Source of the DNA: a virus
Length of the DNA: 64,000 nt
Direction: 5' to 3' (one strand)
Virus record (IMG/VR): IMGVR_UViG_3300047089_000043
Coordinates: 1-64,000 of that record
This document shows positions 1-64,000 of the stretch, in pieces; position 1 is the first letter of the stretch, and every line of letters starts with the position of its first letter. A model generated the notes under the pieces. It did not search any database. It worked only from the letters and a program-made list of their open reading frames with translations, and was not told the origin of the DNA. The position numbers and the translations under genes were made by a program.

Positions 1-42
1 GTCCCCATTTCATTTTCTATAGACCTTGAATTTCTCGAGTTT

Positions 43-103
43 CCGCAGGTCACAGGCTTAAGTCGAACACCAGACCCCCTCACACACACAAAACCGCAGG
101 TCA
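43..103. repeat. Short direct repeat near left end
   Basis: The 10-base word CCGCAGGTCA occurs at 43-52 and again at 94-103, 51 bases apart start to start, in the non-coding left end before the packaging genes. Paired short repeats beside terminase genes can be terminase binding sites (cosB-like), but this is inference; the repeat is short and no known motif was matched. Confidence 0.35.
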
Positions 104-171
104 GAGCGCTGCGAACCCTATCATCTACTCGAACAAACCCGAAGTGATTAGAGCCTTTTCCCATCACATGA

Positions 172-200
172 TTGGACCCAATTAAGCCATTAAATAATGG
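172..200 (+). promoter_or_regulatory. Weak candidate promoter before packaging operon
   Basis: TTGGAC (172-177), a 17-base spacer and TAATGG (195-200) resemble a sigma-70-type promoter and sit 72 bases before the likely first start codon. It overlaps a hairpin at 186-201. It resembles only loosely the two better promoters at 31997 and 40674, so the call is weak. Confidence 0.22.
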
Positions 201-215
201 CGTGGAATTACACGC
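186..215 (+). other. Two overlapping perfect hairpins in the leader of the first gene
   Basis: GCCATT-AAAT-AATGGC (186-201) is a perfect 6-bp stem and GCGTG-GAATTA-CACGC (200-215) a perfect 5-bp stem that shares its first two bases with it, so the two are mutually competing. They lie directly upstream of the first gene and may shape the 5' end of the packaging mRNA or a terminase site. Function is not known. Confidence 0.4.
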
Positions 216-272
216 AGAGATGTCGTAACAATGATCTGGAACCCGTACAAACTCATTAGGAGGCTGATCGGC

Positions 273-581
273 ATGGGCAGACTCAGCAGCGATGATGACC
301 GCCCCCGCCCACAGCCTCATCAGTCTATGGGCATTATGACACCTGCGACAAAGAAGGTCAAAGAAGTCGTATCCGTGGTCGTAAAAAGGGTTTGGCGAGC
401 TTGTGACAAGTGCGGATATTCGCAGGTAGATGGCAAGCCTATCTCTCACGCAAAGTACCAGATCGAGGTTCCGGGCGGCGACCTGTATTTCTGCGCTCAC
501 CACTTCCGAGAGTACTCGACAAACTTCCTCGACAGGGGTTATCCGATCCACGACATTCAGGAGAAAGTAGCTGCCAAATGA
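273..581 (+). CDS. Small zinc-binding (DUF7455-like) protein
   Basis: Product of about 102 residues. The C-terminal half has CDKCGYS, a hydrophobic stretch, then GGDLYFCAHHF, the pattern of the small actinobacterial and phage DUF7455-like zinc domain (CxxC...G.L.FC.HH). The N-terminal third is polar and probably disordered. I chose ATG 273 because AGGAGG (258-263) lies 9 bases before it; an in-frame ATG at 231 would add 14 residues but has no good ribosome site. The stop overlaps the pup start (ATGA), so the two are probably co-translated. A relative is encoded at 58982-59206. Its role is unknown; placement next to pup and terminase is the main clue. Confidence 0.6.
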   Translation: MGRLSSDDDRPRPQPHQSMGIMTPATKKVKEVVSVVVKRVWRACDKCGYSQVDGKPISHAKYQIEVPGGDLYFCAHHFREYSTNFLDRGYPIHDIQEKVAAK

Positions 582-754
582 AAGAGCAAAAGAATAAGCC
601 AACTCCCAAGAATACCGAGGATACCGAGGATACTTCGATTCCAGCTCCCAAGGAATTCGATGCTATTGACGCGCTGCTTGACGAGATTGACGGAGTGCTC
701 GAAGAAAACGCAGAAGAATTCGTTCGCGGCTATGTGCAGAAGGGCGGGCAGTGA
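578..754 (+). CDS. pup: Prokaryotic ubiquitin-like protein Pup
   Basis: A 58-residue protein with a charged, proline-rich, probably disordered N-terminus (about residues 1-27) and a C-terminus that reads LLDEIDGVLEENAEEFVR followed by GYVQKGGQ and the stop. From memory this matches the C-terminal half of actinobacterial Pup almost residue for residue, including the terminal Gly-Gly-Gln. In hosts, Dop deamidates that Gln to Glu, PafA joins Pup to target lysines, and the Mpa coiled coil recognises the Pup helix and feeds tagged proteins to the 20S proteasome. No PafA, Dop, Mpa or proteasome gene is seen here, so it would have to use host enzymes. The ATG overlaps the upstream stop and its TGA overlaps the next ATG, tying its translation to packaging proteins. 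The identity is close to certain from the motif; its role in the phage is unknown. Confidence 0.93.
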   Translation: MKEQKNKPTPKNTEDTEDTSIPAPKEFDAIDALLDEIDGVLEENAEEFVRGYVQKGGQ

Positions 755-1032
755 TGGACCCCGGACAAGTCGAACAAGCTGTCAGGACTACGCTGACCGA
801 GTGGGGCATTCTCGAACCTACCGGCGCATGGGAAGTCATGGCGATCAATCTGGCGCAGGTTCTCGACGGAACTAATGCTACTTTCAAGATGAGCGGTGAC
901 GCTAAGTACGGCAAGGATGACAAAGTGGCAGTAGCGAGCGTCAACCGCGAGCTTCGCCTAACACTAGAAAAGGTCGAGGCAATGCCACGAGCTAAGGCAA
1001 CCGATAAAGAGTCGCTAGAGAACAAATATTGA
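754..1032 (+). CDS. terS: Terminase small subunit
   Basis: A 92-residue mostly helical protein starting MDPGQVEQAVRTTLTEWGIL, with later VNRELRLTLEKVEAM. The pattern (N-terminal EQAVRTxLxEWGI, central LAQVLD, C-terminal SREL-RLTLE-like helix) matches small terminase subunits of actinobacteriophages, which bind the packaging site on DNA and load the large subunit. The position, directly before an HNH gene and terL, supports it. ATG 754 overlaps the pup stop (TGATG); GTG 751 is an alternative one codon earlier. Confidence 0.7.
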   Translation: MDPGQVEQAVRTTLTEWGILEPTGAWEVMAINLAQVLDGTNATFKMSGDAKYGKDDKVAVASVNRELRLTLEKVEAMPRAKATDKESLENKY

Positions 1033-1033
1033 T

Positions 1034-1267
1034 ATGCCGAACGGGCACTATAAGAGCCCGGAATATCAGCGTAACAAGAAGAAGATGGTTTATCACGCTT
1101 GGCGTCACCAGCTCCCTTGCTGGCTCTGCCTGAAACCTTTCCGATACAAGGGCGATATCACCGCCGACCACGTTATACCGATATTCCTAGGCGGCACTCA
1201 TGCTTACGATAATCTTAAACCAGCCCACGACCTGTGTAATTCAACCAGGGAGTACGATCTTAAGTAG
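1034..1267 (+). CDS. HNH endonuclease of the packaging module
   Basis: A 77-residue protein with CWLC near residue 30, then ITADHVIPIFLGG and YDNLKPAHDLCNS, which is the full HNH betabeta-alpha metal fold with two zinc-knuckle cysteine pairs. Small HNH proteins next to terL are known in HK97-like and many other cos phages, where they work with terminase in cutting DNA at packaging. This gene is one base after terS and eight bases before terL. A free-standing homing role is less likely given this position. Confidence 0.85.
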   Translation: MPNGHYKSPEYQRNKKKMVYHAWRHQLPCWLCLKPFRYKGDITADHVIPIFLGGTHAYDNLKPAHDLCNSTREYDLK

Positions 1268-1275
1268 GGAAAACT

Positions 1276-2922
1276 ATGGCGCTAATTGGCGACCAGCGCC
1301 CCCGCCTTTACCATATCCCGAAGCACCACAATTTGGATGCAGGCAACGACGCTGTTGATTATGCAAAGCAGCACGGCCTAGATCTCGATGACTGGCAGCG
1401 ATATTCACTGAAACATGCGCTGGCCAGGGATGCCGATGGGCTGTGGTCTGCGTTTGAAGTTAAGCTTACCGTACCAAGGCAGAATGGTAAAGGCTCGATC
1501 TACGAAGCTAGGGAATTGTTCGGCCTATTCTGCATTAAGTCCGACCGCCTGCTCATTCATACCGCGCACGAACACAAAACTGCTAGCGAACACTATCAGC
1601 GAGTGTGGCGCTTGATCGAAAACAACCACGATTTGTATATGCAGATCGGTCGTCACTCGTCAGCCTATGGGCGCGAGTTCATCGAAACAAAACCAAAGCC
1701 CACCATTATCATTGGTTCCGGTGGCAAGCATGTCCTAGAAGATGCACGAAAGCGACTCATCTTTATTGCACGTAGCGCCGGTTCCGGTCGAGGATTCACC
1801 GGAGACTTTATCGCCTACGACGAAGACATGATTCTTGATGCGGGGAAAATCGGAGCTTCGCTCCCTTCCCTTTCAGCACGACCAAACCCCCAAGTATTTT
1901 ACGCTGGCTCAGCCGGTCTTAAAACTTCTACGCAGGCCGCTAAGGTCAGGCGTCGAGGGCTTGCAGGCACCAGCGATAGCCTGCTGTATATTGAGTATTC
2001 CGCTGACATATGCGACGAATACTGTGAATTTGATTGCGATAAGCATGATGATCCTGACAGTGAGGAAGCAGTAGCCCGAGCCAACCCAGGTTACGGCATT
2101 CGCATCACTAAGCGCTTTATCGAAAAGGAACGCGATGCGTTCGAGGGCGATGAACCTGAATGGTGGCGCGAACGTCTAGGCGTCGGACAGTGGCCTGCTG
2201 ATTCCGAGGGCTGGGCAGTTATCCCTGAGAAATGGTGGAAGCTCACAAAGGATAAGAGGGCCGAACCAGAGCGCGTACAGCGCCCCGTGTTCGCCGTTGA
2301 CATTGCGCTTGACCGCAGTTGTGCCGCTATTTCTGTCGCGGGATTCCGAGGTTCTGATAATCGAACTGGAATTCAGATCATCGAATTCAGGTCGGGTACG
2401 GGTTGGCTGCTTGCTCGAATTAAGGAGATCCACGAAAGGTGGAAGCCTATCAAGTGGATCATCGATAAGAGGGCCGCAGCAGGTTCGCTAATCACCGATA
2501 TGGAAAAGGCCGGGATTCCCGTAGAAACGTTGCAGGCTTCACAAGTCGCGCACGCTTCCGGGCTGCTGTATGATGCATTCAGGGATGATACCTTGAGGCA
2601 TTATGGTCAGGCTAGCTGGCGCACCGCTATCGCGGGTGCGGACTGGCGGAAGCTTAGCGAGTCGAGGGCGTTCGATCGTGTTAACGCCGGTTCGGAACAA
2701 GCTCCGCTGATGGCCGCAGCGTTCGCGTATTGGGGCTTTATGGAATTTGGTGATGAAGGCGACTACGACGCCGCTGATTCAGTTTACTTCGACCTTAAGC
2801 GGGTCGTTCAAATGTACCGATCAGGACATTACGGTCTGGAAGATATCCGCCGTCTTTACGAAAGAGGGATTATAGATGCAGATGACCTGGAAGCCTTGGC
2901 CGAAAAGGGCATCACTATCTAA
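1276..2922 (+). CDS. terL: Terminase large subunit
   Basis: A 548-residue packaging motor. The N-terminal ATPase has the Walker A variant VPRQNGKG (residues 66-73) and Walker B FIAYDEDM with catalytic Glu near 183. The C-terminal RNase H-like nuclease begins around VFAVDIALDRS (Asp near 342) and has later acidic residues such as DKRAAAGSLITDME. Length and order fit the HK97/phage Terminase_1 type. It pumps DNA into the prohead and cuts it. The end overlaps the next small membrane gene by 47 bases. Confidence 0.95.
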   Translation: MALIGDQRPRLYHIPKHHNLDAGNDAVDYAKQHGLDLDDWQRYSLKHALARDADGLWSAFEVKLTVPRQNGKGSIYEARELFGLFCIKSDRLLIHTAHEHKTASEHYQRVWRLIENNHDLYMQIGRHSSAYGREFIETKPKPTIIIGSGGKHVLEDARKRLIFIARSAGSGRGFTGDFIAYDEDMILDAGKIGASLPSLSARPNPQVFYAGSAGLKTSTQAAKVRRRGLAGTSDSLLYIEYSADICDEYCEFDCDKHDDPDSEEAVARANPGYGIRITKRFIEKERDAFEGDEPEWWRERLGVGQWPADSEGWAVIPEKWWKLTKDKRAEPERVQRPVFAVDIALDRSCAAISVAGFRGSDNRTGIQIIEFRSGTGWLLARIKEIHERWKPIKWIIDKRAAAGSLITDMEKAGIPVETLQASQVAHASGLLYDAFRDDTLRHYGQASWRTAIAGADWRKLSESRAFDRVNAGSEQAPLMAAAFAYWGFMEFGDEGDYDAADSVYFDLKRVVQMYRSGHYGLEDIRRLYERGIIDADDLEALAEKGITI

Positions 2923-3172
2923 AGCCCGAAAGAACACTCAGAGGTTTCTTACCCGTGCAAGTGTTCTCATCAGTAGAAACGTTCGCGCCGTAGGCGCAAG
3001 AGGCGGTGGTGCCGTTAAGGTGTTTTTCGCCCGTAGGTTTAACGGTGCCGCAGTACTGGTAACCGTTGGCGCTGCAATTGTCTCCCTGAGTGTAGCAGCT
3101 ATTTACCGTCCCGCTGGCGGTATCTTGTGGGGACTGTTTATCATTCTGGCTGCTATTGATATGAGGCGATGA
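2876..3172 (+). CDS. Small membrane protein between terminase and portal
   Basis: A 98-residue protein with a strongly basic N-terminal half (KxxxRKNTQR, RRFN) and two hydrophobic segments near residues 57-75 and 79-95. It starts inside the end of terL (AGAGGG ribosome site before ATG 2876) and ends one base before the portal start. No family recognised. The basic, membrane-anchored shape could suit a membrane-associated head or lysis accessory, but this is a guess. Confidence 0.6.
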   Translation: MQMTWKPWPKRASLSKARKNTQRFLTRASVLISRNVRAVGARGGGAVKVFFARRFNGAAVLVTVGAAIVSLSVAAIYRPAGGILWGLFIILAAIDMRR

Positions 3173-3173
3173 A

Positions 3174-4478
3174 ATGGGACTAGTTTTCCGAAGTAAAGAA
3201 GAACGGGGTTCGCTTGGAACTGGTGTAAGTAATACCCCGCTGTGGGGAATTTCTCAGTCGTCAGATCTAATTCCTCGCAGGGTTTACAATAACGGCGCTA
3301 GCGGTAGCGCCCCCGTTAATCTCGATACCGCAATGCGTAACTCCGCAGTATGGGCTGCGATCCGAATCAGGGCCGACCTGATTTCGACGTTGCCTTGGCG
3401 AGTTTACAGCGAGCTGAATTTGCCTGATACTAAGGTTCCTTACAAGATCGATGCTGCACCTACTCCGATGATGAGCGGAATTGATTTTATCCATTTCCTT
3501 TATTCGAGCCAGGTGGAGCTGGACCGAACAGGTAACGCTATCGGCATCATTAACCAGTGGGACGAGCGAACTAGGACACCGGCCGTTATTGAGCTAGTGC
3601 CAAGTTCGTCGGTAGTCATTAGTGCTAAGGGTATGAATATCACCAGTTACCGGATTAACGGCACTGAGTTCGACCCTAAGTTTATCTGGCATGAAAAGCA
3701 GTACACCGTCGCGGGCCTGCCCGTGGGCTTGAGCCCCGTTACATACGCGGCTTACACACTAGGGCAGTACAATTCCATTCAGGAATTTGCGACTGAGTTC
3801 TTTACGTCTGGTCAAGGACCCCGCGCCAGCTTGCAGAATACCCAGAAAAAGATCAACGACAAGGAAGCGGCAATCGTCGCAGAATCGTGGCGTGCATCGC
3901 AGGCTATGGATGAACCTTTCATTCACGGCAATGACTGGGAATACACGTTGCTGTCTGCGCAAGGTGCATCTAATGACTGGATCGAGGGCGCAAAGCTTAA
4001 CAGCGTTGACGTTGCCAGGTTCTTTAACGTACCTGCGGATATGATCGACGCTATTATCTCGGGCGGTTCGCACATCACCTATTCCAACATCATTCAGCGT
4101 AACCTGCAATTCCTGGTCATGCACCTGGGACCGACAATTACCCGGCGTGAAGCAAAGCTAACTGACATTCTTCCGCGCCCGAGGTTCTTTGAGTTTGACA
4201 CTGACTATCTTATGCGAATGGACCCGGTTACTAGGGCTGAATGGGTTAAGACCCAGATCGATTGTCGTGCAATCACAGTTACCGAGGCACGCGCCGTATT
4301 CGGCCGCGATCCGGCAAGTGATGACGACTACGAAGAATACTTTAAGGCAGGACTTGTCCACGGTAAGGCTTCGGCCATATTGCCCGGAGATCCCGGCGAC
4401 CCCAACGTCAACCCTGCAATCGACACTCAAATCGAAGGTGGAGCTAATAACCCACCGCCTAGCGGCTCCACTCCATAA
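3174..4478 (+). CDS. Portal protein (HK97 type)
   Basis: A 434-residue protein with MRNSAVWAAIRIRADLIS near residue 55 and later VARFFNVPADMID and SNIIQRNLQFL, features of the HK97-type phage portal family (Phage_portal). The dodecameric ring sits at one capsid vertex, is the channel for DNA and the base for the connector. The C-terminal tail (about 400-434) is Pro/Gly/Asn-rich and probably flexible. Position after terL and before the protease fits. Confidence 0.93.
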   Translation: MGLVFRSKEERGSLGTGVSNTPLWGISQSSDLIPRRVYNNGASGSAPVNLDTAMRNSAVWAAIRIRADLISTLPWRVYSELNLPDTKVPYKIDAAPTPMMSGIDFIHFLYSSQVELDRTGNAIGIINQWDERTRTPAVIELVPSSSVVISAKGMNITSYRINGTEFDPKFIWHEKQYTVAGLPVGLSPVTYAAYTLGQYNSIQEFATEFFTSGQGPRASLQNTQKKINDKEAAIVAESWRASQAMDEPFIHGNDWEYTLLSAQGASNDWIEGAKLNSVDVARFFNVPADMIDAIISGGSHITYSNIIQRNLQFLVMHLGPTITRREAKLTDILPRPRFFEFDTDYLMRMDPVTRAEWVKTQIDCRAITVTEARAVFGRDPASDDDYEEYFKAGLVHGKASAILPGDPGDPNVNPAIDTQIEGGANNPPPSGSTP

Positions 4479-4505
4479 TGAGCCACGGTGAAAGGAAAAT
4501 TCTAA

Positions 4506-5720
4506 ATGGCTACTATTGATTTCAGTACGTGGGACGCTAATAAGGCGTGGGCGGCAGGCGCAAGCTCAGACGATCCCGCAGCATTTTACGACGGTATTTG
4601 CGCGGGCAAGAAAGCGGGCGACCCGAAGACTCAGGCAGCCCATGCTTTGCCTTACCGCTACTCCCCGTCGAGCCCACCTAATGCCGCTGGCGTAAAGGCC
4701 GCGCTGTCTAGGCTTTCTCAGACTGACGGACTCACAAACAAGGCTGACGCTCAGACAAAGCTGGACGGTCTTCTGACAAAGGTGCAGGCTGCGGAAAAGA
4801 ATCGCATGTCAACTCTTGACGAAATGCGTAACTTCCGGCTAGAGCATTACCGGGATGTTCCCGGTGGAGAAATGCGCCGCAGGGGATTCCCGTCTGAGCT
4901 TCGAGGCAAGTACACTAAGCAGGATGGCCGATCGGTTTATGAGGTTGAAGGATACGCCACCATTTACAATCGCGGTTACGAAATGTGGGATATGGCCGGT
5001 CCGTATATGGAAGTGGTTGACCAGCATTCCCTAGACCGTTCTCTCGCACAGACTCCCGATGTAGCATTCTTGGTGAATCACCTGGGCGTCGCAATGGCGC
5101 GGTCGAGGTCCCGTAATGGTAATCCGACTCTGGTCCTTCGCAGCGATACTACAGGTATGCATATCCAAAGCTGGCTGAATGCCGAGAGGCAGGACGTTAA
5201 GGATCTGGCATCCGCCATTGATGACGGGATTGTCGATGAAATGTCGTTTGCATTCCGCATTGAGGATCACGTCTGGGATGACGATTACACGCAGCTTACC
5301 CTTAAGCAACTTAACATTAATCGCGGCGATGTCTCGGCAGTTAACTTCGGGGCTAATCCGTTTACCAGCATTGCAGCTCGCGCTGCTGACTGGCTTGAGG
5401 ATCTTGAGCACATGCCCGAAGTTGTCGTGCGTGAGGCTTTTAACCGACTGCATAGGCGCGGAGATTCCGTGACGCTAGTCCCCGAGATTAGGGATGCGGC
5501 CGAAACAGTGATCAGGCGCAATGCAGAACTGTACGCAAACGTAGCTCAGGCACATTCAGATGCCCAGCGCGTTCTTGACGATGCAGAAGAAGAACTGGCG
5601 TCGGCTCCCGAGCCTACTCACACCCGTTCGGCAGCCGCAGCTATGCGCGAGCTTAAGTCGATTAACAAAGATTACCGCAGGCAGCTCGACCAGCTTGACC
5701 GATCCGCCGAGATTGACTAA
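4506..5720 (+). CDS. HK97-type prohead protease
   Basis: A 404-residue protein. The core (about 115-290) carries VNHLG with His192 and DEMSFAF with Ser247, the catalytic pair of the HK97 prohead protease (peptidase S78), followed by VSAVNFGANPF. It would trim the capsid scaffold domain and itself after assembly. An extra N-terminal region (1-100) with repeated Ala-rich helices and a charged C-terminal region (290-404) with coiled-coil character make it longer than the minimal enzyme; the latter could act as scaffold. GAAAGGA precedes ATG 4506. Confidence 0.92.
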   Translation: MATIDFSTWDANKAWAAGASSDDPAAFYDGICAGKKAGDPKTQAAHALPYRYSPSSPPNAAGVKAALSRLSQTDGLTNKADAQTKLDGLLTKVQAAEKNRMSTLDEMRNFRLEHYRDVPGGEMRRRGFPSELRGKYTKQDGRSVYEVEGYATIYNRGYEMWDMAGPYMEVVDQHSLDRSLAQTPDVAFLVNHLGVAMARSRSRNGNPTLVLRSDTTGMHIQSWLNAERQDVKDLASAIDDGIVDEMSFAFRIEDHVWDDDYTQLTLKQLNINRGDVSAVNFGANPFTSIAARAADWLEDLEHMPEVVVREAFNRLHRRGDSVTLVPEIRDAAETVIRRNAELYANVAQAHSDAQRVLDDAEEELASAPEPTHTRSAAAAMRELKSINKDYRRQLDQLDRSAEID

Positions 5721-5770
5721 TTTTGAAGTGGCAATCAGACCGCTTGTTTTAAACGGCACTCAGACCGTTG

Positions 5771-5791
5771 GCCGGTACAGATCATACCGGC
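5771..5791 (+). other. Hairpin upstream of capsid gene
   Basis: GCCGGTA (5771-5777) and TACCGGC (5785-5791) form a perfect 7-bp stem with a 7-base loop in the 177-base gap between protease and capsid genes. No U-tract follows, so it is more likely an mRNA structure than a terminator. Confidence 0.5.
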
Positions 5792-5841
5792 ATTCTGGAC
5801 GACATACACGCAAATCAGAGCGAATGCGCGTTCAATCCCTT

Positions 5842-5860
5842 AATAAGCAACCTGCTTATT
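5842..5860 (+). other. Perfect hairpin upstream of capsid gene
   Basis: AATAAGCA-ACC-TGCTTATT is a perfect 8-bp stem with a 3-base loop, ending 37 bases before the capsid start. With the hairpin at 5771 it may stabilise or process the 5' end of the capsid mRNA, whose product is needed in hundreds of copies. The rest of 5721-5897 shows nothing coding. Confidence 0.5.
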
Positions 5861-5897
5861 TAGGTTTAATGTCTAACCATGAAAGGTATTCGCTCTT

Positions 5898-7352
5898 ATG
5901 AATATTAAGGAACTTGTCGCTTCCATGGAAATTGAGCTGGAAGCGGCTCAGCAGCGGGAAATGCGCGCCCGCAAGGAGATGGAGCTTATTCTAGCTACCA
6001 CTCAGCAGGAAATGCGCACCGACCTGTCTCCCGAGGAAGATGCACGCTTTGACTCGCTCAAGGATACTGTGCAGAATTCTCGCGTTGACCAGGCGTCCAT
6101 TGGGCGTAAGCTGGCTAAGGCACGTCAGGTACAGGCCGATGAGTCTCGTACCGATGATGACCTGCTTAAGGCTACTACGCCAGCGGGACTCCCGCAGCGT
6201 GACGCTACTACCCAGCGTGCTAGCGTTAGCGTCGGCCATGAGGAAACCACTTATCACAAGGGCAATGACCCGACTGGTAAGATGTTCCTGAACGACGTTG
6301 TACGCCAGTACACGACTAACGACGTTCGCGCCGCTGGTCGTCTACAGCAGCACATGCGCGAGGAACAGATTAACCGCGCCAGTGCGGGTATGGAACTGCG
6401 TGTCGGTGAAGTCGGAACTTCGGCTTTCTCCGGTCTGGTTGTTCCCCAGTACCTTATCGATATGGTTGCACCGGCAGTAGCCAACCTGCGTCCATTCGCG
6501 GACATGTGTAATCAGCACCCTCTGCCTGCTTCGGGTATGTCGCTGAATATCTCGCGTATTACGACCGCTTCGGGTACCGCACTACAGGCATCAGAATCTA
6601 ACGCCGTCCAGGCAACGCCTATGGACGACACTCTGCTGACCTTTAACGTGCAGACTGCTGCTGGCCAGCAGACTATTTCACGTCAGGCAATTGAGCGTGG
6701 AACTGGTATCGAAGACGTTGTAATGCAGGACCTTTTCCGTCAGTACGCAACTAGCCTTGACAGCACTCTGCTGAACCAGGCTACTACGGGTCTTGACGCA
6801 GTAGGTAACGCTACTACAGCGATTACCACTGCTGACCTGCCTACGCTGTATCCCGCGATTATGGGTGCGGCATCGCAGAGTGATACTGCGACCCGTGGGC
6901 TGGCCCATCCGACTCACGTCATTATGCACCCTCGCCGGTGGTTCTGGCTCCAGTCGCTTCTGACTAGCACCTGGCCTGCGTTTACTCAGCCGGGCGTCGC
7001 CCCCGACGCTAAGGCTGCTGGTGCTAACTCCGCGGCCCCGTACAATCAGGGCTCTAGCGGTGTTATGCCTAACGGTATGCAGGTTGTAACCGACGCTAAC
7101 GTGACTACTGTTGGACTGGCTGGTGCCCCTACGGGTGGTACCCAGGACCACATTTTCGTGGTTCCGCAGCAGGAATGTCACCTTTGGGAAGATGCCGGTA
7201 ACCCCGTTTACATTAGGGCCGAACAGCCCGCAGCAGCGTCCCTTGGCGTGTTGCTTGTGGTTTATGGCTACTTTGCATATACCTACCAGCGCTACGGCCT
7301 GGCAATTCAGAAGATCAACGGTGCTGCACTTGCTGCGCCTGCGGGATTCTAA
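5898..7352 (+). CDS. Major capsid protein (HK97 fold)
   Basis: A 484-residue protein. Residues 1-110 are charged and helical (a scaffolding delta-like domain probably removed by the protease), followed by the mature shell domain with GTSAFSGLVVPQYL near residue 175, a central LVVPQ...ANLRPFADM start and the long acceptor-rich C-terminus ending ...QKINGAALAAPAGF. Order after portal and protease and length fit the Phage_capsid family. GAAAGG lies before ATG 5898. It is bracketed by strong hairpins on both sides. Confidence 0.93.
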   Translation: MNIKELVASMEIELEAAQQREMRARKEMELILATTQQEMRTDLSPEEDARFDSLKDTVQNSRVDQASIGRKLAKARQVQADESRTDDDLLKATTPAGLPQRDATTQRASVSVGHEETTYHKGNDPTGKMFLNDVVRQYTTNDVRAAGRLQQHMREEQINRASAGMELRVGEVGTSAFSGLVVPQYLIDMVAPAVANLRPFADMCNQHPLPASGMSLNISRITTASGTALQASESNAVQATPMDDTLLTFNVQTAAGQQTISRQAIERGTGIEDVVMQDLFRQYATSLDSTLLNQATTGLDAVGNATTAITTADLPTLYPAIMGAASQSDTATRGLAHPTHVIMHPRRWFWLQSLLTSTWPAFTQPGVAPDAKAAGANSAAPYNQGSSGVMPNGMQVVTDANVTTVGLAGAPTGGTQDHIFVVPQQECHLWEDAGNPVYIRAEQPAAASLGVLLVVYGYFAYTYQRYGLAIQKINGAALAAPAGF

Positions 7353-7384
7353 GTTGTATTTTGGTTCTTGGAATCATTCGGTTG

Positions 7385-7404
7385 TGCTGGGAGAAATCCC
7401 AGCA
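7385..7404 (+). terminator. Perfect GNRA-loop hairpin after capsid gene
   Basis: TGCTGGGA-GAAA-TCCCAGCA is a perfect 8-bp stem closed by a GAAA tetraloop, 32 bases after the capsid stop and followed by only TTT. It may be a partial terminator that lowers transcription into the GH5 gene, or a 3' stabiliser of capsid mRNA. The short U-run makes a full terminator unlikely. Confidence 0.55.
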
Positions 7405-7441
7405 TTTCCGTGTGGCTCAAAGAAATGATAATTGGAGGATT

Positions 7442-8536
7442 ATGGTTAAGACCCCGCTTTCTGTCAGTGGCCGGTACATTGTTGATTCTGCTGGTCAGCG
7501 CGTAAAGCTTATTGGCGCGAACTGGAATGCTCATAATGATGTAATGGTTCCGGGCGGTCTTCACCTTCGGCACCGTGACCAGCTAGCCGATACAATTGCA
7601 TCATATGGGCTTAACTCTATCCGTCTTACTTTCGCCCTTAAGATGTTCGACGTGTCTACTCCAGTAGACGATACATTTATTAAGGCTAATCCTGATCTTA
7701 GCGGTGCTAATCCTTTCCAGGTATATCAGGCTTGTGTTAAGTCTCTGACGAATCATGGCATCATGGTTATCCCCAATTGTAGTCTGCTCTTTCCCGGCGT
7801 ATGTTGCGCTGATATTGACGGTAACGGTTTGTGGTGGAATAGCAACTGGCCCGCGTCAAAGTTTTACAATGGCTGGGTTAAAATGGCAATGACCTTTAAG
7901 GGTAATCCGCTGGTCATTGGATACGATCTAAAGAATGAGCCTCGCAATACAACTACGGCCGGTGTGACATATGAGCCAACGTGGGGTGACCAGAATTCTA
8001 AAACTGATTTCCGCCTAGCCTACGAAAAAGCTGGCCTAATGATCCATAGTGTTGACCCAACCTCACTTCTTTTCTGCGAAGGTCTGAGTTATGCTACGAA
8101 TCTTAAAAACGCGGCGTCTCAGCCTGTTATGTCAGCGAACAAGACAGTTTACTCGATGCATGACTACGCCTGGTTTCATACTGGCGGCATGACCTACGAC
8201 GATTACAAGGCCGCAATGGATGCTAACGGCGGATATCTCGTTAGGGATAATATCGCTCCGGTATGGATTGGTGAGTTCGGCATTGATATCGTTAATCCTC
8301 TGGGTCTGGGTGATACGTGGGTGGGGCACTTCTTTACATATGCCCGCGAGCGTGACCTAGACGTGTGCTGGTGGCTTCTTGACGGAACAGCTCATGTCGG
8401 GCATCAGCCAACAACTAACGTCCTTAAAGAAGCAGAAGGGGCCAGAGAAGGATTCGGCTTGCTTAAAGCTGACTGGACTAATCCGACCAACCTAGATGTT
8501 ATGTGTCAACTCAGGGCACTTCAAAACCAGGGATAA
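7442..8536 (+). CDS. Glycoside hydrolase family 5 (cellulase-like)
   Basis: A 364-residue protein that is nearly all one GH5 TIM barrel: VKLIGANWN (22-30), GLNSIRLTF (56-64), DLKNEPRN with acid/base Glu166, YSMHDYAWF (237-245) and VWIGEFGID with nucleophile Glu278. Both catalytic glutamates and the NEP motif are intact. GH5 enzymes cut beta-1,4-linked glucans, mannans and related chains. No signal peptide or membrane segment is seen, so it probably acts in the virion or in the lysed cell. GGAGGA precedes ATG 7442. Its position between capsid gene and further virion proteins suggests it may ride on the capsid. The exact substrate cannot be read from sequence. Confidence 0.9.
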   Translation: MVKTPLSVSGRYIVDSAGQRVKLIGANWNAHNDVMVPGGLHLRHRDQLADTIASYGLNSIRLTFALKMFDVSTPVDDTFIKANPDLSGANPFQVYQACVKSLTNHGIMVIPNCSLLFPGVCCADIDGNGLWWNSNWPASKFYNGWVKMAMTFKGNPLVIGYDLKNEPRNTTTAGVTYEPTWGDQNSKTDFRLAYEKAGLMIHSVDPTSLLFCEGLSYATNLKNAASQPVMSANKTVYSMHDYAWFHTGGMTYDDYKAAMDANGGYLVRDNIAPVWIGEFGIDIVNPLGLGDTWVGHFFTYARERDLDVCWWLLDGTAHVGHQPTTNVLKEAEGAREGFGLLKADWTNPTNLDVMCQLRALQNQG

Positions 8537-8540
8537 TTCA

Positions 8541-9167
8541 ATGAAAATTATTTGCTGCTATTCCAGCGAACCTCACCCGAAGACTGTGGAAGCAATCGAT
8601 AAGTTCGCACCCGATTGTGAATTCATCGAAACAAAAGGATTGTATGGTTACGGTGAAGTTATCACCGCGCACTGGACCGGCGAAGAAACTCTCGTAAATA
8701 TCGAGGGCGATAAGGAAATTACCGCAGAGGTGATTCCTTCGTTTCTCGATTGTGACGAACCGTGGTGTACTTTCGGTTGTAAGACTTTGCCGTCGCCTTA
8801 CCGGAAGCTAGTTTATCACGGTCTTTCGTGCGCAAAGTTTTCCGTGAAGTTGCAGCAGGTGGTTAAGCCCAAGGAATTCATCTGCGAAGATGTACCGTGG
8901 CAACCTTGTCGTCACTGTGCCAATAAGGGCTGCTGGAATCAGCTAGACGTGCGAATGGTACGAGCCTTTGAAGCGCACGGCGTAGACTTTCCCCACACTC
9001 ACGGGGTTATTAAGCACCACCATACTTACGATCTTGCATGGTGGCAGGAATGGCGGAAAGACTGGGATTTCCTTCAAGATACCGACGCCCGGCTCAGGGA
9101 AATTCATGCTAGGGCGTATCCTCGATTCCCTGGTATTGATGAAATTAACAAAGAAATGATATCTTGA
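8541..9167 (+). CDS. Possible glycosyltransferase-like protein
   Basis: A 208-residue soluble protein. The N-terminus (MKIICCYSS, then GYGEVITAHW and ETLVNIEGDKEIT around 35-60) resembles small phage and bacterial nucleotide-sugar transferases in which an I-E-x-D segment binds the sugar donor; CDEPWCTFGC (about 72-81) also resembles that group. The second half has CRHCANKGCW, a zinc-like cysteine cluster, and a His-rich HTHGVIKHHHTYD. It follows the GH5 gene by 4 bases. The family call rests on short motifs only; a capsid-modifying or unrelated role is possible. Confidence 0.45.
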   Translation: MKIICCYSSEPHPKTVEAIDKFAPDCEFIETKGLYGYGEVITAHWTGEETLVNIEGDKEITAEVIPSFLDCDEPWCTFGCKTLPSPYRKLVYHGLSCAKFSVKLQQVVKPKEFICEDVPWQPCRHCANKGCWNQLDVRMVRAFEAHGVDFPHTHGVIKHHHTYDLAWWQEWRKDWDFLQDTDARLREIHARAYPRFPGIDEINKEMIS

Positions 9168-9178
9168 AAGGACACTAG

Positions 9179-9682
9179 ATGACCGCTTACACTGACAACC
9201 TTTACGAAAAGTGGCTGGAAATGTCACTTTACGGCACTCCACTTGTGAACAATCCCGGCAAGTTTACCGAGATTGTGCAGTTCCTTAATTTGAACGCCAT
9301 TACTCCGACGCTTACTGGGTTCCCTACTGCATTTGTACTGGGAACTGGTCAGGCAACTAACGCAGACACGACCAATACTTGGGATTCTGGCGTCGCGGAA
9401 GTAAAGAGCCTGCCTGTTCTTGTGCGAGTTACGACAACAATCGGTGCTACTCCAACTTGTACCTATACCATTAACGGTTCGGTAGATAACTCGTCTTTCG
9501 CCCCGCTTAACTATGCGGATATCGGATCACTGGGCACCGTTACAGCGGCTCCGTTTGTAATCACTACTGCAACTACGGCAGTTAAGGTGATTCCTGTCGG
9601 TCAGCGTTACCGATACATCAAGGTCACTTACTCCCTGAACACGAACGTTACTAATACAGCCGATCTACTCAAGCTAGGATAA
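9179..9682 (+). CDS. Probable virion protein, beta-rich
   Basis: A 167-residue Thr-, Val- and Asn-rich protein with alternating hydrophobic strands and no charged helical core except the first 20 residues. Such composition is typical of capsid decoration or fibre proteins. AAAGGA precedes the ATG. No family recognised; virion assignment comes from composition and position among head genes. Confidence 0.55.
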   Translation: MTAYTDNLYEKWLEMSLYGTPLVNNPGKFTEIVQFLNLNAITPTLTGFPTAFVLGTGQATNADTTNTWDSGVAEVKSLPVLVRVTTTIGATPTCTYTINGSVDNSSFAPLNYADIGSLGTVTAAPFVITTATTAVKVIPVGQRYRYIKVTYSLNTNVTNTADLLKLG

Positions 9683-9686
9683 GAAC

Positions 9687-9968
9687 ATGGCAAACGAAGA
9701 CCCACGTATCGCGCCGCTACGGCGCAAGCTCGCAGCCACTCAGGAGCCCGCTAAGAGGGCAGAACTTGCCGTGGTGCTCCGTAGTCTAGGATTCGATCCT
9801 GACGCCGCAGACGAAGCTACAGCGGCTCCCAAGGGGCGCTCAGTACCCAAGCAGCAGACTACCGAATCTAAGCCCGACGAACCGGCTAAGCGTCCTGCTA
9901 GGCCCGCAGCTAGCAAGGCCGCTCCTAAGCCAGCCGCTAAGCCAGCCGCTAAGAGCGCGGACAAGTAA
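9687..9968 (+). CDS. Small protein with Ala/Lys/Pro-rich tail
   Basis: A 93-residue protein: a helical N-terminal half (DPRIAPLRRKL to LRSLGFDPD) and a disordered tail dominated by KPAAKPAAK-type repeats from about residue 48. Its stop overlaps the next start (TAATG). The tail is like those of DNA- or head-associated phage proteins; function not known. Confidence 0.55.
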   Translation: MANEDPRIAPLRRKLAATQEPAKRAELAVVLRSLGFDPDAADEATAAPKGRSVPKQQTTESKPDEPAKRPARPAASKAAPKPAAKPAAKSADK

Positions 9969-10141
9969 TGGCAGCAACGACACCGCCGAAGGGTAAGCCT
10001 ACGCCTAAGCGCGAAGATCAGCGAAAGGCACGTAAGCGCCCGCTGCCGCATGAATACAAGGAACAGCCTATTATGGATATCGTCGGTTCTGGCAGCATTA
10101 CACTTCCGTCTGTTTCCGCAACTATGGCAGAAAAGGAATAA
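9968..10141 (+). CDS. Short basic head-region protein
   Basis: A 57-residue product in an overlapping start (TAATG). The first 35 residues are Lys/Arg/Pro-rich (KGKPTPKREDQRKARKRP), the rest neutral (DIVGSGSITLPSVSATM). Tight coupling on both sides supports it being translated. No family recognised. Confidence 0.5.
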   Translation: MAATTPPKGKPTPKREDQRKARKRPLPHEYKEQPIMDIVGSGSITLPSVSATMAEKE

Positions 10142-10146
10142 TTTAA

Positions 10147-10590
10147 ATGACGACATACTTTAATACCGCTGCTGCTGGTGCGGTGATTACACAGAACGAT
10201 GCGCTAAAGGCAATGTTCAATGCTGGCAAGCTACAGATTTGGACGGATGCCCAGGTGTCGAGTGGTAAGGACCCAGATGTAGCATTCTCAGGAACTAAGC
10301 TAGCGGAGTTTACATTCAGCGCTACCGCCTTTGGTTCGGCGGGTACTGGCTCACTGACGGGATCTTTTCCTTCTAAGATCTGGACGGTTACCGCAAGCTT
10401 TTCAGCCTCGACCGTTACGGCGCTAGCGTCGGGAACTGCTGCCACATTTGGCCTTGTCAGTTCTGGTGCGGTGCTACTCGCGGCCGGTTCGGTCGGAACC
10501 TCTGGCGCAGACATTAACTTCAACTCCGTTGCATTCAGCTCTGGTGCTAACATCACGCTTTCCAGCTTCACGCTTGTAATGCCTGAATAA
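10147..10590 (+). CDS. Probable virion protein, beta-rich
   Basis: A 147-residue Ser/Thr/Ala/Gly-rich protein with YFNTAAAGAVITQND at the start and many short beta strands. It lacks clear membrane segments. Likely a head surface or decoration protein by composition and neighbours; no family recognised. Confidence 0.55.
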   Translation: MTTYFNTAAAGAVITQNDALKAMFNAGKLQIWTDAQVSSGKDPDVAFSGTKLAEFTFSATAFGSAGTGSLTGSFPSKIWTVTASFSASTVTALASGTAATFGLVSSGAVLLAAGSVGTSGADINFNSVAFSSGANITLSSFTLVMPE

Positions 10591-10609
10591 TTTTTAAGAA
10601 AGGAACGGC

Positions 10610-11185
10610 ATGGCTGTACTTTACAGGTTTCCCGCTCAGCCGCAAGCATATAATGCTGGTACAGCGGTAACTGCCGCTGCCCTGACTTCGGGGCTTATCG
10701 GAAGTAACTTCCCCGTTATCCCTGCTTCTGTTTATCAGCCAGGGGCTAGGCTTAGTATCCGGTGTCACGGAGAAATTACCTCGACTTCGGCAACCCCTAC
10801 ATGTGCTATCGGTTTTTACTTCGGCGCACTTGGTGCCGCAATTGGTTCTGAAACTTTGCTTGGCGCTACTACAGGTATGGCCGTGTCTGCATCTGCAACC
10901 GCCTGGGCTTTTACTGCTGTTTACAATGGCACGTTCCGAGCACTGGCAACAGGCGTTTCGGCTAATGGTATTATCCATGGCTCAGGCGAAGTGTTCTCGT
11001 TTATGAACACGGGCTTGACGGCTACGGGAGTTGTTTACCCGCTGGGCATTACGGCTGCCGGGCGCACGGTAAGTACATTCCCGACGCAGCAGCCGCAACA
11101 GATTGATGTTGGCGTTACGCTAAGCAGCGTCACGGGTACTCCCTCTGTCACCATTTCCGATGTGTGGGTTGAATTGACAGCATAA
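10610..11185 (+). CDS. Probable virion protein, beta-rich
   Basis: A 191-residue protein with VLYRFPAQPQAYNAG at the start and a jelly-roll-like run of strands (GARLSIRCHGEI, TCAIGFYFG, FTAVYNGTFR). AAAGGAAC precedes the ATG. Composition and position suggest a capsid or fibre surface protein. No catalytic motif seen. Confidence 0.55.
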   Translation: MAVLYRFPAQPQAYNAGTAVTAAALTSGLIGSNFPVIPASVYQPGARLSIRCHGEITSTSATPTCAIGFYFGALGAAIGSETLLGATTGMAVSASATAWAFTAVYNGTFRALATGVSANGIIHGSGEVFSFMNTGLTATGVVYPLGITAAGRTVSTFPTQQPQQIDVGVTLSSVTGTPSVTISDVWVELTA

Positions 11186-11209
11186 ACCGCCGTTTACTGG
11201 AAAGGCGGT
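11186..11209 (+). promoter_or_regulatory. Hairpin over the ribosome site of the repeat protein
   Basis: ACCGCC (11186-11191) pairs with GGCGGT (11204-11209) across a 12-base loop; the right arm and loop contain the purine-rich GGAAAGGCGGTGAG that must serve as ribosome site for ATG 11215. Folding would restrain translation of the 1236-residue protein. Inference from sequence only. Confidence 0.4.
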
Positions 11210-11214
11210 GAGCT

Positions 11215-14200
11215 ATGAGCTGGTCGTTTGTCGGATCTAATTCGGGGCAGATCGCCAACAGTGCCCTAACTGGTAACACACCCGCCCTTCCGGCTGGGGT
11301 GCAGGGCGGCGACCTGATAATCCTGGTCGTTTCCGCTTTCGCCAGCACCATCACGCAGGCTAGTTTCACCACGCTGCGGAATACAAGCGGTGCCGCGTCG
11401 GCTAATGACAACTTCCTGCTGAGTTACCGGATCGCGGCGGGCACTCCCGGCTCAGCTACCACCGACCCATCCCAGTGGACAGTTACCTTTGGTACAACAA
11501 CCTGGGCTGGCGGATTCGTTTATGTCATTCGCAGCTCTCTGGGTGTCGGGTCGGTAGCGAACAGCGCTGAGTTCACCAATGCTACCCGCAATACGGTTCT
11601 TACCGCTCCCGCGCTGACTGTCGCCGGTTCCGGGGATGCTACTATCTGGGGTTATGGTGGACAGCCATCCGGTAACGGTGGCGTCTCTACAGCTATCACC
11701 ATGCCAGGAACGTTGAGTAATACTGCAACGTCCGCAGGGCAAACCTGGGGAAACGGCGGGTCATTTGGCATAGGCTGGGGCGTCAATGTCACGGCTCCCG
11801 GCACGGCTACGGCTGTACTAGCGCTGGACCAAAACGACTTCGGTGTCGATGTTACCGAAGCCATTATGTTGACTCCGGGGCAGGCACTCCGTTTCCCGCC
11901 AGTACGATTCGCGCCATTGATGCGCAAGCTTGGTCCTGGTGCCCCATTCCAGCAACCTGCTGGTTATTCTAATACACTAGTTGTTGTTCCTATTACGGGC
12001 ACTGGCAGCGCGACTGTTAAGAAGCCTAGCGCTTCTGGTTCGGGATCTATTCCCGGTCCGCTGGCTACAAGTACGTCGGCTAAGGCTTTGCAGCGTCCCT
12101 CTGCGGATAAGATCGCGTACCTATTCGATGGTTCTGCGATTATCGGTTACTGGAATGGCACGACGGGGCAGATAGCGCAGGTTACTAATCCGCTAACTGC
12201 ACCTGTCACTACCAACCTTATCACGACCGCCGAAGACGCTATTAGTATCTGGACGGATAACTCGTCGGGAACCTCATCTGATATCTGGATTTCCAGTTCT
12301 TATGATGATGCATCCGGTGGCGCGGGACCTGCCTTGCATGTACGGCATGGTACGTATAACGGGTCTACTTTTACATGGGATACCGCAACGCTAATTGCCG
12401 GTACCACTAACGCGGCCACCATTCAGAGCACTATCGTCTATAATGGTACGTATGTTATCGTGTTCTGGTGGGATGGGATTTCGGGCACAGACCGGATATC
12501 CTATTCTTACACTACCGATAAGACTGCTACTACCGGATGGGCTACGACAGCAACGTTCTCTGAATCGGCTACTTGGTCAACTATTGTCCAGGTGGCTGCA
12601 CGTCATAGTACTGCACTGGGCGGAACTGTTGTCGTTTACGGCGCTAATTCTCAGTTGCACTATGCCGCACTTTCTGATTCGTCCACACCGGCCCTGGCTA
12701 ACTGGGGCGGAAGGACTGTCTTCGATCAGTTTTCGGATGCCGGTGGCTTCGGTGGTCCTCAAATTGTAATCAATGAGAATACCGGCGATGTTCACGTATC
12801 GAGGGCCTGCCAGAATTCGGGCGGTCCTACCTGGTTCGGCGTAACTTACTGGCACGGTACCTGGTCGGCTGGTTCCCCGCCTACGATGAGTTTTGCAACT
12901 CGCGTTATCGTAGATTCTGCCGGATCATCAACAGCTCCCGTAGATATCGCACTTGCGGTAGATGTGTCTAACAAGGTTTGGGTACTTTGGACCGATGCTG
13001 TTGCATCGGGCAACCTTAAGTATGCCACGCTTGTATCTCCGTTTACGTCAGCGAGTGGCAGCACAACTCTAGTTGCGGGTGGCGGTTCATCTAATCCTAG
13101 GTGGCCTCATGTGCCCGCAATATCTCAGACGCAAGATAGACTCGCTGATGCATTGCCTATTTTGTATACGGATACAACGTCAAGTCCCTATCCGATAAAG
13201 CTGGATACGACTGTAACGCTGCCCGCATCAGGAGCTTCTGGATCTGGTTCAGTACAGTGTAAGAAGCCTAGCGCTAATGGCTCTGGTACAGAGCAATTCT
13301 CCGCTACGGGCGCACCATCTGCCAAGAAGCCTAGCGCTTCTGGTAGTGGTACCGAGCAATTCCTAGCGACAGGTTCATCACTCGCTAAGAAACCAGCAGC
13401 GGCAGGAATAGGCACGAACTTTAACGGTTCGGGCAGCAGCACTGTTAAGAAAATGGTTGCATCGGGTACCGGCACTGAGCAATTCCTGGCTACTGGCGCA
13501 CCTCGCGCTAAGAAGCCAGCAGCTAATGGAACAGGTACAAACTTCTGGGCTACTGGAAGTTCTTCACTTAAGAAGCCTGCCGCATCTGGTAGCGGTACCG
13601 AGACATTTACTGCAACAGGTTCATCGAACGTTAAGAAGCCAGCAGCAGCCGGAACTGGAACAAACTTCTGGGGCTCTGGTAGTTCTAGCGTTAAGAAGCC
13701 TGCGGCTAATGGAACAGGCGTAGAAGTATTCACAGCTACGGGTGCTCCGCGTGCTAAGAAGCCTAGCGCTTCTGGTACTGGGACTAACTTCTGGGCTACT
13801 GGCAGTAGTGCTGTTAAGAAGCCTGCGGCTAGCGGATCTGGTACAGAGACATTTACTGCTACTGGTTCGAGTAACGTCAAGAAGCCTGCGGCCAATGGAA
13901 CGGGAACGAACTTTAACGGTTCGGGAAGTTCTAGCGTTAAGAAGCCTGCGGCTAATGGTACTGGTTCAATTCCAGGCATTTCGGCTACTGGCAGTTCTTC
14001 TGTTAAGAAGCCTGCCGCATCTGGAACTGGCGTCGAAACGTTTACGGCGACAGGTTCGTCTAACGTTAAGAAGCCTAGCGCTTCTGGAACAGGTACAAAC
14101 TTCTATGGTTCTGGCAGTTCGGCTCTCAAAAAGCCCGCTGCATCTGGTACCGGCGTCGAAACCTTCACCGCAAACGGTAGTAGTTCTATCAAGAAAACTG

Positions 14201-14925
14201 CTGCGAGCGGTACCGGGACTAACACTCCCGCAGGATTGACGGGTACCGGCCAGATTACTTGTAAAAAGACTAGTGTTTCTGGTGCTGGCGTCGAAGTCTA
14301 CACGGCTACCGCAGCCGTTAACGCGAAGAAGCCTGCGATTTCGGGCACTGGCTCGATTCCGGGCAACTCTGCTACTGGCAGCGCGACGGTTAAAAAGCCT
14401 AGCGCAAGCGGTACAGGTTTGGCGGGAGCTATTGGTAGCGGTTCTACCTCTGTTAAGAAGCCAGCCGCTAATGGTACAGGCGTCGAGCAGTTTACTGCAA
14501 CTGGAAGTAGCAGGGCTAAGAAGCCTGCTGCTAACGGAACAGGCAACGCGGGTGGGCTGGCCGGAACTGGTTCGGTAACAGCTAAGAAGCCTGCGCCTAA
14601 CGGTACGGGTAGCGAATCCTGGTCTGGTGCTGGCGGCGTTATCGTCAAAAAGGCTACGTTGCTTGCTACGGGATCTCAGCAATTCTTGGGCTCTGGTAGT
14701 TCGAGGGCTAAGAAGCCTCAAATCTCCGCGATTTCACTAGCGTTCGGAACTGGCACGCTAGGAGTTATTCACCCTTACCACGCCATTGTTGCAGGCAGCG
14801 GTGAAAAGGGCGCGACTGTAACCCACGGTGCTAAATCCCATACGACCGTGACCGAAACAGATAAGGCAAGGGGCGCTGTGTCCGGTAAATCTAAGACATC
14901 GAGTAAGGTAGCGGGTGAGACATAA
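11215..14925 (+). CDS. Large repetitive virion protein with propeller-like centre
   Basis: A 1236-residue protein. Residues 1-225 are a beta-rich domain; 265-280 hold a single KKPSASGSGS unit; about 295-670 is a series of Trp/Asp-containing strands (YWNGTTGQ, DIWISSSYDD, YVIVFWWDG, NKVWVLWTD) that look like a sialidase-type beta-propeller, without catalytic residues I can assign. From about 680 to 1170 come some 24 units of 20-21 residues with the core (V/A)KKPxAxGTG alternating with TNFxxSGSS or TETFTATGSS. The end is charged and polar. It sits among head genes before the connector. It may be a long capsid fibre binding glycans or the host surface; this is inference. Confidence 0.75.
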   Translation: MSWSFVGSNSGQIANSALTGNTPALPAGVQGGDLIILVVSAFASTITQASFTTLRNTSGAASANDNFLLSYRIAAGTPGSATTDPSQWTVTFGTTTWAGGFVYVIRSSLGVGSVANSAEFTNATRNTVLTAPALTVAGSGDATIWGYGGQPSGNGGVSTAITMPGTLSNTATSAGQTWGNGGSFGIGWGVNVTAPGTATAVLALDQNDFGVDVTEAIMLTPGQALRFPPVRFAPLMRKLGPGAPFQQPAGYSNTLVVVPITGTGSATVKKPSASGSGSIPGPLATSTSAKALQRPSADKIAYLFDGSAIIGYWNGTTGQIAQVTNPLTAPVTTNLITTAEDAISIWTDNSSGTSSDIWISSSYDDASGGAGPALHVRHGTYNGSTFTWDTATLIAGTTNAATIQSTIVYNGTYVIVFWWDGISGTDRISYSYTTDKTATTGWATTATFSESATWSTIVQVAARHSTALGGTVVVYGANSQLHYAALSDSSTPALANWGGRTVFDQFSDAGGFGGPQIVINENTGDVHVSRACQNSGGPTWFGVTYWHGTWSAGSPPTMSFATRVIVDSAGSSTAPVDIALAVDVSNKVWVLWTDAVASGNLKYATLVSPFTSASGSTTLVAGGGSSNPRWPHVPAISQTQDRLADALPILYTDTTSSPYPIKLDTTVTLPASGASGSGSVQCKKPSANGSGTEQFSATGAPSAKKPSASGSGTEQFLATGSSLAKKPAAAGIGTNFNGSGSSTVKKMVASGTGTEQFLATGAPRAKKPAANGTGTNFWATGSSSLKKPAASGSGTETFTATGSSNVKKPAAAGTGTNFWGSGSSSVKKPAANGTGVEVFTATGAPRAKKPSASGTGTNFWATGSSAVKKPAASGSGTETFTATGSSNVKKPAANGTGTNFNGSGSSSVKKPAANGTGSIPGISATGSSSVKKPAASGTGVETFTATGSSNVKKPSASGTGTNFYGSGSSALKKPAASGTGVETFTANGSSSIKKTAASGTGTNTPAGLTGTGQITCKKTSVSGAGVEVYTATAAVNAKKPAISGTGSIPGNSATGSATVKKPSASGTGLAGAIGSGSTSVKKPAANGTGVEQFTATGSSRAKKPAANGTGNAGGLAGTGSVTAKKPAPNGTGSESWSGAGGVIVKKATLLATGSQQFLGSGSSRAKKPQISAISLAFGTGTLGVIHPYHAIVAGSGEKGATVTHGAKSHTTVTETDKARGAVSGKSKTSSKVAGET
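13252..14724 (+). repeat. About 24 tandem coding repeats of 60-63 bases
   Basis: Units encode KKPxAxGTG plus an 11-12 residue spacer, first at 13261 and last near 14710, with one more isolated copy near 12018. Spacers alternate between two types (TNFW/N... and TETFTATGSS...). The codons for the same residues differ from unit to unit (AAGAAGCCTGCG, AAGAAGCCAGCA, AAGAAGCCTGCT), so DNA identity is lower than protein identity. That argues for selection on the protein and against very recent duplication. Confidence 0.85.
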
Positions 14926-15764
14926 TGGCAGCGATCGAAATGGGAGAATCCTATACTTCCACATTTGTTCTAACGGACGTAAACGGGAACTATATCGATG
15001 CTACGGTTGTGCTCACCGTTACCTTGCCCAATCAAACTACTGCAACGCCAAGCGTTACGCATGACAGCCTAGGTCACTACCACGTCGATTACACATTGGC
15101 GCTGGAAGGGCTGTATAAATTTCAGTGGGTTTCGACAGGACCATCTACCTCCAAGACCGACTACGTTCCCGTTGTAGCATTCAGGTCTATCGTAAGTATC
15201 GATGACGTTAAGACGTTCATCAATTACGGCTCTAGTACATCTAACGAAAAGGAATCTCTGCTTCGTCAGGTGATGATGGCAGTAACGGAACTGGTTGAAG
15301 AAGTGGTGGGAGTTTGTGTCATCAGAACCTTTACTAACGAAAGGGTTCCCGGTGGATATACTTCGATGGTATTGAAGCTGCCTCACGGTCCGCTGCTTAG
15401 TGAAACGTCTATTACTTCGATTAGTTCTGTTCGATTGAACGGGCCTACGTGGACTCAGGCTAATAACGATTTCGTCGTTTACCCCGATAGTGCCACCGTC
15501 GAGCTAGCTTCCTATCAGCCGTTCTATTACGGACCGTGGAAAGCTACATTCACGGCAGGGCGAGCGGTGATTTCACAGAAGATTCAGCTTGCCGCGCTTG
15601 AGATTTGCTACGATATGTGGGCGACTCAGCGGCCTTATGGTGCGGACCAGCTTGAGCCCGGACCAAACGCTACTGCTAACTGGGAAATCCTGGTTAATAC
15701 ATATAAGATCCCGCCGCACGCTATGGCGATGTTGTCGGGTGAGGAAAGGCCGGGGTTCCGCTAA
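14925..15764 (+). CDS. Head-tail connector with N-terminal Ig-like domain
   Basis: A 279-residue protein. Residues 1-85 (GESYTSTFVLTDVNGNYIDA, HVDYTLALEGLYKFQW) look like an Ig-like strand domain; 87-279 start IVSIDDVKTFINYG and have the helical SxxLLRQVMMAVTELVEEVVG and QLAALEICYDMWATQR typical of head-tail adaptor (gp6-like connector) proteins. It would form the ring under the portal. The start overlaps the upstream stop (TAATG). Confidence 0.7.
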   Translation: MAAIEMGESYTSTFVLTDVNGNYIDATVVLTVTLPNQTTATPSVTHDSLGHYHVDYTLALEGLYKFQWVSTGPSTSKTDYVPVVAFRSIVSIDDVKTFINYGSSTSNEKESLLRQVMMAVTELVEEVVGVCVIRTFTNERVPGGYTSMVLKLPHGPLLSETSITSISSVRLNGPTWTQANNDFVVYPDSATVELASYQPFYYGPWKATFTAGRAVISQKIQLAALEICYDMWATQRPYGADQLEPGPNATANWEILVNTYKIPPHAMAMLSGEERPGFR

Positions 15765-16240
15765 TGCCCTCAACGCATTCTACGGCTATCGATGATGTAA
15801 TTGTCTGGATTGTTGCGACTCTTACGGCAGCACTAAGCTATCCGGTATTTGACGGGCCGCCGACGAGTATGCCTGACAGGGATCAATTCCAGTTTGTAGC
15901 CATCGGGGCAGAATCGCCCTTGGAAACTGGCGAGGAAGCCCCTCCGGTTAATGCCGCAAACATGAGTCAGGTTTACAAGGGTCTGGGCGGAAGAATTCGC
16001 GAAGAAGATATGAACATCAATTGTGTGGCAGTTGGAAAGAGTACCACAATTGCAGCAGCGCGAGGTTTGGCAGTTAGCGTTATTAATAACGTAGCTACAA
16101 ATATTGGTTTTCATCCCGGCACGCTCGATACCTGGAACGCCCTAGTTTCGGATGTTGTCGATACACGATCATTGAATGTACCTGGTGGTGCGGTGGTACA
16201 GATGCAATTTGTTATTACTGTTCGCGCCAATCTATCGTAA
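15764..16240 (+). CDS. Head closure / tail terminator-like protein
   Basis: A 158-residue protein between the connector and the major tail protein, the usual place for head closure and tail terminator proteins. It has an N-terminal helix (AIDDVIVWIVATLTAAL), a mixed core with DMNINCVAVGK, and a C-terminal strand VQMQFVITVRANLS typical of tail terminators. The assignment rests on position and this pattern. Confidence 0.55.
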   Translation: MPSTHSTAIDDVIVWIVATLTAALSYPVFDGPPTSMPDRDQFQFVAIGAESPLETGEEAPPVNAANMSQVYKGLGGRIREEDMNINCVAVGKSTTIAAARGLAVSVINNVATNIGFHPGTLDTWNALVSDVVDTRSLNVPGGAVVQMQFVITVRANLS

Positions 16241-16252
16241 AGGATTTACATA

Positions 16253-16477
16253 ATGCTTAAGCGTTACATCGGCCACCAGAGTCCGGTTTCGGTCATTCTC
16301 GGCGGCGAAGATTTTGGTTACGTCGAAACTGGCGATTCAATCGCGGTTCCCGACGACCTGGCTAACTCCCTTTCATGGCCCGAAGAAAACTGGGCTGATG
16401 GTGCTGCTAAGGCTCAGTCCAAGGCCAGCACTGCCGACACAAGTACCAATAAGAATGACGAAAAGAGTGGTGAATAA
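16253..16477 (+). CDS. Small structural-region protein
   Basis: A 74-residue acidic protein: a short beta-like N-terminus (VSVILGGEDFGYVETGDSIAVP) and a disordered Ser/Lys/Asp tail. Its stop overlaps the major tail protein start (TAATGG). No family recognised; a minor joining protein is plausible. Confidence 0.55.
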   Translation: MLKRYIGHQSPVSVILGGEDFGYVETGDSIAVPDDLANSLSWPEENWADGAAKAQSKASTADTSTNKNDEKSGE

Positions 16478-17520
16478 TGGCGACCGGATCAGGGCTTGAT
16501 GCCCAGCTAGGTACTAAGACTGAAACTACAGTTGGTACAGTTGTTGCACCCGACCACTTCTTCACGTTCGATACCGCAGAACTGGCTTTTGAACCGACCT
16601 ATCTGGAAGGTACCGGAATCCGGGCGACTAAGACTTTCAAGTCTGTTAACCAGGTCGCTATTTCCCGAAGGTCCGCAACGGGTAAGATGGAACTGCCATT
16701 CATGTTCAAGGGTATGTCTTGGTGGATGCAGCATGTTCTGGGTTCTACTCAGACTCTCGCGGTTGTCCCTACCGGCACTCTTGCCTTTGAGGGATATTTC
16801 ACTCCCGGTGGTCTTCGCGGTAAATCCTTCTCAGTCCAGCTTGGTAAGCCAGAACCTATTTCGGGAACTGTCCAGCCGTTTAACTACAATGGCTGTAAGG
16901 TTACCGACTGGGATATTACCTTTGCGGATAATGCTAACACCCTGCTTTCTATGTCGGTTGACGCATGGAATGAAGCAACCACTCCTGCTCTTTCGGCGGC
17001 TTCGTATCTTACGAATAACCCGCTGTTCAACTTTGGTCACGTATCTCTGTTTGAACTGGGCGGAACCTTTAGTACTGCTGCGGGTAAAACCACGGTAGCG
17101 AGCGCTACTGCGGTAACGTCGGTAGTCAGTAAGCTTTCCCTTGCGGGTAAGAATACGCTGTCAACCGATCGGTTCGGATTGGGAAATGCGGGAACTAAGA
17201 AGGAACAATTCCAGGTAGACTTTACGGGTATTACCGGAACGTTTGACGCGGAGTATAACGAATCTGAATTCCAGTCGGCTTTCCGGGCGGGTACTACTAC
17301 CGGAATGCACATTAAGTCAACTAGCCCCACCTTTATTGAGGGCACTACTCCCTATACGCTGGAAATCCATCTACCGACCGTGAAGATTACTAAGGCACCT
17401 GCTGTTGTTTCAGGTCCCGGCCTGGTATCTGTCTCGGGAGAATTCATGGTTTATGATCCTGACGACGGCACTAACCCGCCCATTCAGATTCATATTGTCA
17501 GCACTGATACGACACTGTAA
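16477..17520 (+). CDS. Major tail tube protein
   Basis: A 347-residue protein directly before the tail assembly chaperone pair, the invariant place of the tail tube gene in siphoviruses. It opens with GSGLDAQLGTKTETTVGT and TFDTAELAFEP, as in many actinophage tail tube proteins, and has a central SVQLGKP...CKVTDWDITFADN and C-terminal AYNESEF, FMVYDPDDG. It polymerises into the tail tube. Confidence 0.82.
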   Translation: MATGSGLDAQLGTKTETTVGTVVAPDHFFTFDTAELAFEPTYLEGTGIRATKTFKSVNQVAISRRSATGKMELPFMFKGMSWWMQHVLGSTQTLAVVPTGTLAFEGYFTPGGLRGKSFSVQLGKPEPISGTVQPFNYNGCKVTDWDITFADNANTLLSMSVDAWNEATTPALSAASYLTNNPLFNFGHVSLFELGGTFSTAAGKTTVASATAVTSVVSKLSLAGKNTLSTDRFGLGNAGTKKEQFQVDFTGITGTFDAEYNESEFQSAFRAGTTTGMHIKSTSPTFIEGTTPYTLEIHLPTVKITKAPAVVSGPGLVSVSGEFMVYDPDDGTNPPIQIHIVSTDTTL

Positions 17521-17541
17521 ACCAGAAAGGACTACGAGGTT

Positions 17542-17880
17542 ATGCCTCTAGTAACAATCAGGGATTGCCTGAATTGCGACATTGATCATCAGTGGCTTTT
17601 CGAGTCTATGACTCTTAAAGAGCTGAGAGTGATTAAGAAGCTTACCGGCATGGGTCAGAAAGCCTTTGCCGAAGCTGGCGATGAGGGCGATCCCGAGGCT
17701 CTTGCGGCTTTGATCTACGTACTGCACAAGCGGGATAAGATTAGCATTCCCTTTGACGATGTAGATCTGGACTTTACTAAGTTCACAATGGAAGCTACCG
17801 AGCAGGAGCTTAAGGAACTGGCAGCCGTAGAAGAAGACGCGGATGAGGACCCAAAAGTAGAGATCGTGAATGGCCTCTAA
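17542..17880 (+). CDS. Tail assembly chaperone (short form)
   Basis: A 112-residue acidic protein (VTIRDCLNCDIDHQW, MTLKELRVIKKLTG) between tail tube and tape measure genes, the place of lambda gpG-type chaperones. These bind the tape measure during tail assembly. A slippery heptamer near its end directs part of the ribosomes into the -1 frame to make a longer product (17542-18041). Confidence 0.85.
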   Translation: MPLVTIRDCLNCDIDHQWLFESMTLKELRVIKKLTGMGQKAFAEAGDEGDPEALAALIYVLHKRDKISIPFDDVDLDFTKFTMEATEQELKELAAVEEDADEDPKVEIVNGL

Positions 17881-18041
17881 AAAAGGGTGGGCTAGAGGCC
17901 CAGGTTCTCAGTTACGCGGCCGACATCTGGTCCCTATTCGGAATTAATGTTCTGGATATCTGGGAGCTGCCCGCTAACGTCTTCTTCGGGATGACATATC
18001 AGGTTGACGCACAGCGACGAGAGGCTAAAAAGCAGAAATGA
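17542..18041 (+). CDS. Tail assembly chaperone, frameshift form
   Basis: Joining 17542-17856 to 17856-18041 gives 166 residues. The added part reads after the slip ...KKGGLEAQVLSYAADIWS and ends DAQRREAKKQK; it begins inside the short form's end and passes its TAA. This is the GT-type product of siphoviruses, made at a few percent of the short form and linking tail tube subunits to the tape measure. Its TGA overlaps the next ATG (18038). Confidence 0.85.
17850..17856 (+). promoter_or_regulatory. -1 ribosomal slip site CCCAAAA
   Basis: In the zero frame the codons are C CCA AAA; slipping back one base gives CCC AAA, the canonical X XXY YYZ form. The -1 frame is blocked upstream by TGA at 17844-17846 and is open from there to 18041, so the slip window is only about 30 bases and this heptamer fits it. 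Confidence 0.88.
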
Positions 18042-18388
18042 AAACCCTAGTAGAATATGTTAAGGCCGGTGCGGAGATTACCGCTAGGGCTGCTCGCCGC
18101 TATTCTGGCGTATGGTCAACCCGAATGCCCCGCGCTACTCACGTAGTGGTCGAGGGCACTAGGGTATCCGTGCAGACGGAAAGTGCTATTGCTCCGCAGT
18201 CCCGCGCATTTCAGGGCGGCATTCGTCACCCGCTTAACTACCCGAGTCAGACGGCTGGTGGTGAAAGGCACTGGGCACCTACGCCTAAGCGGCCTTATAT
18301 GACGTGGGCTTGGCGCGATACGCAGTCTGACATGGAACAGCAGATGGCGGCATGGATCGAAGATCTGGCAAAAGATAAACTGGGATAA
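18038..18388 (+). CDS. Tail or connector protein, HK97 gp10-like
   Basis: A 116-residue basic protein (ITARAARRYSGVWSTRMP, GGIRHPLNYPSQTAGG, ending MAAWIEDLAKDKLG). Such small proteins with a conserved GG.RHP..Y and aromatic-rich C-terminus occur among HK97 gp10-like head-tail proteins, though they more often precede the tail tube gene. Start overlaps the stop of the frameshift product. Confidence 0.5.
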   Translation: MKTLVEYVKAGAEITARAARRYSGVWSTRMPRATHVVVEGTRVSVQTESAIAPQSRAFQGGIRHPLNYPSQTAGGERHWAPTPKRPYMTWAWRDTQSDMEQQMAAWIEDLAKDKLG

Positions 18389-18406
18389 GGGAAGCAGGGA
18401 AGTAAC

Positions 18407-21400
18407 ATGACTACACAAGCAAACGTAGTTCTCCGCTTCTTTATGCAGGGAGATAAGTCCGTCTCGGGCATTATGGATAAGCTCTCTCTTAAGAAGAAGG
18501 ATCTATCTAAGCCTGTTACTATCCCCATTGATGCCGATGATAAGCCCGCCAATATCACGATGGATAAGGTCAAGGCCGAAGTCGATGCGCTTAACAAAAG
18601 GCGTGCCGAATTCGCTGTTGACGCGAACGACAATGCGGCTAAGGCGAAGCTTCTGGCTATCGACATTCGTCTCGACAAGCTTAACAAATATATGGCTCGT
18701 CCCGGCGTTGAACTACAGGGACTCGATAGCACGCTGCTGGGTATTTATCGCATTAACGCAGCACTGGATAAGGTTAACGGGAAAACTGCTACCGCTACTG
18801 TCAAGGTTAGGACTGATCAAAGCAGTAACTTTATTTCGCGTGCTCTACGTGGTGGCGGTGGTGGCGGTTCCGGTGGTGGCGGTGCATTCTCTGGCCCATT
18901 CCAGGGTATCGCGGGTGTAGGTTCTGGTGCTAGTGCTGGTGCTATTGAGGCTTTGACTAGCCCGGTAGGCGCTGGCGCTGCGGCTGTTGCCGCTCCGTTC
19001 ATCGGTACAGGTATCGCTGGCGGTGCGCTGGGTGCTCTCGGTACAGGTCTAGCAGGTCTGGGAATTGCAGGTGGGCTAGGTGCTGGTCAGAGTAATCCAA
19101 GGGATGCAGCGGCGGCAAATAACCTACTGCACGCGGCATCGCTCAGGGTTATTGCCGATCAGGCAAAGCTTAACGCATTGCAAACAAGCGGAAAGGCCAC
19201 CACTTCACAGCTAGCGTCGGCTCAGGCCGCGTTGGCAAGTGCCCGTGCGGCGCAGACTGCCGCTCAGGGCAAGGTCGCTGATCTTGGCCCGCCTATGAGC
19301 AAGCAGACTATAGCGGCTCAGGCAGCATTTAAGAACCTGGCCACTAACGCTAAGAAAAGTCTCCAAACTATCGGTGCTTCTTTCGCTCCCGTGATGTCCA
19401 CCATTTTTAAGACAGCTAACACAACTCTTAGTGCTCTCACTCCCGTATTCGCTACTGCGGAAAAGACTATCTCTGGACCATTCCAGCAGGTCGGTACAAT
19501 CCTCGCAACTTCGATGGCGTCGCCTGCTGTAGTAACGGCAGTTAAGGGGCTGGCTACATCGTTTGGTGAATTCCTCAAGGGATTCGCCCCGCAGATTCCC
19601 GGCATTGTTAACGCAATTGCTAACGGGATTAACGGTATGGCCTCGGCCTTTACGGATCACCCTGGTTTGATTAAGGGCATGGGCAGCGTTCTCGCTTTCC
19701 TGCTTAAAATCCCTGGCTTTGTGGCGGGCGCGATGGGCTCTCTAACTCGCGTTACTGCCTGGCTTATCGGTGGTCTACCTCATGCGGTATCTATCGGTCT
19801 TGACGCCGCTCGCGGATTCTTCATTGACGTTGGACACCAGATCGAAACGATTTGGGACAGTGTTTGGAACACGCTAAAGAGCGCTACTTCAACCGGAGCT
19901 GGATTTCTCAGCGCATTCTGGACGACAATTACCGGGCCTTTCAGGGCCGGTTATAATTTCGTTATTGGTATCTTCAACGGTATCAAGAGCTTCATCACTA
20001 CCAATTTCGATGCCTGGTGGGCAAAGAACGGCGAAGCAGTTATTGCCGTTTGGAGTGGCGTCTGGATAAAGATAAAGGAAATTGCCACAACCATTTGGAA
20101 TGGTATTGTACTTGCCGCACAAGGATTCATTGGCGCTCTTGCAATTATATTTCAGACTGGAAAGACTATCATTCTCGGAGTCTGGGGCGCAATCTGGCCA
20201 CTTGTAAAGGCTATCTTCCAGGCTGCTTGGACAGTTATCACCACTGTACTACAAGCCGGTTGGGTGATTATCAAAACAGTATTCCAGATTGGCGCATCGG
20301 TAGTACTAGCGATCTGGCAAACAGCTTGGGCAGTAATTAAGCTGGTTTTCGAGCAGGCATGGGCGATAATCCGTACCAGCGTGAAAATCGGATGGGACAT
20401 TATTGTCGGTATATGGACCACGGCTCTAAATCTCCTGACCGGACGTTGGGGCGCAGCGTGGGATAGCATCCGAAATATGTTTATCCAGATCTGGAATGCA
20501 ATGCGGTCCTTCTTGCAGGGCACAATGACCCGAATGTGGAATACAATTGTGTCCGTTTGGAATACTGTCATTGCTTTCTTCCGTACAATACCCGGTAAAA
20601 TCCTGAACGCCATTGGCAGCCTTAGTACTTTGCTGCTAAACGTCGGCAGGAATGTTATCGGCGGTCTGTTTAATGGTATCAAGCAGGCATTGGCGAATGT
20701 AGGTGGCTGGATTAAATCTAATCTGGTTGACCCTATTGTCAATGCTGTTAAGGGCTTCTTTGGAATCCATTCTCCGTCAACAGTTATGGCGGGAATTGGT
20801 GGCCACCTTATCGGCGGTCTGTTCCGAGGAATTCTTAATGCCGATCCTACTAAGTTTATCGGGAAGATCTTTGGCGGATTGCCGGAAGCTCTCGGTTCAA
20901 TTGTAGGTAAGGGTTTGGTTGCTCTATCCCATCTGCCCGCTAAGGCTATGAAGGCTTTGGGTAGTTTGGGTAGTAAGATTGGCGGTTTCTTTGCTAAGCT
21001 ATTCGGTGGCGGTGGAGGCGGTGGCGTAGGTCAGTGGATGGGCGTAGTATTGCAAGCGCTCGCATTGAACGGATTGCCTGCATCCCTTGCGAATCAGGTA
21101 TTGCGGCAGATTTCTACGGAATCTGGTGGAAATCCAAATGCCATTAACCTTACCGACATTAATGCTCAGCACGGAGATCCTTCGCGTGGCCTGTTGCAGA
21201 CCATCGGTGCAACTTTTGCGGCTTACCATGTGGCGGGAACTAGTAACAACATTTATGACCCGCTCGCTAACGTAGCTGCCGCTATCAATTATGCAAAGCA
21301 TACTTACGGTCCCTCACTTATGAGTGGTGGAGGTGGCCTTGGTTCTGGTCACGGATATGCTATGGGAACAGGCGGCGCTGCGGCCGGATGGGCTATGGTC

Positions 21401-22432
21401 GGTGAACGCGGACCTGAAATGGTTCTGTTCAACGGCGGCGAAACAGTTGTGCCTAATGGTGGCATGACCGGATATGCCAAGGGAACGCCATCGGCAGAAA
21501 TTAATGCCGGTATCTCCCTGTACCTCAAGTACATTCATGGCGATCTACTGACAGTTGCAAAACTGCATAGTTCGCAGATTACATTCTTGAAGGATATCTC
21601 CAAGTATTACAGCGGCTCTACCGCTAGGCATCTTGACGATTCTGTCAATAAGCAGACTCAGGCAATGATCGCGGCAGCCAACCAGCTAACGTCGCTTCAA
21701 AAGAACTTTGCAGCGGCACAGTCTTACGCAGGCACCGTCAAATCTAATGCTATTGGATTTGGCGCTCTTTCTAACGTAGACCTGAATTCCGGGCTGGGTA
21801 TTGCAGGCGGTCTTAGTAATAAGCTGAGCAAGCTTAAGGCTTTCGCGTCTATGATTACCCAGCTTAAGAAGCGTGGTGTAAGTGCGGGTGTTATCCAGCA
21901 GATTATCGATATGGGACCTGATACAGGTTACGCATATGCGGCTGCGCTCGTAGGTGCAACGGCTGGTACTATTTCGTCCGTTAATAGGACGACTTCCGCG
22001 ATTAATACTGCGGCCACAAGTCTAGGAAATACGGCAGCGTTTACCGTTTACGGTGTTAACATTGCTAAGGGGCTTAAGTCACAGGAAGCATCACTTCACG
22101 CACTTATGCGCCGACTGGGAAAGAGTCTTGCTCACGAAGCGGTTACTGCTTTCAGGGTGCCTAAATCTAAGGTTCCTCATTTCGCTGGTGGAACCTCTCA
22201 CGCACCGTCCGGTTGGGCGGTCGTTGGAGAGAACGGACCTGAACTGATTAACCTTCGGGGCGGGGAATCTATCGTTCCTGGCGGAAGTCTTGGCGGGCGT
22301 TCTGGTGGAGGTACTACGATTGTGAATGTCAATGTACGCGGCGCACTCAGCACCGATAGGGAAATCTCTAAGGCTGTCTCTGATGGCCTAGCGAATCTCG
22401 AACGGCACGGCGGTAGTGTGCCCTGGAAATAG
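18407..22432 (+). CDS. Tape measure protein with lytic transglycosylase-like domain
   Basis: A 1341-residue protein. It has an N-terminal charged part, Gly-rich linkers (about 145-160 and 870), hydrophobic Gly/Ala stretches (190-225), and a long segment with repeating Trp/Ile helices (about 480-770, AVIAVWSGVWIKIKEIA, AWTVITTVLQAGW). Residues about 875-970 are an SLT-like domain: ISTESGGNPNA with catalytic Glu near 905 and GDPSRGLLQTIGATF. It sets tail length; by the usual 0.15 nm per residue the tail would be near 200 nm. The SLT domain would open host peptidoglycan on DNA entry. AAGCAGGGAAGT precedes the ATG. Confidence 0.93.
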   Translation: MTTQANVVLRFFMQGDKSVSGIMDKLSLKKKDLSKPVTIPIDADDKPANITMDKVKAEVDALNKRRAEFAVDANDNAAKAKLLAIDIRLDKLNKYMARPGVELQGLDSTLLGIYRINAALDKVNGKTATATVKVRTDQSSNFISRALRGGGGGGSGGGGAFSGPFQGIAGVGSGASAGAIEALTSPVGAGAAAVAAPFIGTGIAGGALGALGTGLAGLGIAGGLGAGQSNPRDAAAANNLLHAASLRVIADQAKLNALQTSGKATTSQLASAQAALASARAAQTAAQGKVADLGPPMSKQTIAAQAAFKNLATNAKKSLQTIGASFAPVMSTIFKTANTTLSALTPVFATAEKTISGPFQQVGTILATSMASPAVVTAVKGLATSFGEFLKGFAPQIPGIVNAIANGINGMASAFTDHPGLIKGMGSVLAFLLKIPGFVAGAMGSLTRVTAWLIGGLPHAVSIGLDAARGFFIDVGHQIETIWDSVWNTLKSATSTGAGFLSAFWTTITGPFRAGYNFVIGIFNGIKSFITTNFDAWWAKNGEAVIAVWSGVWIKIKEIATTIWNGIVLAAQGFIGALAIIFQTGKTIILGVWGAIWPLVKAIFQAAWTVITTVLQAGWVIIKTVFQIGASVVLAIWQTAWAVIKLVFEQAWAIIRTSVKIGWDIIVGIWTTALNLLTGRWGAAWDSIRNMFIQIWNAMRSFLQGTMTRMWNTIVSVWNTVIAFFRTIPGKILNAIGSLSTLLLNVGRNVIGGLFNGIKQALANVGGWIKSNLVDPIVNAVKGFFGIHSPSTVMAGIGGHLIGGLFRGILNADPTKFIGKIFGGLPEALGSIVGKGLVALSHLPAKAMKALGSLGSKIGGFFAKLFGGGGGGGVGQWMGVVLQALALNGLPASLANQVLRQISTESGGNPNAINLTDINAQHGDPSRGLLQTIGATFAAYHVAGTSNNIYDPLANVAAAINYAKHTYGPSLMSGGGGLGSGHGYAMGTGGAAAGWAMVGERGPEMVLFNGGETVVPNGGMTGYAKGTPSAEINAGISLYLKYIHGDLLTVAKLHSSQITFLKDISKYYSGSTARHLDDSVNKQTQAMIAAANQLTSLQKNFAAAQSYAGTVKSNAIGFGALSNVDLNSGLGIAGGLSNKLSKLKAFASMITQLKKRGVSAGVIQQIIDMGPDTGYAYAAALVGATAGTISSVNRTTSAINTAATSLGNTAAFTVYGVNIAKGLKSQEASLHALMRRLGKSLAHEAVTAFRVPKSKVPHFAGGTSHAPSGWAVVGENGPELINLRGGESIVPGGSLGGRSGGGTTIVNVNVRGALSTDREISKAVSDGLANLERHGGSVPWK

Positions 22433-22526
22433 CGACTAAAGTCGCACGTGCGCCGTTGGCGCTAATACGAATGGACGCGGCGGTGGTTCTCGCTAAGGAC
22501 ACTAGCCCTTGGTGGATCACCGCCGC
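22432..22526 (+). other. Cluster of inverted repeats after the tape measure gene
   Basis: Three paired segments lie in the 126-base gap: GCGAC-TAAA-GTCGC (22432-22445), GCGCC-GTT-GGCGC (22450-22462), and GCGGCGGTG (22477-22485) with CACCGCCGC (22518-22526). None is followed by a U-tract, so a multi-stem RNA element or processing site is more likely than a simple terminator. The rest of the gap shows nothing else. Confidence 0.55.
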
Positions 22527-22558
22527 TTCTGTATGTGAGGCAGAATTTGGAGAATTAA

Positions 22559-25500
22559 ATGGCCCTTATGGTGCGACCTGACACGATATTCGAGGCAAGC
22601 TTTTTCAACACCGATGACGGCTCAGCGTGGACGGATCTTTCCAGTTACGTCGAGGCGAACCAGGGTATCCAAATTTCCAGGCGTCGATCGGTTATCTTCG
22701 ATGACGTATCTTCGGGGTCAATGCAACTGTCTCTTGATAACACTCTAGGAACTTTTAACAATGACAGGTCGGACCTGCCTTATTTCGGCTTGATCAATAT
22801 TGACGTACCCGTGCGATTCAGGGCGCGATACCCTCGCGTTCCTACCGACACAATCAACATGCTTAGCGATGACCAGTCTGCCACAAATGGCGCGGACTTC
22901 TTTGCCGTTGAGCAGGGCACAACCGATCTGGATCTTGTGGACTTTCCAGCAGGCCAGGATTCGTCTCTGATTTGGAACACGGGTGTTCTGGCCACTGTGA
23001 ATAACCGGATCATTATCGGAGATTTCTCAGCGCGGTCGGCTGATGATGATATTCCCATGTATGTCAGCCCTAGCACGCAGTACACTGGAAGTGTCAAGGT
23101 CAAATGCGATGCAGCCGGTACTGGCATTACCTTTAAGGTTAGCGGGCGTATTCTCTGGTATGACAATAAGGGGCAGTTTATTTCCGAGAGTACCGGAACA
23201 TCTACTACTCTCACCACTTCTTACGCCACAGTCTCGGTTACGGCTACCTCGCCTGCTACGGCATATACAGCTAGGCTAGCAATCGCTAATGATACTCTGG
23301 TCGGTCCTGCTACGGCAGCTATTGCGGTAACTGGTTTTACTTCCGATCGAGTTAACAGGGGCGGCACTAAAACCCACCTGACAATTCAGAAGGAAACTAA
23401 CGTCGGAGACTTGGCGATTGTTTGGCTTTATGCTGGCTCTCAGCCCACGTTTACAGCTCCCGATGGAACTTGGACAAACTTCGAGACTATCACTGACTTG
23501 CGCGGCGAGGCTGCCGGATATTGGAAGATTCTTAAGCAGGACGATATTGGCCTAGTTACCGAATGGACCATTAACCAGACGGGCAAACACTGGCTTGCTA
23601 TGATGACGACCTATTCAGGTGCTAACCAGGCTACTCCGATTAACGCGCATACGAAGACTACTGAAACAGTATTCCAGTTCGCGCACACGCCCCCTAGCAT
23701 TACAACCACGTCAGCTAACTGCTGGATTCAAAGTGTGGTATTCGACACCAGCTCTACCACGTCGGTATGGACTATCCCTGGTAGCGTTACGCTGCGAACT
23801 AATGCGTTTTGCACTAGCGGTAATGCAGCTACAGGTGTTATGACCGACAATAACGCGGCAGTTGCTATCGGTACTTACGTGGGAGCGGCATTCACTTCTA
23901 ATGTGAAGTCTCAGTTCGCCAGTATGGCCAGGGTAGCAATTGCTCCCGCTACTGGTACAGGTCCCGGTTCTGTAATGGTACATGCGGGCGCATGGCAGTT
24001 TGAACAGGCTGCAAGTGCGTCAGCATGGGTCAGCGGCGGACATTGGAAGGATCTATTCACAGGTCTGACAGACTCGTGGACTAAGACTTGGGCAGGCGAA
24101 ATGTCGCTTATGCAGGTTGCGGCCACAGACAGGTCTAAGCAGCTAGCCGCTAATAACGTCGGCCCGGCTGTTATGGAATCTATCAAGGCTGCACTTCCAG
24201 TAGCTTACTATATGCTGGGTGAATCCGGTGATCCGAGTACTACCGAAGGTGCTAATTCCTCGCTTACTCCGCAGGCTGGCATTAAGCTATTGCAGCTTGG
24301 TGCAGGCGGTACGCTGGGATGGGGATCAGGCGTAGGCCCGCCAGTTGACGGGTTGCCCGCAGTAGTAGTAACCAAGAGCGATATCAATAACGGCGCTGTA
24401 CTGCAAACTACCTTGACTAACCCTGTTACTAACGCTGATGCGATTACGATTATGACGTGGTTTACTTCGACCGATACTGACACAAGCAGCACGCTTACGC
24501 TGGTTAAGGCTTCCCCCACTAATGCCGGTTCAATGGAATATGCTTATGCTGAAATCCGGGGCACTTCGGGAACCAACCTGCAAGCTAACGGTGCGGTGAA
24601 GTCGGAAATATTGAATTCTACTGCTACCGCAACGAGCGCGGCTAATTACTTTAACGGTAAGACTCACTTCGCAGTTGCGACAATCGAGATCGACGGAGGT
24701 AATCTTACTTCTACGTTGTATGTTGACGGCGTACAAGTTGCGACTAACGCGGTTGCAACCACGGCCACGATTTTCCCCGACATTACGACACTCAGCATTG
24801 CTAACGCATCCCCGACAAAGCACATCATGTCTGGTACTTTCAGCCATGTCGCGCTGTTCGATTACGCGGTTGACGCAGATACCATTGCTAACATTTACGA
24901 AGCGGGTAGTACTGCTTTCTCTGGCGATAAGGTGGATGAACGGATTGCACGTATTTGTCAGTGGGCTGGTATCGCAGACGTTAACTTGGACCCGAGCGAT
25001 ACGATCTGTGATAGGCATTTGCCTGATAATCAGACCGCGCTTAATGCTGTTCAGCAAGCTAGCAGGACTGATGGCGGTACCCTATTTATCGATGATGATG
25101 GATCGGTTACATTCAAATCCAGAATCAATAAGGAAGATACGGCGACCGCATGGCTCACGGTTACAGCCGGGCAGGTTGACGTTGGCATGACCGAGATAAC
25201 AGACGATCAGTTGCTTATCAACCAGGCTAACATTAAACGGCTAGGTGCTAATTCTACGCAGGTGTCTAATGATCTGAATTCGCAGCTTCTTCATGGAGTT
25301 TACAATAAGGATGTCGATACCATTCAACTCAACGTGGATGACGCAAGATACAATGGTGAATACCTGACGGCCTTTTATGCCGATCCCGTACAGCGCTGTG
25401 ATTCAGTTCTGATCCGGGCTCATTTCTTGCAGAACTGGACGACGTTGTTTACGCAGCAAATGTGGAATATCATTCACATTACCGGGCTGCCGTCGATCGA

Positions 25501-25657
25501 GCAAGTTACAACGCTGGATCTTTACATTGAGGGCTGGTCCTATGAGATTACTGATGACGAATGGAACGTCACTTACGATACTTCGGCCGCTATTCCGTTT
25601 GGGATTTTGAACAATACGAGCAGGGATACGACTGGAACCGTCGTAGTTGCCTGGTAA
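22559..25657 (+). CDS. Large minor tail (tip) protein with LamG-like domain
   Basis: A 1032-residue protein after the tape measure. The N-terminus (DTIFEASFFNTDDGSAWTDLS, GIQISRRRSVIFDDV) and C-terminus (DLYIEGWSYEITDDEWNVTY) match actinophage distal tail/tip proteins. Residues about 625-785 look like a concanavalin/LamG domain (ITIMTWFTS, STLYVDGVQVA, SHVALFDYAVD), a carbohydrate-binding fold. It is likely at the tail tip and may contact the cell wall. ATG 22568 is an alternative start three codons later. Confidence 0.85.
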   Translation: MALMVRPDTIFEASFFNTDDGSAWTDLSSYVEANQGIQISRRRSVIFDDVSSGSMQLSLDNTLGTFNNDRSDLPYFGLINIDVPVRFRARYPRVPTDTINMLSDDQSATNGADFFAVEQGTTDLDLVDFPAGQDSSLIWNTGVLATVNNRIIIGDFSARSADDDIPMYVSPSTQYTGSVKVKCDAAGTGITFKVSGRILWYDNKGQFISESTGTSTTLTTSYATVSVTATSPATAYTARLAIANDTLVGPATAAIAVTGFTSDRVNRGGTKTHLTIQKETNVGDLAIVWLYAGSQPTFTAPDGTWTNFETITDLRGEAAGYWKILKQDDIGLVTEWTINQTGKHWLAMMTTYSGANQATPINAHTKTTETVFQFAHTPPSITTTSANCWIQSVVFDTSSTTSVWTIPGSVTLRTNAFCTSGNAATGVMTDNNAAVAIGTYVGAAFTSNVKSQFASMARVAIAPATGTGPGSVMVHAGAWQFEQAASASAWVSGGHWKDLFTGLTDSWTKTWAGEMSLMQVAATDRSKQLAANNVGPAVMESIKAALPVAYYMLGESGDPSTTEGANSSLTPQAGIKLLQLGAGGTLGWGSGVGPPVDGLPAVVVTKSDINNGAVLQTTLTNPVTNADAITIMTWFTSTDTDTSSTLTLVKASPTNAGSMEYAYAEIRGTSGTNLQANGAVKSEILNSTATATSAANYFNGKTHFAVATIEIDGGNLTSTLYVDGVQVATNAVATTATIFPDITTLSIANASPTKHIMSGTFSHVALFDYAVDADTIANIYEAGSTAFSGDKVDERIARICQWAGIADVNLDPSDTICDRHLPDNQTALNAVQQASRTDGGTLFIDDDGSVTFKSRINKEDTATAWLTVTAGQVDVGMTEITDDQLLINQANIKRLGANSTQVSNDLNSQLLHGVYNKDVDTIQLNVDDARYNGEYLTAFYADPVQRCDSVLIRAHFLQNWTTLFTQQMWNIIHITGLPSIEQVTTLDLYIEGWSYEITDDEWNVTYDTSAAIPFGILNNTSRDTTGTVVVAW

Positions 25658-25668
25658 TGGAGGATTAA

Positions 25669-26217
25669 ATGCCGGTTACGGACATTACGCCGATGACTTG
25701 GGCGGATGGGTCAGCAGATTTGACGGACGCGAACCTTAATGCTGAGGTTCGTGATGCCTATCTTCTGCTGCTCAATCCTCCCGCCGTAGGCTTGCAGCGG
25801 ACAACTAACCTTACGTTGACGAATATCACTTGGACGGCGGTAGGATTCGATACGCTATTGTACGATACCTTGAGTACTGACACTAGTCCGCAATGGAGTT
25901 CGGGTGCAAACACTAAGGTAACTGCTCAGTCCCCCGGATGGTACGAATGTATTGGTACGGCCAGATGCACAACTCCTACGGCTGCCGTGATTCTAACAGC
26001 GGCAATGCGCGTTAATGGTTCTGTTTTCTATTTCGGCGGATCGCAAAATTGCGGATCGCCGGTAGTGACGCTTAACGCCACCGTATCCGTTTTGATTAAG
26101 CTAGCTACCTCCGACTATGTTGAATTTATGCTATGGCAGAATGCGGGCGCGAGTCAGACAATTACAGCGACGGGGCTTACTCCGTTGTTCTCAGTTACTA
26201 GGAGGCGTGGAGCGTGA
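25669..26217 (+). CDS. Tip/fibre protein, first of three paralogues
   Basis: A 182-residue protein. It begins with TWADGSADLTDANLNAEVRD, the short conserved N-terminus shared with the next two genes, followed by a C1q/TNF-like beta domain (TPGWY-like SPGWYECIGTARC, AMRVNGSVFYFGG). Such domains form trimeric fibre heads. GGAGG precedes the ATG. Receptor-binding role is inferred. Confidence 0.7.
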   Translation: MPVTDITPMTWADGSADLTDANLNAEVRDAYLLLLNPPAVGLQRTTNLTLTNITWTAVGFDTLLYDTLSTDTSPQWSSGANTKVTAQSPGWYECIGTARCTTPTAAVILTAAMRVNGSVFYFGGSQNCGSPVVTLNATVSVLIKLATSDYVEFMLWQNAGASQTITATGLTPLFSVTRRRGA

Positions 26218-27353
26218 CAGGTACCAGCGATAGCCAGGACGTAAGCGATATCTATGGATATCCGGTGCCCGATACTTGGGTTGCTGGTCAGCCCATTACT
26301 GCCGATGCGCTCAACAGGAATATTCGAGACGTGCAGAAATTCCTAGCTTATGCGCCTACCACTATTGTTACCAGAACGGCTAACCAGTCGATTGCGAATA
26401 ACACCTCCGTAAACGTCATTTACGATACCGAGATTATTGACACGGACAATATGTTTACCGCGCCGTCTGCTAATGTAACAATTCAGCGCCCCGGCATTTA
26501 CTCCATTCAGCATACTGCGTCATTTGCTGCTAATGCTACAGACTTGCGAGCTACCCATATTGCTGTTAATGGTACCGAGGTTGCGGCAACTGGCGGTCAG
26601 GCGTCTACGACGAGTGTTACGAATCAGGGCTGTTCCGTTGTTCTCGCGATGAACGCTGGCGATGTAATTACTACCAATGTTCTTCAAGTGTCGGGCGCTG
26701 CGCTAAATGTCGTCGCGGAAACCAGGCTTGCTATTAGGCTGATTTCTACCGCAGCATTGAATTTGACCTTTGATCCGACTACTGGAACTAGCACAGGATC
26801 TTCGCCAACGCCGCCTAAGAGTACGCCTCCAACAGCGCATACGCCAACTCAGCATACGGCTGCATTCGGTGCTACGTATAGTCGTACTTACGATGGGGAT
26901 AATACTACTACCTGGGATGATTCCAGTTATTGTTACCAAGGTCGTTATGATAGTAACCGAGGTAACACGAAATCTCTCGTTGGGTTCAACTTCGCATCTA
27001 TCGAAAGCACCCTGGCAGGAGCGACCAATATCACGGGTTACTTTACGTTTAAGGTTCAGCACAGTTACTACAATGCAGGACTTACCGCCGTTATCGGTTC
27101 TCATAACTATGCATCGAAGCCTGCTACATGGGCGTCGAATCACGTATTTACGAATCAGATTCGGCGCGGCTCTTGCGTAGCTGGTCGTACCTATAGCGTG
27201 AACCTAACTCCCTGGCATTGCTGGGCATTCCAGAATGGTACGATTACAGGAATGGCTTTTGGTCCAGGTCCGAGTACAAGCCTAACGTACTACGGATTCA
27301 TGTACGGTGCTGCTGGTGCGCCAGCCTCATTGCACTTCACCTACTACAAGTAA
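26214..27353 (+). CDS. Tip/fibre protein, second paralogue, with extra C-terminal domain
   Basis: A 379-residue protein with GTG start overlapping the upstream stop. Residues 20-40 (DTWVAGQPITADALNRNIRD) match its neighbours; 50-185 is the C1q-like domain (RPGIYSIQHTASFAANA); 195-225 is a Pro/Thr linker; 225-379 is an added domain with aromatic strands (FKVQHSYYNAGLTAVIG, YYGFMYGAAG). The extra domain is probably the variable binding head. Confidence 0.7.
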   Translation: MTGTSDSQDVSDIYGYPVPDTWVAGQPITADALNRNIRDVQKFLAYAPTTIVTRTANQSIANNTSVNVIYDTEIIDTDNMFTAPSANVTIQRPGIYSIQHTASFAANATDLRATHIAVNGTEVAATGGQASTTSVTNQGCSVVLAMNAGDVITTNVLQVSGAALNVVAETRLAIRLISTAALNLTFDPTTGTSTGSSPTPPKSTPPTAHTPTQHTAAFGATYSRTYDGDNTTTWDDSSYCYQGRYDSNRGNTKSLVGFNFASIESTLAGATNITGYFTFKVQHSYYNAGLTAVIGSHNYASKPATWASNHVFTNQIRRGSCVAGRTYSVNLTPWHCWAFQNGTITGMAFGPGPSTSLTYYGFMYGAAGAPASLHFTYYK

Positions 27354-27361
27354 GGATCATT

Positions 27362-27907
27362 ATGGATGGGTGGAAATATCCTGACTCGTGGAAGGTGGGC
27401 GACAAACTAGACGCGGCTACGCTTAATGCTCGAATTAGAGATCAGAATATCGTACTGTTGCGGCGACCTTTGCTGACAGCTCATTCCTCCGTTGACCAAA
27501 CAAGCGCAATTAATAGCTGGCACGCGGTAACTTTTAACACAATCGATAATGATGACGATGGTATGGTTCAGGAAACTTTGCCTACTACTAACTTCTATGC
27601 ACAGCGCCCCGGCATTTATCATGTTTGGGCGAATGTGGATTATCGTAACCCCGGTGCCGCTAACACGTATGGCCTTGGATTGTGGCTAAACGGCAATAGC
27701 GCCTTTCTCCTTTACCGCCAGCAAAAGCGCGATGGTGGATTTGGCGCGACTGTTGACTTTGGCCATTCTCTGAATGGTACCGTAGCACTGGGCGTTGGCG
27801 ATTACATTCAGCTCAACTCTTGGAACGGATCAGGTGTGGATGCTCTCACTCTCAGCGCTCTTAATAACTGCCCGAGGATTAGCATTCTCTGGCTTGGTCC
27901 GAACTAA
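27362..27907 (+). CDS. Tip/fibre protein, third paralogue
   Basis: A 181-residue protein starting DGWKYPDSWKVGDKLDAATLNARIRD, which aligns with the N-termini of the two preceding genes, then a C1q-like domain (RPGIYHVWANVDY, LGLWLNGNSAFLLY). I chose ATG 27362 because it matches the paralogue start and follows a purine-rich AAGGAT site; the open frame extends further upstream. Confidence 0.72.
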   Translation: MDGWKYPDSWKVGDKLDAATLNARIRDQNIVLLRRPLLTAHSSVDQTSAINSWHAVTFNTIDNDDDGMVQETLPTTNFYAQRPGIYHVWANVDYRNPGAANTYGLGLWLNGNSAFLLYRQQKRDGGFGATVDFGHSLNGTVALGVGDYIQLNSWNGSGVDALTLSALNNCPRISILWLGPN

Positions 27908-27953
27908 TGTACGGGGCGTTGGGGAACAGCCCGTTATGATGAGAAGGTATAAC

Positions 27954-28472
27954 ATGAATAACAGGGTTATGGCTATTGTGCAGATGTTGCGCAAGCTGCC
28001 CCAAAGTCTTGGCCAAAGGGGCATATTGCTTCTTGCGTTCGCTTTTACCACACTGGGTTATGGATTCGGCCTAGTTGCCGGATATCAGCCTACCTTTACT
28101 TCGGCTCTTGGAATTCCGAATTTCGGTTTCGGGCTGATGTTTATCATAGATGGCACACTTCTAACGTTGGGCGCTTTGCTTAAATGGGGCAGGTTTCCGC
28201 CTGCCATAGCAGCGTCAGTATCCTTCTTCTGGGCATTTATCCTGACAGGGTTCTGGGCTGCTCCCTTTGGCTGGGTTGCGTCTATGTCGTGGCTGGGGCT
28301 TGGCTTCGTTCAATTGGTTTGCACCATCTGGCCGGAACCTGTGACAGAAGTAACGCCAAGCGTAGTTAAGACGTACAAACAGACGCTATACATCATTACT
28401 AGTTCCGAGCTAGTTACTGACGACGAAGACAAAGACAGCGAGGATGATAGGCCCGATGAAATACCTAGATAA
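27954..28472 (+). CDS. Membrane protein of the lysis region
   Basis: A 172-residue protein with about four hydrophobic segments (about 23-45, 55-75, 80-100, 103-122) and an acidic cytoplasmic tail (DDEDKDSEDDRPDE). GAGAAGG sits before ATG 27954; an ATG at 27936 is weaker. It shares the pattern RGxxLLxFxxxxxxYG and overall shape with the next gene, so the two are likely duplicates. Possible holin partner; not assigned. Confidence 0.6.
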   Translation: MNNRVMAIVQMLRKLPQSLGQRGILLLAFAFTTLGYGFGLVAGYQPTFTSALGIPNFGFGLMFIIDGTLLTLGALLKWGRFPPAIAASVSFFWAFILTGFWAAPFGWVASMSWLGLGFVQLVCTIWPEPVTEVTPSVVKTYKQTLYIITSSELVTDDEDKDSEDDRPDEIPR

Positions 28473-28902
28473 TCTAGTACACAGGATTGGTCATCGCGGC
28501 GCATTCTTGCTATTCCTCACTGTGATCGATATCACTTACGGGTGGACTTTTCTCCATAGCCCCAAGATTGGGTTTGATTTGTTTCTGCCCATTCACGACT
28601 GGGCGTACATCTGGTTTGCTGTTGCCATCATTACATTTGTCGGAGCGTTCCTTAAGCGAGGTGACAAATATGCTTACGGCGCAGCCTGTGCTGTTAAGGT
28701 AGGCTTTGCTTTTGAGTGGTTCAACTTGGGCATCTTCCACAGTTCCGTCGTACCTTATGCGGCGCTTCAAGGGCTTATCTGGATCTCATTTGCGCTGACG
28801 GTATTTATGGTTAGCACGTGGCCCGAAAGGTCCCGCGTTCGCTTTCGTAAATTGCCCCCGCCGCCTTCCGAACTAATTAATGGAGCGGGTGATAGGGAAT
28901 GA
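28456..28902 (+). CDS. Membrane protein, paralogue of the upstream gene
   Basis: A 148-residue protein with four hydrophobic segments (HRGAFLLFLTVIDITYG, WAYIWFAVAIITFVGAF and two more) and a basic tail. The RGAFLLFLTVIDITYG segment parallels RGILLLAFAFTTLGYG of the previous gene. ATG 28444 is an alternative start. Position before a holin-like gene suggests a lysis or membrane function. Confidence 0.6.
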   Translation: MKYLDNLVHRIGHRGAFLLFLTVIDITYGWTFLHSPKIGFDLFLPIHDWAYIWFAVAIITFVGAFLKRGDKYAYGAACAVKVGFAFEWFNLGIFHSSVVPYAALQGLIWISFALTVFMVSTWPERSRVRFRKLPPPPSELINGAGDRE

Positions 28903-29258
28903 ATCAGTCACTAATCGTTGAAGTTCTGCTAGGTGTACTAGCAGTAATGATTGGAGTCGGTGCCTACCTTGGTGCTGCGCGAGCTAATCGCTCCAGTGAA
29001 GTAACGGCAAGAGATGCGATTGACCAGAAGGCTTACGAACGTGCTCAGTTGATTTACGAAAGTGCCCTACGGGTTTCGGAACAGCAGGTGGAAGGATTGC
29101 GAGTGCGTGTTAATTTGCTGGAATCCAAGGTACAGTCTTTGACGGATGCAAATTACGCTCTCGACGGACAGCTTGCCCACCTCACAATTAGCAATCGCTC
29201 GCTCGCTAGTGAAGTTGACCGGCTGCGCAAATACAATGATGACCTAGAAGGAAGTTAA
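28899..29258 (+). CDS. Membrane-anchored coiled-coil protein
   Basis: A 119-residue protein: one N-terminal membrane helix (VEVLLGVLAVMIGVGAYLG) and a long heptad-rich helix from residue 38 to the end (VRVNLLESKVQSLTDANYAL). The shape recalls Rz-like lysis proteins, but a Gram-positive type host has no outer membrane to fuse, so the role is open. Start overlaps the previous stop (ATGA). Confidence 0.6.
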   Translation: MNQSLIVEVLLGVLAVMIGVGAYLGAARANRSSEVTARDAIDQKAYERAQLIYESALRVSEQQVEGLRVRVNLLESKVQSLTDANYALDGQLAHLTISNRSLASEVDRLRKYNDDLEGS

Positions 29259-29259
29259 C

Positions 29260-29622
29260 ATGAAAATACTCAATGCGGTAGTTGGAATCTGGACGCTGAT
29301 TGCCAAGTACCCGGCCGCAGCAGCGGCTATCGGAAATATCGTAGTAGTGCTGGCCGCTTCGTTCGGTCTGCATTTCAGCGTCGATCAGCTTGCAGCGACG
29401 GCAGCAATTGTCGCAGGTATCTTCGGCATCCTGGTTCACGCAGGCGTTATCCCTGTTACCAAGGTCGATAACGTTAAGGCGGGACTTGTGCCTACTATCA
29501 AGGGTAAGGCTTCTGTGCTAGATACGCCTATGGCAGGGCAGAGTGATGCCAAGATGGTTAACGCCAAACCGGCTGATCCGCTTCCGCCTACGACACGTAA
29601 TCCTTTCGGATCGCCTAAGTAA
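29260..29622 (+). CDS. Holin-like membrane protein
   Basis: A 120-residue protein with two membrane helices (AAAAIGNIVVVLAASFGL and LAATAAIVAGIFGILVHAG) and a polar C-terminal tail with Pro/Lys. Size, topology and position just before the endolysin genes suit a phage holin, which would form membrane holes and release the endolysin. No direct family match can be run here. Confidence 0.6.
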   Translation: MKILNAVVGIWTLIAKYPAAAAAIGNIVVVLAASFGLHFSVDQLAATAAIVAGIFGILVHAGVIPVTKVDNVKAGLVPTIKGKASVLDTPMAGQSDAKMVNAKPADPLPPTTRNPFGSPK

Positions 29623-29966
29623 TGGATGATCAACTACTGGCAGCGTTTCCTAAGCCAACGTCCTGTCAGGTAACTACTTACCACGTCCCTTATGTGGTGC
29701 GATTTGTTTTGCATCACATACAGCCGCACGAGGCAGGCGGGCCAACCGTTCAGGAAAACCTTGCGAGCCTTTGCGATAGCTGCCATTACACAATCCATCG
29801 GATGATGTGGTATATGCGAGCGCTGCATCTTGGCGGTACGCTAACTGCCGATCAGCAGAATTTGCTGGATCATCCTCCGCGACAAACACAATTGACATTG
29901 GCCACCCAAGGATTTGATGCGTGTGTGGCCGCAGGAACCGTTGAACAAATCCCGAATGAAGGGTAA
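29622..29966 (+). CDS. HNH endonuclease-like protein in the lysis cassette
   Basis: A 114-residue protein with VLHHIQPHEAGGP, ENLASLCDSCHYTIH near residues 29-60: the His-His, Asn and His of an HNH fold with one CxxC. The first zinc cysteine pair of the fold is missing or moved. HNH genes in lysis cassettes are usually mobile or auxiliary. Start overlaps the previous stop. Confidence 0.6.
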   Translation: MDDQLLAAFPKPTSCQVTTYHVPYVVRFVLHHIQPHEAGGPTVQENLASLCDSCHYTIHRMMWYMRALHLGGTLTADQQNLLDHPPRQTQLTLATQGFDACVAAGTVEQIPNEG

Positions 29967-29971
29967 CTTAA

Positions 29972-30898
29972 ATGACTATTCAGTTTACTCCCGGTGTAAA
30001 GCCCAATGATCCGAGTAAGCCCCGACTCTATTACCGCATGTTCGCAAAGGCTGGTGTAATTCCACCGTCTACCGTTGACTATACGGCCTTCATTCCGAAT
30101 GACATGCTAGGCAACGACAACTACGGAGATTGCGTTTACGCAGCGGACGGGCACATTACCGTACAGCAGACATTCTTTGGTCAGGGTGCAGCTTACGTTG
30201 TCAGTGAACAGCAAGCACTTGGGGCTTATTCGCAGATGACAGGCTTCGACCCGTCCGACCCGAACACTGACCAGGGCGACACGCTACAGAACGGTCTGGG
30301 CTACCAGATGAAGTACGGATTCGGTGGCCATAAGATCGCGGCATTCGCGCAGCTCGATATCAATAATATGAACGATATCAAGAACGCTGTTGCGGAGTTT
30401 GGCGCTGTTGATCTGGCTCTGAATTTCCCCGCGTTCGCTATGGATCAGTTTAATCAGGGCAAGCCTTGGGATGTTTCTTCCACGAATACCCAGATCGAGG
30501 GCGGGCATTGCGTCCTGCTCGTCGGTTACTCTGACGCTTATCTGTATGTGGCAACATGGGGCGGAATCCAGAAGGTAACCTATGCGTTCTTCAAGAAGTA
30601 CTTCGTAGAAGCGTGGGCGCTTATCTCGGAAGACTGGATTAACGCGGCTTCTGGTAAGGACCCAGAGGGTGTGAACAAGTACGATTTCGGTGCCCAGTTC
30701 GCAGCTCTCACTAACCTTCCGAATCCATTCCCCACTGTCACTCCACCGCCTCCACCGCCTCCGCCCCCTGCTAATGGACCGGATGCTGCGGAGCTTGCTC
30801 TAATCAGGGCAGCGGCAAGGTACGGCGATTCTTCGCGACCTAAGAAGTATCTTACTGATGCACTGGCCGCGTGGGAAAAGGATAAGGGCTACAGCTAA
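29972..30898 (+). CDS. Papain-like cysteine peptidase, probable lysin
   Basis: A 308-residue protein. YGDCVYAADGH (Cys54), EGGHCVLLVGY (His179) and VATWGG (Trp196) give the Cys-His-aromatic order of papain-like/C39-type peptidases. A run of nine prolines near residue 250-260 links a short helical C-terminal domain (AAELALIRAAARYG), perhaps a wall-binding part. It lies between a holin-like gene and the GH25 endolysin, so it is likely a second wall-cutting enzyme, attacking peptide bonds. No signal peptide. Confidence 0.7.
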   Translation: MTIQFTPGVKPNDPSKPRLYYRMFAKAGVIPPSTVDYTAFIPNDMLGNDNYGDCVYAADGHITVQQTFFGQGAAYVVSEQQALGAYSQMTGFDPSDPNTDQGDTLQNGLGYQMKYGFGGHKIAAFAQLDINNMNDIKNAVAEFGAVDLALNFPAFAMDQFNQGKPWDVSSTNTQIEGGHCVLLVGYSDAYLYVATWGGIQKVTYAFFKKYFVEAWALISEDWINAASGKDPEGVNKYDFGAQFAALTNLPNPFPTVTPPPPPPPPPANGPDAAELALIRAAARYGDSSRPKKYLTDALAAWEKDKGYS

Positions 30899-30926
30899 TT
30901 AAAGTAAAACGACCGAAAGGTTTAAC

Positions 30927-31904
30927 ATGACCGATACTAAGATGCCCGACGTTAGCGAGTTCCAGACTGTATCAAGTGGCAGCGCTCCTAACTGGGCTGG
31001 AATTAAAAAGCAGAATGGTGGTGCTGGAATTATCCGCGTTGGATATGGCAATGCTCACCTTGACCATATGTTCGTATCTAACTACACTTCCCTAAAGGCT
31101 AACAATTTCCCGTTCATCGGTCTTTATCATTACCTGGTAGCAGGCCAAGATGCAGTGTCGCAGGCTAAGGCATTCTGCGCGTGGATTGGTCCCGCATCGG
31201 CCGTCTTCCCCGGTACAGTTTTTATGCTGGACCTGGAAGAAGGTTCGGGTAATCAGTCGAGCCGGGCTAATGCGTGGCTGGGTTACGTGGATCATTTCTA
31301 CGGGCTGGACAAGCTGCCGCTTAATATGCGGTCGTGGCTTTACAGCGGAAATAGTTTCGCGCAGACTCAGGGGCTAACGCCTATCTTTAACTCCGCACGT
31401 CATACGTGGGTAGCTTCTTACAAGGCTACTGAAACTGGGCTTCTGCCTCATACTCTGTGGCAGAGTACCAATGGAGTAGTCGGTGCTAACATCACTAACT
31501 GGGCAGGCGCGGGAAGGTGTGACACTTCGATTGCGCATCACTCCGTGTCTGAGCTTGCGGCGATGGGTTGGCGGGCAGGAATTGTTAAGCCTCCCGTAGA
31601 AATCATTACGCCGCCGAGCACTACTGCTTACCCTGCTCCGACTAATCTGTCCATGTCGGGTAAGCGTACATCTGTAAGTATTCGCTGGAATGCAGTTACC
31701 GCGAAGGTTAACGGAAACCTGCCAACCGGCTACACAGTGCAGTGCTACCAGATGAACGGTGTTCGGGGCGCAGCCGATCAGATTGTTACCGGAACGTCGG
31801 CCAGGTTTGATCTGCTTGTACCAGGATGGCAGTATAAATTCTATGTCTGGGCTAACGGTGGCGCTACTGCTCCCCCACATGCTGAGACGATAGTTACCGC
31901 CTAA
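30927..31904 (+). CDS. GH25 endolysin with fibronectin III domain
   Basis: A 325-residue protein. Residues 5-210 are a GH25 muramidase: MPDVSEFQ (Asp8), FPFIGLYHYL, TVFMLDLEEG (Asp102, Glu104) and TLWQSTNG. It cuts the MurNAc-GlcNAc beta-1,4 bond. Residues about 232-325 are a fibronectin type III domain (PTNLSMSGKRTSVSIRWNAV, YTVQCYQ, YKFYVWANGG), probably carbohydrate-binding or a spacer. It is the last gene before the strong terminator. Confidence 0.92.
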   Translation: MTDTKMPDVSEFQTVSSGSAPNWAGIKKQNGGAGIIRVGYGNAHLDHMFVSNYTSLKANNFPFIGLYHYLVAGQDAVSQAKAFCAWIGPASAVFPGTVFMLDLEEGSGNQSSRANAWLGYVDHFYGLDKLPLNMRSWLYSGNSFAQTQGLTPIFNSARHTWVASYKATETGLLPHTLWQSTNGVVGANITNWAGAGRCDTSIAHHSVSELAAMGWRAGIVKPPVEIITPPSTTAYPAPTNLSMSGKRTSVSIRWNAVTAKVNGNLPTGYTVQCYQMNGVRGAADQIVTGTSARFDLLVPGWQYKFYVWANGGATAPPHAETIVTA

Positions 31905-31936
31905 CTTCTATCTTAAACTACTAGTAACTCATCAGG

Positions 31937-31973
31937 AAGACCCTAGTCTGCTTCGGCGGGCTGGGGTCTTTTT
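31937..31973 (+). terminator. Strong intrinsic terminator after the late genes
   Basis: AAGACCCTAGTCTGC and GCGGGCTGGGGTCTT pair over 15 positions (three G-U pairs) around a UUCG tetraloop (31952-31955), followed by U-run. This ends the late transcript behind the endolysin. The rest of 31905-32194 holds the promoter and a leader. Confidence 0.93.
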
Positions 31974-31996
31974 GTGTATCTGGGACTAGGGAGCGT

Positions 31997-32025
31997 TTGA
32001 CGTTCGCGGGGAAGTATGGTAAAGT
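31997..32025 (+). promoter_or_regulatory. Early promoter, shared motif with rtcB promoter
   Basis: TTGACG (31997-32002), a 17-base spacer and TAAAGT (32020-32025), with AGTATGG just upstream of the -10. The same block AGTATGGTAA(A/G)GT preceded by TTGAC at 17-18 bases recurs before rtcB (40674). It directly follows the late terminator and faces the early genes. Confidence 0.8.
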
Positions 32026-32194
32026 TGACTTAACAACTGAAAATCGTGACAGTGCAGTGGATCTTGAAAGCTGCTGACCTGGTGTTTTGCACTAGCGCCG
32101 CGTCGTCTGCCCGTCCTAAATATTGAAGATTCACCGCGTCGATCAAAACTTGAGAGATCCGCACTGTTACCAGCTACTTACAGAAGGGAAGACA
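32026..32194 (+). other. Untranslated leader of the early transcript
   Basis: About 170 bases between the promoter and GTG 32195. AGTGCA (32051-32056) and TGCACT (32088-32093) could pair over a 31-base loop. An open frame reaches back to a TTG at 32123 but without a ribosome site. No tRNA or recognised riboswitch seen. Confidence 0.4.
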
Positions 32195-33028
32195 GTGACC
32201 AAGGACATCGATGCTATCAGCGTTCTCGACCGTTTCGCCCCACAGATTCGTTGGGTGACTGATTCGGTTATGCAGAGCTTTGATCTCGAACAGCATTTTC
32301 GTGATGACGTTAAGCAAGAAGCTGACATACTGGTAATCACTTATGCAAGCTTGCTAGACGTTAATGTAGCTTACTCCGGTCAACTCGTTAGGTGGGAATT
32401 TGAGGTAGCTAAGGATGAGAGTAGGGTTAAGTCTATCCTTGCTTACAATCTACGGATCAACCTAGCTAAGAACGTTAGCAGGATGATTCATCGTAACGGT
32501 GACAAGTCGATGCATGACTCATTGGATCGTATCCAAGAGGAATGGAGTGCTGAGCCGCAGTGTGGTCCAGGTGAAACCTTTAACACGATATCACCTCCCG
32601 ATGAGCCAAGCGTAAACTACGATGAAATCATGGCTTCGTTGGCTGATCCTGGATCTCGTTACCTGCGCCGATTCGTAAAGGAATTCCCATTCCTGGCGAT
32701 GCAGGCTATCGGTGAGCTTACCGTGGATGAGATCCGAAAGGCAGCTAAGGTATCTAGGCGAACGGTAATGTACCGGCTCGCTCAAGAGCGTGAGTTGCTG
32801 ACCCCAGTATGGGATTATGAAGACTCGCTATTCGGTGACTGGCTCAAGACCTTGACCCGAGTCGAGCTGACCAAGATTCGTAACAGCGGTCTTTACGATT
32901 ATCTTGTTCTTGAGGTATGCGAAAAGATCACTGACAACGGGCGAGTTGACCTGCTTTGTGTAGAGGGCGACGAAGACCTAGAAGACCTAGTAGAAGCTAA
33001 GACGAACCTATTCGCGGTTGGGAGGTAA
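32195..33028 (+). CDS. Sigma-factor-like DNA-binding protein
   Basis: A 277-residue protein from GTG 32195, chosen for AGAAGGGAAG 6-8 bases upstream (an alternative TTG lies at 32123). Residues 30-60 (FRDDVKQEADILVITYASLL) and 80-105 (ILAYNLRINLAKNVSRMI) resemble sigma-70 region 2; 174-196 (LTVDEIRKAAKVSRRTVMYR) is a helix-turn-helix like region 4. The C-terminus is acidic. First gene of the early transcript, it may redirect host RNA polymerase to phage promoters. The sigma call is from pattern only. Confidence 0.5.
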   Translation: MTKDIDAISVLDRFAPQIRWVTDSVMQSFDLEQHFRDDVKQEADILVITYASLLDVNVAYSGQLVRWEFEVAKDESRVKSILAYNLRINLAKNVSRMIHRNGDKSMHDSLDRIQEEWSAEPQCGPGETFNTISPPDEPSVNYDEIMASLADPGSRYLRRFVKEFPFLAMQAIGELTVDEIRKAAKVSRRTVMYRLAQERELLTPVWDYEDSLFGDWLKTLTRVELTKIRNSGLYDYLVLEVCEKITDNGRVDLLCVEGDEDLEDLVEAKTNLFAVGR

Positions 33029-33189
33029 TGCAAATGTGTGACGTAAATTTTGAATGGAGAGATGACGATCCCGAGTATGTGCCCGGAGTAACAGAGCATA
33101 GTTACCTCGATGACCCGCGTGACCCAATGGAGATACTGAGCGATCAGACCTTTCTCGATTGGCGCGAAGGTAAGGATTTGATTCAGTAA
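33028..33189 (+). CDS. Short acidic protein
   Basis: A 53-residue protein (MQMCDVNFEWRDDDPEYVPG, SDQTFLDWREGKD). GGGAGG precedes; start and stop overlap both neighbours (TAATG). ATG 33034 is possible too. No family recognised. Confidence 0.5.
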   Translation: MQMCDVNFEWRDDDPEYVPGVTEHSYLDDPRDPMEILSDQTFLDWREGKDLIQ

Positions 33190-33665
33190 TGAAGCTCACT
33201 GACGGCGACAGGGCGCGAATTCGCTACTACCGGCAAGAGGAAGAACTTAGCTATCGAGCCATTGCTAGGATTATCGGTTGTGATCACAGTACGGTCAGGT
33301 ACGTAATTGAACCTGATAAGTACGATGAACACAAACAGGCTACTGAGCAATGGAAGAAGGATAACCCTGAGCAATATCTGCGAGCGATTATGATTCGTAT
33401 GGCTGAGCGCAGGGCATCACAATCGGGCGTTTCTTTTGACGAGTCGTTTATGGATTCGGTTGGTGAATGTCCCGCCAACTGTCCTGCCTGTAGTGTAACC
33501 ATGCAGCGAGGTGAAGGACGGATTCAGCCTAATTCTCCCTCGATCGACAGGATAGTTCCTGAGCTGGGTTACGTACCAGGTAACGTGCAATGGCTTTGTC
33601 AGTCCTGCAACGCCGTTAAGAATGATCGCGGTATGGAATACCTGCTAGAAAGACTAGGACAGTGA
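33189..33665 (+). CDS. HTH-HNH endonuclease
   Basis: A 158-residue protein. Residues 5-45 (RARIRYYRQEEELSYRAIAR, IGCDHSTVRYVI) form a helix-turn-helix; 92-158 form an HNH domain with CPANCPACSVTM, PSIDRIVPELGYVPGNVQWL and CQSCNAVKND. Such HTH-HNH proteins are often free-standing homing-type nucleases that cut a defined site. Start overlaps the previous stop. Confidence 0.8.
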   Translation: MKLTDGDRARIRYYRQEEELSYRAIARIIGCDHSTVRYVIEPDKYDEHKQATEQWKKDNPEQYLRAIMIRMAERRASQSGVSFDESFMDSVGECPANCPACSVTMQRGEGRIQPNSPSIDRIVPELGYVPGNVQWLCQSCNAVKNDRGMEYLLERLGQ

Positions 33666-33907
33666 AGCAGCCGACGCCGATTACCGTAACCGGCATTGTC
33701 CAATCATTTCGACATCGATCAGATCAGCGCGGCTTTCAGTTCCATACCGTCCGCGTAGAGACTGCAACAGGCTGGGTTAGCACGCTGAAATACCAGCAGC
33801 TATTCGCACCTGAATTGCACCAAGGCCAGAACGTGACAATCGTGGGGTTTCCGCGAATTGGTAAGGGCACTAACCTTGCCGCTGTCAACGTAACCGTAAA
33901 CGAGTAG
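33662..33907 (+). CDS. Small OB-fold-like protein
   Basis: An 81-residue protein from GTG 33662 (GTGA overlap). Strands ITVTGIVQSFRHR, GFQFHTVRVETATGWVST, GQNVTIVGFPRIGKG suggest a single OB-type barrel as in small nucleic-acid binding proteins. Family not confirmed. Confidence 0.5.
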   Translation: MKQPTPITVTGIVQSFRHRSDQRGFQFHTVRVETATGWVSTLKYQQLFAPELHQGQNVTIVGFPRIGKGTNLAAVNVTVNE

Positions 33908-33915
33908 GAGTTTTA

Positions 33916-34086
33916 ATGAACGACGCTAGGGTAATCATCACCGTAGGCGGATACTTCGATTCGCTCCCGGCTGCTACGAAGGACTTCGTTATGCGCAAGC
34001 TGCGGAATGGCGAGTCCAAGAAGGGCTGGCGAATTACTCCCGCCGATCAGCGCGGCAGCCAGGTCCCCGGATTCACTAACCTGTAA
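33916..34086 (+). CDS. Small unknown protein
   Basis: A 56-residue protein (MNDARVIITVGGYFDSLPAA, FVMRKLRNGESKKGWRITP) with AGGAG six bases before the ATG. Mixed alpha/beta, basic centre. Not recognised. Confidence 0.55.
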   Translation: MNDARVIITVGGYFDSLPAATKDFVMRKLRNGESKKGWRITPADQRGSQVPGFTNL

Positions 34087-34113
34087 GTAACCAAACGAAA
34101 AGGAAATAGATTA

Positions 34114-34350
34114 ATGAATGCAGAACTCGAAGCCATTCTCGAAGCCGTAACCGCCGAGCTGGATTTCAAGGCCGAGAATGTGGCGCGATTCATGCGGGAG
34201 GAAGACGACCATACGGATACTTTCGCGGCTCTTTCTCTGGCGCTGGCTATCACGCCACCGTCCGACGTTCTCGACCTGGCCTTTGCCGGTATCGTCTATC
34301 TTGCTAAGGTGAAGCTGGCCGCAGCCGAGAAGATCGCGGAAGATGTCTGA
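34114..34350 (+). CDS. Small helical protein
   Basis: A 78-residue, mostly helical, acidic protein (LEAILEAVTAELDFKAENVA, FAGIVYLAKVKLAAAEKI). AAAGGAA precedes the ATG. Not recognised. Confidence 0.55.
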   Translation: MNAELEAILEAVTAELDFKAENVARFMREEDDHTDTFAALSLALAITPPSDVLDLAFAGIVYLAKVKLAAAEKIAEDV

Positions 34351-34594
34351 CACCGAAACAGGCGTTAAGACGAATGGTGCTCTTACCAGGAATACTATGG
34401 CCAGTGGTCGTAAGTCTACTGGTAAGAAGCACGTTCGCAATGGTCGGCCCCGTGTGCATTCCCCTGCTGGCATTGCTCGCAGGGCAGCTATCAGGGCAGC
34501 GCATTTCGAGCCTCGTGCTAGCGACTGTGAGGCTAGGCTTATGAAGGGCTACAATCGCCCTGGTTCCATGAATCCTAGGAAGGTCAGCAGGTAG
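34343..34594 (+). CDS. Small basic protein
   Basis: An 83-residue, Arg/Lys-rich protein (SGRKSTGKKHVRNGRPRVH, AGIARRAAIRAAHFEPR), likely nucleic-acid binding by charge. Overlaps the previous gene by 8 bases. Not recognised. Confidence 0.5.
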   Translation: MSDTETGVKTNGALTRNTMASGRKSTGKKHVRNGRPRVHSPAGIARRAAIRAAHFEPRASDCEARLMKGYNRPGSMNPRKVSR

Positions 34595-34600
34595 CATCCC

Positions 34601-34819
34601 ATGCCGTTTTTCTGCTTCCACGATTACGGTAAGTGGTCCAAGCTTATCGCCGGTAAGAAGCGCAAGACTTGCAAGAAGTGCGGTAACAAGAAAGTTAAGA
34701 ATGCTTCTGCATGGGAGCAGTTTTTCTGTATGCACCGTTATCGCAAGAACCGCCGTCGTAAGGCTGTCATCTTGACTTGCAAGAAGTGCGCCAAGGAAAA
34801 GGAAGGGAAGACCCGATGA
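34601..34819 (+). CDS. Small zinc-ribbon-like basic protein
   Basis: A 72-residue protein with two similar halves, each with FCFHDYGKW or FCMHRYRKN and then CKKCGNKK or CKKCAKEK: an internal duplication of an aromatic-His plus CxxC unit. Very basic. Zinc or nucleic-acid binding is likely; function unknown. Confidence 0.6.
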   Translation: MPFFCFHDYGKWSKLIAGKKRKTCKKCGNKKVKNASAWEQFFCMHRYRKNRRRKAVILTCKKCAKEKEGKTR

Positions 34820-35049
34820 CAATTGAGAACCATGACAACGAAGAAACTGTTGCACAAGGCATTAACCGCATTAACGCGGCGTTCTTCGATGACGCGGGTA
34901 ACCGTGCTTCGGGTCTTTGCCTGGAAGAAATCGGTCTTGACGGCCACGGCGTAGCTAACACGTTGTGGCGCATTTCCGCGCTACTCAAGGAAAGGGCTGG
35001 CGACAGTGGAAAGTTACTACGAAGCGCGAACTACCATTCGGCGCGGTAA
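34816..35049 (+). CDS. Small unknown protein
   Basis: A 77-residue protein (EETVAQGINRINAAFFDDAG, GLDGHGVANTLWRISALL). ATG overlaps the upstream stop; GGAAGGGAAG precedes it. Not recognised. Confidence 0.5.
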   Translation: MTIENHDNEETVAQGINRINAAFFDDAGNRASGLCLEEIGLDGHGVANTLWRISALLKERAGDSGKLLRSANYHSAR

Positions 35050-35218
35050 AGACTTCGACGCTCTCTGGGCTGACTCTGGTCCCGGCGCGGAAGTTGCAGC
35101 ACCGAACAGCACTGACAAGGTAAAGTTCAAGGAAGCTATCGAGCAAATCGGCCCTGATGAAATGTCAGAGATCCGGGCGTTCGATCGCTCACGCAGTGGA
35201 GGTTTTGTAAATGGGTGA
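35006..35218 (+). CDS. Small unknown protein
   Basis: A 70-residue charged protein from GTG 35006, with AAGGAAAGGG nine bases upstream. It overlaps the previous gene by 44 bases and the next by 8. Not recognised. Confidence 0.45.
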   Translation: MESYYEARTTIRRGKDFDALWADSGPGAEVAAPNSTDKVKFKEAIEQIGPDEMSEIRAFDRSRSGGFVNG

Positions 35219-35438
35219 CGAATTTTATCGGCGTGGTTATTCGCCGCTAGATCACATGAAAGCCTATCTGGATCACGACGTGTCTGAAACCACGCGGCTT
35301 TATGAGGAAGCCTTTGGTCTTCCCGCAACCGAACACGAATACACGTCAGAGCAGAACGGCAACACCGTAATCGTGTTCAATACGAAGGTTGTTATTGTCA
35401 CGGAAAGCGGCGACGTTCGAGAGTATGCGAGGGTATAG
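35211..35438 (+). CDS. Small unknown protein
   Basis: A 75-residue protein: helical first half (PLDHMKAYLDHDVSETTRLY), strand pair at the end (NTVIVFNTKVVIVTESGD). GGAGG-like site before ATG. Not recognised. Confidence 0.5.
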   Translation: MGDEFYRRGYSPLDHMKAYLDHDVSETTRLYEEAFGLPATEHEYTSEQNGNTVIVFNTKVVIVTESGDVREYARV

Positions 35439-35716
35439 TGTCTTACCGGATTACGAGTCAGGACTTGCCGGGCCTAGCTAAGCTGGCGGAAGAATGCTCT
35501 GAGGTTGCGCAGTCCGCTGCGAAGATTATCGGTGGCTGTGATAGCCCCGATCAGCTCGCGCACCTTGAGGAAGAAATGGGCGACGTTTACGCCGCGCTGC
35601 GATTCTTCATCGATCATAACCCCGATATCAATTGGGGCCGGATCGCTGACAGGTCCAACGAAAAGGAAATCCGCTGGAATACGAAGCGTGCTAGGAGGCT
35701 TGCACAAAATGGCTGA
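35438..35716 (+). CDS. MazG-like nucleotide pyrophosphohydrolase
   Basis: A 92-residue protein. KLAEECSEVAQSAAK and LEEEMGDVYAALRFF carry the ExxE...ExxD magnesium sites of all-alpha NTP pyrophosphatases (MazG/dUTPase superfamily). These hydrolyse NTPs or dNTPs to monophosphates; phage copies are thought to alter nucleotide or alarmone pools. GTG start overlaps the previous stop. Confidence 0.82.
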   Translation: MSYRITSQDLPGLAKLAEECSEVAQSAAKIIGGCDSPDQLAHLEEEMGDVYAALRFFIDHNPDINWGRIADRSNEKEIRWNTKRARRLAQNG

Positions 35717-35942
35717 ACGTGATAAAGAGAATTTTCTGGTCACCACCATGAATGAGGTAGCGGCAGTATTCCTGTTCTCTAACACAATTGTAGTAGTTGA
35801 GAATGACGGATCGACTAGTACCATCGATCGTTACAATGGGAACTTCGACGGTCACGTGACTCTGGGGAGCTTATGCATATCGCGATCATCGTCTTTACGA
35901 TTGGTGCAGTGGTCAATTTCATCTGCGCAACTCTCAACTTGA
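35709..35942 (+). CDS. Small unknown protein
   Basis: A 77-residue protein (MAERDKENFLVTTMNEVAAV, TIVVVENDGSTSTIDRYNG). The last 23 residues are Ser-rich and overlap another frame by 70 bases, so the true end may be less conserved. Not recognised. Confidence 0.45.
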   Translation: MAERDKENFLVTTMNEVAAVFLFSNTIVVVENDGSTSTIDRYNGNFDGHVTLGSLCISRSSSLRLVQWSISSAQLST

Positions 35943-36025
35943 TTTCGTCACGCAGACACCGCCGCATGATGGCGGCTTACGCAGCACTACTGGAAAAGGG
36001 GTCGGAGGAATGCCGAAGTTCGTAG
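35873..36025 (+). CDS. Single-span membrane peptide
   Basis: A 50-residue protein with one membrane helix (MHIAIIVFTIGAVVNFICAT) and a basic/charged tail. TGGGGAG precedes the ATG. It ends inside the start of the polymerase gene and carries that gene's GGAGG site. Not recognised. Confidence 0.5.
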   Translation: MHIAIIVFTIGAVVNFICATLNLISSRRHRRMMAAYAALLEKGSEECRSS

Positions 36026-37770
36026 GATTCGACCTTGAAACTAACGACGCTTCCCAGCTATTTAAAGACCCGGTAGGCGAATTCGTTAGGGTCGGTGGTT
36101 GGATGACCGACAATGGTCCGAAGACTACGGCCGATATTGAGGGCGAATTGATTCCCGCGCTGGACAAAGCGGAGTACATTCACGCTCACAACTTCTTTGG
36201 TTTCGACGGCTTGGCGCTGGCGTATCATTACCCGGAACAAGTAGACTGGGAAAAGCTGGCCGCTAAGTCACTGGACACAATGGTTCTCGAAAGGCTAAGG
36301 CGTCCACCAGAAGCTAGGGATGTGGGCGGATCTAAGGACCGCTACGACCTTACCGAAAGCTGCCGGAATAACGGCGTCGAGGGCAAGACCGACAATCTTA
36401 AGGAATTGGCCGCTAAGCATGGCGGCCTAGATCAGATTCCCTTGGACGATCCCGAGTACCTTTCATATCTGGAAGGTGATTTGGTAGCAGGGCAAGCTTT
36501 GTTTGACAGGGTATTCGATCGGATACCTAGCAAGAAGTATGCCAAGCGAGAATTCGAGGTTGAGTCTTGGCTAGGCCGAATGACGCTGAATGGTTTCCGC
36601 GTCGATCAGGAATTGCTGGCTAAGCGCATTAAACAAACCGAGGCTCGTAAGCAGCGGGCTATGCACGCCTTGGCCAATGATTACGGATTGCCACTGGGCC
36701 GTTTGGGTTGGACCGGGCGCAAACCTAACAAGAAGGAAGTATGGGAAGAATTCAAGGCCCCCTTCCGAACGCAAGAAGGTAAGGAATGGCTTGCCGATGC
36801 GTGGCATTCATTCGGAGTTGTCAATCCTCCCGTTACGGAAACTAAAGAACTGGCCACAGGTGCCGACGCTCTGCGGGAAATGATCGAAACGGATATCTTG
36901 CATCCTGATCTAGTCAATGTCCTTGAACTAATGATGATCGTTACAACCAGTCGCACGGTTTATCAGACGGTTGACGATTACCTAGTCGGTGATAGAGTAT
37001 TCCCCCATATCAATATGGGCCAGGCATCAGGACGTTCCAGCGTTACTAAGCCGGGGCTAACCGTATTCGGTAAGAAGGGCTTGAGGTACCACGAACGCGA
37101 TGTGTTCATTGGTGAACCGGGCTGGGTAGTATTCACTTGTGACCTTAGCCAGGTTGACATGCGGGGAATTGCAGGGCTTAGTGGTGACAGGAATTATGCG
37201 GCGTTGTTCGAGAATGGCCGCGATCCTCACTCTGAGATTGCGATGAAGTTCTTTGGCAGCGTTGCATTCCGCGATAAGATCAAGCCTATTACTCACGGTG
37301 CTAACTACGGTCTGGGTAAGAATAAGCTGATTAAGCAGGGCCACGATCCGAAGGTAGTTAACGACTACTTCCGCGAACGCGAAATGCAGTTTCAGACGTT
37401 GATGAATTGGCAGCGGAACATTCGTGCAGAGGCGCGAGCCGGGCTGATTAACAATGGCTGGGGTCGCTTGATGAAATGCGATCCCGATCGCGTTTACACT
37501 CAGGCACCCGCGCTAATGGGTCAGGGCTGCGCCGCTGATATTCTAAAGCAGTGCATTCTTAGATTGCCTGCTAGCGTGCGGCCATATGTGCGAGTGACAG
37601 TTCACGACGAGATCGTGTTCTGCTGCCCGATCGATATTGTCGAAGACGTTATGCGAGTCGTAAAGGCTGCAATGACTTGGGAATGGCATTCGCCCAGCGG
37701 GCTTATCATTCCTATTGAATGCGACATCGCCGGTCCTGCGAATTCGTGGGGCGCAACTTGCGCTAAGTAA
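36010..37770 (+). CDS. Family A DNA polymerase
   Basis: A 586-residue replicative polymerase. The N-terminal 3'-5' exonuclease has FDLET (Asp8, Glu10), HNFFGFD and the YLEGDLVAG third motif near 160. The polymerase has motif A TCDLSQVDMR (Asp near 378), motif B PITHGANYGLG and motif C VHDEIVF (Asp near 533). No 5'-3' exonuclease domain. GGAGG is directly before the ATG. Main replication enzyme of the phage. Confidence 0.96.
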   Translation: MPKFVGFDLETNDASQLFKDPVGEFVRVGGWMTDNGPKTTADIEGELIPALDKAEYIHAHNFFGFDGLALAYHYPEQVDWEKLAAKSLDTMVLERLRRPPEARDVGGSKDRYDLTESCRNNGVEGKTDNLKELAAKHGGLDQIPLDDPEYLSYLEGDLVAGQALFDRVFDRIPSKKYAKREFEVESWLGRMTLNGFRVDQELLAKRIKQTEARKQRAMHALANDYGLPLGRLGWTGRKPNKKEVWEEFKAPFRTQEGKEWLADAWHSFGVVNPPVTETKELATGADALREMIETDILHPDLVNVLELMMIVTTSRTVYQTVDDYLVGDRVFPHINMGQASGRSSVTKPGLTVFGKKGLRYHERDVFIGEPGWVVFTCDLSQVDMRGIAGLSGDRNYAALFENGRDPHSEIAMKFFGSVAFRDKIKPITHGANYGLGKNKLIKQGHDPKVVNDYFREREMQFQTLMNWQRNIRAEARAGLINNGWGRLMKCDPDRVYTQAPALMGQGCAADILKQCILRLPASVRPYVRVTVHDEIVFCCPIDIVEDVMRVVKAAMTWEWHSPSGLIIPIECDIAGPANSWGATCAK

Positions 37771-37779
37771 GGAAACTGA

Positions 37780-37896
37780 ATGACCTTCTGCCAAGAATGC
37801 GGACGGCAAATCCGCCTAGACATTACCCGCAACGGCAATCCATGGTACCATGTTAACAATAGCACGGACCACGAAGCGGAACCGGGAGACTCATAA
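37780..37896 (+). CDS. Very short zinc-finger-like protein
   Basis: A 38-residue protein (MTFCQECGRQIRLDITRNG, WYHVNN), with one CxxC and a His that could complete a zinc site. AAGGAAAC precedes; the stop overlaps the next ATG. Not recognised. Confidence 0.45.
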   Translation: MTFCQECGRQIRLDITRNGNPWYHVNNSTDHEAEPGDS

Positions 37897-38012
37897 TGGA
37901 CGAATTCACGTATGGCTTTAATACAGGCCACAGGAATTCCGTGACACTGCTTTACTTCATGGGCTGGTGGTTCGGTTGGTATGTGGGGATGGTGGAAAGG
38001 CTCTATGTATGA
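37896..38012 (+). CDS. Very short hydrophobic protein
   Basis: A 38-residue peptide with an aromatic membrane-like stretch (VTLLYFMGWWFGWYVGMVE). Starts on the previous stop (TAATGG). Not recognised. Confidence 0.4.
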   Translation: MDEFTYGFNTGHRNSVTLLYFMGWWFGWYVGMVERLYV

Positions 38013-38121
38013 TAAATGGAAAACCCGTATCGCGGTAGCGCTCATTTATCTGGCGGGCGGTCTGGGTTTGATCCTTACCATTATGATAATCGCGGATCTG
38101 GCAAGGTCCACTAATGGCTAA
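38005..38121 (+). CDS. Single-span membrane peptide
   Basis: A 38-residue protein: MYDKWKTR then one membrane helix (IAVALIYLAGGLGLILTIMI). GAAAGG precedes the ATG. Overlaps both neighbours by 8 bases. Not recognised. Confidence 0.5.
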   Translation: MYDKWKTRIAVALIYLAGGLGLILTIMIIADLARSTNG

Positions 38122-38212
38122 CCTACTCGACGCACTCTGCACTTGCCCCGAATTCTGGCGAGGGCAACGAAAACGACCTATCTGTGTAGTTCACGAAAAG
38201 GAAAAGGATTAA
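38114..38212 (+). CDS. Very short Cys-containing protein
   Basis: A 32-residue basic peptide (LLDALCTCPEFWRGQRKRP). Start overlaps the previous stop, and the next gene starts right after its stop. Translation is plausible but unproven. Confidence 0.35.
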   Translation: MANLLDALCTCPEFWRGQRKRPICVVHEKEKD

Positions 38213-38644
38213 ATGTTTCTATTCAATAGCTCATTCTGGCGCTCCGTGCCCGGTGTGCTGCTTGGCATCGCGGTAGTAGTTGGGACCGTTGTCGGTATGT
38301 GGCAGGTGGGCTGGATTTTCCACACGGCCAATACTAACCGCGACGCAACGCTACGGCAGCACGGCGTAGGTAATCAGTCCGCAATGGTAAGCGAGATTCC
38401 GCAGAAGATCGCGGATGTTCAGCGCTATACATTGCAGATTGACAATCCCGCTTATGCTAACATGAAGAACGATATTAAGCAAAGCCGGTCTTATGCTGCT
38501 CAGCTCGTTTGCGGAGACGCCGCCCAGCTTAACTCTCTCACCGAAATCGCCCCGGCTGATCAGTCGTGGGTCACAACTAACTGTGTCGGTGGAGAACTTT
38601 CCGCCACTAGCGTTTACGCAGTAACCAGTCAGCCCGGACAGTAA
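38213..38644 (+). CDS. Membrane-anchored protein with extracellular domain
   Basis: A 143-residue protein: one N-terminal membrane helix (VPGVLLGIAVVVGTVVGMW, residues 12-32), then a soluble domain with two cysteines (VCGDAAQ, TTNCVGGE) that could form a disulphide outside the cell. AAAAGGATTAA precedes the ATG. Adjacent to a lipoprotein gene; could act at the cell surface. Confidence 0.6.
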   Translation: MFLFNSSFWRSVPGVLLGIAVVVGTVVGMWQVGWIFHTANTNRDATLRQHGVGNQSAMVSEIPQKIADVQRYTLQIDNPAYANMKNDIKQSRSYAAQLVCGDAAQLNSLTEIAPADQSWVTTNCVGGELSATSVYAVTSQPGQ

Positions 38645-38654
38645 AGGAAATCAA

Positions 38655-39275
38655 TTGAATATCAGTCGTAGGATCAAGTCTGCTATCGTCATTAGCTCTG
38701 TTACTGCAATGGGCCTCGGCCTAGCTGCATGTACTTCTAGCAGCACGGTAGGTACCAATGTCGAGCAACGTCAGTCGAATAACCAGCTAACGCAGTACAC
38801 CCAGTCGCAGCCCATCCCCTATTTCAAGTGGAGTCTTGAGCGTCAGATCCTTATTGACGCCGAAGTAGCATCGGCGCAGGGCGATCAGTCCACTAGCTTT
38901 TTCTTCAACTTCGGAGTTCAGGACCCGATTCTAGTGTGTACTTCACTGGGTAATGCGGTACCGGATAGCGCTCAGCTTTCCAATCCTGAACAGGTAGTGG
39001 GTAACAAGCAGAATAAGGTTCTGCCTTCTGGTCAGTGGACTACCTTGCCACAGATGGAGCCTTTCGGCATTCATACCTCGCCGTCTTCGGTTGGTACTTA
39101 CGCTATCTGCATCATCAACGGTAAGCCGGTATTGCAGCGTGCAGAGGAAACTGTGCATACCGTAATGGCCCCGGCTACGTGGGATGCAGCGAAGCATCAG
39201 ATTGTCATTACCGGCAATCCGACGACTCAGGTAACGACGACTCCCCCGGCCAGTGTCACGAATGGCAACAAGTAA
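38655..39275 (+). CDS. Lipoprotein
   Basis: A 206-residue protein from TTG 38655 with a basic n-region (NISRRIKS), hydrophobic core and lipobox LAAC at residues 23-26, so the mature protein would be lipid-anchored at Cys26. The mature part is polar with a Thr/Pro tail. Phage lipoproteins often block superinfection, but this role is not shown here. Confidence 0.75.
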   Translation: MNISRRIKSAIVISSVTAMGLGLAACTSSSTVGTNVEQRQSNNQLTQYTQSQPIPYFKWSLERQILIDAEVASAQGDQSTSFFFNFGVQDPILVCTSLGNAVPDSAQLSNPEQVVGNKQNKVLPSGQWTTLPQMEPFGIHTSPSSVGTYAICIINGKPVLQRAEETVHTVMAPATWDAAKHQIVITGNPTTQVTTTPPASVTNGNK

Positions 39276-39338
39276 ATCGTTATCGTGGAGCGCGGCGAGA
39301 TCCGCGCTCTGCCATATCAATTTAGTTTTGGAGATCTG

Positions 39339-39821
39339 ATGACTACCGAAGAACAGATTGACAGCCTGATACTAGACTACCGGGACTATCAGTTGAAGCG
39401 CACTAGAGCAGTTCGCAGGTTCAATACTGAATACGTCGCAACCTTGGATGCACGGCTCAGGAACACACGGGAGAAATTGGATCTCGTGATGGCAGCGCAG
39501 CAAGCGGAAAAATACTTTGTAGAGCACAAGGGGCCGCTAAGTATCCAGACGACCGATGAACCAACCGTGGCAGACTGGCGGCGCGTAGCTGCCCGCTACG
39601 CCGAGACTGGCAGTGAAGAAGACTACGATCTGATGCTTAACCTGGTTCGCTTGGACCATCCGGTACCTAACCTGTCGGCAGAGTCGGAACCAGTTAAAAC
39701 TACTAGGAAATCGCTGGGCGATATCACCCTGGAGCAGATCTGGTATGGATCACGATGGTACGTACTGATATTCACGCTCTGGATTATAGCCATTGTAGTC
39801 GGCCTCAATCTATTCACGTAA
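39339..39821 (+). CDS. Tail-anchored membrane protein with coiled coil
   Basis: A 160-residue protein: helical N-terminal part (TTEEQIDSLILDYRDYQLKR) and a C-terminal membrane helix (WYVLIFTLWIIAIVVGLNLF). ATG 39339 follows GGAG; the open frame reaches back to 39285. Not recognised. Confidence 0.55.
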   Translation: MTTEEQIDSLILDYRDYQLKRTRAVRRFNTEYVATLDARLRNTREKLDLVMAAQQAEKYFVEHKGPLSIQTTDEPTVADWRRVAARYAETGSEEDYDLMLNLVRLDHPVPNLSAESEPVKTTRKSLGDITLEQIWYGSRWYVLIFTLWIIAIVVGLNLFT

Positions 39822-39836
39822 AGAACGGACATAACT

Positions 39837-40145
39837 ATGAAATTCCTATCGCCCTGGATTAGCAGGCGGGATCACAACGCGACGATAAGACTTTACGAGG
39901 ATTTCATCGCAGAGGATCACGCCACGATTATTAGCCTGCGTGAGAGAATCACATATCTCGAAAGAGAACGGGAAGCTATCCGGCTCGCGTCACTGACTCC
40001 CGAGCCGCAGCCAATTACAATTCTAAACTCACTGGATGCAGCCTTGGACGAAACTGCCCAAGTTATAGAAGCTGCCTTTGATGAAGATCTCGACCGCTGG
40101 GAAGCTGAGGGCGGCGCAATTGTCGATGACGGAAACGGGAAGTAA
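39837..40145 (+). CDS. Small coiled-coil protein
   Basis: A 102-residue protein with a heptad helix (ATIISLRERITYLEREREAI) and an acidic second half. Stop overlaps the next start. Not recognised. Confidence 0.5.
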   Translation: MKFLSPWISRRDHNATIRLYEDFIAEDHATIISLRERITYLEREREAIRLASLTPEPQPITILNSLDAALDETAQVIEAAFDEDLDRWEAEGGAIVDDGNGK

Positions 40146-40417
40146 TGGATTGCCTAATCTGTGTCGAGCACTTCGATACTGACATGCTGAACCATATCAG
40201 GCTAATGCATCCCGAAGTTATGGACCAGAAGACCAGGCAAGAACTGCTGAGTCTTAAGCCGGTTACTCTCGCGATGCACGCCGATGACCACGTATGCGAA
40301 AAGTGTGATCAGCAGTTCCGTACCGGAATGTACTTTGGTGAATCGTTTGAAGGGATGTTTCAGGGAATGCCCATTGTCAGCCTTATCTGCGGCGACTGTT
40401 TTATGGTGGTCGAATGA
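40145..40417 (+). CDS. Zinc-finger protein
   Basis: A 90-residue protein with two possible zinc sites: CLICVEHF with HIRLMHPE (C2H2-like, residues 3-23) and CEKCDQQF with CGDCF (residues 51-86). Likely nucleic-acid or protein binding. Not assigned to a family. Confidence 0.55.
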   Translation: MDCLICVEHFDTDMLNHIRLMHPEVMDQKTRQELLSLKPVTLAMHADDHVCEKCDQQFRTGMYFGESFEGMFQGMPIVSLICGDCFMVVE

Positions 40418-40677
40418 GGCACCGCGTTCATCCACTTGACGCTTACCCCGATTCATGGCGCTGCGTGTGTAACGAGATCTTTCGCTCTGATAGCGGCTGG
40501 GCTATTTGTCCCAATTCTGAGGTAAAAGGATTCGTTCGCAAGTACGGACCCAACTGGTTCCATTACGTCAGCATTGACGGCGAGCCTACTTTGCGTGGAC
40601 AGACTGATTCGTGGGATGAATCATTCAGGCGGGTACTCAGAAACGTTGCAGCTATGCGCCCGGTAAAAACAGGTTGA
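40414..40677 (+). CDS. Small unknown protein
   Basis: An 87-residue protein with three cysteines (WRCVCNEIF, WAICPNSE) and aromatic residues. Last gene before the internal promoter at 40674; its end overlaps the -35 box. Not recognised. Confidence 0.5.
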   Translation: MRHRVHPLDAYPDSWRCVCNEIFRSDSGWAICPNSEVKGFVRKYGPNWFHYVSIDGEPTLRGQTDSWDESFRRVLRNVAAMRPVKTG

Positions 40678-40703
40678 CAGATCGCCGCCCAGTATGGTAA
40701 GGT
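40674..40703 (+). promoter_or_regulatory. Promoter of rtcB
   Basis: TTGACA (40674-40679), an 18-base spacer ending AGTATGG, and TAAGGT (40698-40703). The -10 region block AGTATGGTAAGGT nearly equals that of the promoter at 31997. Transcript would start about 25 bases before rtcB ATG 40735. Confidence 0.8.
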
Positions 40704-40734
40704 GGATCTAGCAGGTTCACAGAAAGAGGATTCA

Positions 40735-41886
40735 ATGGGAAACATTACAAGGATTAATGATCATCTGCTTGTGTGGGGTGCAGCGAATATCGATCCAGCG
40801 GCGATCAGTCAAGCCTGTGATGTTGCTAGTCTGCCTTTTGTGGTCGGTCATGCGTCCCTGATGCCTGACGGTCATGTAGGCTTCGGTCCTATTGGCCTGG
40901 TCCTCCCGACTAAGGGTGCGGTTGTTCCGTCACTCGTTGGGGTTGACATCGGGTGCGGCATGATCGCGCTTGAGACTAACCTAACGCTGGACGATCTTCC
41001 TGATTCACTCGACAAGCTTTACGCGCTGATCGCGAAGGCGATTCCGGCAGGCGTCGGTCAGGGATTTGATGCGCGGGACCATAATCTGCCTGACATTAAC
41101 CGTGTTAATCTCGACCAAAAGGAATTGTCGCGAGCGGAAACGCAGTTTGGTACTCTGGGCTCTGGTAACCATTTCGTAGAGCTGTGCGTGGATGAGCGCG
41201 GCCATATCTGGCTAGTGCTGCATTCAGGTTCTCGCGGCGTGGGTAACCTCATCGCGAAGAAGCACATGGATACCGCACGAGAGCTTATGAAGCTGTACCA
41301 CATCAAGCTTAACGACCCGACGTATTCATATCTGGTCGAAGGTACTCCTGAATTCGAGGCGTACATTAATGACATGCTGTGGGCGCAGGACTACGCAATG
41401 GGTAACCGCGTGAAGATGATGCGGAATGCTTTCCAGTCGCTAGTCAAGGTAGTTCCTCATGCGTCGGTTATGCAGCAGATTAACTGCCACCATAACTACT
41501 GCGAAAAGGAACACCACCTTGGGCAGGATGTTTGGCTGACCCGTAAGGGCGCGATTCGTATGCGTCTTGGTGACATGGGGATTATCCCCGGCTCTATGGG
41601 TACGAACACGTATATCGTTCGTGGCCTGCAAAGTGACGCGGCGTTCCATTCAGCATCTCACGGTGCGGGGCGTAAGATGTCACGGCGTCAGGCACGGGAA
41701 ACCTTTTCGCCTTCTGACTTGCGGTATGCAATGTCGGATAAGACGTGGGGAACTATGTCCGCGAAGAAGCTGACTGACGAGCATCCCGGTGCTTACAAGT
41801 CGATCAAGGATGTTATGGCATCGCAGTCGGACTTGTGTGCAATTGAGCACGAGCTGACTCAGGTGCTAAACTACAAGGGAGCTTAA
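40735..41886 (+). CDS. rtcB: RtcB-type RNA ligase
   Basis: A 383-residue protein. GVDIGCGM (manganese Cys), LGSGNHF, HSGSRGVG, INCHHNY, GSMGTNTYIVRG and SHGAGR (the last two framing the GTP/guanylylated-His centre) are the RtcB motifs in order and intact. RtcB joins 2',3'-cyclic phosphate ends to 5'-OH ends, as left by ribotoxins that cut tRNA. It has its own strong promoter and AAAGAGGA ribosome site. Likely counters host tRNA-cutting defence (inference). Confidence 0.95.
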   Translation: MGNITRINDHLLVWGAANIDPAAISQACDVASLPFVVGHASLMPDGHVGFGPIGLVLPTKGAVVPSLVGVDIGCGMIALETNLTLDDLPDSLDKLYALIAKAIPAGVGQGFDARDHNLPDINRVNLDQKELSRAETQFGTLGSGNHFVELCVDERGHIWLVLHSGSRGVGNLIAKKHMDTARELMKLYHIKLNDPTYSYLVEGTPEFEAYINDMLWAQDYAMGNRVKMMRNAFQSLVKVVPHASVMQQINCHHNYCEKEHHLGQDVWLTRKGAIRMRLGDMGIIPGSMGTNTYIVRGLQSDAAFHSASHGAGRKMSRRQARETFSPSDLRYAMSDKTWGTMSAKKLTDEHPGAYKSIKDVMASQSDLCAIEHELTQVLNYKGA

Positions 41887-41889
41887 TCC

Positions 41890-42420
41890 ATGTCCGATTA
41901 CAAGATGGTCATGTCCGAAGAATTCATCGGCACTGTAAAGCGCGGTGCATTCGACCATTGGGTAGGCGAGACTGTTCCTGTTCGCGGACCTGATAGGCAG
42001 ATTATCGGTGAGGCTACTGTAACTAGCGTGGATCATCGCGATGATGGTACGGTTGCTGTAGAGGTTTCGACAGAGCTGGCTCTGGATTATGATGGGCTGG
42101 CTCGCATTACAGGTACGTTGTGCGGTCGGGATTCCATGAGTTTCGCGCCTGTGGAACCTGACCCGCCAATGCCTTTGCTTGACGCTCTGGTCGGTAAGGG
42201 TCATTGGCACTGGGATGACGATACACCTCGGGTTAGACTGCCGCACCATCCTATGCGTGACGATGATGTCGCCAAGTGGCTTAAGGCAAAGAGGGATTCG
42301 TGGGGTGAGAATTCGTTCTCATACACCGCTATCGATGAGCTGCTAGACGAGTACCGGGCTAGGGCCGACTACGGTTTTACTCTCGACCACGATATGTCCG
42401 AATTGGAAGGACGGTGGTAA
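41890..42420 (+). CDS. Unknown protein
   Basis: A 176-residue acidic protein (GEATVTSVDHRDDGTVAVEV, ending DMSELEGRW) in the same transcript as rtcB. A first beta-rich half and a helical second half (DDDVAKWLKAKRDSWG). Not recognised. Confidence 0.55.
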   Translation: MSDYKMVMSEEFIGTVKRGAFDHWVGETVPVRGPDRQIIGEATVTSVDHRDDGTVAVEVSTELALDYDGLARITGTLCGRDSMSFAPVEPDPPMPLLDALVGKGHWHWDDDTPRVRLPHHPMRDDDVAKWLKAKRDSWGENSFSYTAIDELLDEYRARADYGFTLDHDMSELEGRW

Positions 42421-43233
42421 ATGTATAGTCCCACTAAAGCAAGCCGCAGGGTAGGTAGCCGGGGCGCTCCATTGCCATCGCCGTACAAGATTTTCAGTGA
42501 CAGCAGCGTTAAGGTCACTTTCCGTCGAGGCGGCGTAAGCATGTTGGCAGGAGTCCCCGGTGCATTCAAAACTGCGCTAGCACTTAATGAGGTTGTGTCA
42601 TGGGCGGATCAAGGACTTTACACGCAGTACTTTTCCGTTGACTCCGACGAGTCTACGATTGTGGAAAGGCTTAATGGAATCGTCACCGGCAAGAGTATGC
42701 AAGAGGTTGAAGCATTCACTCGCCATGACCCCACCTACTTTGACAGTCAGCTAAATGACCGGCTGGGCGATAAGGTAATGTTCGAGTACCAGAATCAAAG
42801 CTGGGATTCGATGGTTCGTCACGTAGCATCATATGAGCAGAAGTACGGCGCATATCCCGATGTGGTCGTGATAGATAACCTGATCGACCTAGCGCCCGAC
42901 GTTTATGCATTCAGCGAAATGCAGGCAATCATTAAGAATGCGGATTCGCTAGCCAAAAGGATTGGCGCTCATGTCCACATTCTGCACCACGCAAGACTTG
43001 TTAGTCACGATTCCGCAATGGACGTGACTCCCGGTCTTCCCCCACCCGCACAGGAAATCCAAGGTCGCATGACCCAGTTTCCAACGCTGGTGATGACACT
43101 AGGCGCAGCCGGTATGAATTTGCGATTGGCTGTTGTAAAGAATCGGTTTGGGTGGCAGTACCCAGATGCGCGAGTATCGCACCCGTTCCTAGTTCACCCC
43201 AATATGCGAGTAGTAGAAGCTACCGAGAGGTAA
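42421..43233 (+). CDS. RecA/DnaB-like ATPase, probable helicase
   Basis: A 270-residue protein: Walker A LAGVPGAFKTALALNEVV (about 41-58), DSDES-type segment, Walker B DVVVIDNLIDL (about 146-156), and a sensor-like HILHHARL (about 179-186). This is the RecA-fold core of DnaB helicase C-terminal domains and RepA-like proteins. It lacks the DnaB N-terminal domain. Likely part of replication or recombination. Confidence 0.78.
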   Translation: MYSPTKASRRVGSRGAPLPSPYKIFSDSSVKVTFRRGGVSMLAGVPGAFKTALALNEVVSWADQGLYTQYFSVDSDESTIVERLNGIVTGKSMQEVEAFTRHDPTYFDSQLNDRLGDKVMFEYQNQSWDSMVRHVASYEQKYGAYPDVVVIDNLIDLAPDVYAFSEMQAIIKNADSLAKRIGAHVHILHHARLVSHDSAMDVTPGLPPPAQEIQGRMTQFPTLVMTLGAAGMNLRLAVVKNRFGWQYPDARVSHPFLVHPNMRVVEATER

Positions 43234-43239
43234 GACGAA

Positions 43240-43560
43240 ATGACCCAGCAGTATCATTTCATTCTGTTCACGCTGAGCGCGGTAACCATCCTGAACATTC
43301 TGGGCTGGTGCGTAACCGTTGTCGGTACGTGTTCCTTCTGGGCGGTGCCTAAGCACCCGCTAGGATGGCTGGTGGCTATCGGCTCCCAGACGTTCTACAT
43401 TCCTTACATCCTCATTAACCACGAATGGGGATTCCTGGCTCACGCATTCTGCTTTAGTGCCGCGTTCATTCACAACTTCGTGTATGACGAGAGGCATCCG
43501 CGAGTGCAGCGGCTTATTGCGGAGGGTAAGCGTAAGCCTGCCGGAAAGGTTCACGTTTGA
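43240..43560 (+). CDS. Membrane protein
   Basis: A 106-residue protein with about three membrane segments (FTLSAVTILNILGWCVTVVG, LGWLVAIGSQTFYIPYILI, FLAHAFCFSAAFIHNFVY) and a basic tail. Not recognised. Confidence 0.6.
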   Translation: MTQQYHFILFTLSAVTILNILGWCVTVVGTCSFWAVPKHPLGWLVAIGSQTFYIPYILINHEWGFLAHAFCFSAAFIHNFVYDERHPRVQRLIAEGKRKPAGKVHV

Positions 43561-43769
43561 TTCTACGAATTCGCCATTGGTTGCGTCTGCCCCTGCTAAC
43601 AAAGCGGGAGCGGCGCAACCTTAATGGCTTCTGGTTTAGCGCCGTGCATCGGGATTTTATCAGGGTGTTTAGAGGCGACGAAGCATCACTTAAACTGTCA
43701 ATAGACATCGCTTATTCGCTGGACGAATTTGCCGCAGCTATCAACTGGATTGAGGGAATGAAAGCATGA
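43557..43769 (+). CDS. Small basic protein
   Basis: A 70-residue protein from TTG 43557 overlapping the previous stop (TTGA); the only good start in this frame. Basic N-terminus (LRIRHWLRLPLLTKRERR), helical C-terminus. Not recognised. Confidence 0.45.
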   Translation: MILRIRHWLRLPLLTKRERRNLNGFWFSAVHRDFIRVFRGDEASLKLSIDIAYSLDEFAAAINWIEGMKA

Positions 43770-44062
43770 GCATGGAAAACGGATTTGAACTGGATTTCCC
43801 AGGAGAGCCCGACGCAGTATCGAATGATGAAATGCCTGCCCCTTTGGTTACGCTCGAAGCTACTCTCGAAAAGGCTAAGGTTCTGGATACCGTTAGGTAC
43901 TGGTATCTGGTCGAATCGGAAAATGGCAGGCAGTGGAAGCACTGGTACAAGGGTGAGAATGCGGCGGATGCGATGGCCGCATATACCGCAGCTATCCTTG
44001 ACGGCAACGAATATGTAATGCTCGAATCACTAAGGATGCCTAATGGGCCTAATCAAGGCTGA
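43766..44062 (+). CDS. Small unknown protein
   Basis: A 98-residue protein (LDTVRYWYLVESENGRQWKH) with an acidic start and a WYKGENAADAMAAYTAAIL segment. Overlaps both neighbours. Not recognised. Confidence 0.5.
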   Translation: MSMENGFELDFPGEPDAVSNDEMPAPLVTLEATLEKAKVLDTVRYWYLVESENGRQWKHWYKGENAADAMAAYTAAILDGNEYVMLESLRMPNGPNQG

Positions 44063-44333
44063 GCGGACTACGACTATCAATTACGATGACCTTGGCCAGA
44101 ACGCCGAGATCGTAACATACTCAAAAGTTCTTATTAATTCACTACGAAAAAACACGGCAGCAGAGCAGGTAGACATCCTGCCGGAAGGTGGGTTTATCTT
44201 CCGTTTGCCTAAGAAACTAGTAACGGTTCGGAAGCCACGAGCTAAGGGATCAGGGCGCACCTGGACACCGGAACAGCGTAAGGCTGCGGCCGACCGTATG
44301 ACAGCGGCGCGAGCTGCAAAGCAGGAAGGGTAA
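44043..44333 (+). CDS. Small basic protein
   Basis: A 96-residue protein with a basic C-terminal helix (RTWTPEQRKAAADRMTAARA), a pattern seen in small phage DNA-binding proteins. Overlaps the previous gene by 20 bases. Not assigned. Confidence 0.5.
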   Translation: MGLIKAERTTTINYDDLGQNAEIVTYSKVLINSLRKNTAAEQVDILPEGGFIFRLPKKLVTVRKPRAKGSGRTWTPEQRKAAADRMTAARAAKQEG

Positions 44334-44336
44334 GAT

Positions 44337-45161
44337 ATGGCTGAACCTGAGAGGGATCGTTGGGGGCGCTATAAGCTTCCCCACCCTGAGACAGGAGAAA
44401 GGCGCGGCTGGACCCGAACAACTAAGCTGGCTTCTACCCTAGATGACAGCTATGGGCTTAACGAGTGGGATAAGCGCATGGTTGTTTACGGTATTGGTAA
44501 GAGGCTAGATCTAGCCGACCTTGCAGCCGCGTCTGATCTTGATGACGTTAAGCAGCTTACTCAAATCGCAAAGCAGGCTAAGGCTGCGGCGCGAGCTGAT
44601 GAGCGAGCCAATCAGGGAACCGCGCTGCACAAGTACACTGAGCGAGTCGATCGCGGTTTGCCCAGTAGGGCACATGGGCGATGGGCTCCCGATATTGCGG
44701 TTTATACGGAAGCTCTTAAGCAGTGGGATATCACCACTGACCCGAATTACTGCGAGCGAATCACCCTAGTTCCCCAACTTGAGGTTGCCGGGACTATGGA
44801 CAAGATCGTGGGATATAGGGGCCTGCCTACTATTGCCGACCTTAAGACTGGCGGCAGTGTAGAAAAGGGCCTCAAGTATGGGGCGATGAAAATCGCTATC
44901 CAGCTTGCTATCTATTCTCGCGGTTGCGGCCTTTGGGATATGGATGCCGAAGCTTGGGAACCGATGCCCGAAGGGCTCAATCAGGATCTCGGCATTATCA
45001 TTCACCTCCCGGCTGGCGAAGCTACGGCCACACTTTACGAAGTGAACCTTAAGGTTGGATGGGCAGCGTCGGTGCTTGCATATCGTGTGAGTAATGCTCG
45101 CAAGTACAAGGGTTATCTAAAGCAGGTAGGTGAAAGTGTCACAATCCCTGACGAAGGATAG
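44337..45161 (+). CDS. RecB/Cas4-like PD-(D/E)XK nuclease
   Basis: A 274-residue protein. A conserved His in NQGTALHKYTERV (about 97), VAGTMDKI (Asp near 155) and IADLKTGG (Asp168-x-Lys170), then QLAIYSRG, form the RecB-family exonuclease core. It is upstream of an SSB-like gene, so recombination or DNA end processing is likely. AGGGTAAGAT precedes the ATG. Confidence 0.85.
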   Translation: MAEPERDRWGRYKLPHPETGERRGWTRTTKLASTLDDSYGLNEWDKRMVVYGIGKRLDLADLAAASDLDDVKQLTQIAKQAKAAARADERANQGTALHKYTERVDRGLPSRAHGRWAPDIAVYTEALKQWDITTDPNYCERITLVPQLEVAGTMDKIVGYRGLPTIADLKTGGSVEKGLKYGAMKIAIQLAIYSRGCGLWDMDAEAWEPMPEGLNQDLGIIIHLPAGEATATLYEVNLKVGWAASVLAYRVSNARKYKGYLKQVGESVTIPDEG

Positions 45162-45309
45162 CGCCGCTAAGAATGCGGCGCGAGTCCTATCGGAACTTGC
45201 CGATGCTCTTATCGAGAGCGATATAGCTGTTGCCGTGGTAGCGGAAGTTATAGTTGCCACGTCGCCGGTCGTAATTGAGTACGCAATGAGAGGCTATTTG
45301 AGTGAGTGA
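45136..45309 (+). CDS. Small helical protein
   Basis: A 57-residue protein from GTG 45136 with AGGTGAAAG directly before; helical and hydrophobic (LADALIESDIAVAVVAEVIV). Overlaps the nuclease end by 26 bases. Not recognised. Confidence 0.45.
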   Translation: MSQSLTKDSAAKNAARVLSELADALIESDIAVAVVAEVIVATSPVVIEYAMRGYLSE

Positions 45310-45607
45310 ACTAGTTGTAGATCTTGCCGATGAGGCTAGCGTTGAGCTAGCGTGGCAGATTCTTAAGCTGGTACGAACTGATCACACCGTGAACGCGGCT
45401 GATCGATCCAAGCCAGAGCTTCCACCGTGGGAGGCTGACACTACACAGGCCGTAGCGAGCGCTGAGAGCGCCGCTGAGCCTTCCGAGCCCGACCCTTGGG
45501 CAGTCAGTGCCCAGAGGCAGGAAACCCCGGCAGCGGCCACTACAGCGCCGTCTACTGCCACCAGCGCCAGCCAGGCGCAAGCCGACGAAGATGACCCCTG
45601 GTCGTAA
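45302..45607 (+). CDS. Unknown protein with acidic tip
   Basis: A 101-residue protein from GTG 45302: a short helical head (ELVVDLADEASVELAWQILK) and a long disordered Ala/Ser/Thr/Pro tail ending DEDDPWS. The acidic aromatic tip is like those SSB proteins use to recruit partners. Next gene is SSB-like. Function unknown. Confidence 0.5.
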   Translation: MSELVVDLADEASVELAWQILKLVRTDHTVNAADRSKPELPPWEADTTQAVASAESAAEPSEPDPWAVSAQRQETPAAATTAPSTATSASQAQADEDDPWS

Positions 45608-45623
45608 GGAAAGAGGAAACTAA

Positions 45624-46085
45624 GTGAGTAACGAAAACGATCCGTTTTACGTGCCGGATAAGGCCAAGACGATTTCTTGGAAGAATGCGCCCGTAGGTGC
45701 CAAGATCGAAATGATTCTTGACGCTACGGCGTCTCTTGTGCAGGCGCGTGTGTACGGAAAGTCAGATCTTGACTGGTGGGACGATGAAAAGACCCAGCCG
45801 AAGATGAACGTTGTTCTTACTGGGACGGTAAAGGGCGTGCGGCGTTCGCTGTGGGCGCAGAAGCCTTCTAATCTGTTCTTTGTTCTGGGTGATGCGCAGG
45901 ACAAGTCTAAGGGTAAGTTTGAAGCTGGTGGCGTTCTGGTTGTTGAGTACACCGGATCTAAGCCTAGCGATAACCCCCAGTTTAATGACACCAGGCTATT
46001 CAAGGCTACCTATACGCCGCCTACTGCGAGTGCGGATGACTCCGATCCGTGGGGTGCTGACGGTAGCGACGAACCTCCGTTCTGA
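45624..46085 (+). CDS. Single-stranded DNA-binding protein-like
   Basis: A 153-residue protein with OB-like strands (VGAKIEMILDATASLVQARV, MNVVLTGTVKGVRRSLW, GGVLVVEYTG) and an acidic tail ending DEPPF, close to the SSB C-terminal tip DIPF. GTG start with AGAGGAAAC before it. It lies between recombination-type genes. Not a classical bacterial SSB. Confidence 0.6.
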   Translation: MSNENDPFYVPDKAKTISWKNAPVGAKIEMILDATASLVQARVYGKSDLDWWDDEKTQPKMNVVLTGTVKGVRRSLWAQKPSNLFFVLGDAQDKSKGKFEAGGVLVVEYTGSKPSDNPQFNDTRLFKATYTPPTASADDSDPWGADGSDEPPF

Positions 46086-46093
46086 GCTAGCTA

Positions 46094-46474
46094 ATGCCTC
46101 GGCGCACAAGAGCGCAAATCGAGGCTGCGAATAAGCGAAAGCTATCTGCACGAAAGTCCCGTCTTCTAAAGGTTCATCATATGACCCTCGAACAATATGA
46201 AGGTCTTAAGGCGTTCCAAGGCGGGAAATGCTATATGTGTCAGTGGGCTACGGGAAGGACTAAATCCCTTTCCGTAGACCACGACCATAAGCGTGCAAGG
46301 GAAATGTGTGAGCACGACCCGGATACAGAAAGCTGCATTAACTGCTGGCGCGGTTTGCTATGTGGTCCATGCAATAAACTATTCGGACACGCAAGAGACG
46401 CCATCGCTTTCTTTAGGCGCGGTATCGATTATCTAACCAACCCGCCAGCAAGGCGGCTCTTTCATGGAGAGTAA
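46094..46474 (+). CDS. Endonuclease VII-like nuclease
   Basis: A 126-residue protein with GGKCYMCQW, SLSVDHDHKRAREMC and WRGLLCGPCNKLFGHARD: the zinc/HNH core of the T4 endonuclease VII family, which resolves branched DNA before packaging. An insertion with CEHDPDTESCINC adds two cysteines. Basic N-terminus. Confidence 0.85.
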   Translation: MPRRTRAQIEAANKRKLSARKSRLLKVHHMTLEQYEGLKAFQGGKCYMCQWATGRTKSLSVDHDHKRAREMCEHDPDTESCINCWRGLLCGPCNKLFGHARDAIAFFRRGIDYLTNPPARRLFHGE

Positions 46475-46477
46475 CTG

Positions 46478-46699
46478 ATGGGATTTGTGGAAGCGCTACT
46501 ACTGGCGTTCATCATTCTTAAGCTTACGGGTGCAATTACGTGGGCTTGGTGGCTTGTTATATCACCGATCTATCTCGACGTAATTGTTTATCTGGTAGTA
46601 TTCACGGTAGGCATCAAGTTCTGGCGGAAGCACAAGCAGAACCGTGCCGAAATTGACGAATACTGGGCAGATGTTAACGAAAGGTTCCCGCGATTTTAA
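46478..46699 (+). CDS. Membrane protein
   Basis: A 73-residue protein with two membrane helices (VEALLLAFIILKLTGAITW, IYLDVIVYLVVFTVGIKF) and a charged tail. Not recognised. Confidence 0.55.
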   Translation: MGFVEALLLAFIILKLTGAITWAWWLVISPIYLDVIVYLVVFTVGIKFWRKHKQNRAEIDEYWADVNERFPRF

Positions 46700-46948
46700 G
46701 TGAAAGCTTGCCTGATGGGTGGCCCGGCTGATGGCCGGGTCATTCAGCACCCCAAATTGTACCTACTTCTGATACCTATCCCCCGTCCCATGGATTCCGT
46801 TTCAATGGCGGATTGCCTTAACGAATCGCTGAATGACAGGCTGCCGGTAATCCCTGTCGCCACGTATCAGTTTACGGGGCAGGCTACGGTGAACATGAAC
46901 GGGGAAGTTCGCTATATGCTTTACCGATTTATCGGGATGGAGTCCTGA
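46700..46948 (+). CDS. Small unknown protein
   Basis: An 82-residue protein from GTG 46700 with MGGPADGRVI near the start, a pattern seen in small phage and bacterial proteins of unknown function, and a final strand VRYMLYRFIG. Not assigned. Confidence 0.55.
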   Translation: MKACLMGGPADGRVIQHPKLYLLLIPIPRPMDSVSMADCLNESLNDRLPVIPVATYQFTGQATVNMNGEVRYMLYRFIGMES

Positions 46949-47379
46949 TGTATCCTGATATGACCGATGAAGAATTCACCCGGCGCATTCTGCATATTGT
47001 CCGCGTCGGGACTAGTCAGGTGATTCCCTCTTATGTGGCACGTACAGCTAGTTTCACAACGCAAGAACACATGGGAAGCAACATGCTTCTAGGTCTTACC
47101 GCCAACGTATTGCGCGATCACATTGTGCATGAAGTACAAACGGTAACTCTCGAAGTTCCCGCTACGTGGTGGCAGCATTTCAAGGCCGAGCATAGCAACG
47201 GATTCATAATTCGCAGATTCACTAAACGATTTCCAATCCGCTGGGAAACATGGACCAGAGACGTTACGTTCGACCGCTACTACGATTACCCGGATGCATC
47301 AATTCAATTGCCAGAAGATCAGTTCGGAAGGTTCGTTGTTTACGAGAATTCCACTCAGACAGATTGGAAATTGCCTTGA
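46948..47379 (+). CDS. Unknown protein
   Basis: A 143-residue protein with VTLEVPATWWQHFKAEH and FTKRFPIRW, a motif (WWQHFK.E) common in uncharacterised actinophage proteins. Start overlaps the previous stop. Function unknown. Confidence 0.55.
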   Translation: MYPDMTDEEFTRRILHIVRVGTSQVIPSYVARTASFTTQEHMGSNMLLGLTANVLRDHIVHEVQTVTLEVPATWWQHFKAEHSNGFIIRRFTKRFPIRWETWTRDVTFDRYYDYPDASIQLPEDQFGRFVVYENSTQTDWKLP

Positions 47380-47690
47380 ATAAGCTACAGCTTAATACGA
47401 ACCTTGCACGCGACCTAGCGTGGGAAATGGTCGGTTGCAAGTTTGTTGAGGGCAGCGATCATTACGAGGTGGTTGTAAACGAGCAGACCGATTCTAGTAG
47501 ATGGTCGGCTATCTGCGTCCTGGTCGTTAGGATCAATGACAGGTTCTTTGAGACTACTTACGAAAAGGGCTTGACGGAATATCAGGATCACGGTCCATTC
47601 GAGGATGACGGTGATACGGTTGAATTCTATCGCGTGATGCCCCGACCCAAAACAGGTATTGAATACGTTCCCTATACGGAGAGTTCATAA
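47376..47690 (+). CDS. Unknown protein
   Basis: A 104-residue protein from TTG 47376 (overlap TTGA); the frame is open upstream but no better start is seen. Mixed alpha/beta, acidic. Not recognised. Confidence 0.45.
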   Translation: MNKLQLNTNLARDLAWEMVGCKFVEGSDHYEVVVNEQTDSSRWSAICVLVVRINDRFFETTYEKGLTEYQDHGPFEDDGDTVEFYRVMPRPKTGIEYVPYTESS

Positions 47691-48115
47691 TGATTATTCC
47701 TTTCGACAGTCTTAGGCTTTACATCGTCAAGAAGTGGACCGCTGATGGCAATAGCGGAGCATGGCTGCCCGAGCATGAGCCTAACCCGCTGGCCAATCTG
47801 GAAGATACCGAGAATCTAAACTTTGCGGACATTGTGACATCTGCGCCTAGGTTCGAGGTTCCCGGCTTTCAGGGTAAGCATCTGATTATGTTTGATGTGG
47901 ATATTCCGATGCAGGTTATCGAGTCTTCCACACCTGGGCATTACCACGTTTACTTCCCGGCATCTTACGTTCCAAAGGAAAAGCTCTTTAATCTGCTGGA
48001 CGCTATGGCTGAATGCGGCATTGTCGAGCGCGGCTACGCGGAGGCTTCTAGGGCGCGAGGATTTGCAGCGCTTAGGCTGCCGTGGGTACACAAGAATAGA
48101 GGTCGGCGTCACTAA
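47690..48115 (+). CDS. Unknown conserved-looking phage protein
   Basis: A 141-residue protein with LIMFDVDIPMQVIESSTPGH and HYHVYF, then YAEASRARGFAALRLPWVHK. The D-x-D and G-H-Y-H elements recall the first two motifs of archaeo-eukaryotic primases, but their spacing is too short, so I do not call it a primase. Start and stop overlap both neighbours. Confidence 0.5.
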   Translation: MIIPFDSLRLYIVKKWTADGNSGAWLPEHEPNPLANLEDTENLNFADIVTSAPRFEVPGFQGKHLIMFDVDIPMQVIESSTPGHYHVYFPASYVPKEKLFNLLDAMAECGIVERGYAEASRARGFAALRLPWVHKNRGRRH

Positions 48116-48639
48116 TGGTGCATCAAGTAATTGCACTTTCCGATGTTGTCGGATACAGCTCGCCTATGCGTACCAGTGACGACAGGCGGCTGATCCGTAA
48201 CGCCATCTGGGAAATTACCACGATGGCATTCGGCTCCGATCACGACACATGGTATGAAGGTCGTGGCGATGGTATTCTTACCGTGCTGCCATCGACCGTT
48301 ACGCCTGCCTGGGTTTACCAGGAATTTGAATCTACAGTTGTGTCGCGGCTACAGGCGTACAACAATGCTGTACGTCCCGGCCGTAGAGTTAGTCTACGAG
48401 TCGCAATTGATTACGGTATCGTTGACCAGGATTCAATGGGTCCTAACGGCGACTGCATGATCCGAGCTGGACGGCTGATCGAATCCAAGGTATTCAGGAA
48501 TGCGGTATGTGCGACTAGGGCGACGGTTGGAATTGTAACCCCGCATGAACTTGTGCGGCAATTCAGCCTCGACGGTTACGACAATGTACGGACCCAGGTT
48601 AAGGGAATGTCGCTTTACGCAAGTATGAGGATGACATGA
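48115..48639 (+). CDS. Class III nucleotide-cyclase-like protein
   Basis: A 174-residue single-domain protein. ALSDVVGYSS (Asp10), YEGRGDGILTVLPS (Asp52) and VSLRVAIDYG (92-101) are the metal-binding and core strands of class III adenylate/guanylate cyclases; GDCMIRAGRLIES (112-124) aligns with the VNxAARL segment, keeping the Arg (120) but with Ile where the transition-state Asn is usual. So activity is uncertain. It resembles stand-alone cyclase-like domains of actinobacterial signalling proteins. No effector gene is adjacent. A signal mimic or sponge is possible. Confidence 0.68.
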   Translation: MVHQVIALSDVVGYSSPMRTSDDRRLIRNAIWEITTMAFGSDHDTWYEGRGDGILTVLPSTVTPAWVYQEFESTVVSRLQAYNNAVRPGRRVSLRVAIDYGIVDQDSMGPNGDCMIRAGRLIESKVFRNAVCATRATVGIVTPHELVRQFSLDGYDNVRTQVKGMSLYASMRMT

Positions 48640-48998
48640 AAGAGATTAAGGACTGGCGAGGTACGCCAATTGAAGTAGGCGACGTAATCCTGTATGCAGT
48701 GAAGCATTCGACTTCGGTAGAAGTGAATGAGGCTATTGTCAGTGAGGTTGGTTACAAGGCCCCGGCGTGGCTGGCAGAATTTGGAAATGTTACAGATAAG
48801 GACAAGAAGCCTTACGTAATTGCTGACTGGATTCTCTCGTCTTACTGCTTTAGGCCCGATTGGAAGGGCGAGATATACAATACTCGCCACATCAAGCGGG
48901 TAACTCTTTCCAACTTCGCGGGGATTACCGTTGTGTCAAAGCATCAGGCACCGGCATTCAGTACTAATCAGCCTGCTGTTAAATGGTCTAATACGTAA
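48636..48998 (+). CDS. Unknown protein
   Basis: A 120-residue protein with an N-terminal SH3-like strand set (DWRGTPIEVGDVILYAVKHS) common in small phage proteins. Start and stop overlap neighbours. Not assigned. Confidence 0.5.
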   Translation: MKEIKDWRGTPIEVGDVILYAVKHSTSVEVNEAIVSEVGYKAPAWLAEFGNVTDKDKKPYVIADWILSSYCFRPDWKGEIYNTRHIKRVTLSNFAGITVVSKHQAPAFSTNQPAVKWSNT

Positions 48999-49243
48999 TG
49001 CCCGCTTACGAATTTCTTTGCCACCATTGCGGATATAGGCATACCGTTACTCTGACCTTTAAGCAGAAGGACAATTACTGCCCTTACTGTGAAGAATGCG
49101 GAACTAAAATGACCCAGGTGTTTAGTCCTGCTGGTGTAGTATTCAAGGGTTCCGGGTTTTATCGCAATGACAGCAGGCCCGCACCACCGAAACCTAAACC
49201 GGAAAAGAAAGAAAAGAAAAAGGAAACGACCAATGACCTTTGA
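48998..49243 (+). CDS. FmdB-like zinc ribbon protein
   Basis: An 81-residue protein: YEFLCHHCGYRHTVT, CPYCEECGTKM, and VFSPAGVVFKGSGFYRND, matching the FmdB-type zinc ribbon with its conserved FKGSGFYxND end. The tail is Lys/Pro/Glu-rich. FmdB proteins are putative regulators; role here unknown. Confidence 0.8.
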   Translation: MPAYEFLCHHCGYRHTVTLTFKQKDNYCPYCEECGTKMTQVFSPAGVVFKGSGFYRNDSRPAPPKPKPEKKEKKKETTNDL

Positions 49244-49823
49244 TCTGGCAGAGCTTAAAGCTATGTTCGATGAGATCCGCAAGAACAACGTCAAGCTTGG
49301 ATGGCAGCCGCACGAGCTGGAATTGGGTGAGGTACTGGCCTTGCTACATACCGAGGTAGCGGAAATGACTGACGCTTACAGGCGTTGGGGCTTTGATGAT
49401 GGCACGGAGTATTCTACGCTGTGTGATTGTGGCCTCGATATCGTTGTCATTAATCCTAAGCCCGAGGGTGTTGGATCAGAAATGGCTGACGTTCTTATCA
49501 GGCTGGTAGACAACATGGATATGTTGCCTGTTGGATTCGAGTACCTTAATTCTGGTGCCGGGCGTTTCGGTTTCTCGGATCGGTTCGGCACTGCGTGTAA
49601 TACGTTGCATACGCTGATTGCTAAACTGTCGATGGCGATGGATTCTTACGAGTCGTGTCCGCTACCGGAAGAATTGCCTTTTATCGGCAGGTGCCTTCGG
49701 GACGTTTACCAGTACCTTGTTCAGATGGCGGATCATTATGGAGTTAACCTGTACTATGAGTATGAAAGAAAACTAGTCTACAACCGGACTAGGGCATACC
49801 GCCACGGCGGAAAGCTTATGTAA
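49233..49823 (+). CDS. MazG-like nucleotide pyrophosphohydrolase
   Basis: A 196-residue protein with LALLHTEVAEMTDAYRRWG and SEMADVLIRLVDNM, the ExxE...ExxD sites of all-alpha NTP pyrophosphatases. Longer than the copy at 35438 and with an added helical half. Starts 11 bases before the end of the FmdB gene; AAAGGAAAC precedes ATG 49233. Confidence 0.72.
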   Translation: MTFDLAELKAMFDEIRKNNVKLGWQPHELELGEVLALLHTEVAEMTDAYRRWGFDDGTEYSTLCDCGLDIVVINPKPEGVGSEMADVLIRLVDNMDMLPVGFEYLNSGAGRFGFSDRFGTACNTLHTLIAKLSMAMDSYESCPLPEELPFIGRCLRDVYQYLVQMADHYGVNLYYEYERKLVYNRTRAYRHGGKLM

Positions 49824-49837
49824 GGGAGGCGTTTTCG

Positions 49838-50233
49838 TTGGGCGAATTGGACGACCTAATATCAAAGGACGATGAACCTGACGACTCTAACGAATTGACA
49901 ATTGCCGCAGTGCTGAGACATTACGGCGCTTCTCGAATTCCGCAGGGCGCTGGGTGGAAATCCATGAAATGCCCATTCACCCAATTTCACACTGATTCCC
50001 GCGCTAGTGCGTCCGTTAACAATGGCACCAATCATTTCCGGTGTCACGCTTGCGGAACTGCTGGCGATCCTATCGACATTATCCGAAAGCTGGAACATAT
50101 GAATTACAGGGAGGCATGTGAACAGGCGGCAAGAGTATTTGGTACGAGCCACACATCGGTATCACGCGGAATTCCTAGACATTTCAAACGACCGGCAGCG
50201 AGCGGTGATAGCTGGAAAGAAATACTTGGCTGA
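49838..50233 (+). CDS. DnaG-like primase, zinc-finger part
   Basis: A 131-residue protein from TTG 49838 with AGGGAGG before it. MKCPFTQFHTDSRASASV, FRCHACGTAGDPIDIIRKLE is the CHC2 zinc finger that reads template DNA in bacterial-type primases. The catalytic TOPRIM part is in a separate frame starting at 50118. The last 40 residues overlap that gene. Confidence 0.82.
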   Translation: MGELDDLISKDDEPDDSNELTIAAVLRHYGASRIPQGAGWKSMKCPFTQFHTDSRASASVNNGTNHFRCHACGTAGDPIDIIRKLEHMNYREACEQAARVFGTSHTSVSRGIPRHFKRPAASGDSWKEILG

Positions 50234-50798
50234 TCACGGGTTGTTCGACCCGAAGCATCCGAGTGCCGCAATTGCCCGGAAATATATGCTGGGCATTGTG
50301 CTTAATCCTTTGCCCGGCGACGAACGATTTCGCGGATGGCTGGCTATTCCGTATCTAACAAGGCGCGGTGGCACTAAGGCTATTCGATTCCGAAACCTTA
50401 CCGGGAACGACGATGCTAAGGTCGGGCAGCATAAGGGCCAGCCTATCCGCATCTACAATTCGGAAGCGCTATTCGGTCCGCACCAAGAGATCGGCATTGC
50501 GGAAGGGGAAGTTGACGCTATCGCTGCTACGGAGTTTCTGGGAATGCCTAGCGTTGGAATACCCGGATCTTCTACCTGGATTGCGCAGAGCCGAATATGG
50601 GCTCCCTTGTTTAAGGACTTCGAGCGCGTTCATGTTCTGCAAGATGGCGATAAGGCCGGTAAGGAAATGGCCGCAGCCGTGATCGAGACACTGAATTTCA
50701 AGGCCCGTGTAATCAAGATGCCTAGCAATGAAGACGTATGCTCAATGTTGATACAGGGAAGGGCTAGCGAAATTACCAAACAATTTAAGGATGATTGA
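50118..50798 (+). CDS. DnaG-like primase, TOPRIM part
   Basis: A 226-residue protein from GTG 50118, just after GGGAGG. GWLAIPYLTRRGGTKAIRF (primase core), IGIAEGEVDAIAATEF (TOPRIM Glu) and VHVLQDGDKAGKEMA (TOPRIM DxD) are present. It overlaps the zinc-finger gene by 116 bases in the +1 frame. Two proteins acting together, or a frameshift fusion, would rebuild a primase. Confidence 0.82.
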   Translation: MNRRQEYLVRATHRYHAEFLDISNDRQRAVIAGKKYLADHGLFDPKHPSAAIARKYMLGIVLNPLPGDERFRGWLAIPYLTRRGGTKAIRFRNLTGNDDAKVGQHKGQPIRIYNSEALFGPHQEIGIAEGEVDAIAATEFLGMPSVGIPGSSTWIAQSRIWAPLFKDFERVHVLQDGDKAGKEMAAAVIETLNFKARVIKMPSNEDVCSMLIQGRASEITKQFKDD

Positions 50799-51547
50799 TG
50801 AAGCTCCTTTCGATCGATATCGAAAATTCCCCGCACAAGGTGTGGACATATAAGCTGTGGGGTCCTAATATGTACGTGGCTCCCGACATGGTTATCGAGC
50901 AATCAAAGATCATGTGCTTTGCGGCAACATGGATTGGTGAAGACTCCGAGCCCATGTTCTATTCCACATATCACAATGGATATCAGGGAATGATGGAGGG
51001 CTTCTGGAATCTAATGAACGAAGCTGATGCCCTGGTTTACTTTAACGGCGATAGGTTCGACAGGCCGAAGATTCAGAAAGAATTGCTGGTTGCCGGATTC
51101 GATCCGCCCGCGCCGAGTAAGGGCATTGACCTTTACACGATCGTTAAGCGGCACTTCGATTTCCCGTATAAGCGACTGGATCAGGTTGCTAAAGCTCTTG
51201 GGCTCACCGGAAAGATTGGGTCACACGCGGCTAACTGGAAGCTGTGTCTTGAGAATGACCCCGATGCCTGGGAGCGTATGAAGATCTACAACATTCAGGA
51301 CGTTGTTCTGAATGAGCGGGTTTTCCATATCATCAAGCCCTGGATTGGCGGAAGCATTATCCCCAGTGATGCACTCGACCAGGGAAAAAATGCGACCTGT
51401 CGTTGTGGCAGCACGAACCTGACTAAGGAAGGGTTCCGACAGACGCTAACAGGTAAATTCCAGAGGTACCGTTGCCGTGCTTGTGGCACTTGGCTAACGA
51501 CTGGCAAGAGCGTTTCTCGTACCGACCTTCGCCCGGAGTCCCGATGA
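50798..51547 (+). CDS. DEDD 3'-5' exonuclease with zinc ribbon
   Basis: A 249-residue protein: LSIDIENSP (Asp, Glu), VYFNGDRFDRP, and IYNIQDVVLNERVF give the three exonuclease motifs of the RNase H-like DEDD family. The last 45 residues hold CRCGSTN and YRCRACGTW, a zinc ribbon. It may proofread or process ends with the primase and polymerase. ATG 50798 overlaps the previous stop; TTG 50795 is an alternative. Confidence 0.8.
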   Translation: MKLLSIDIENSPHKVWTYKLWGPNMYVAPDMVIEQSKIMCFAATWIGEDSEPMFYSTYHNGYQGMMEGFWNLMNEADALVYFNGDRFDRPKIQKELLVAGFDPPAPSKGIDLYTIVKRHFDFPYKRLDQVAKALGLTGKIGSHAANWKLCLENDPDAWERMKIYNIQDVVLNERVFHIIKPWIGGSIIPSDALDQGKNATCRCGSTNLTKEGFRQTLTGKFQRYRCRACGTWLTTGKSVSRTDLRPESR

Positions 51548-51696
51548 TGGCGACGGTGCTGCGATTTGAAGTACCGCGAGAAGTTTGGGAAGATGAGGAA
51601 GAATTTGCAACCTGGCTTTGGCTGCGCCTTATCGACGGCTTTTTCTGGGAGGTTGACAGGTATCCAGAATACGTAACTATCGAGGTGATTGAATGA
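51544..51696 (+). CDS. Short unknown protein
   Basis: A 50-residue acidic protein rich in Trp (WEDEEEFATWLWLRLIDG). Starts in the previous stop. Not recognised. Confidence 0.45.
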   Translation: MMATVLRFEVPREVWEDEEEFATWLWLRLIDGFFWEVDRYPEYVTIEVIE

Positions 51697-51851
51697 GTGA
51701 GTACCGGGTCGATATGGCCTTTTACGTAGAAGCTGATACGGCTGACAGCGCTAGGCTAGTAGTAGAGAACGGCATTAGTGCTCAGCTCGCGGCCGACTAC
51801 GACTGGGTTGACACCAATTACATAACAACTAGCCCCGAGAAGGGAAACTAA
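51693..51851 (+). CDS. Short unknown protein
   Basis: A 52-residue protein (MSEYRVDMAFYVEADTADSA) with stop overlapping the next ATG. Alternating strand-helix pattern as in small ferredoxin-like folds. Not recognised. Confidence 0.45.
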   Translation: MSEYRVDMAFYVEADTADSARLVVENGISAQLAADYDWVDTNYITTSPEKGN

Positions 51852-52213
51852 TGACCACACCGTCAACAGGACCGCAGAACCAGTTGCCGGAATTCAAGCC
51901 GCGAGGCATGGGTAAGGGCGACAAGATTATGATGTGGATTCTTATCTTCATCGTAGTTCTGTTCGGACTAGGCATGATCAACAGGGCTTTCCCCGATAAG
52001 TCGGTGGCTAAGCCGCAGCCAAGGGTTACCGTTACGGCACCCGCGCATAAGGCCACAGCTCCTAGCGAGCCCATGGTTTATGTTGTTCTAAATAAATCTA
52101 GCGGTTACATCTGGTGGCTGGACAGCAATGGTAGTCCGTTTACTAAGGCGACCGCTGCTAAGTTTGCTCTGGGCCACCCGACTTATCAGGTCGAAACCCT
52201 TAAGAAGGGCTAG
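51851..52213 (+). CDS. Membrane-anchored protein
   Basis: A 120-residue protein: polar N-terminus, one membrane helix (IMMWILIFIVVLFGLGMINR, residues 26-45), then a Pro/Ala/Val linker and a small domain with YVVLNKSSGYIWWLD. It is four bases before the synthase gene and could be an accessory of it. Not recognised. Confidence 0.55.
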   Translation: MTTPSTGPQNQLPEFKPRGMGKGDKIMMWILIFIVVLFGLGMINRAFPDKSVAKPQPRVTVTAPAHKATAPSEPMVYVVLNKSSGYIWWLDSNGSPFTKATAAKFALGHPTYQVETLKKG

Positions 52214-52217
52214 TAAA

Positions 52218-53831
52218 GTGGCGCGGCTTTTGACTAGTAACTATACAAAGGACTTGATAATTCCGAGCCCTCCGCGCAAAGATGAGTACTACGAATATCT
52301 AGGAAAGCAGCCTTTGCGGATTCTTTCCGTGATTCTTTTCGTCCTGTCGATGGGCGTCGTTTACGGCATCCTGTCGATTGGCCTAGTCTGGTATCCGCTC
52401 CTGTTCCTGCTGATTGTACTTGTTCCCTGGACTATTTACATCGTAGCCCTAGCCACATACCGACCTAGGATTACCTGGGAATCTCACGAAAAGGTTAAGG
52501 TAGCTGGTGAGTTTATGCTTAGCTCGTCAGTGGATATTCTCGTGCCGGTGTGTGGTGAGGATTTGCGGATCATTGAAAATACGCTAAGGAATGTTACGGC
52601 GATTAAGTGGCAGGGGCGGTTGAGGATTTATGTTCTTGACGATGGCGGGTCACTAGCCGTAAAGAAATTGGCCGCGAAGTATGCAGCCAACTACCGCACT
52701 AGGCCAGATCGACCGGCCCACAGGAAATCGGGAAATCTGAATTATGGATTGTCTCACAGCGATGCAGAATTCGTCGTTGTCTTTGACGCGGACTTTGCGC
52801 CCGCTCCCGATTTTCTGCTTGAGCTAATGCCGTACATGCTTTACGAAAATATTGGCATTGTGCAGTCTACGCAATACTTCGACGTGAAGATGCGACAAAC
52901 ACGAAACTGGATTCAGCAATTGTCAGGTTCAATGCAGGATATGTTTTTCTGCTGGGCTCAGCCTGCGCGGAATACAGCGGATGCTGCGATGTGTGTCGGA
53001 ACCAATGTGATTTACCGGCGCTCAGCGCTTAAGGCTATCGGCGGATTTCCACGGGTAGACGATGGTGGCGAAGATATTGTCACCGGGCTAGATATGTATT
53101 CCGAAGGGTTCCGCACCATTTATGTCCCGGTGAATCTGGCTAAGGGCGTATGCCCTGATAATTTCGATTCGGCGGTTAACCAGCAATACCGCTGGGCACT
53201 ATCAACGTTGAAACTATTTATCGGTAAGAATCCTTACAGCAAGGCGCTTAGGGATGCACCACTAGACATCGGCCAGCGTATTGTTTTCTGGTCCGGTGCA
53301 TTGTACTATGCTCAGTCGATTCTGGTGCTGATCATAGCAGTCGTGCCCAGCATTATCATGCTGTGGTTTTATCCGTACCTGGTCGGAATAGGTAACTATC
53401 TTCCAATCGCCCCGGCATTGGTGGGCATGTTCGCATTGCCCTTGATTATCCGTGGATGGCGACCTGCCACTTTGAGAATCATTGTGGTCTATTCGGTGGC
53501 TCATTTGCTGGCGGCAATCGATACCTTCCGAAACACCCGATTTCACTGGATAGCGAGCGGAGCGAATACGAGTTCTGGGAGTGTTCCTCGACGGGCAGGT
53601 TGGACGGTACGAAGCTGGGTGCTGATTTCTCAGGTGGTAACGTGGGTTGGCATTATTCATGGATTGCCAACGTATAGCTGGGCGACATATTGGCCCGCCG
53701 TAGTCTTGACTACCTTTCAGACTATAGTCCTGTTTCCGTTGCTGCTACCCAATTACGGCATTGTGGCGCAGCCTGCCTTGCTACCTCACTTTGCACGTAA
53801 GCGTTACAGGGCGTGGAAATGGCAAAGGTAA
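52218..53831 (+). CDS. Cellulose-synthase-like processive GT2 glycosyltransferase
   Basis: A 537-residue membrane enzyme. Two N-terminal membrane helices (about 33-80), a GT-A domain with VLDDGGS (Asp141-142), VVFDADFAP (Asp190, Asp192), GEDIVTG (Glu285, Asp286) and QQYRW (QxxRW, 322-326), then about six more membrane helices (345-520). All four motifs for processive beta-glycan synthesis (cellulose, curdlan, hyaluronan type) are intact. It lacks a PilZ domain. GTG 52218 is the probable start. It overlaps the GH16 gene by 13 bases. It probably makes or remodels a cell-surface glycan during infection. Product cannot be read from sequence. Confidence 0.9.
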   Translation: MARLLTSNYTKDLIIPSPPRKDEYYEYLGKQPLRILSVILFVLSMGVVYGILSIGLVWYPLLFLLIVLVPWTIYIVALATYRPRITWESHEKVKVAGEFMLSSSVDILVPVCGEDLRIIENTLRNVTAIKWQGRLRIYVLDDGGSLAVKKLAAKYAANYRTRPDRPAHRKSGNLNYGLSHSDAEFVVVFDADFAPAPDFLLELMPYMLYENIGIVQSTQYFDVKMRQTRNWIQQLSGSMQDMFFCWAQPARNTADAAMCVGTNVIYRRSALKAIGGFPRVDDGGEDIVTGLDMYSEGFRTIYVPVNLAKGVCPDNFDSAVNQQYRWALSTLKLFIGKNPYSKALRDAPLDIGQRIVFWSGALYYAQSILVLIIAVVPSIIMLWFYPYLVGIGNYLPIAPALVGMFALPLIIRGWRPATLRIIVVYSVAHLLAAIDTFRNTRFHWIASGANTSSGSVPRRAGWTVRSWVLISQVVTWVGIIHGLPTYSWATYWPAVVLTTFQTIVLFPLLLPNYGIVAQPALLPHFARKRYRAWKWQR

Positions 53832-54643
53832 AAGCAGCCGCAATCAGTTTTCTAATTCTCTTGATAACATTCACTGTTATCATTCCGCTTTTTATAGGAG
53901 GCAATATGACTAATTGGTCTGATGAATTTGATGGTCCCGCTGGGACTCCACCGGACACAAACACATGGACGTTTGTGGATAATCAGCCGCCCGGTGGTGG
54001 CAATAACGAACTTGAGTATTACATTCCAGAAGGTACCGCACTCGACGGTCAGGGAAGACTAGCTATTACCGCTAGGCGCGACAATGGAACGTACCCGGCA
54101 TGGTACGGCCCATCGCAGTTTACCAGCGGAAAGATCTGGACTCGCGGTAAGGTCGCTTTCAGGTATGGCCATGTTGAGGTTAGGGCACAGATCCCGCAAG
54201 CGGGGCAGCCCGGTACATGGCCCGCCATTTGGATGATGGGTGAGGATTTGCCTGATGTTGGCTGGCCGAAGTGCGGCGAGATCGACATTATGGAGTCGTT
54301 TGGAGTTAACAAGTCTAAGGTGACATTCAGCTCAGCGCTGCATACGCCTACGGATAATCCGGCGCAGACTTACACGCTGCCAGCGACTAACGACCTTACC
54401 CAGTGGCACAATTTCGCATTGGACTGGCAGCCTACTGTGCTGTCATTCAGCGTTGACGGGCAGACTTACTGGACTGTTCACAAGTCTGATTTCAGGACGT
54501 GGCCGTTCGATAAGCCGTTCTTCCTGATCCTGAATTACGCGGTTGGCGGGCAGATGGGCGGGGATATTCCTGCTAGTGCCCCGCTGCCTTATACCATGAG
54601 CGTATCTTATGCCAAGGTTTACAATTCGGAAATCACCAAATGA
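53819..54643 (+). CDS. Membrane-anchored GH16 glucanase
   Basis: A 274-residue protein from ATG 53819: a membrane helix (residues 6-27) then a GH16 domain with NNELEYY, ITARRDNGTYP, YGHVEVRAQIP, WPAIWMMGED and GEIDIMES with Glu154, Asp156 and Glu159 (nucleophile and acid/base), then FALDWQP and FLILNYAVGG. Laminarinase/lichenase-type GH16 enzymes cut beta-1,3 or mixed beta-glucans. A second in-frame ATG at 53906, after a perfect AGGAGG, would give a soluble 245-residue form without the anchor. Coupled to the synthase gene upstream, so it may trim or release its product. Confidence 0.9.
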   Translation: MAKVKAAAISFLILLITFTVIIPLFIGGNMTNWSDEFDGPAGTPPDTNTWTFVDNQPPGGGNNELEYYIPEGTALDGQGRLAITARRDNGTYPAWYGPSQFTSGKIWTRGKVAFRYGHVEVRAQIPQAGQPGTWPAIWMMGEDLPDVGWPKCGEIDIMESFGVNKSKVTFSSALHTPTDNPAQTYTLPATNDLTQWHNFALDWQPTVLSFSVDGQTYWTVHKSDFRTWPFDKPFFLILNYAVGGQMGGDIPASAPLPYTMSVSYAKVYNSEITK

Positions 54644-54852
54644 CCCAGCATCGTTACAGCGGCCCTGATACTTCGGACAGGTTGGATACTGAAACCTGGA
54701 CGGAGTATTGGGATCGCAAAATGGATGAGAGACACGGCGAAGATTGCGAATGTGCAGTGCATCAGATGCGCCGCGTTCTGCGCGAGCATCCCGACAGTTG
54801 CAATTGCGCCGTATGTTCCGCTAACCACTATATCAAGAGCCTGATCGAATGA
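54640..54852 (+). CDS. Small Cys-rich protein
   Basis: A 70-residue acidic protein with CECAVHQM and CNCAVCSANHY, a possible zinc site. Start overlaps the GH16 stop. Not recognised. Confidence 0.5.
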   Translation: MTQHRYSGPDTSDRLDTETWTEYWDRKMDERHGEDCECAVHQMRRVLREHPDSCNCAVCSANHYIKSLIE

Positions 54853-54868
54853 CGATAAGAGCAATCGA

Positions 54869-55138
54869 ATGACTCTGTACGAGATCCTTAACGATATCGT
54901 CCGTAACTTGCCACCCGGCCCACATCGATATGATTTGCATTGCCATCCGGGCGTATTGCTACGACTCAGGTCTGAGTATTCGCCACCGCCTGCCTATAAC
55001 GAGTACGCGCCGCCATTTATGCCGTCGATGCCTCTTTACGGCACCGTGGATATTATGGTAAGGGATGGATACGAGCCGGGGCAGTGGCGTCTTTATGAAA
55101 ATGGGGTACTGAGAAAAAGCGGGAGGTTGACAGATTGA
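54869..55138 (+). CDS. Small unknown protein
   Basis: An 89-residue protein with an aromatic Pro-rich middle (PPAYNEYAPPFMPSMPLYG) and a final strand set. Its end carries the GGGAGG site of the next gene. Not recognised. Confidence 0.5.
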   Translation: MTLYEILNDIVRNLPPGPHRYDLHCHPGVLLRLRSEYSPPPAYNEYAPPFMPSMPLYGTVDIMVRDGYEPGQWRLYENGVLRKSGRLTD

Positions 55139-55584
55139 TTTGGGGCGAGACAGGCACCCGCGATGGTGCCACTAGGCTACAGGTTGCCTCGGTTGGATGG
55201 CTTTGGTCCCGATATGCTTTCAAAGAATTGCGCGATGGGGATTGTGTCGGCGTAGATGCCCAGCTTTACCATTTGGCCAGGGCTATGAATACGAACGTTA
55301 CGCTGCATCCCCCAGTTAAGGATACGTTCCGGGCATTCTGCGGAGCTTACGATACTAAGACAACCGTACTTCCCGAGCGAGGCTACTTCATTCGTGACCG
55401 GGATTTGGTTGATGCATCAGAGCTGATGGTAGCGTGTCCTAAACAGGTTGTGGAATTGGGCAAGATGCCGGGCGGTACCTGGTACACGATCAATTACACC
55501 CGTCAGGTAAAGAAGCCGTTGGCTATCGTATGGCTCAATGGTCATATTACTTACGAACGCTGGGATGGAATCAATAAGATATGA
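55135..55584 (+). CDS. SLOG-like nucleotide-binding protein
   Basis: A 149-residue protein from TTG 55135 (GGGAGG eight bases upstream). GETGTRDGATRLQ, LRDGDCVGVDAQLYHLARA (32-50), RGYFIRDRDLVDASELMVAC and GGTWYTINYTRQVKKPLAIV are the Rossmann-like elements of SLOG/YspA-type proteins (GDCxGxDAxxH and GGTWxTI.YAR signatures). SLOG domains bind nucleotides or their derivatives, as in ThsA, DprA and LOG enzymes. Here it is alone, next to nucleotide enzymes. Ligand unknown. Confidence 0.7.
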   Translation: MIWGETGTRDGATRLQVASVGWLWSRYAFKELRDGDCVGVDAQLYHLARAMNTNVTLHPPVKDTFRAFCGAYDTKTTVLPERGYFIRDRDLVDASELMVACPKQVVELGKMPGGTWYTINYTRQVKKPLAIVWLNGHITYERWDGINKI

Positions 55585-55745
55585 GCAGCATTGAGGGATA
55601 TGGTGGCAGGGCTGGCAACCATCAGTACGCATTTGCACATTGCATCCAAGGCATAGGGTCCGAAGATGTGGCCAAGAGGATTGCCGAGCGAACAGCCGAA
55701 CAGGAAAGAAAGGAAGCGGAGGAATGCGCGTCGGAACAAAAGTAG
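55581..55745 (+). CDS. Short charged protein
   Basis: A 54-residue protein with a charged helix (DVAKRIAERTAEQERKEAEE). Starts in the previous stop and overlaps the next gene by 22 bases. Not recognised. Confidence 0.45.
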   Translation: MSSIEGYGGRAGNHQYAFAHCIQGIGSEDVAKRIAERTAEQERKEAEECASEQK

Positions 55746-55915
55746 GTAACGACTTCTGGATTTCCATGGGTCCGCTGGGCTGGTTCATTTACTTCTTTGT
55801 GTGGCGACCTATCTGGTTGGCTATCTGCATTGTGATTTTGATCGTCTATTATCTTTACAAGGGAATCGTCTGGTGCGGCAAGAGTTTGTGGAAGCTGGCA
55901 TATGGAAAGCGGTAA
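55724..55915 (+). CDS. Membrane protein
   Basis: A 63-residue protein with a long hydrophobic centre (GPLGWFIYFFVWRPIWLAIC, VILIVYYLYKGIVW), two spans. GCGGAGG precedes the ATG. Not recognised. Confidence 0.55.
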   Translation: MRVGTKVGNDFWISMGPLGWFIYFFVWRPIWLAICIVILIVYYLYKGIVWCGKSLWKLAYGKR

Positions 55916-56363
55916 ATGGGATAAGCGATGGATGGAGATAGCTCAGCATTTCGGTACATGGTCGAAGGACCCGAGCACTAAGGTCGGCTGCGTTATTGTC
56001 GGCAGTTCCAATCAGGTTCTAAGCCAGGGATTCAACGGGTTTCCTCGCGGTGCTACTGACAGTCTAGCGCGGTATCATAACCGCGCAGTTAAATACAAGT
56101 GGGTCGAGCACGCGGAACGCAACGCAGTTTACAACGCGGCACGAACCGGGACTAGCCTAATGCAGGCTACACTTTACGTACCCTGGTTTCCCTGTGCTGA
56201 ATGCGCTAGAGCAGTTGCCCAGAGCGGAATTACCACGCTGGTAACTTACAATCCATCAGGATATGACAAAGAATTTATGGTGCGCTGGGGCGAGGATTTC
56301 ATCGTTAGTTGTGATATCCTTTATGAAACCAAGGTCACTATCAGATACATAGAAAGGCATTAA
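55902..56363 (+). CDS. dCMP deaminase
   Basis: A 153-residue protein: SKDPSTKVGC, EHAERNAVY (His70, Glu72) and WFPCAECARA (Cys98, Cys101) form the zinc site of the deoxycytidylate deaminase family. It makes dUMP, the substrate of ThyX encoded at 57673. Overlaps the previous gene by 14 bases. Confidence 0.9.
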   Translation: MESGKWDKRWMEIAQHFGTWSKDPSTKVGCVIVGSSNQVLSQGFNGFPRGATDSLARYHNRAVKYKWVEHAERNAVYNAARTGTSLMQATLYVPWFPCAECARAVAQSGITTLVTYNPSGYDKEFMVRWGEDFIVSCDILYETKVTIRYIERH

Positions 56364-56366
56364 AAC

Positions 56367-56738
56367 GTGCAAGACCTAACAAGGATCATTGAGAACCGCG
56401 TCAAGGACGCAATCGCTAAGAGCTGCATGGCGCTGGGAATTCCCAAGGGTGATGTTTACTATGGCATTGGCGGATTCGGCACGGTCGGCCCGCTAGTGGC
56501 GACTAACCCCGAGAATGGTGAACAGGCTTTTATGGGCTTTCAGCCTTTGTGGAATTTGCAGATTGGTTTGCGGTCCGTTCTTCTTGGCCAGGAACCTATT
56601 ATCGGCGGGCTCCCGATTCCTAGTATCTTCCCCACTGCACAAGAGGTTGAATTCGTAGTAGCCCGGCTGCTTGAGGAATTGCAGCAGATGAGGGATGCTC
56701 AGAATGTAGTGCCGAAGCTGGAAGCCGGGCGCAAGTGA
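56367..56738 (+). CDS. Unknown protein
   Basis: A 123-residue protein from GTG 56367 with GAAAGG before it; helical ends (IIENRVKDAIAKSCMALGI, EVEFVVARLLEELQQMRD) and a Gly/Pro-rich centre. Not recognised. Confidence 0.55.
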   Translation: MQDLTRIIENRVKDAIAKSCMALGIPKGDVYYGIGGFGTVGPLVATNPENGEQAFMGFQPLWNLQIGLRSVLLGQEPIIGGLPIPSIFPTAQEVEFVVARLLEELQQMRDAQNVVPKLEAGRK

Positions 56739-56770
56739 TTGTAGGCCCGATTAGTAGCGAAGGGGTTAAC

Positions 56771-57136
56771 GTGGCAGATGGATCAACGGACCGCCGTTAT
56801 TTCGAGGGTGGCGCTTACCGGGATGTTGACGAAAACAAACTGGACTATGAAGGATTCCTAAACCCCGCAGTTATCAAGCGCTATGCCGAGTATATGCACA
56901 AAAACCGGAAGCAGTCGGACGGCAAGATGCGCAACGCCGACAACTGGCAGCAGGGGATTCCCAAGAAGGTTTATATGTCGTCCATGTGGCGTCACTTTAT
57001 GGACGTGTGGACTATCCACCGTGAAGCTCTTAGCAACGGCGACCTGACAGACATGCCCGAGGAAATGCAGGAAGCACTTTGCGCCTTGGCGTTCAATGTA
57101 CTAGGTTACCTACATGAAGATTTGGAAGGACGCTAA
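56771..57136 (+). CDS. dATP/dGTP diphosphohydrolase-like protein
   Basis: A 121-residue protein. YEGFLNPAVIKRYAEYMHKN, MRNADNWQQGIP, SSMWRHFMDVW and FNVLGYLHEDLEGR match the dATP/dGTP diphosphohydrolase N-terminal type of phage proteins. I chose GTG 56771 after GAAGGGG; GTG 56735 would add 12 residues. Works on purine dNTPs if active. No purZ gene is seen, so base Z synthesis is not indicated. Confidence 0.65.
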   Translation: MADGSTDRRYFEGGAYRDVDENKLDYEGFLNPAVIKRYAEYMHKNRKQSDGKMRNADNWQQGIPKKVYMSSMWRHFMDVWTIHREALSNGDLTDMPEEMQEALCALAFNVLGYLHEDLEGR

Positions 57137-57573
57137 TGTATCTGTACCTTGGTGGAAAGATGGTCGGTATTCCGGGTCTAGGCTTCGAGGATTTCGATGA
57201 GGGCGCGGCTTTGCTGCGAATGCTAGGCCACACCGTATTCAACCCGGCCGACCACGATCGCGACAATGGCTTTGATCCCGGTCCCGATTATGTTGGAACC
57301 TATGCGGATATTGACGCCAGCGGATTCAACAGGCGCGAGGCTCTTAGGGCCGACCTGAATTGGATCATGCTTAACTCGCAGGGAATGGTGCTGGTTGATG
57401 AGAACTGGGTAACCAGTCCCGGTACGATCGCGGAGATTGCCGCGCATCAAAGCATTTTCCTGCCGGTGTGGATGCTCTGCGATTTTCTTAAGTTCGGCTT
57501 GGAAGCGCCACAGATTCCCGCGCTGGTGAAGACGTGCCCGACTCGTATCACGGTGGAGGTTAACGTTGGATGA
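57136..57573 (+). CDS. DUF4406-like (deoxyribosyltransferase fold) protein
   Basis: A 145-residue protein: YLGGKMVGIPGLGFEDF, LLRMLGHTVFNPADHDRD, REALRADLNWIMLNSQGMVL and SPGTIAEIAAH form the DUF4406 pattern, a fold related to nucleoside 2-deoxyribosyltransferases and SLOG proteins. Sits between dNTP enzymes and thyX. Activity not shown. Confidence 0.72.
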   Translation: MYLYLGGKMVGIPGLGFEDFDEGAALLRMLGHTVFNPADHDRDNGFDPGPDYVGTYADIDASGFNRREALRADLNWIMLNSQGMVLVDENWVTSPGTIAEIAAHQSIFLPVWMLCDFLKFGLEAPQIPALVKTCPTRITVEVNVG

Positions 57574-57676
57574 CTTTGGAATTGGCTCAGCGATAACGTT
57601 CATCGTATCGGTGGCGATAGCAGGATGGGGCATTGCCGCTATTCTGGGTGCACTGATCCTGACAGGAGTACTATGA
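57566..57676 (+). CDS. Single-span membrane peptide
   Basis: A 36-residue peptide from TTG 57566 with GGAGG at a 6-7 base distance; almost all of it is one hydrophobic helix (AITFIVSVAIAGWGIAAILG). Its stop overlaps the thyX ATG. Translation likely from the ribosome site; function unknown. Confidence 0.45.
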   Translation: MDDFGIGSAITFIVSVAIAGWGIAAILGALILTGVL

Positions 57677-58302
57677 GTGACGCTATTGCAAGAGCGGAAC
57701 CAATGGGCGATGGCATCGGTTTTATTGAGCTGATTGGTTTCCTGGGCTCCGACCTTACCATCGTTAATGCGGCGCGAGTTTCATACAGCAAACGGTCCGA
57801 GGTAATGGATCTAAAGGCTATCAAGCTTATCGACTACCTGATGCGCAATGAACACGGCTCACCTTTCGAGCACGTCATCTTTCAGTTCCGCGTTAGGGCT
57901 CCGCTGTACGTAGTCCAGCAATGGGAACGTCACCGCATCGCGAGTTACAATGAGGAAAGCGGAAGGTACATTGAATTGCGTACCGACTTCGCTATTCCTC
58001 TTGGTGCTGAGCACGTAGGTGTCTATCAGCAGACATACGATCTATGTGCTGCCACTTACCAATGGTTGCTCGACCACGGTGAGACAAAGGAAAGCGCGCG
58101 GGCGGTTCTGCCCCTAGCCCTTTACAAGGAATTCTACGTGACCATGAACGCTAGGGCACTAATGAACTTCCTTCACTTGCGGAATGACGATCACGCGCAA
58201 GACGATATCAGAGCTTACGCCGCTGCCATGGAAGAAATGTTTTCCACTTTTCTGGCATTTACCGGCGAGAGTTTTAATCGATACAACAGGAAGGTGCCGT
58301 AA
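57673..58302 (+). CDS. thyX: Flavin-dependent thymidylate synthase ThyX
   Basis: A 209-residue enzyme with the ThyX motif RHRIASYNEESGRY (residues 86-99) and HGSPFEHVIFQFRVRAP before it, and FLHLRNDDHAQDDIR near the end. It makes dTMP from dUMP using FAD, folate and NADPH. ATG 57673 follows AGGAG. Together with dCMP deaminase it secures dTTP. Confidence 0.95.
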   Translation: MSDAIARAEPMGDGIGFIELIGFLGSDLTIVNAARVSYSKRSEVMDLKAIKLIDYLMRNEHGSPFEHVIFQFRVRAPLYVVQQWERHRIASYNEESGRYIELRTDFAIPLGAEHVGVYQQTYDLCAATYQWLLDHGETKESARAVLPLALYKEFYVTMNARALMNFLHLRNDDHAQDDIRAYAAAMEEMFSTFLAFTGESFNRYNRKVP

Positions 58303-58760
58303 TGGCTCGACATGGAACATGGACAGAAACGGGCGGGGGTGATTCTAAAATGCCCATCCTGATTATTCTGGGCGTTATCGTAGTAGCCGCTATTGGCGGT
58401 GGTGCAGCGACAGGTCTTATCTCCGCTGTCACGGTATTGCTTTACTGGGTGGCGGGAATTATTGCCCTCACCATTGCAGGCGGCGGTGCGTTTCTTATAC
58501 TGACTCGCAAGCGCCGAGCTGATAAGAATCTGGAATATGCCCGCACGAGGGAACTGCAACGTAAGCAGTATTACGATGAGCTTGCCGCACGTCACGCACG
58601 CAAGGCAGCTATTACGGCTAATGCTCAGGCCGACGCCCTAGCTCCATATGCGGCGCTGATTGCGCAGGCTTTGCACGGTAACCAGCCCGAGCCGCAGCCT
58701 GCTTATACGATGAGTGCCGAAGTAGTAAAGATTGGAGATAAGGAAGTTGAGCCACGATAA
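58302..58760 (+). CDS. Membrane protein
   Basis: A 152-residue protein with two membrane helices (PILIILGVIVVAAIGGGAAT and YWVAGIIALTIAGGGAFLIL) followed by a charged helix (RTRELQRKQYYDELAARHAR). Start overlaps the thyX stop. Not recognised. Confidence 0.55.
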   Translation: MARHGTWTETGGGDSKMPILIILGVIVVAAIGGGAATGLISAVTVLLYWVAGIIALTIAGGGAFLILTRKRRADKNLEYARTRELQRKQYYDELAARHARKAAITANAQADALAPYAALIAQALHGNQPEPQPAYTMSAEVVKIGDKEVEPR

Positions 58761-58980
58761 ACGCGATAGCGATAAGCACCTGAGATCTATGCTGGCTCAG
58801 CTTGCTACTGTCATTGTAGTATTTCTAGCTATTGCTGTGGGCCTGCTGGCCTACGCCGTACTCAGGCCGCAGCACTACGCGCCGGTAAAGATCGATCAAA
58901 ATGTTCGAGTCCAGGTCACTTGCCCCGCCGACGAAAGTATGGTAGGGTGGATACCACCGACAACGAATGGTAAGGGTTGA
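58747..58980 (+). CDS. Single-span membrane protein
   Basis: A 77-residue protein from TTG 58747 (GGAGA eight bases before; TTG 58732 is an alternative). One membrane helix (ATVIVVFLAIAVGLLAYAVL) and a short external part. A weak promoter-like TTGCCC-17-TAGGGT with AGTATGG lies at 58920-58948 inside its end. Confidence 0.5.
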   Translation: MSHDKRDSDKHLRSMLAQLATVIVVFLAIAVGLLAYAVLRPQHYAPVKIDQNVRVQVTCPADESMVGWIPPTTNGKG

Positions 58981-58981
58981 T

Positions 58982-59206
58982 ATGACAGTTGTGAAGAATC
59001 CCCACGCCGGGGCGTTGCCAGTTGAGCAGCCCCCGGCCGATGCACCTATCCGGTATGTTAAGTGTGACCGAGATCAGGCTTGCGACTATGCCAAGTTTGA
59101 GATCACCACGCCTAGCGGTCCCGTGTTTCTGTGCGGCCACCACTTCCACGTTAACGAGCTATTTCTTATGAGTACCGACTATGAGGTGAATCGGATAAAT
59201 GCGTAA
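58982..59206 (+). CDS. DUF7455-like small zinc protein
   Basis: A 74-residue protein: CDRDQACDYAKFEITTPSGP then VFLCGHHFHVNE, the same CxxxxC...G.VFLCxHH pattern as the protein at 273-581. Common as a short protein in actinobacteria and phages. Function unknown. Confidence 0.65.
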   Translation: MTVVKNPHAGALPVEQPPADAPIRYVKCDRDQACDYAKFEITTPSGPVFLCGHHFHVNELFLMSTDYEVNRINA

Positions 59207-59567
59207 CTACGCAACTGACCCCGCTCCCGATCTGAGTAAGCAGCCTAAGTGGTTGCAGAATTACGTCGATGATATGCGGCGAGATCTTGTTCGCAAGGAT
59301 AAGCGAATCAAGGAACTGTCAGAGCAGCATCCCGGCTCCAATGTAGTAATGGGCGGGCGCATCGGTGAGCCTGACGCCACTCTGCCGCCTGATTCTCGCA
59401 TTTTCTTCTACGCGGGTGAAGGTCGCGACATGCTTACCAATATGGTCGAGATTCGTTTCGATCATCAGAGCGATAAGGAAAGGCTTTACATCGGCTCCTA
59501 TGGTATGCGCGGAGTACGTATTATCCCTAGCGCTAGCAATTCCTTCTACCTCGAATTGGATGCTTGA
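59199..59567 (+). CDS. Unknown conserved-looking phage protein
   Basis: A 122-residue protein with a helical start (PKWLQNYVDDMRRDLVRKDK) and strands VEIRFDHQSDKERLYIGSYG, a pattern I associate with small actinophage proteins of unknown role. Overlaps the previous gene by 8 bases. Confidence 0.55.
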   Translation: MRNYATDPAPDLSKQPKWLQNYVDDMRRDLVRKDKRIKELSEQHPGSNVVMGGRIGEPDATLPPDSRIFFYAGEGRDMLTNMVEIRFDHQSDKERLYIGSYGMRGVRIIPSASNSFYLELDA

Positions 59568-59702
59568 GTGAGTAGCATCTTTATCGTAACGAATGACGAA
59601 GGTGACGAGTTTACTTTCGACCGCTTCGAGGAAGCGCTATACACGTTCATGCAGTGTTATCTAAACGATGCAGAATCAGCAGAGCTAAGGTGGTCATCTT
59701 GA
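59568..59702 (+). CDS. Short unknown protein
   Basis: A 44-residue acidic protein from GTG 59568 directly after the previous stop (IFIVTNDEGDEFTFDRFEEA). Stop overlaps the RNA ligase start. Not recognised. Confidence 0.45.
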   Translation: MSSIFIVTNDEGDEFTFDRFEEALYTFMQCYLNDAESAELRWSS

Positions 59703-60397
59703 GTGCAGTAGAATTTCAGGGCTTCGGCAAAATTGCCAGGCTTAACCGGCCTATTGTAGTAACCGAGAAGATCGACGGCACTCACGCCGCGATTGGTATC
59801 AGGCTTTATGCGGTGGATCTCGGAGCGGATTACAACCTGCCTCATCACGACGATCGTGTAAGGTTCGTGGATCGTGGCGGGCGCGACGTTAATGGAATGG
59901 TCAACTACGCCGTCGTCTATGCGCAGAGCAGGAAGCGTATCATTACTCCCGCGTCCGACAACTACGGATTTGCTAAGTGGGTTTACGACAATGCGGAAAC
60001 GCTGGTTGAAGATCTGGGCGATGGGCTGCATTTCGGTGAATGGTGGGGGTCTGGTATTCAGCGCGGGTACGGATTTGAAAAGGGCGACAAGCGTTTCAGT
60101 CTCTTTAACGTCAAGCGCTGGACCGAGCCTTGTATGCTAGTCCATTCTGATGACGACAATTGCAGGCTGCCTAAGCGGTTTGCTACTCCTAAGCTTAGCG
60201 CTGTTCCGGTTCTTTACCAGGGTCCTTTTGACATGCTGAATATCCGGGCGTGTCTAGTGGATCTAGGTGTTAACGGATCAAGGGCAGCATACGGATTCAA
60301 CAGGCCAGAGGGCGTAGTCGTTTATCACACTGCGGCTAATGAACTGTTCAAGGTAACTCTTGAGAATGACGAGAAGCCTAAGAGTCAGGAAGCTTGA
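59699..60397 (+). CDS. Rnl2-type RNA ligase
   Basis: A 232-residue protein from TTG 59699. Motif I TEKIDGTHA with nucleophile Lys24, FGEWWGSGIQRGY (motif III-like), PEGVVVYH (motif IV) and LFKVTLEND (motif V Lys) are the order of ATP-dependent RNA ligases of the T4 Rnl2/DRB0094 group. It would seal 3'-OH/5'-phosphate nicks in RNA. Second RNA ligase in this genome, with chemistry unlike RtcB. Confidence 0.85.
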   Translation: MSAVEFQGFGKIARLNRPIVVTEKIDGTHAAIGIRLYAVDLGADYNLPHHDDRVRFVDRGGRDVNGMVNYAVVYAQSRKRIITPASDNYGFAKWVYDNAETLVEDLGDGLHFGEWWGSGIQRGYGFEKGDKRFSLFNVKRWTEPCMLVHSDDDNCRLPKRFATPKLSAVPVLYQGPFDMLNIRACLVDLGVNGSRAAYGFNRPEGVVVYHTAANELFKVTLENDEKPKSQEA

Positions 60398-60398
60398 T

Positions 60399-60575
60399 AT
60401 GAAGCTGGTAGTAACAATCGAACCCGGTTGGCAGCACGGCGCGCATGAAGTCGAAGTTGAATTGGGTGACGACTACGAGGATTACGACGCCAAGGAACTT
60501 GAAAGCGTCATGGCAGAGATTGCCGAAGACACTTTTAACAACGAAGTTTCCTACGGCTGGCACACGGTTGACTAA
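60399..60575 (+). CDS. Short unknown protein
   Basis: A 58-residue very acidic protein (VVTIEPGWQHGAHEVEVELG). Starts one base after the ligase stop. Not recognised. Confidence 0.45.
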   Translation: MKLVVTIEPGWQHGAHEVEVELGDDYEDYDAKELESVMAEIAEDTFNNEVSYGWHTVD

Positions 60576-60705
60576 AGAAGAAGCTGCGCTCCGGTTTCAG
60601 GTAATGCTATTGGAGCATGGGGCGCAGCTTGAAACCAGCGCCGATTACTGGAAGACGACAACATTGGAGCATATGCTAAATGGCTACGACCGATTTGACA
60701 ATTAA
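60568..60705 (+). CDS. Short unknown protein
   Basis: A 45-residue protein from TTG 60568 (MTKEEAALRFQVMLLEHGAQ), overlapping both neighbours. No clear ribosome site; moderately likely. Confidence 0.38.
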   Translation: MTKEEAALRFQVMLLEHGAQLETSADYWKTTTLEHMLNGYDRFDN

Positions 60706-60841
60706 GGTTGATATGCGAAGCCTCGCCGCTGTTAAGGAATTTATTGTGAGCGTGCAAGAAATCGCGGGCACCACGAATGACCCCAATACCGAAACTAATT
60801 TGCTCGCCGCGATTGATAAGCTTTACGGAAGGACTCGCTAA
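60680..60841 (+). CDS. Short unknown protein
   Basis: A 53-residue helical protein (LTIKVDMRSLAAVKEFIVSV). Overlaps the previous gene; stop overlaps the next ATG. Not recognised. Confidence 0.45.
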   Translation: MATTDLTIKVDMRSLAAVKEFIVSVQEIAGTTNDPNTETNLLAAIDKLYGRTR

Positions 60842-61257
60842 TGGTAACAGAGCGGGAGGATATATCCGAAGAAGCTATGGCGGCATATAAACGTGCGGCC
60901 GAAGCGGTACTTGCAGCAGGCCCGGAAGATAGAGGCGAGGTTAACAAGCAGATTGCAGAAGTCATTAAGGACGCTAAGGAATCATGGCCTACCATGTCAG
61001 AGAATGACTTGGCCAGTTTCTTCCAGTCTCAGTCTATGCTTATGACCACGCTTGGCCATATGAATGTGATGAAACTGAGCATGGCTATTGATCTAGTCTT
61101 CCGCAATTGCACCTTGGCCGCTGCCGCGATTGTCGGCGCTTACGATCTAGACGATACCGAGTCACCTAAGCGTGATCTTGACGAGCTTGCAGAAGAAGCG
61201 ATTAAGGCTAACGAAGAATTCAACCTGCCCGATTCTAACACTGGCATGTATCTCTAA
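60841..61257 (+). CDS. Unknown helical protein
   Basis: A 138-residue protein, mainly helical and acidic (ISEEAMAAYKRAAEAVLAAG, LGHMNVMKLSMAIDLVFR). Not recognised. Confidence 0.5.
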   Translation: MVTEREDISEEAMAAYKRAAEAVLAAGPEDRGEVNKQIAEVIKDAKESWPTMSENDLASFFQSQSMLMTTLGHMNVMKLSMAIDLVFRNCTLAAAAIVGAYDLDDTESPKRDLDELAEEAIKANEEFNLPDSNTGMYL

Positions 61258-61266
61258 GGTGGAGCA

Positions 61267-61662
61267 ATGGCACGCAGAAAGAAGCTAACTTCTAATTGGC
61301 CCCCGGCTGGCTGGGATGTATCGTATGAGTATGAACTGTGCGGAACTACGGTAACGTCGCGGAAGTTTGATCTGAGAATTGCCAATGATCCGGGTAAGCG
61401 AAAGCAAGGTGTTCTCTGGTTCCAGTTCGACTACTACGTCTTGAACAACAATATCAATAAGGGATGGATTAGCGGTTTCGATCCTAATGGGGGATTCGTT
61501 TCCTACTACCCTGACCAGATCGTAGCTGTCCGTCCCCACAGGGAAAAGAAAACTAAGGAATCGGCAGCCCGTGTACCACTTGCTAAGGCTTTGCCGAAGC
61601 AGAGAAAGAGGCGCAGCGATGCAGGACAAAAGCGCGGACCGCGTAAGGCCAAGGCCACGTAA
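61267..61662 (+). CDS. Unknown basic protein
   Basis: A 131-residue protein: a beta-rich core (VSYEYELCGTTVTSRKFDLR, WFQFDYYVLN) and a Lys/Arg-rich tail (KQRKRRSDAGQKRGPRKAKA). Nucleic-acid binding is likely from charge. GGTGGAG precedes the ATG. Confidence 0.5.
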   Translation: MARRKKLTSNWPPAGWDVSYEYELCGTTVTSRKFDLRIANDPGKRKQGVLWFQFDYYVLNNNINKGWISGFDPNGGFVSYYPDQIVAVRPHREKKTKESAARVPLAKALPKQRKRRSDAGQKRGPRKAKAT

Positions 61663-61885
61663 TTCACACGTTGAAAAAGCGTGGGCGCGATATGCTTATG
61701 CCTTTGAGGAAAGGGCGCGGCTAGTGGATACTGCCCCGCCCACTCTGGTATCGGCATATACTGAGCGGGAGCAGGAGAGAATGAAGGTTCTCAATGCTAA
61801 GTACCGAAGGTGCAATGAGTTGCTGCTAGAGTACTTTACAGAATTCGACGCGGACCAGATGGAGGCATTCGGTTATGGCCCATAG
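61619..61885 (+). CDS. Unknown helical protein
   Basis: An 88-residue charged helical protein (VEKAWARYAYAFEERARLVD). ATG 61619 follows GAGG and overlaps the previous gene by 44 bases. Not recognised. Confidence 0.45.
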   Translation: MQDKSADRVRPRPRNSHVEKAWARYAYAFEERARLVDTAPPTLVSAYTEREQERMKVLNAKYRRCNELLLEYFTEFDADQMEAFGYGP

Positions 61886-62087
61886 TTCTAAGATATATAA
61901 TTGCTGGCATTGCGGCGGGCCGGGTATCAGTCAGGTCAGCAGTACTTATATCTGTCCCCGCTGCGATGTTACGTGGCGTCCTCATGGATGCACGGAGCAT
62001 ATACTATCTGACAGGATTGCTTACTGCGGCGCGGTATTGCAAGTAGTTGACTTTGCTGACCCGGCTACACTCAGCTCCCCGGCTTAA
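61875..62087 (+). CDS. Zinc-ribbon protein
   Basis: A 70-residue protein with CWHCGGPG and YICPRCDVTW (zinc ribbon) and CTEHI further on. Start overlaps the previous end. Function unknown. Confidence 0.6.
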   Translation: MAHSSKIYNCWHCGGPGISQVSSTYICPRCDVTWRPHGCTEHILSDRIAYCGAVLQVVDFADPATLSSPA

Positions 62088-62103
62088 CAACAGAGGAATA
62101 CAA

Positions 62104-62394
62104 ATGAGTAAGAGAACCAGGGCGCGGCGCGTTGACCCGATTGAGGAAAACATTAGGCGCATTACCGATCCTCCCGAGCGTATGAATTTTAAGCCGATCG
62201 AGGTAAGGCTTAGCGGTCCTAAGCATTTCTTCCGCGATGATGACTCTGTGCATATCCTCGAATTCCGCACGGGAGCGGCAAGGCACAGTTACCGCAATTC
62301 AATTCCGCTCACCACAGCGGAGCTTAGGGAATTGCGACAAGAGATTACGAATTGGCTAGGCGATGACTATGGACTGAGGCCCAATGCGAGCTAG
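62104..62394 (+). CDS. Small unknown protein
   Basis: A 96-residue basic protein (SKRTRARRVDPIEENIRRIT, LTTAELRELRQEITNWLG) with AGAGGA before ATG 62104. Not recognised. Confidence 0.5.
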   Translation: MSKRTRARRVDPIEENIRRITDPPERMNFKPIEVRLSGPKHFFRDDDSVHILEFRTGAARHSYRNSIPLTTAELRELRQEITNWLGDDYGLRPNAS

Positions 62395-62566
62395 CACCTG
62401 GTTTGAATCGCTGGAAGATTTGCTGCGTAAGGTAGATAACGATACGGGGTTTATCGCGGTTCCTCTTATCCGTAAGGCTATGACCGAAGATCAGCACCAG
62501 CTATTCCATGATGCCGCATGGGAACAAGGTTGTCCCATCTGCGATGAGGAACGGAAATCGATATGA
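62384..62566 (+). CDS. Small unknown protein
   Basis: A 60-residue protein ending with CPICDEE, a single CxxC. Overlaps both neighbours. Not recognised. Confidence 0.45.
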   Translation: MRASTWFESLEDLLRKVDNDTGFIAVPLIRKAMTEDQHQLFHDAAWEQGCPICDEERKSI

Positions 62567-62712
62567 CGTTGACCCCAACTACGCTTATTTGTGTACGATG
62601 CCTAAAGAAGTGGACGCCGCCGCACAGTTGCGACGTGGCTTATGGTGACACGCTGGTTAAGCTAATCAGAACCGAAGACTACAAGGGCGAGGCACAGGCA
62701 AATGAGGATTGA
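62563..62712 (+). CDS. Short zinc-knuckle-like protein
   Basis: A 49-residue protein (LICVRCLKKWTPPHSCDVAY) with CxxC and C, a partial zinc site. Starts in the previous stop and overlaps the next by 11 bases. Not recognised. Confidence 0.42.
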   Translation: MTLTPTTLICVRCLKKWTPPHSCDVAYGDTLVKLIRTEDYKGEAQANED

Positions 62713-62986
62713 GCGAATACAGACCAGGCATGGGGGATTCATTGAGATCGTTCTTCCCGATGATTTCGATTTTGATGATATCGAAATGCCCACCGGGGAT
62801 GACATGATTGCCGCAGCTATGCGGTATATGTCCAAGATTTATCTCGACGCATCCCAGCGAATTGCAGTCGCCACCACGTTTACGAATGTGGCGATGGCCA
62901 GCTATGCGGAAACGCTGGACATCTTGAACGATCCCGAAGCGATGGCAGCTATTGAGGAAGCTAAGCAGGAAGGTGCAACCGAATGA
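62702..62986 (+). CDS. Unknown acidic protein
   Basis: A 94-residue protein (GGFIEIVLPDDFDFDDIEMP then helices). Overlaps both neighbours. Not recognised. Confidence 0.5.
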   Translation: MRIERIQTRHGGFIEIVLPDDFDFDDIEMPTGDDMIAAAMRYMSKIYLDASQRIAVATTFTNVAMASYAETLDILNDPEAMAAIEEAKQEGATE

Positions 62987-63096
62987 GTCTGCATGACGCA
63001 CTTATATGGATTCTTTCCAGCGCGGCCAGTTCCCTGCTAGTTTGTGCGTGGCTGTGGATGATGACCGAGCTGTGGCATAGGGGCGATGGACGATGA
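62983..63096 (+). CDS. Single-span membrane peptide
   Basis: A 37-residue peptide with one hydrophobic helix (ALIWILSSAASSLLVCAWLW). Start and stop overlap neighbours. Not recognised. Confidence 0.45.
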   Translation: MSLHDALIWILSSAASSLLVCAWLWMMTELWHRGDGR

Positions 63097-63299
63097 ATCG
63101 TTGCGCTTATTGTCGCGGGGCTAGGTGTCCATGCGTTTGCACTAAAGATTGCGGCGCTCGACCAGCAGAGTCCGGCAACAGTCACGTATGCGGAAAGGCA
63201 CCGCTCGAAGTGATTAAGGAATGGTTGCGCTCAACTGGCAATTACAGTGAGGAAGAACTAGAACATTATGGCGAGTTACAAGATTACCGTCTGGATTGA
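63093..63299 (+). CDS. Cys-rich small protein
   Basis: A 68-residue protein with CAYCRGARCPCVCTKDC, six cysteines in 17 residues, and one more with His (HVCGKA). Probably binds one or two zinc ions. Function unknown. Confidence 0.5.
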   Translation: MNRCAYCRGARCPCVCTKDCGARPAESGNSHVCGKAPLEVIKEWLRSTGNYSEEELEHYGELQDYRLD

Positions 63300-63396
63300 T
63301 ACCGACCTTAGCCGCGATTACATCATTTCGGAGCTTGAGAGTATGGACTTTCCTAACGGCGTGCAATACGACATAGAAGAAGTGACTAGCGCATGA
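63268..63396 (+). CDS. Short unknown protein
   Basis: A 42-residue acidic protein (MASYKITVWIDTDLSRDYII). Overlaps the previous gene by 32 bases; its stop overlaps the next ATG. Not recognised. Confidence 0.42.
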   Translation: MASYKITVWIDTDLSRDYIISELESMDFPNGVQYDIEEVTSA

Positions 63397-63911
63397 TGGG
63401 CAGGACGCATGAATTCGTAGGCAGTGCCGCCTGGCTTAGTGCCATGGCGGCTATTCCTGCGTTGGGGCACCTGGGTTGGACCGCTGTCATAGGTGGCGCG
63501 GGTCTTGCATATATTGCCGCTCTCGGTCCTGACATTGATCACCCGAGGGCGACGATAACCCGGATGCTTGGCCCGATTACAAAGGGAATCAATAAGCTAC
63601 TGCTGGCGCTGGGCGTTAAGCACCGGGGATTTACTCACAGCTTCTTTGCTACTGCGCTAGTCGCGATGGTTATGTTTTCCTTCGTAGCGTTCTTGCATCT
63701 GGTGCCATGGGTTGCGGCTGCGGTCGTAGTCGGCTGGCTTTCCCATTCGCTAATAGACGCTATCGGTAAACGCAAGGTTCAATTCTTGTGGCCACAGCGG
63801 GGCGGATTGTGCCTCGGTCTAGTCAGTGCTGATTCCGGCATTGAGAACTATTTCATTTTTCCGGTAGCTATCCTGGCTAACCTGTTCCTTCTTTGGGTGG
63901 TGATCTTTTAA
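63393..63911 (+). CDS. YdjM-like membrane metal-dependent hydrolase
   Basis: A 172-residue membrane protein: GRTHEFVGSAAW, YIAALGPDIDHPRA, KHRGFTHSFFAT, and GWLSHSLIDAIGKRKVQFLW with His/Asp pairs between membrane helices. This is the YdjM/DUF457 pattern of predicted membrane-bound metal hydrolases acting on lipids or wall precursors. Substrate unknown. ATG 63396 is an alternative start. Confidence 0.75.
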   Translation: MMGRTHEFVGSAAWLSAMAAIPALGHLGWTAVIGGAGLAYIAALGPDIDHPRATITRMLGPITKGINKLLLALGVKHRGFTHSFFATALVAMVMFSFVAFLHLVPWVAAAVVVGWLSHSLIDAIGKRKVQFLWPQRGGLCLGLVSADSGIENYFIFPVAILANLFLLWVVIF

Positions 63912-64000
63912 GTGATTCAGTATTTGGCAAGCAACCTGACTGTGCTGTCAGCCGAAGTAGCGTTGCCTGAAAAGGGAGTATCGTCTTACAAAGAAATGGT
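63912..64000 (+). CDS. Start of an unknown gene, cut by window end
   Basis: GTG 63912 follows the previous stop directly and opens a frame of at least 29 codons (MIQYLASNLTVLSAEVALPE) that runs off the end. Too short to assign. Confidence 0.4.
   Translation, partial: MIQYLASNLTVLSAEVALPEKGVSSYKEM

Follow-up and report, generated by a model that had tools for sequence, protein, structure and literature searches.

Pupylation, a form of ubiquitin-like tagging, is linked to the proteasome of bacteria. The fold of the prokaryotic ubiquitin-like protein (Pup) is unrelated to that of ubiquitin, and the Pup ligase is unrelated as well. Eukaryotic viruses such as baculoviruses carry ubiquitin genes, while the enzymes for attachment are those of the host. 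A viral Pup would be comparable in this respect, as a modifier that is carried by the virus and attached by host enzymes.

In the bacterial genomes that have been surveyed, pup is invariably located beside a pafA homolog (PMC2588565). A phage-borne protein is present in Streptomyces phage Dagobah (HUN42_00036, MT711977), and is named 'ubiquitin-like protein Pup' in a GenBank note. The paper on the Dagobah genome does not mention Pup (PMC7650747). A search of openly available papers, which covered few subscription papers and no bioRxiv preprints, yielded none on viral Pup.

The stretch of DNA analysed here (the window) comprises the first 64,000 nucleotides of the IMG/VR virus record IMGVR_UViG_3300047089_000043, which is 96,289 bases (96.3 kb) long. 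Translation of positions 578-754 on the + strand gives a protein of 58 residues, followed by TGA (MKEQKNKPTPKNTEDTEDTSIPAPKEFDAIDALLDEIDGVLEENAEEFVRGYVQKGGQ). The original prediction had assigned this gene as a complete Pup inside a phage packaging operon, and had proposed a Pup profile search as a check. The protein has a score of 69.5 bits (E = 4.7e-19) against the Pfam family PF05639 (Pup), well above the cut-off of 27, and 68.2 bits (E = 4.4e-19) against the NCBIfam Pup equivalog TIGR03687 (cut-off 41.45). Terminase, portal and capsid genes are located downstream, and the assignment is therefore correct in both respects. PHROGs v4 has no family that matches the window Pup.

The last 31 residues had been described as close to host Pup, and residues 28-58 indeed show 90% identity to the best host Pup. 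Full-length identity to the closest aligned host Pup is only about 62%, because the N-terminal half of the window Pup differs from those of the hosts. In an alignment with the crystallised Pup fragment 7oxy_B, 24 of the 28 C-terminal residues are equal. This fragment, which has been seen bound to Dop, is nearly identical to the core of the window Pup (PMC8599861). At the level of the sequence, the core that binds PafA and Dop is thus present. The lysine beside Gly-Gly (Lys61 in Mtb Pup) is present as well, and the protein has the C-terminal Gly-Gly-Gln/Glu of Pup, ending in QKGGQ directly before the stop codon. These results confirm that the gene encodes a genuine Pup, in which the C-terminal core is intact and the last residues are Gly-Gly-Gln.

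The window Pup is similar to bacterial Pup (Mycobacterium, Corynebacterium) in the C-terminal core and the Gly-Gly-Gln end. It differs from them in being encoded by a phage, in not being located beside dop, pafA or prcBA, and in its diverged N-terminal half, which includes a PxPKEFD motif (Table 1). With Dagobah Pup it shares a location in a phage that has neither ligase nor depupylase. In comparison, Dagobah Pup has 78 residues and a QVGGE end (lysine lost, Glu end), and its gene is located between those for an endolysin and a primase.

Table 1. Features of the pup locus in the window.
Feature	Position	Strand	Basis
Left physical genome end (cohesive end)	1..10	.	Joined-end contigs L090, L091; L089 begins at same base
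DUF7455 gene (CxxC ... CxxH, probably zinc ribbon), 4-nt overlap with pup	231..581	+	PF24254, 6.6e-9
pup (58 aa), prokaryotic ubiquitin-like protein, complete, QKGGQ end	578..754	+	Translation, Pfam, NCBIfam, 7oxy_B alignment
PxPKEFD motif (residues 22-28)	641..661	+	Kept in window group; not seen in host Pups compared
Conserved Pup core (residues 28-58), read by PafA/Dop	657..751	+	<=90% identity to host Pups; dN/dS mostly 0.03-0.15 in window group
Downstream gene, 92 aa (92-93), usual small-terminase place, identity unproven	754..1032	+	Conserved in relatives
HNH endonuclease	1034..1267	+	PF01844, 7e-9
Terminase large subunit	1276..2922	+	phrog_9, 4.6e-60
Portal protein	3174..4478	+	PF04860, 4.6e-45
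Prohead protease	4506..5720	+	PF04586, 1.6e-18
Major capsid protein	5898..7352	+	phrog_2263, 2.2e-54

The upstream DUF7455 gene and pup share four nucleotides (ATGA), and the stop codon of pup shares one nucleotide with the ATG of the downstream gene (TGATG; TAATG in relatives). The original prediction had pointed to these overlaps. Both persist in relatives, even with the stop changed to TAA, and the start/stop coupling of pup is therefore conserved. The two neighbours had been described as a zinc protein and the small terminase. The first description agrees with the DUF7455 match, which is probably a zinc ribbon. The second is unproven, because the downstream protein has no match among the Pfam, PHROGs and NCBIfam models and its AlphaFold model has low confidence (pLDDT 52).

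Two contigs, L090 (9421) and L091 (5388), join both genome ends, with the 7 nucleotides CCTCTTG located between GCCGAC (right end) and GTCCCC (left end). Moreover, the first base of a second phage, L089, is the left-end base of the window record. These observations suggest that the window record is a complete genome with 7-nt cohesive ends (cos-type), in which the second gene, counted from the left end, is pup, ahead of the terminase. Records of this kind are classed as linear fragments in the database. A scan for promoters and terminators gave no more than would be expected by chance; late production of the window Pup would follow from the position of the gene only.

The window phage also encodes several other enzymes. 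A glycoside hydrolase of family 5 (cellulase-type; PF00150, 1.7e-27) is located at window 7442-8536, among the head genes and directly after the major capsid gene, and a GH16 protein at window 53813-54643 (PF00722, 1.7e-17). RtcB RNA ligase (window 40702-41886), ThyX (window 57625-58302) and a B12-dependent ribonucleotide reductase (8896-10968 of L088, the right end of the record) are encoded as well. A protein with no Pfam match at window 8541-9167 is alike by eye to one at 1484-2113 of L254, in two otherwise different Pup-carrying phages.

No homolog of the Pup_ligase family (PafA/Dop) was found in the 96.3 kb window record, nor in any of the 54 viral sequences searched (53 IMG/VR contigs and Dagobah). 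As a control, the identical search was positive in a Corynebacterium genome and in the bacterial record MT835496 (see below). Many of the Pup contigs are fragments, although several are longer than 60 kb. For this reason absence from a single contig is weak evidence, while absence from all 54 is not. The window pup has no adjoining PafA homolog, unlike bacterial pup loci; this is a habit of the locus rather than a feature of the protein.

Two scans of IMG/VR with Pup profiles found Pup in 53 contigs. Together with Dagobah, these give 40 distinct sequences, in 31 groups at 70% identity. Ten viral Pups, the majority of them divergent, were rescanned, and all ten are above the Pfam cut-off. The window sequence is identical over 10.7 kb to a separate IMG/VR record, and several further relatives share the operon. 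On the other hand, about 39 more distant terminase relatives that have upstream sequence lack pup. Among 50,697 phage records, Dagobah is the one genuine isolate with Pup. The phage nature of the largest Pup contigs, L105 (296 kb) and L107 (174 kb), is unproven here.

Several other candidates were rejected. The GenBank record MT835496.1 ('Bacteriophage sp.', 159 kb; L003) is bacterial and looks misfiled; its Pup has a gene of the Pup-ligase family on either side. The second Pup of a Bowdeniella MAG (L129) belongs to a host Dop-Pup-PafA operon, as read from the sequence, and not to a prophage. Full-length matches in Aeromicrobium and Bowdeniella (L007, L008) are located in host proteasome or Dop/PafA loci. 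The sole plasmid match is a chromosome-sized record of 11.9 Mb.

The neighbours of pup in the other phages were confirmed with PHROGs. Packaging or head genes are located beside pup in ten groups, of which five or more have different terminases. The adjoining genes are for terminase, portal or other head proteins in L005/L006, L106, L108, L111, L115, L119, L254, L265 and the window group; L116 has packaging/head genes here too, as read by sequence. Endolysins adjoin pup in six groups (Dagobah, L114, L126, L247, L248 and L251), and dCMP deaminase, ThyX and ribonucleotide reductase are found near it in L112, L102, L246 and L098. L103 and its relatives encode UvsY, a tail tube and a T4-type capsid upstream of pup, and a UvsW-type helicase downstream. 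In the T4-like contigs (L103, L120-L125, L127 and L128), pup is flanked by uvsY and the gene for the uvsW-type helicase, and Arg replaces the usual lysine. Viral Pup is found in phages that are unrelated to each other.

A location beside the terminase in related phages, a point raised with the original prediction, is found in the several relatives that share the operon. It does not extend to L093, which is related to the window phage by DNA matches to window 46-58 kb and has pup among genes of the replication region, not at the left end. Therefore, pup is a cargo gene that is able to move.

For pairs with unsaturated dS, dN/dS over the last 31 codons is 0.03-0.15 within the window group; the T4-like group gave 0.02-0.14. 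Two comparisons that involve L108 gave 0.36 and 0.76, with few substitutions. With dN/dS values of mostly 0.02-0.15, the core of viral Pup shows purifying selection. The Pup tree is based on few columns and is poorly supported. The T4-like group is located among host Pups, and 24 of the 38 phage Pups are apart from the hosts, with weak support. The starred branches of the tree require three or more switches between host and phage. These branches and the position of the T4-like group make more than one origin of viral Pup likely.

There are differences between phage and host Pups near the C-terminus. The lysine beside Gly-Gly is present in all 137 distinct host sequences, and is lost in 9 of the 31 phage groups. 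It is replaced by Arg (T4-like group, L105, L112 and L244), Ala (L005), Val (Dagobah), Gln (L114 and L110) or Ser (L251). The loss in Dagobah most likely occurred in phages, as the sister sequence L113 keeps the lysine. At the level of lineages, with strict clustering of the hosts, the difference (9/31 phage and 0/12 host, p = 0.044) is weakly significant, because a single cluster at 70% contains 125 of the 137 host Pups. Mycobacteria pupylate free Pup on Lys61, and the K61R mutation abolishes di-Pup with similar conjugation to PanB (PMC4783102). As a result, loss of the lysine fits a tag that is conjugated yet not spent on itself.

A Glu end is found in 22 of 38 phage forms as compared to 42 of 137 host forms; Pup with this end does not need to be deamidated by Dop (PMC3511204). 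Gln or Glu after Gly is kept at the terminus of all complete phage Pups. The window Pup has neither the lysine loss nor the Glu end, and would thus depend on host Dop for its use. Residues 21-51 of Mtb Pup tend to be helical and bind Mpa (PMC3769308), on which they form a helix. The C-terminal part of this segment is conserved in the window Pup, and the two prolines of PxPKEFD are located in its first part. These prolines may disturb the binding of Mpa, which, if so, would argue against re-aimed degradation.

The conserved part read by PafA and Dop, the lack of viral enzymes and the selection on the core make a viral substrate for the host tagging enzymes the simplest model. We consider it probable, with some reserve, that the window gene encodes an orphan viral Pup, which is conjugated by host PafA and diverts or swamps pupylation. 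During infection, host Dop would deamidate Pup of the window type, with its Gln end, a step that the Glu-ended phage Pups would skip. Host PafA, assumed together with a proteasome to be present in the host of the window phage, would then join the phage Pup to lysines in the infected cell. This second, viral source of the tag would divert the tagging and proteasome (or Mpa) machinery of the host, which would be either re-aimed or swamped such that phage proteins escape turnover. The tagging or flooding of the host system, as originally proposed, agrees with the conservation of the core, the purifying selection and the lack of ligase and depupylase in the viral records. The rarity of Pup in cultured phages, though thousands of them infect hosts with pupylation, counts against this model.

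Phage Pup could also be a pure decoy, a substrate mimic that occupies PafA, Dop or Mpa without lasting conjugates and protects phage proteins from being pupylated. In line with a decoy, conservation in phage Pup is in the binding core, and mycobacteriophages are rich in lysine-poor proteins, for which avoidance of pupylation has been suggested (PMC10665810, 2023). A decoy has no need of the reactive C-terminal Gln or Glu, yet this residue is in all complete phage forms, many with the ready Glu, and we regard this explanation as unlikely. A chance-acquired host gene that is unused, a neutral or transient passenger, would be in keeping with the overall rarity of pup, its variable location and the distant terminase relatives that lack it. 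The low dN/dS values, the conserved start/stop coupling and the occurrence in 31 sequence groups make such a passenger quite improbable.

The packaging and head genes that adjoin pup in ten groups, with at least five different terminases among them, are the basis for considering a role in head assembly, with Pup as a removable tag or partner. This part of the original prediction is disfavoured by the variable location of pup, which adjoins lysis genes in six groups and genes of nucleotide or DNA metabolism or of recombination in others, and is in the replication region of L093. The terminal Gln/Glu points to PafA and Dop instead, and a capsid or packaging factor is highly improbable. Misassembly of a host pup into a viral contig does occur in principle, as MT835496 illustrates. 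For the window it is refuted by the separate record with the identical sequence, the relatives with the same operon, the flanking phage genes and the absence of dop and pafA from the record, and its probability is negligible.

The presence of orphan Pup in about 30 other viral sequence groups suggests that viruses repeatedly exploit host protein tagging. The wider proposal is that the use of Pup as a stand-alone effector has arisen repeatedly among many kinds of phages, with host PafA attaching viral instead of host Pup. Several lineages would have tuned it through loss of the self-tagging lysine and a ready Glu end, such that pupylation in the infected cell works for the virus. We consider this proposal as likely as not. 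The natural variants, chiefly the loss of the lysine that is invariant in hosts, hint at a gain for the virus. With a viral Pup that is recurrent, selected and free of its own enzymes, the role of pupylation in infection is directly testable, using cultured Dagobah on Streptomyces coelicolor. If the stand-alone effector reading is true, pupylation would be a field of conflict between phages and bacteria.
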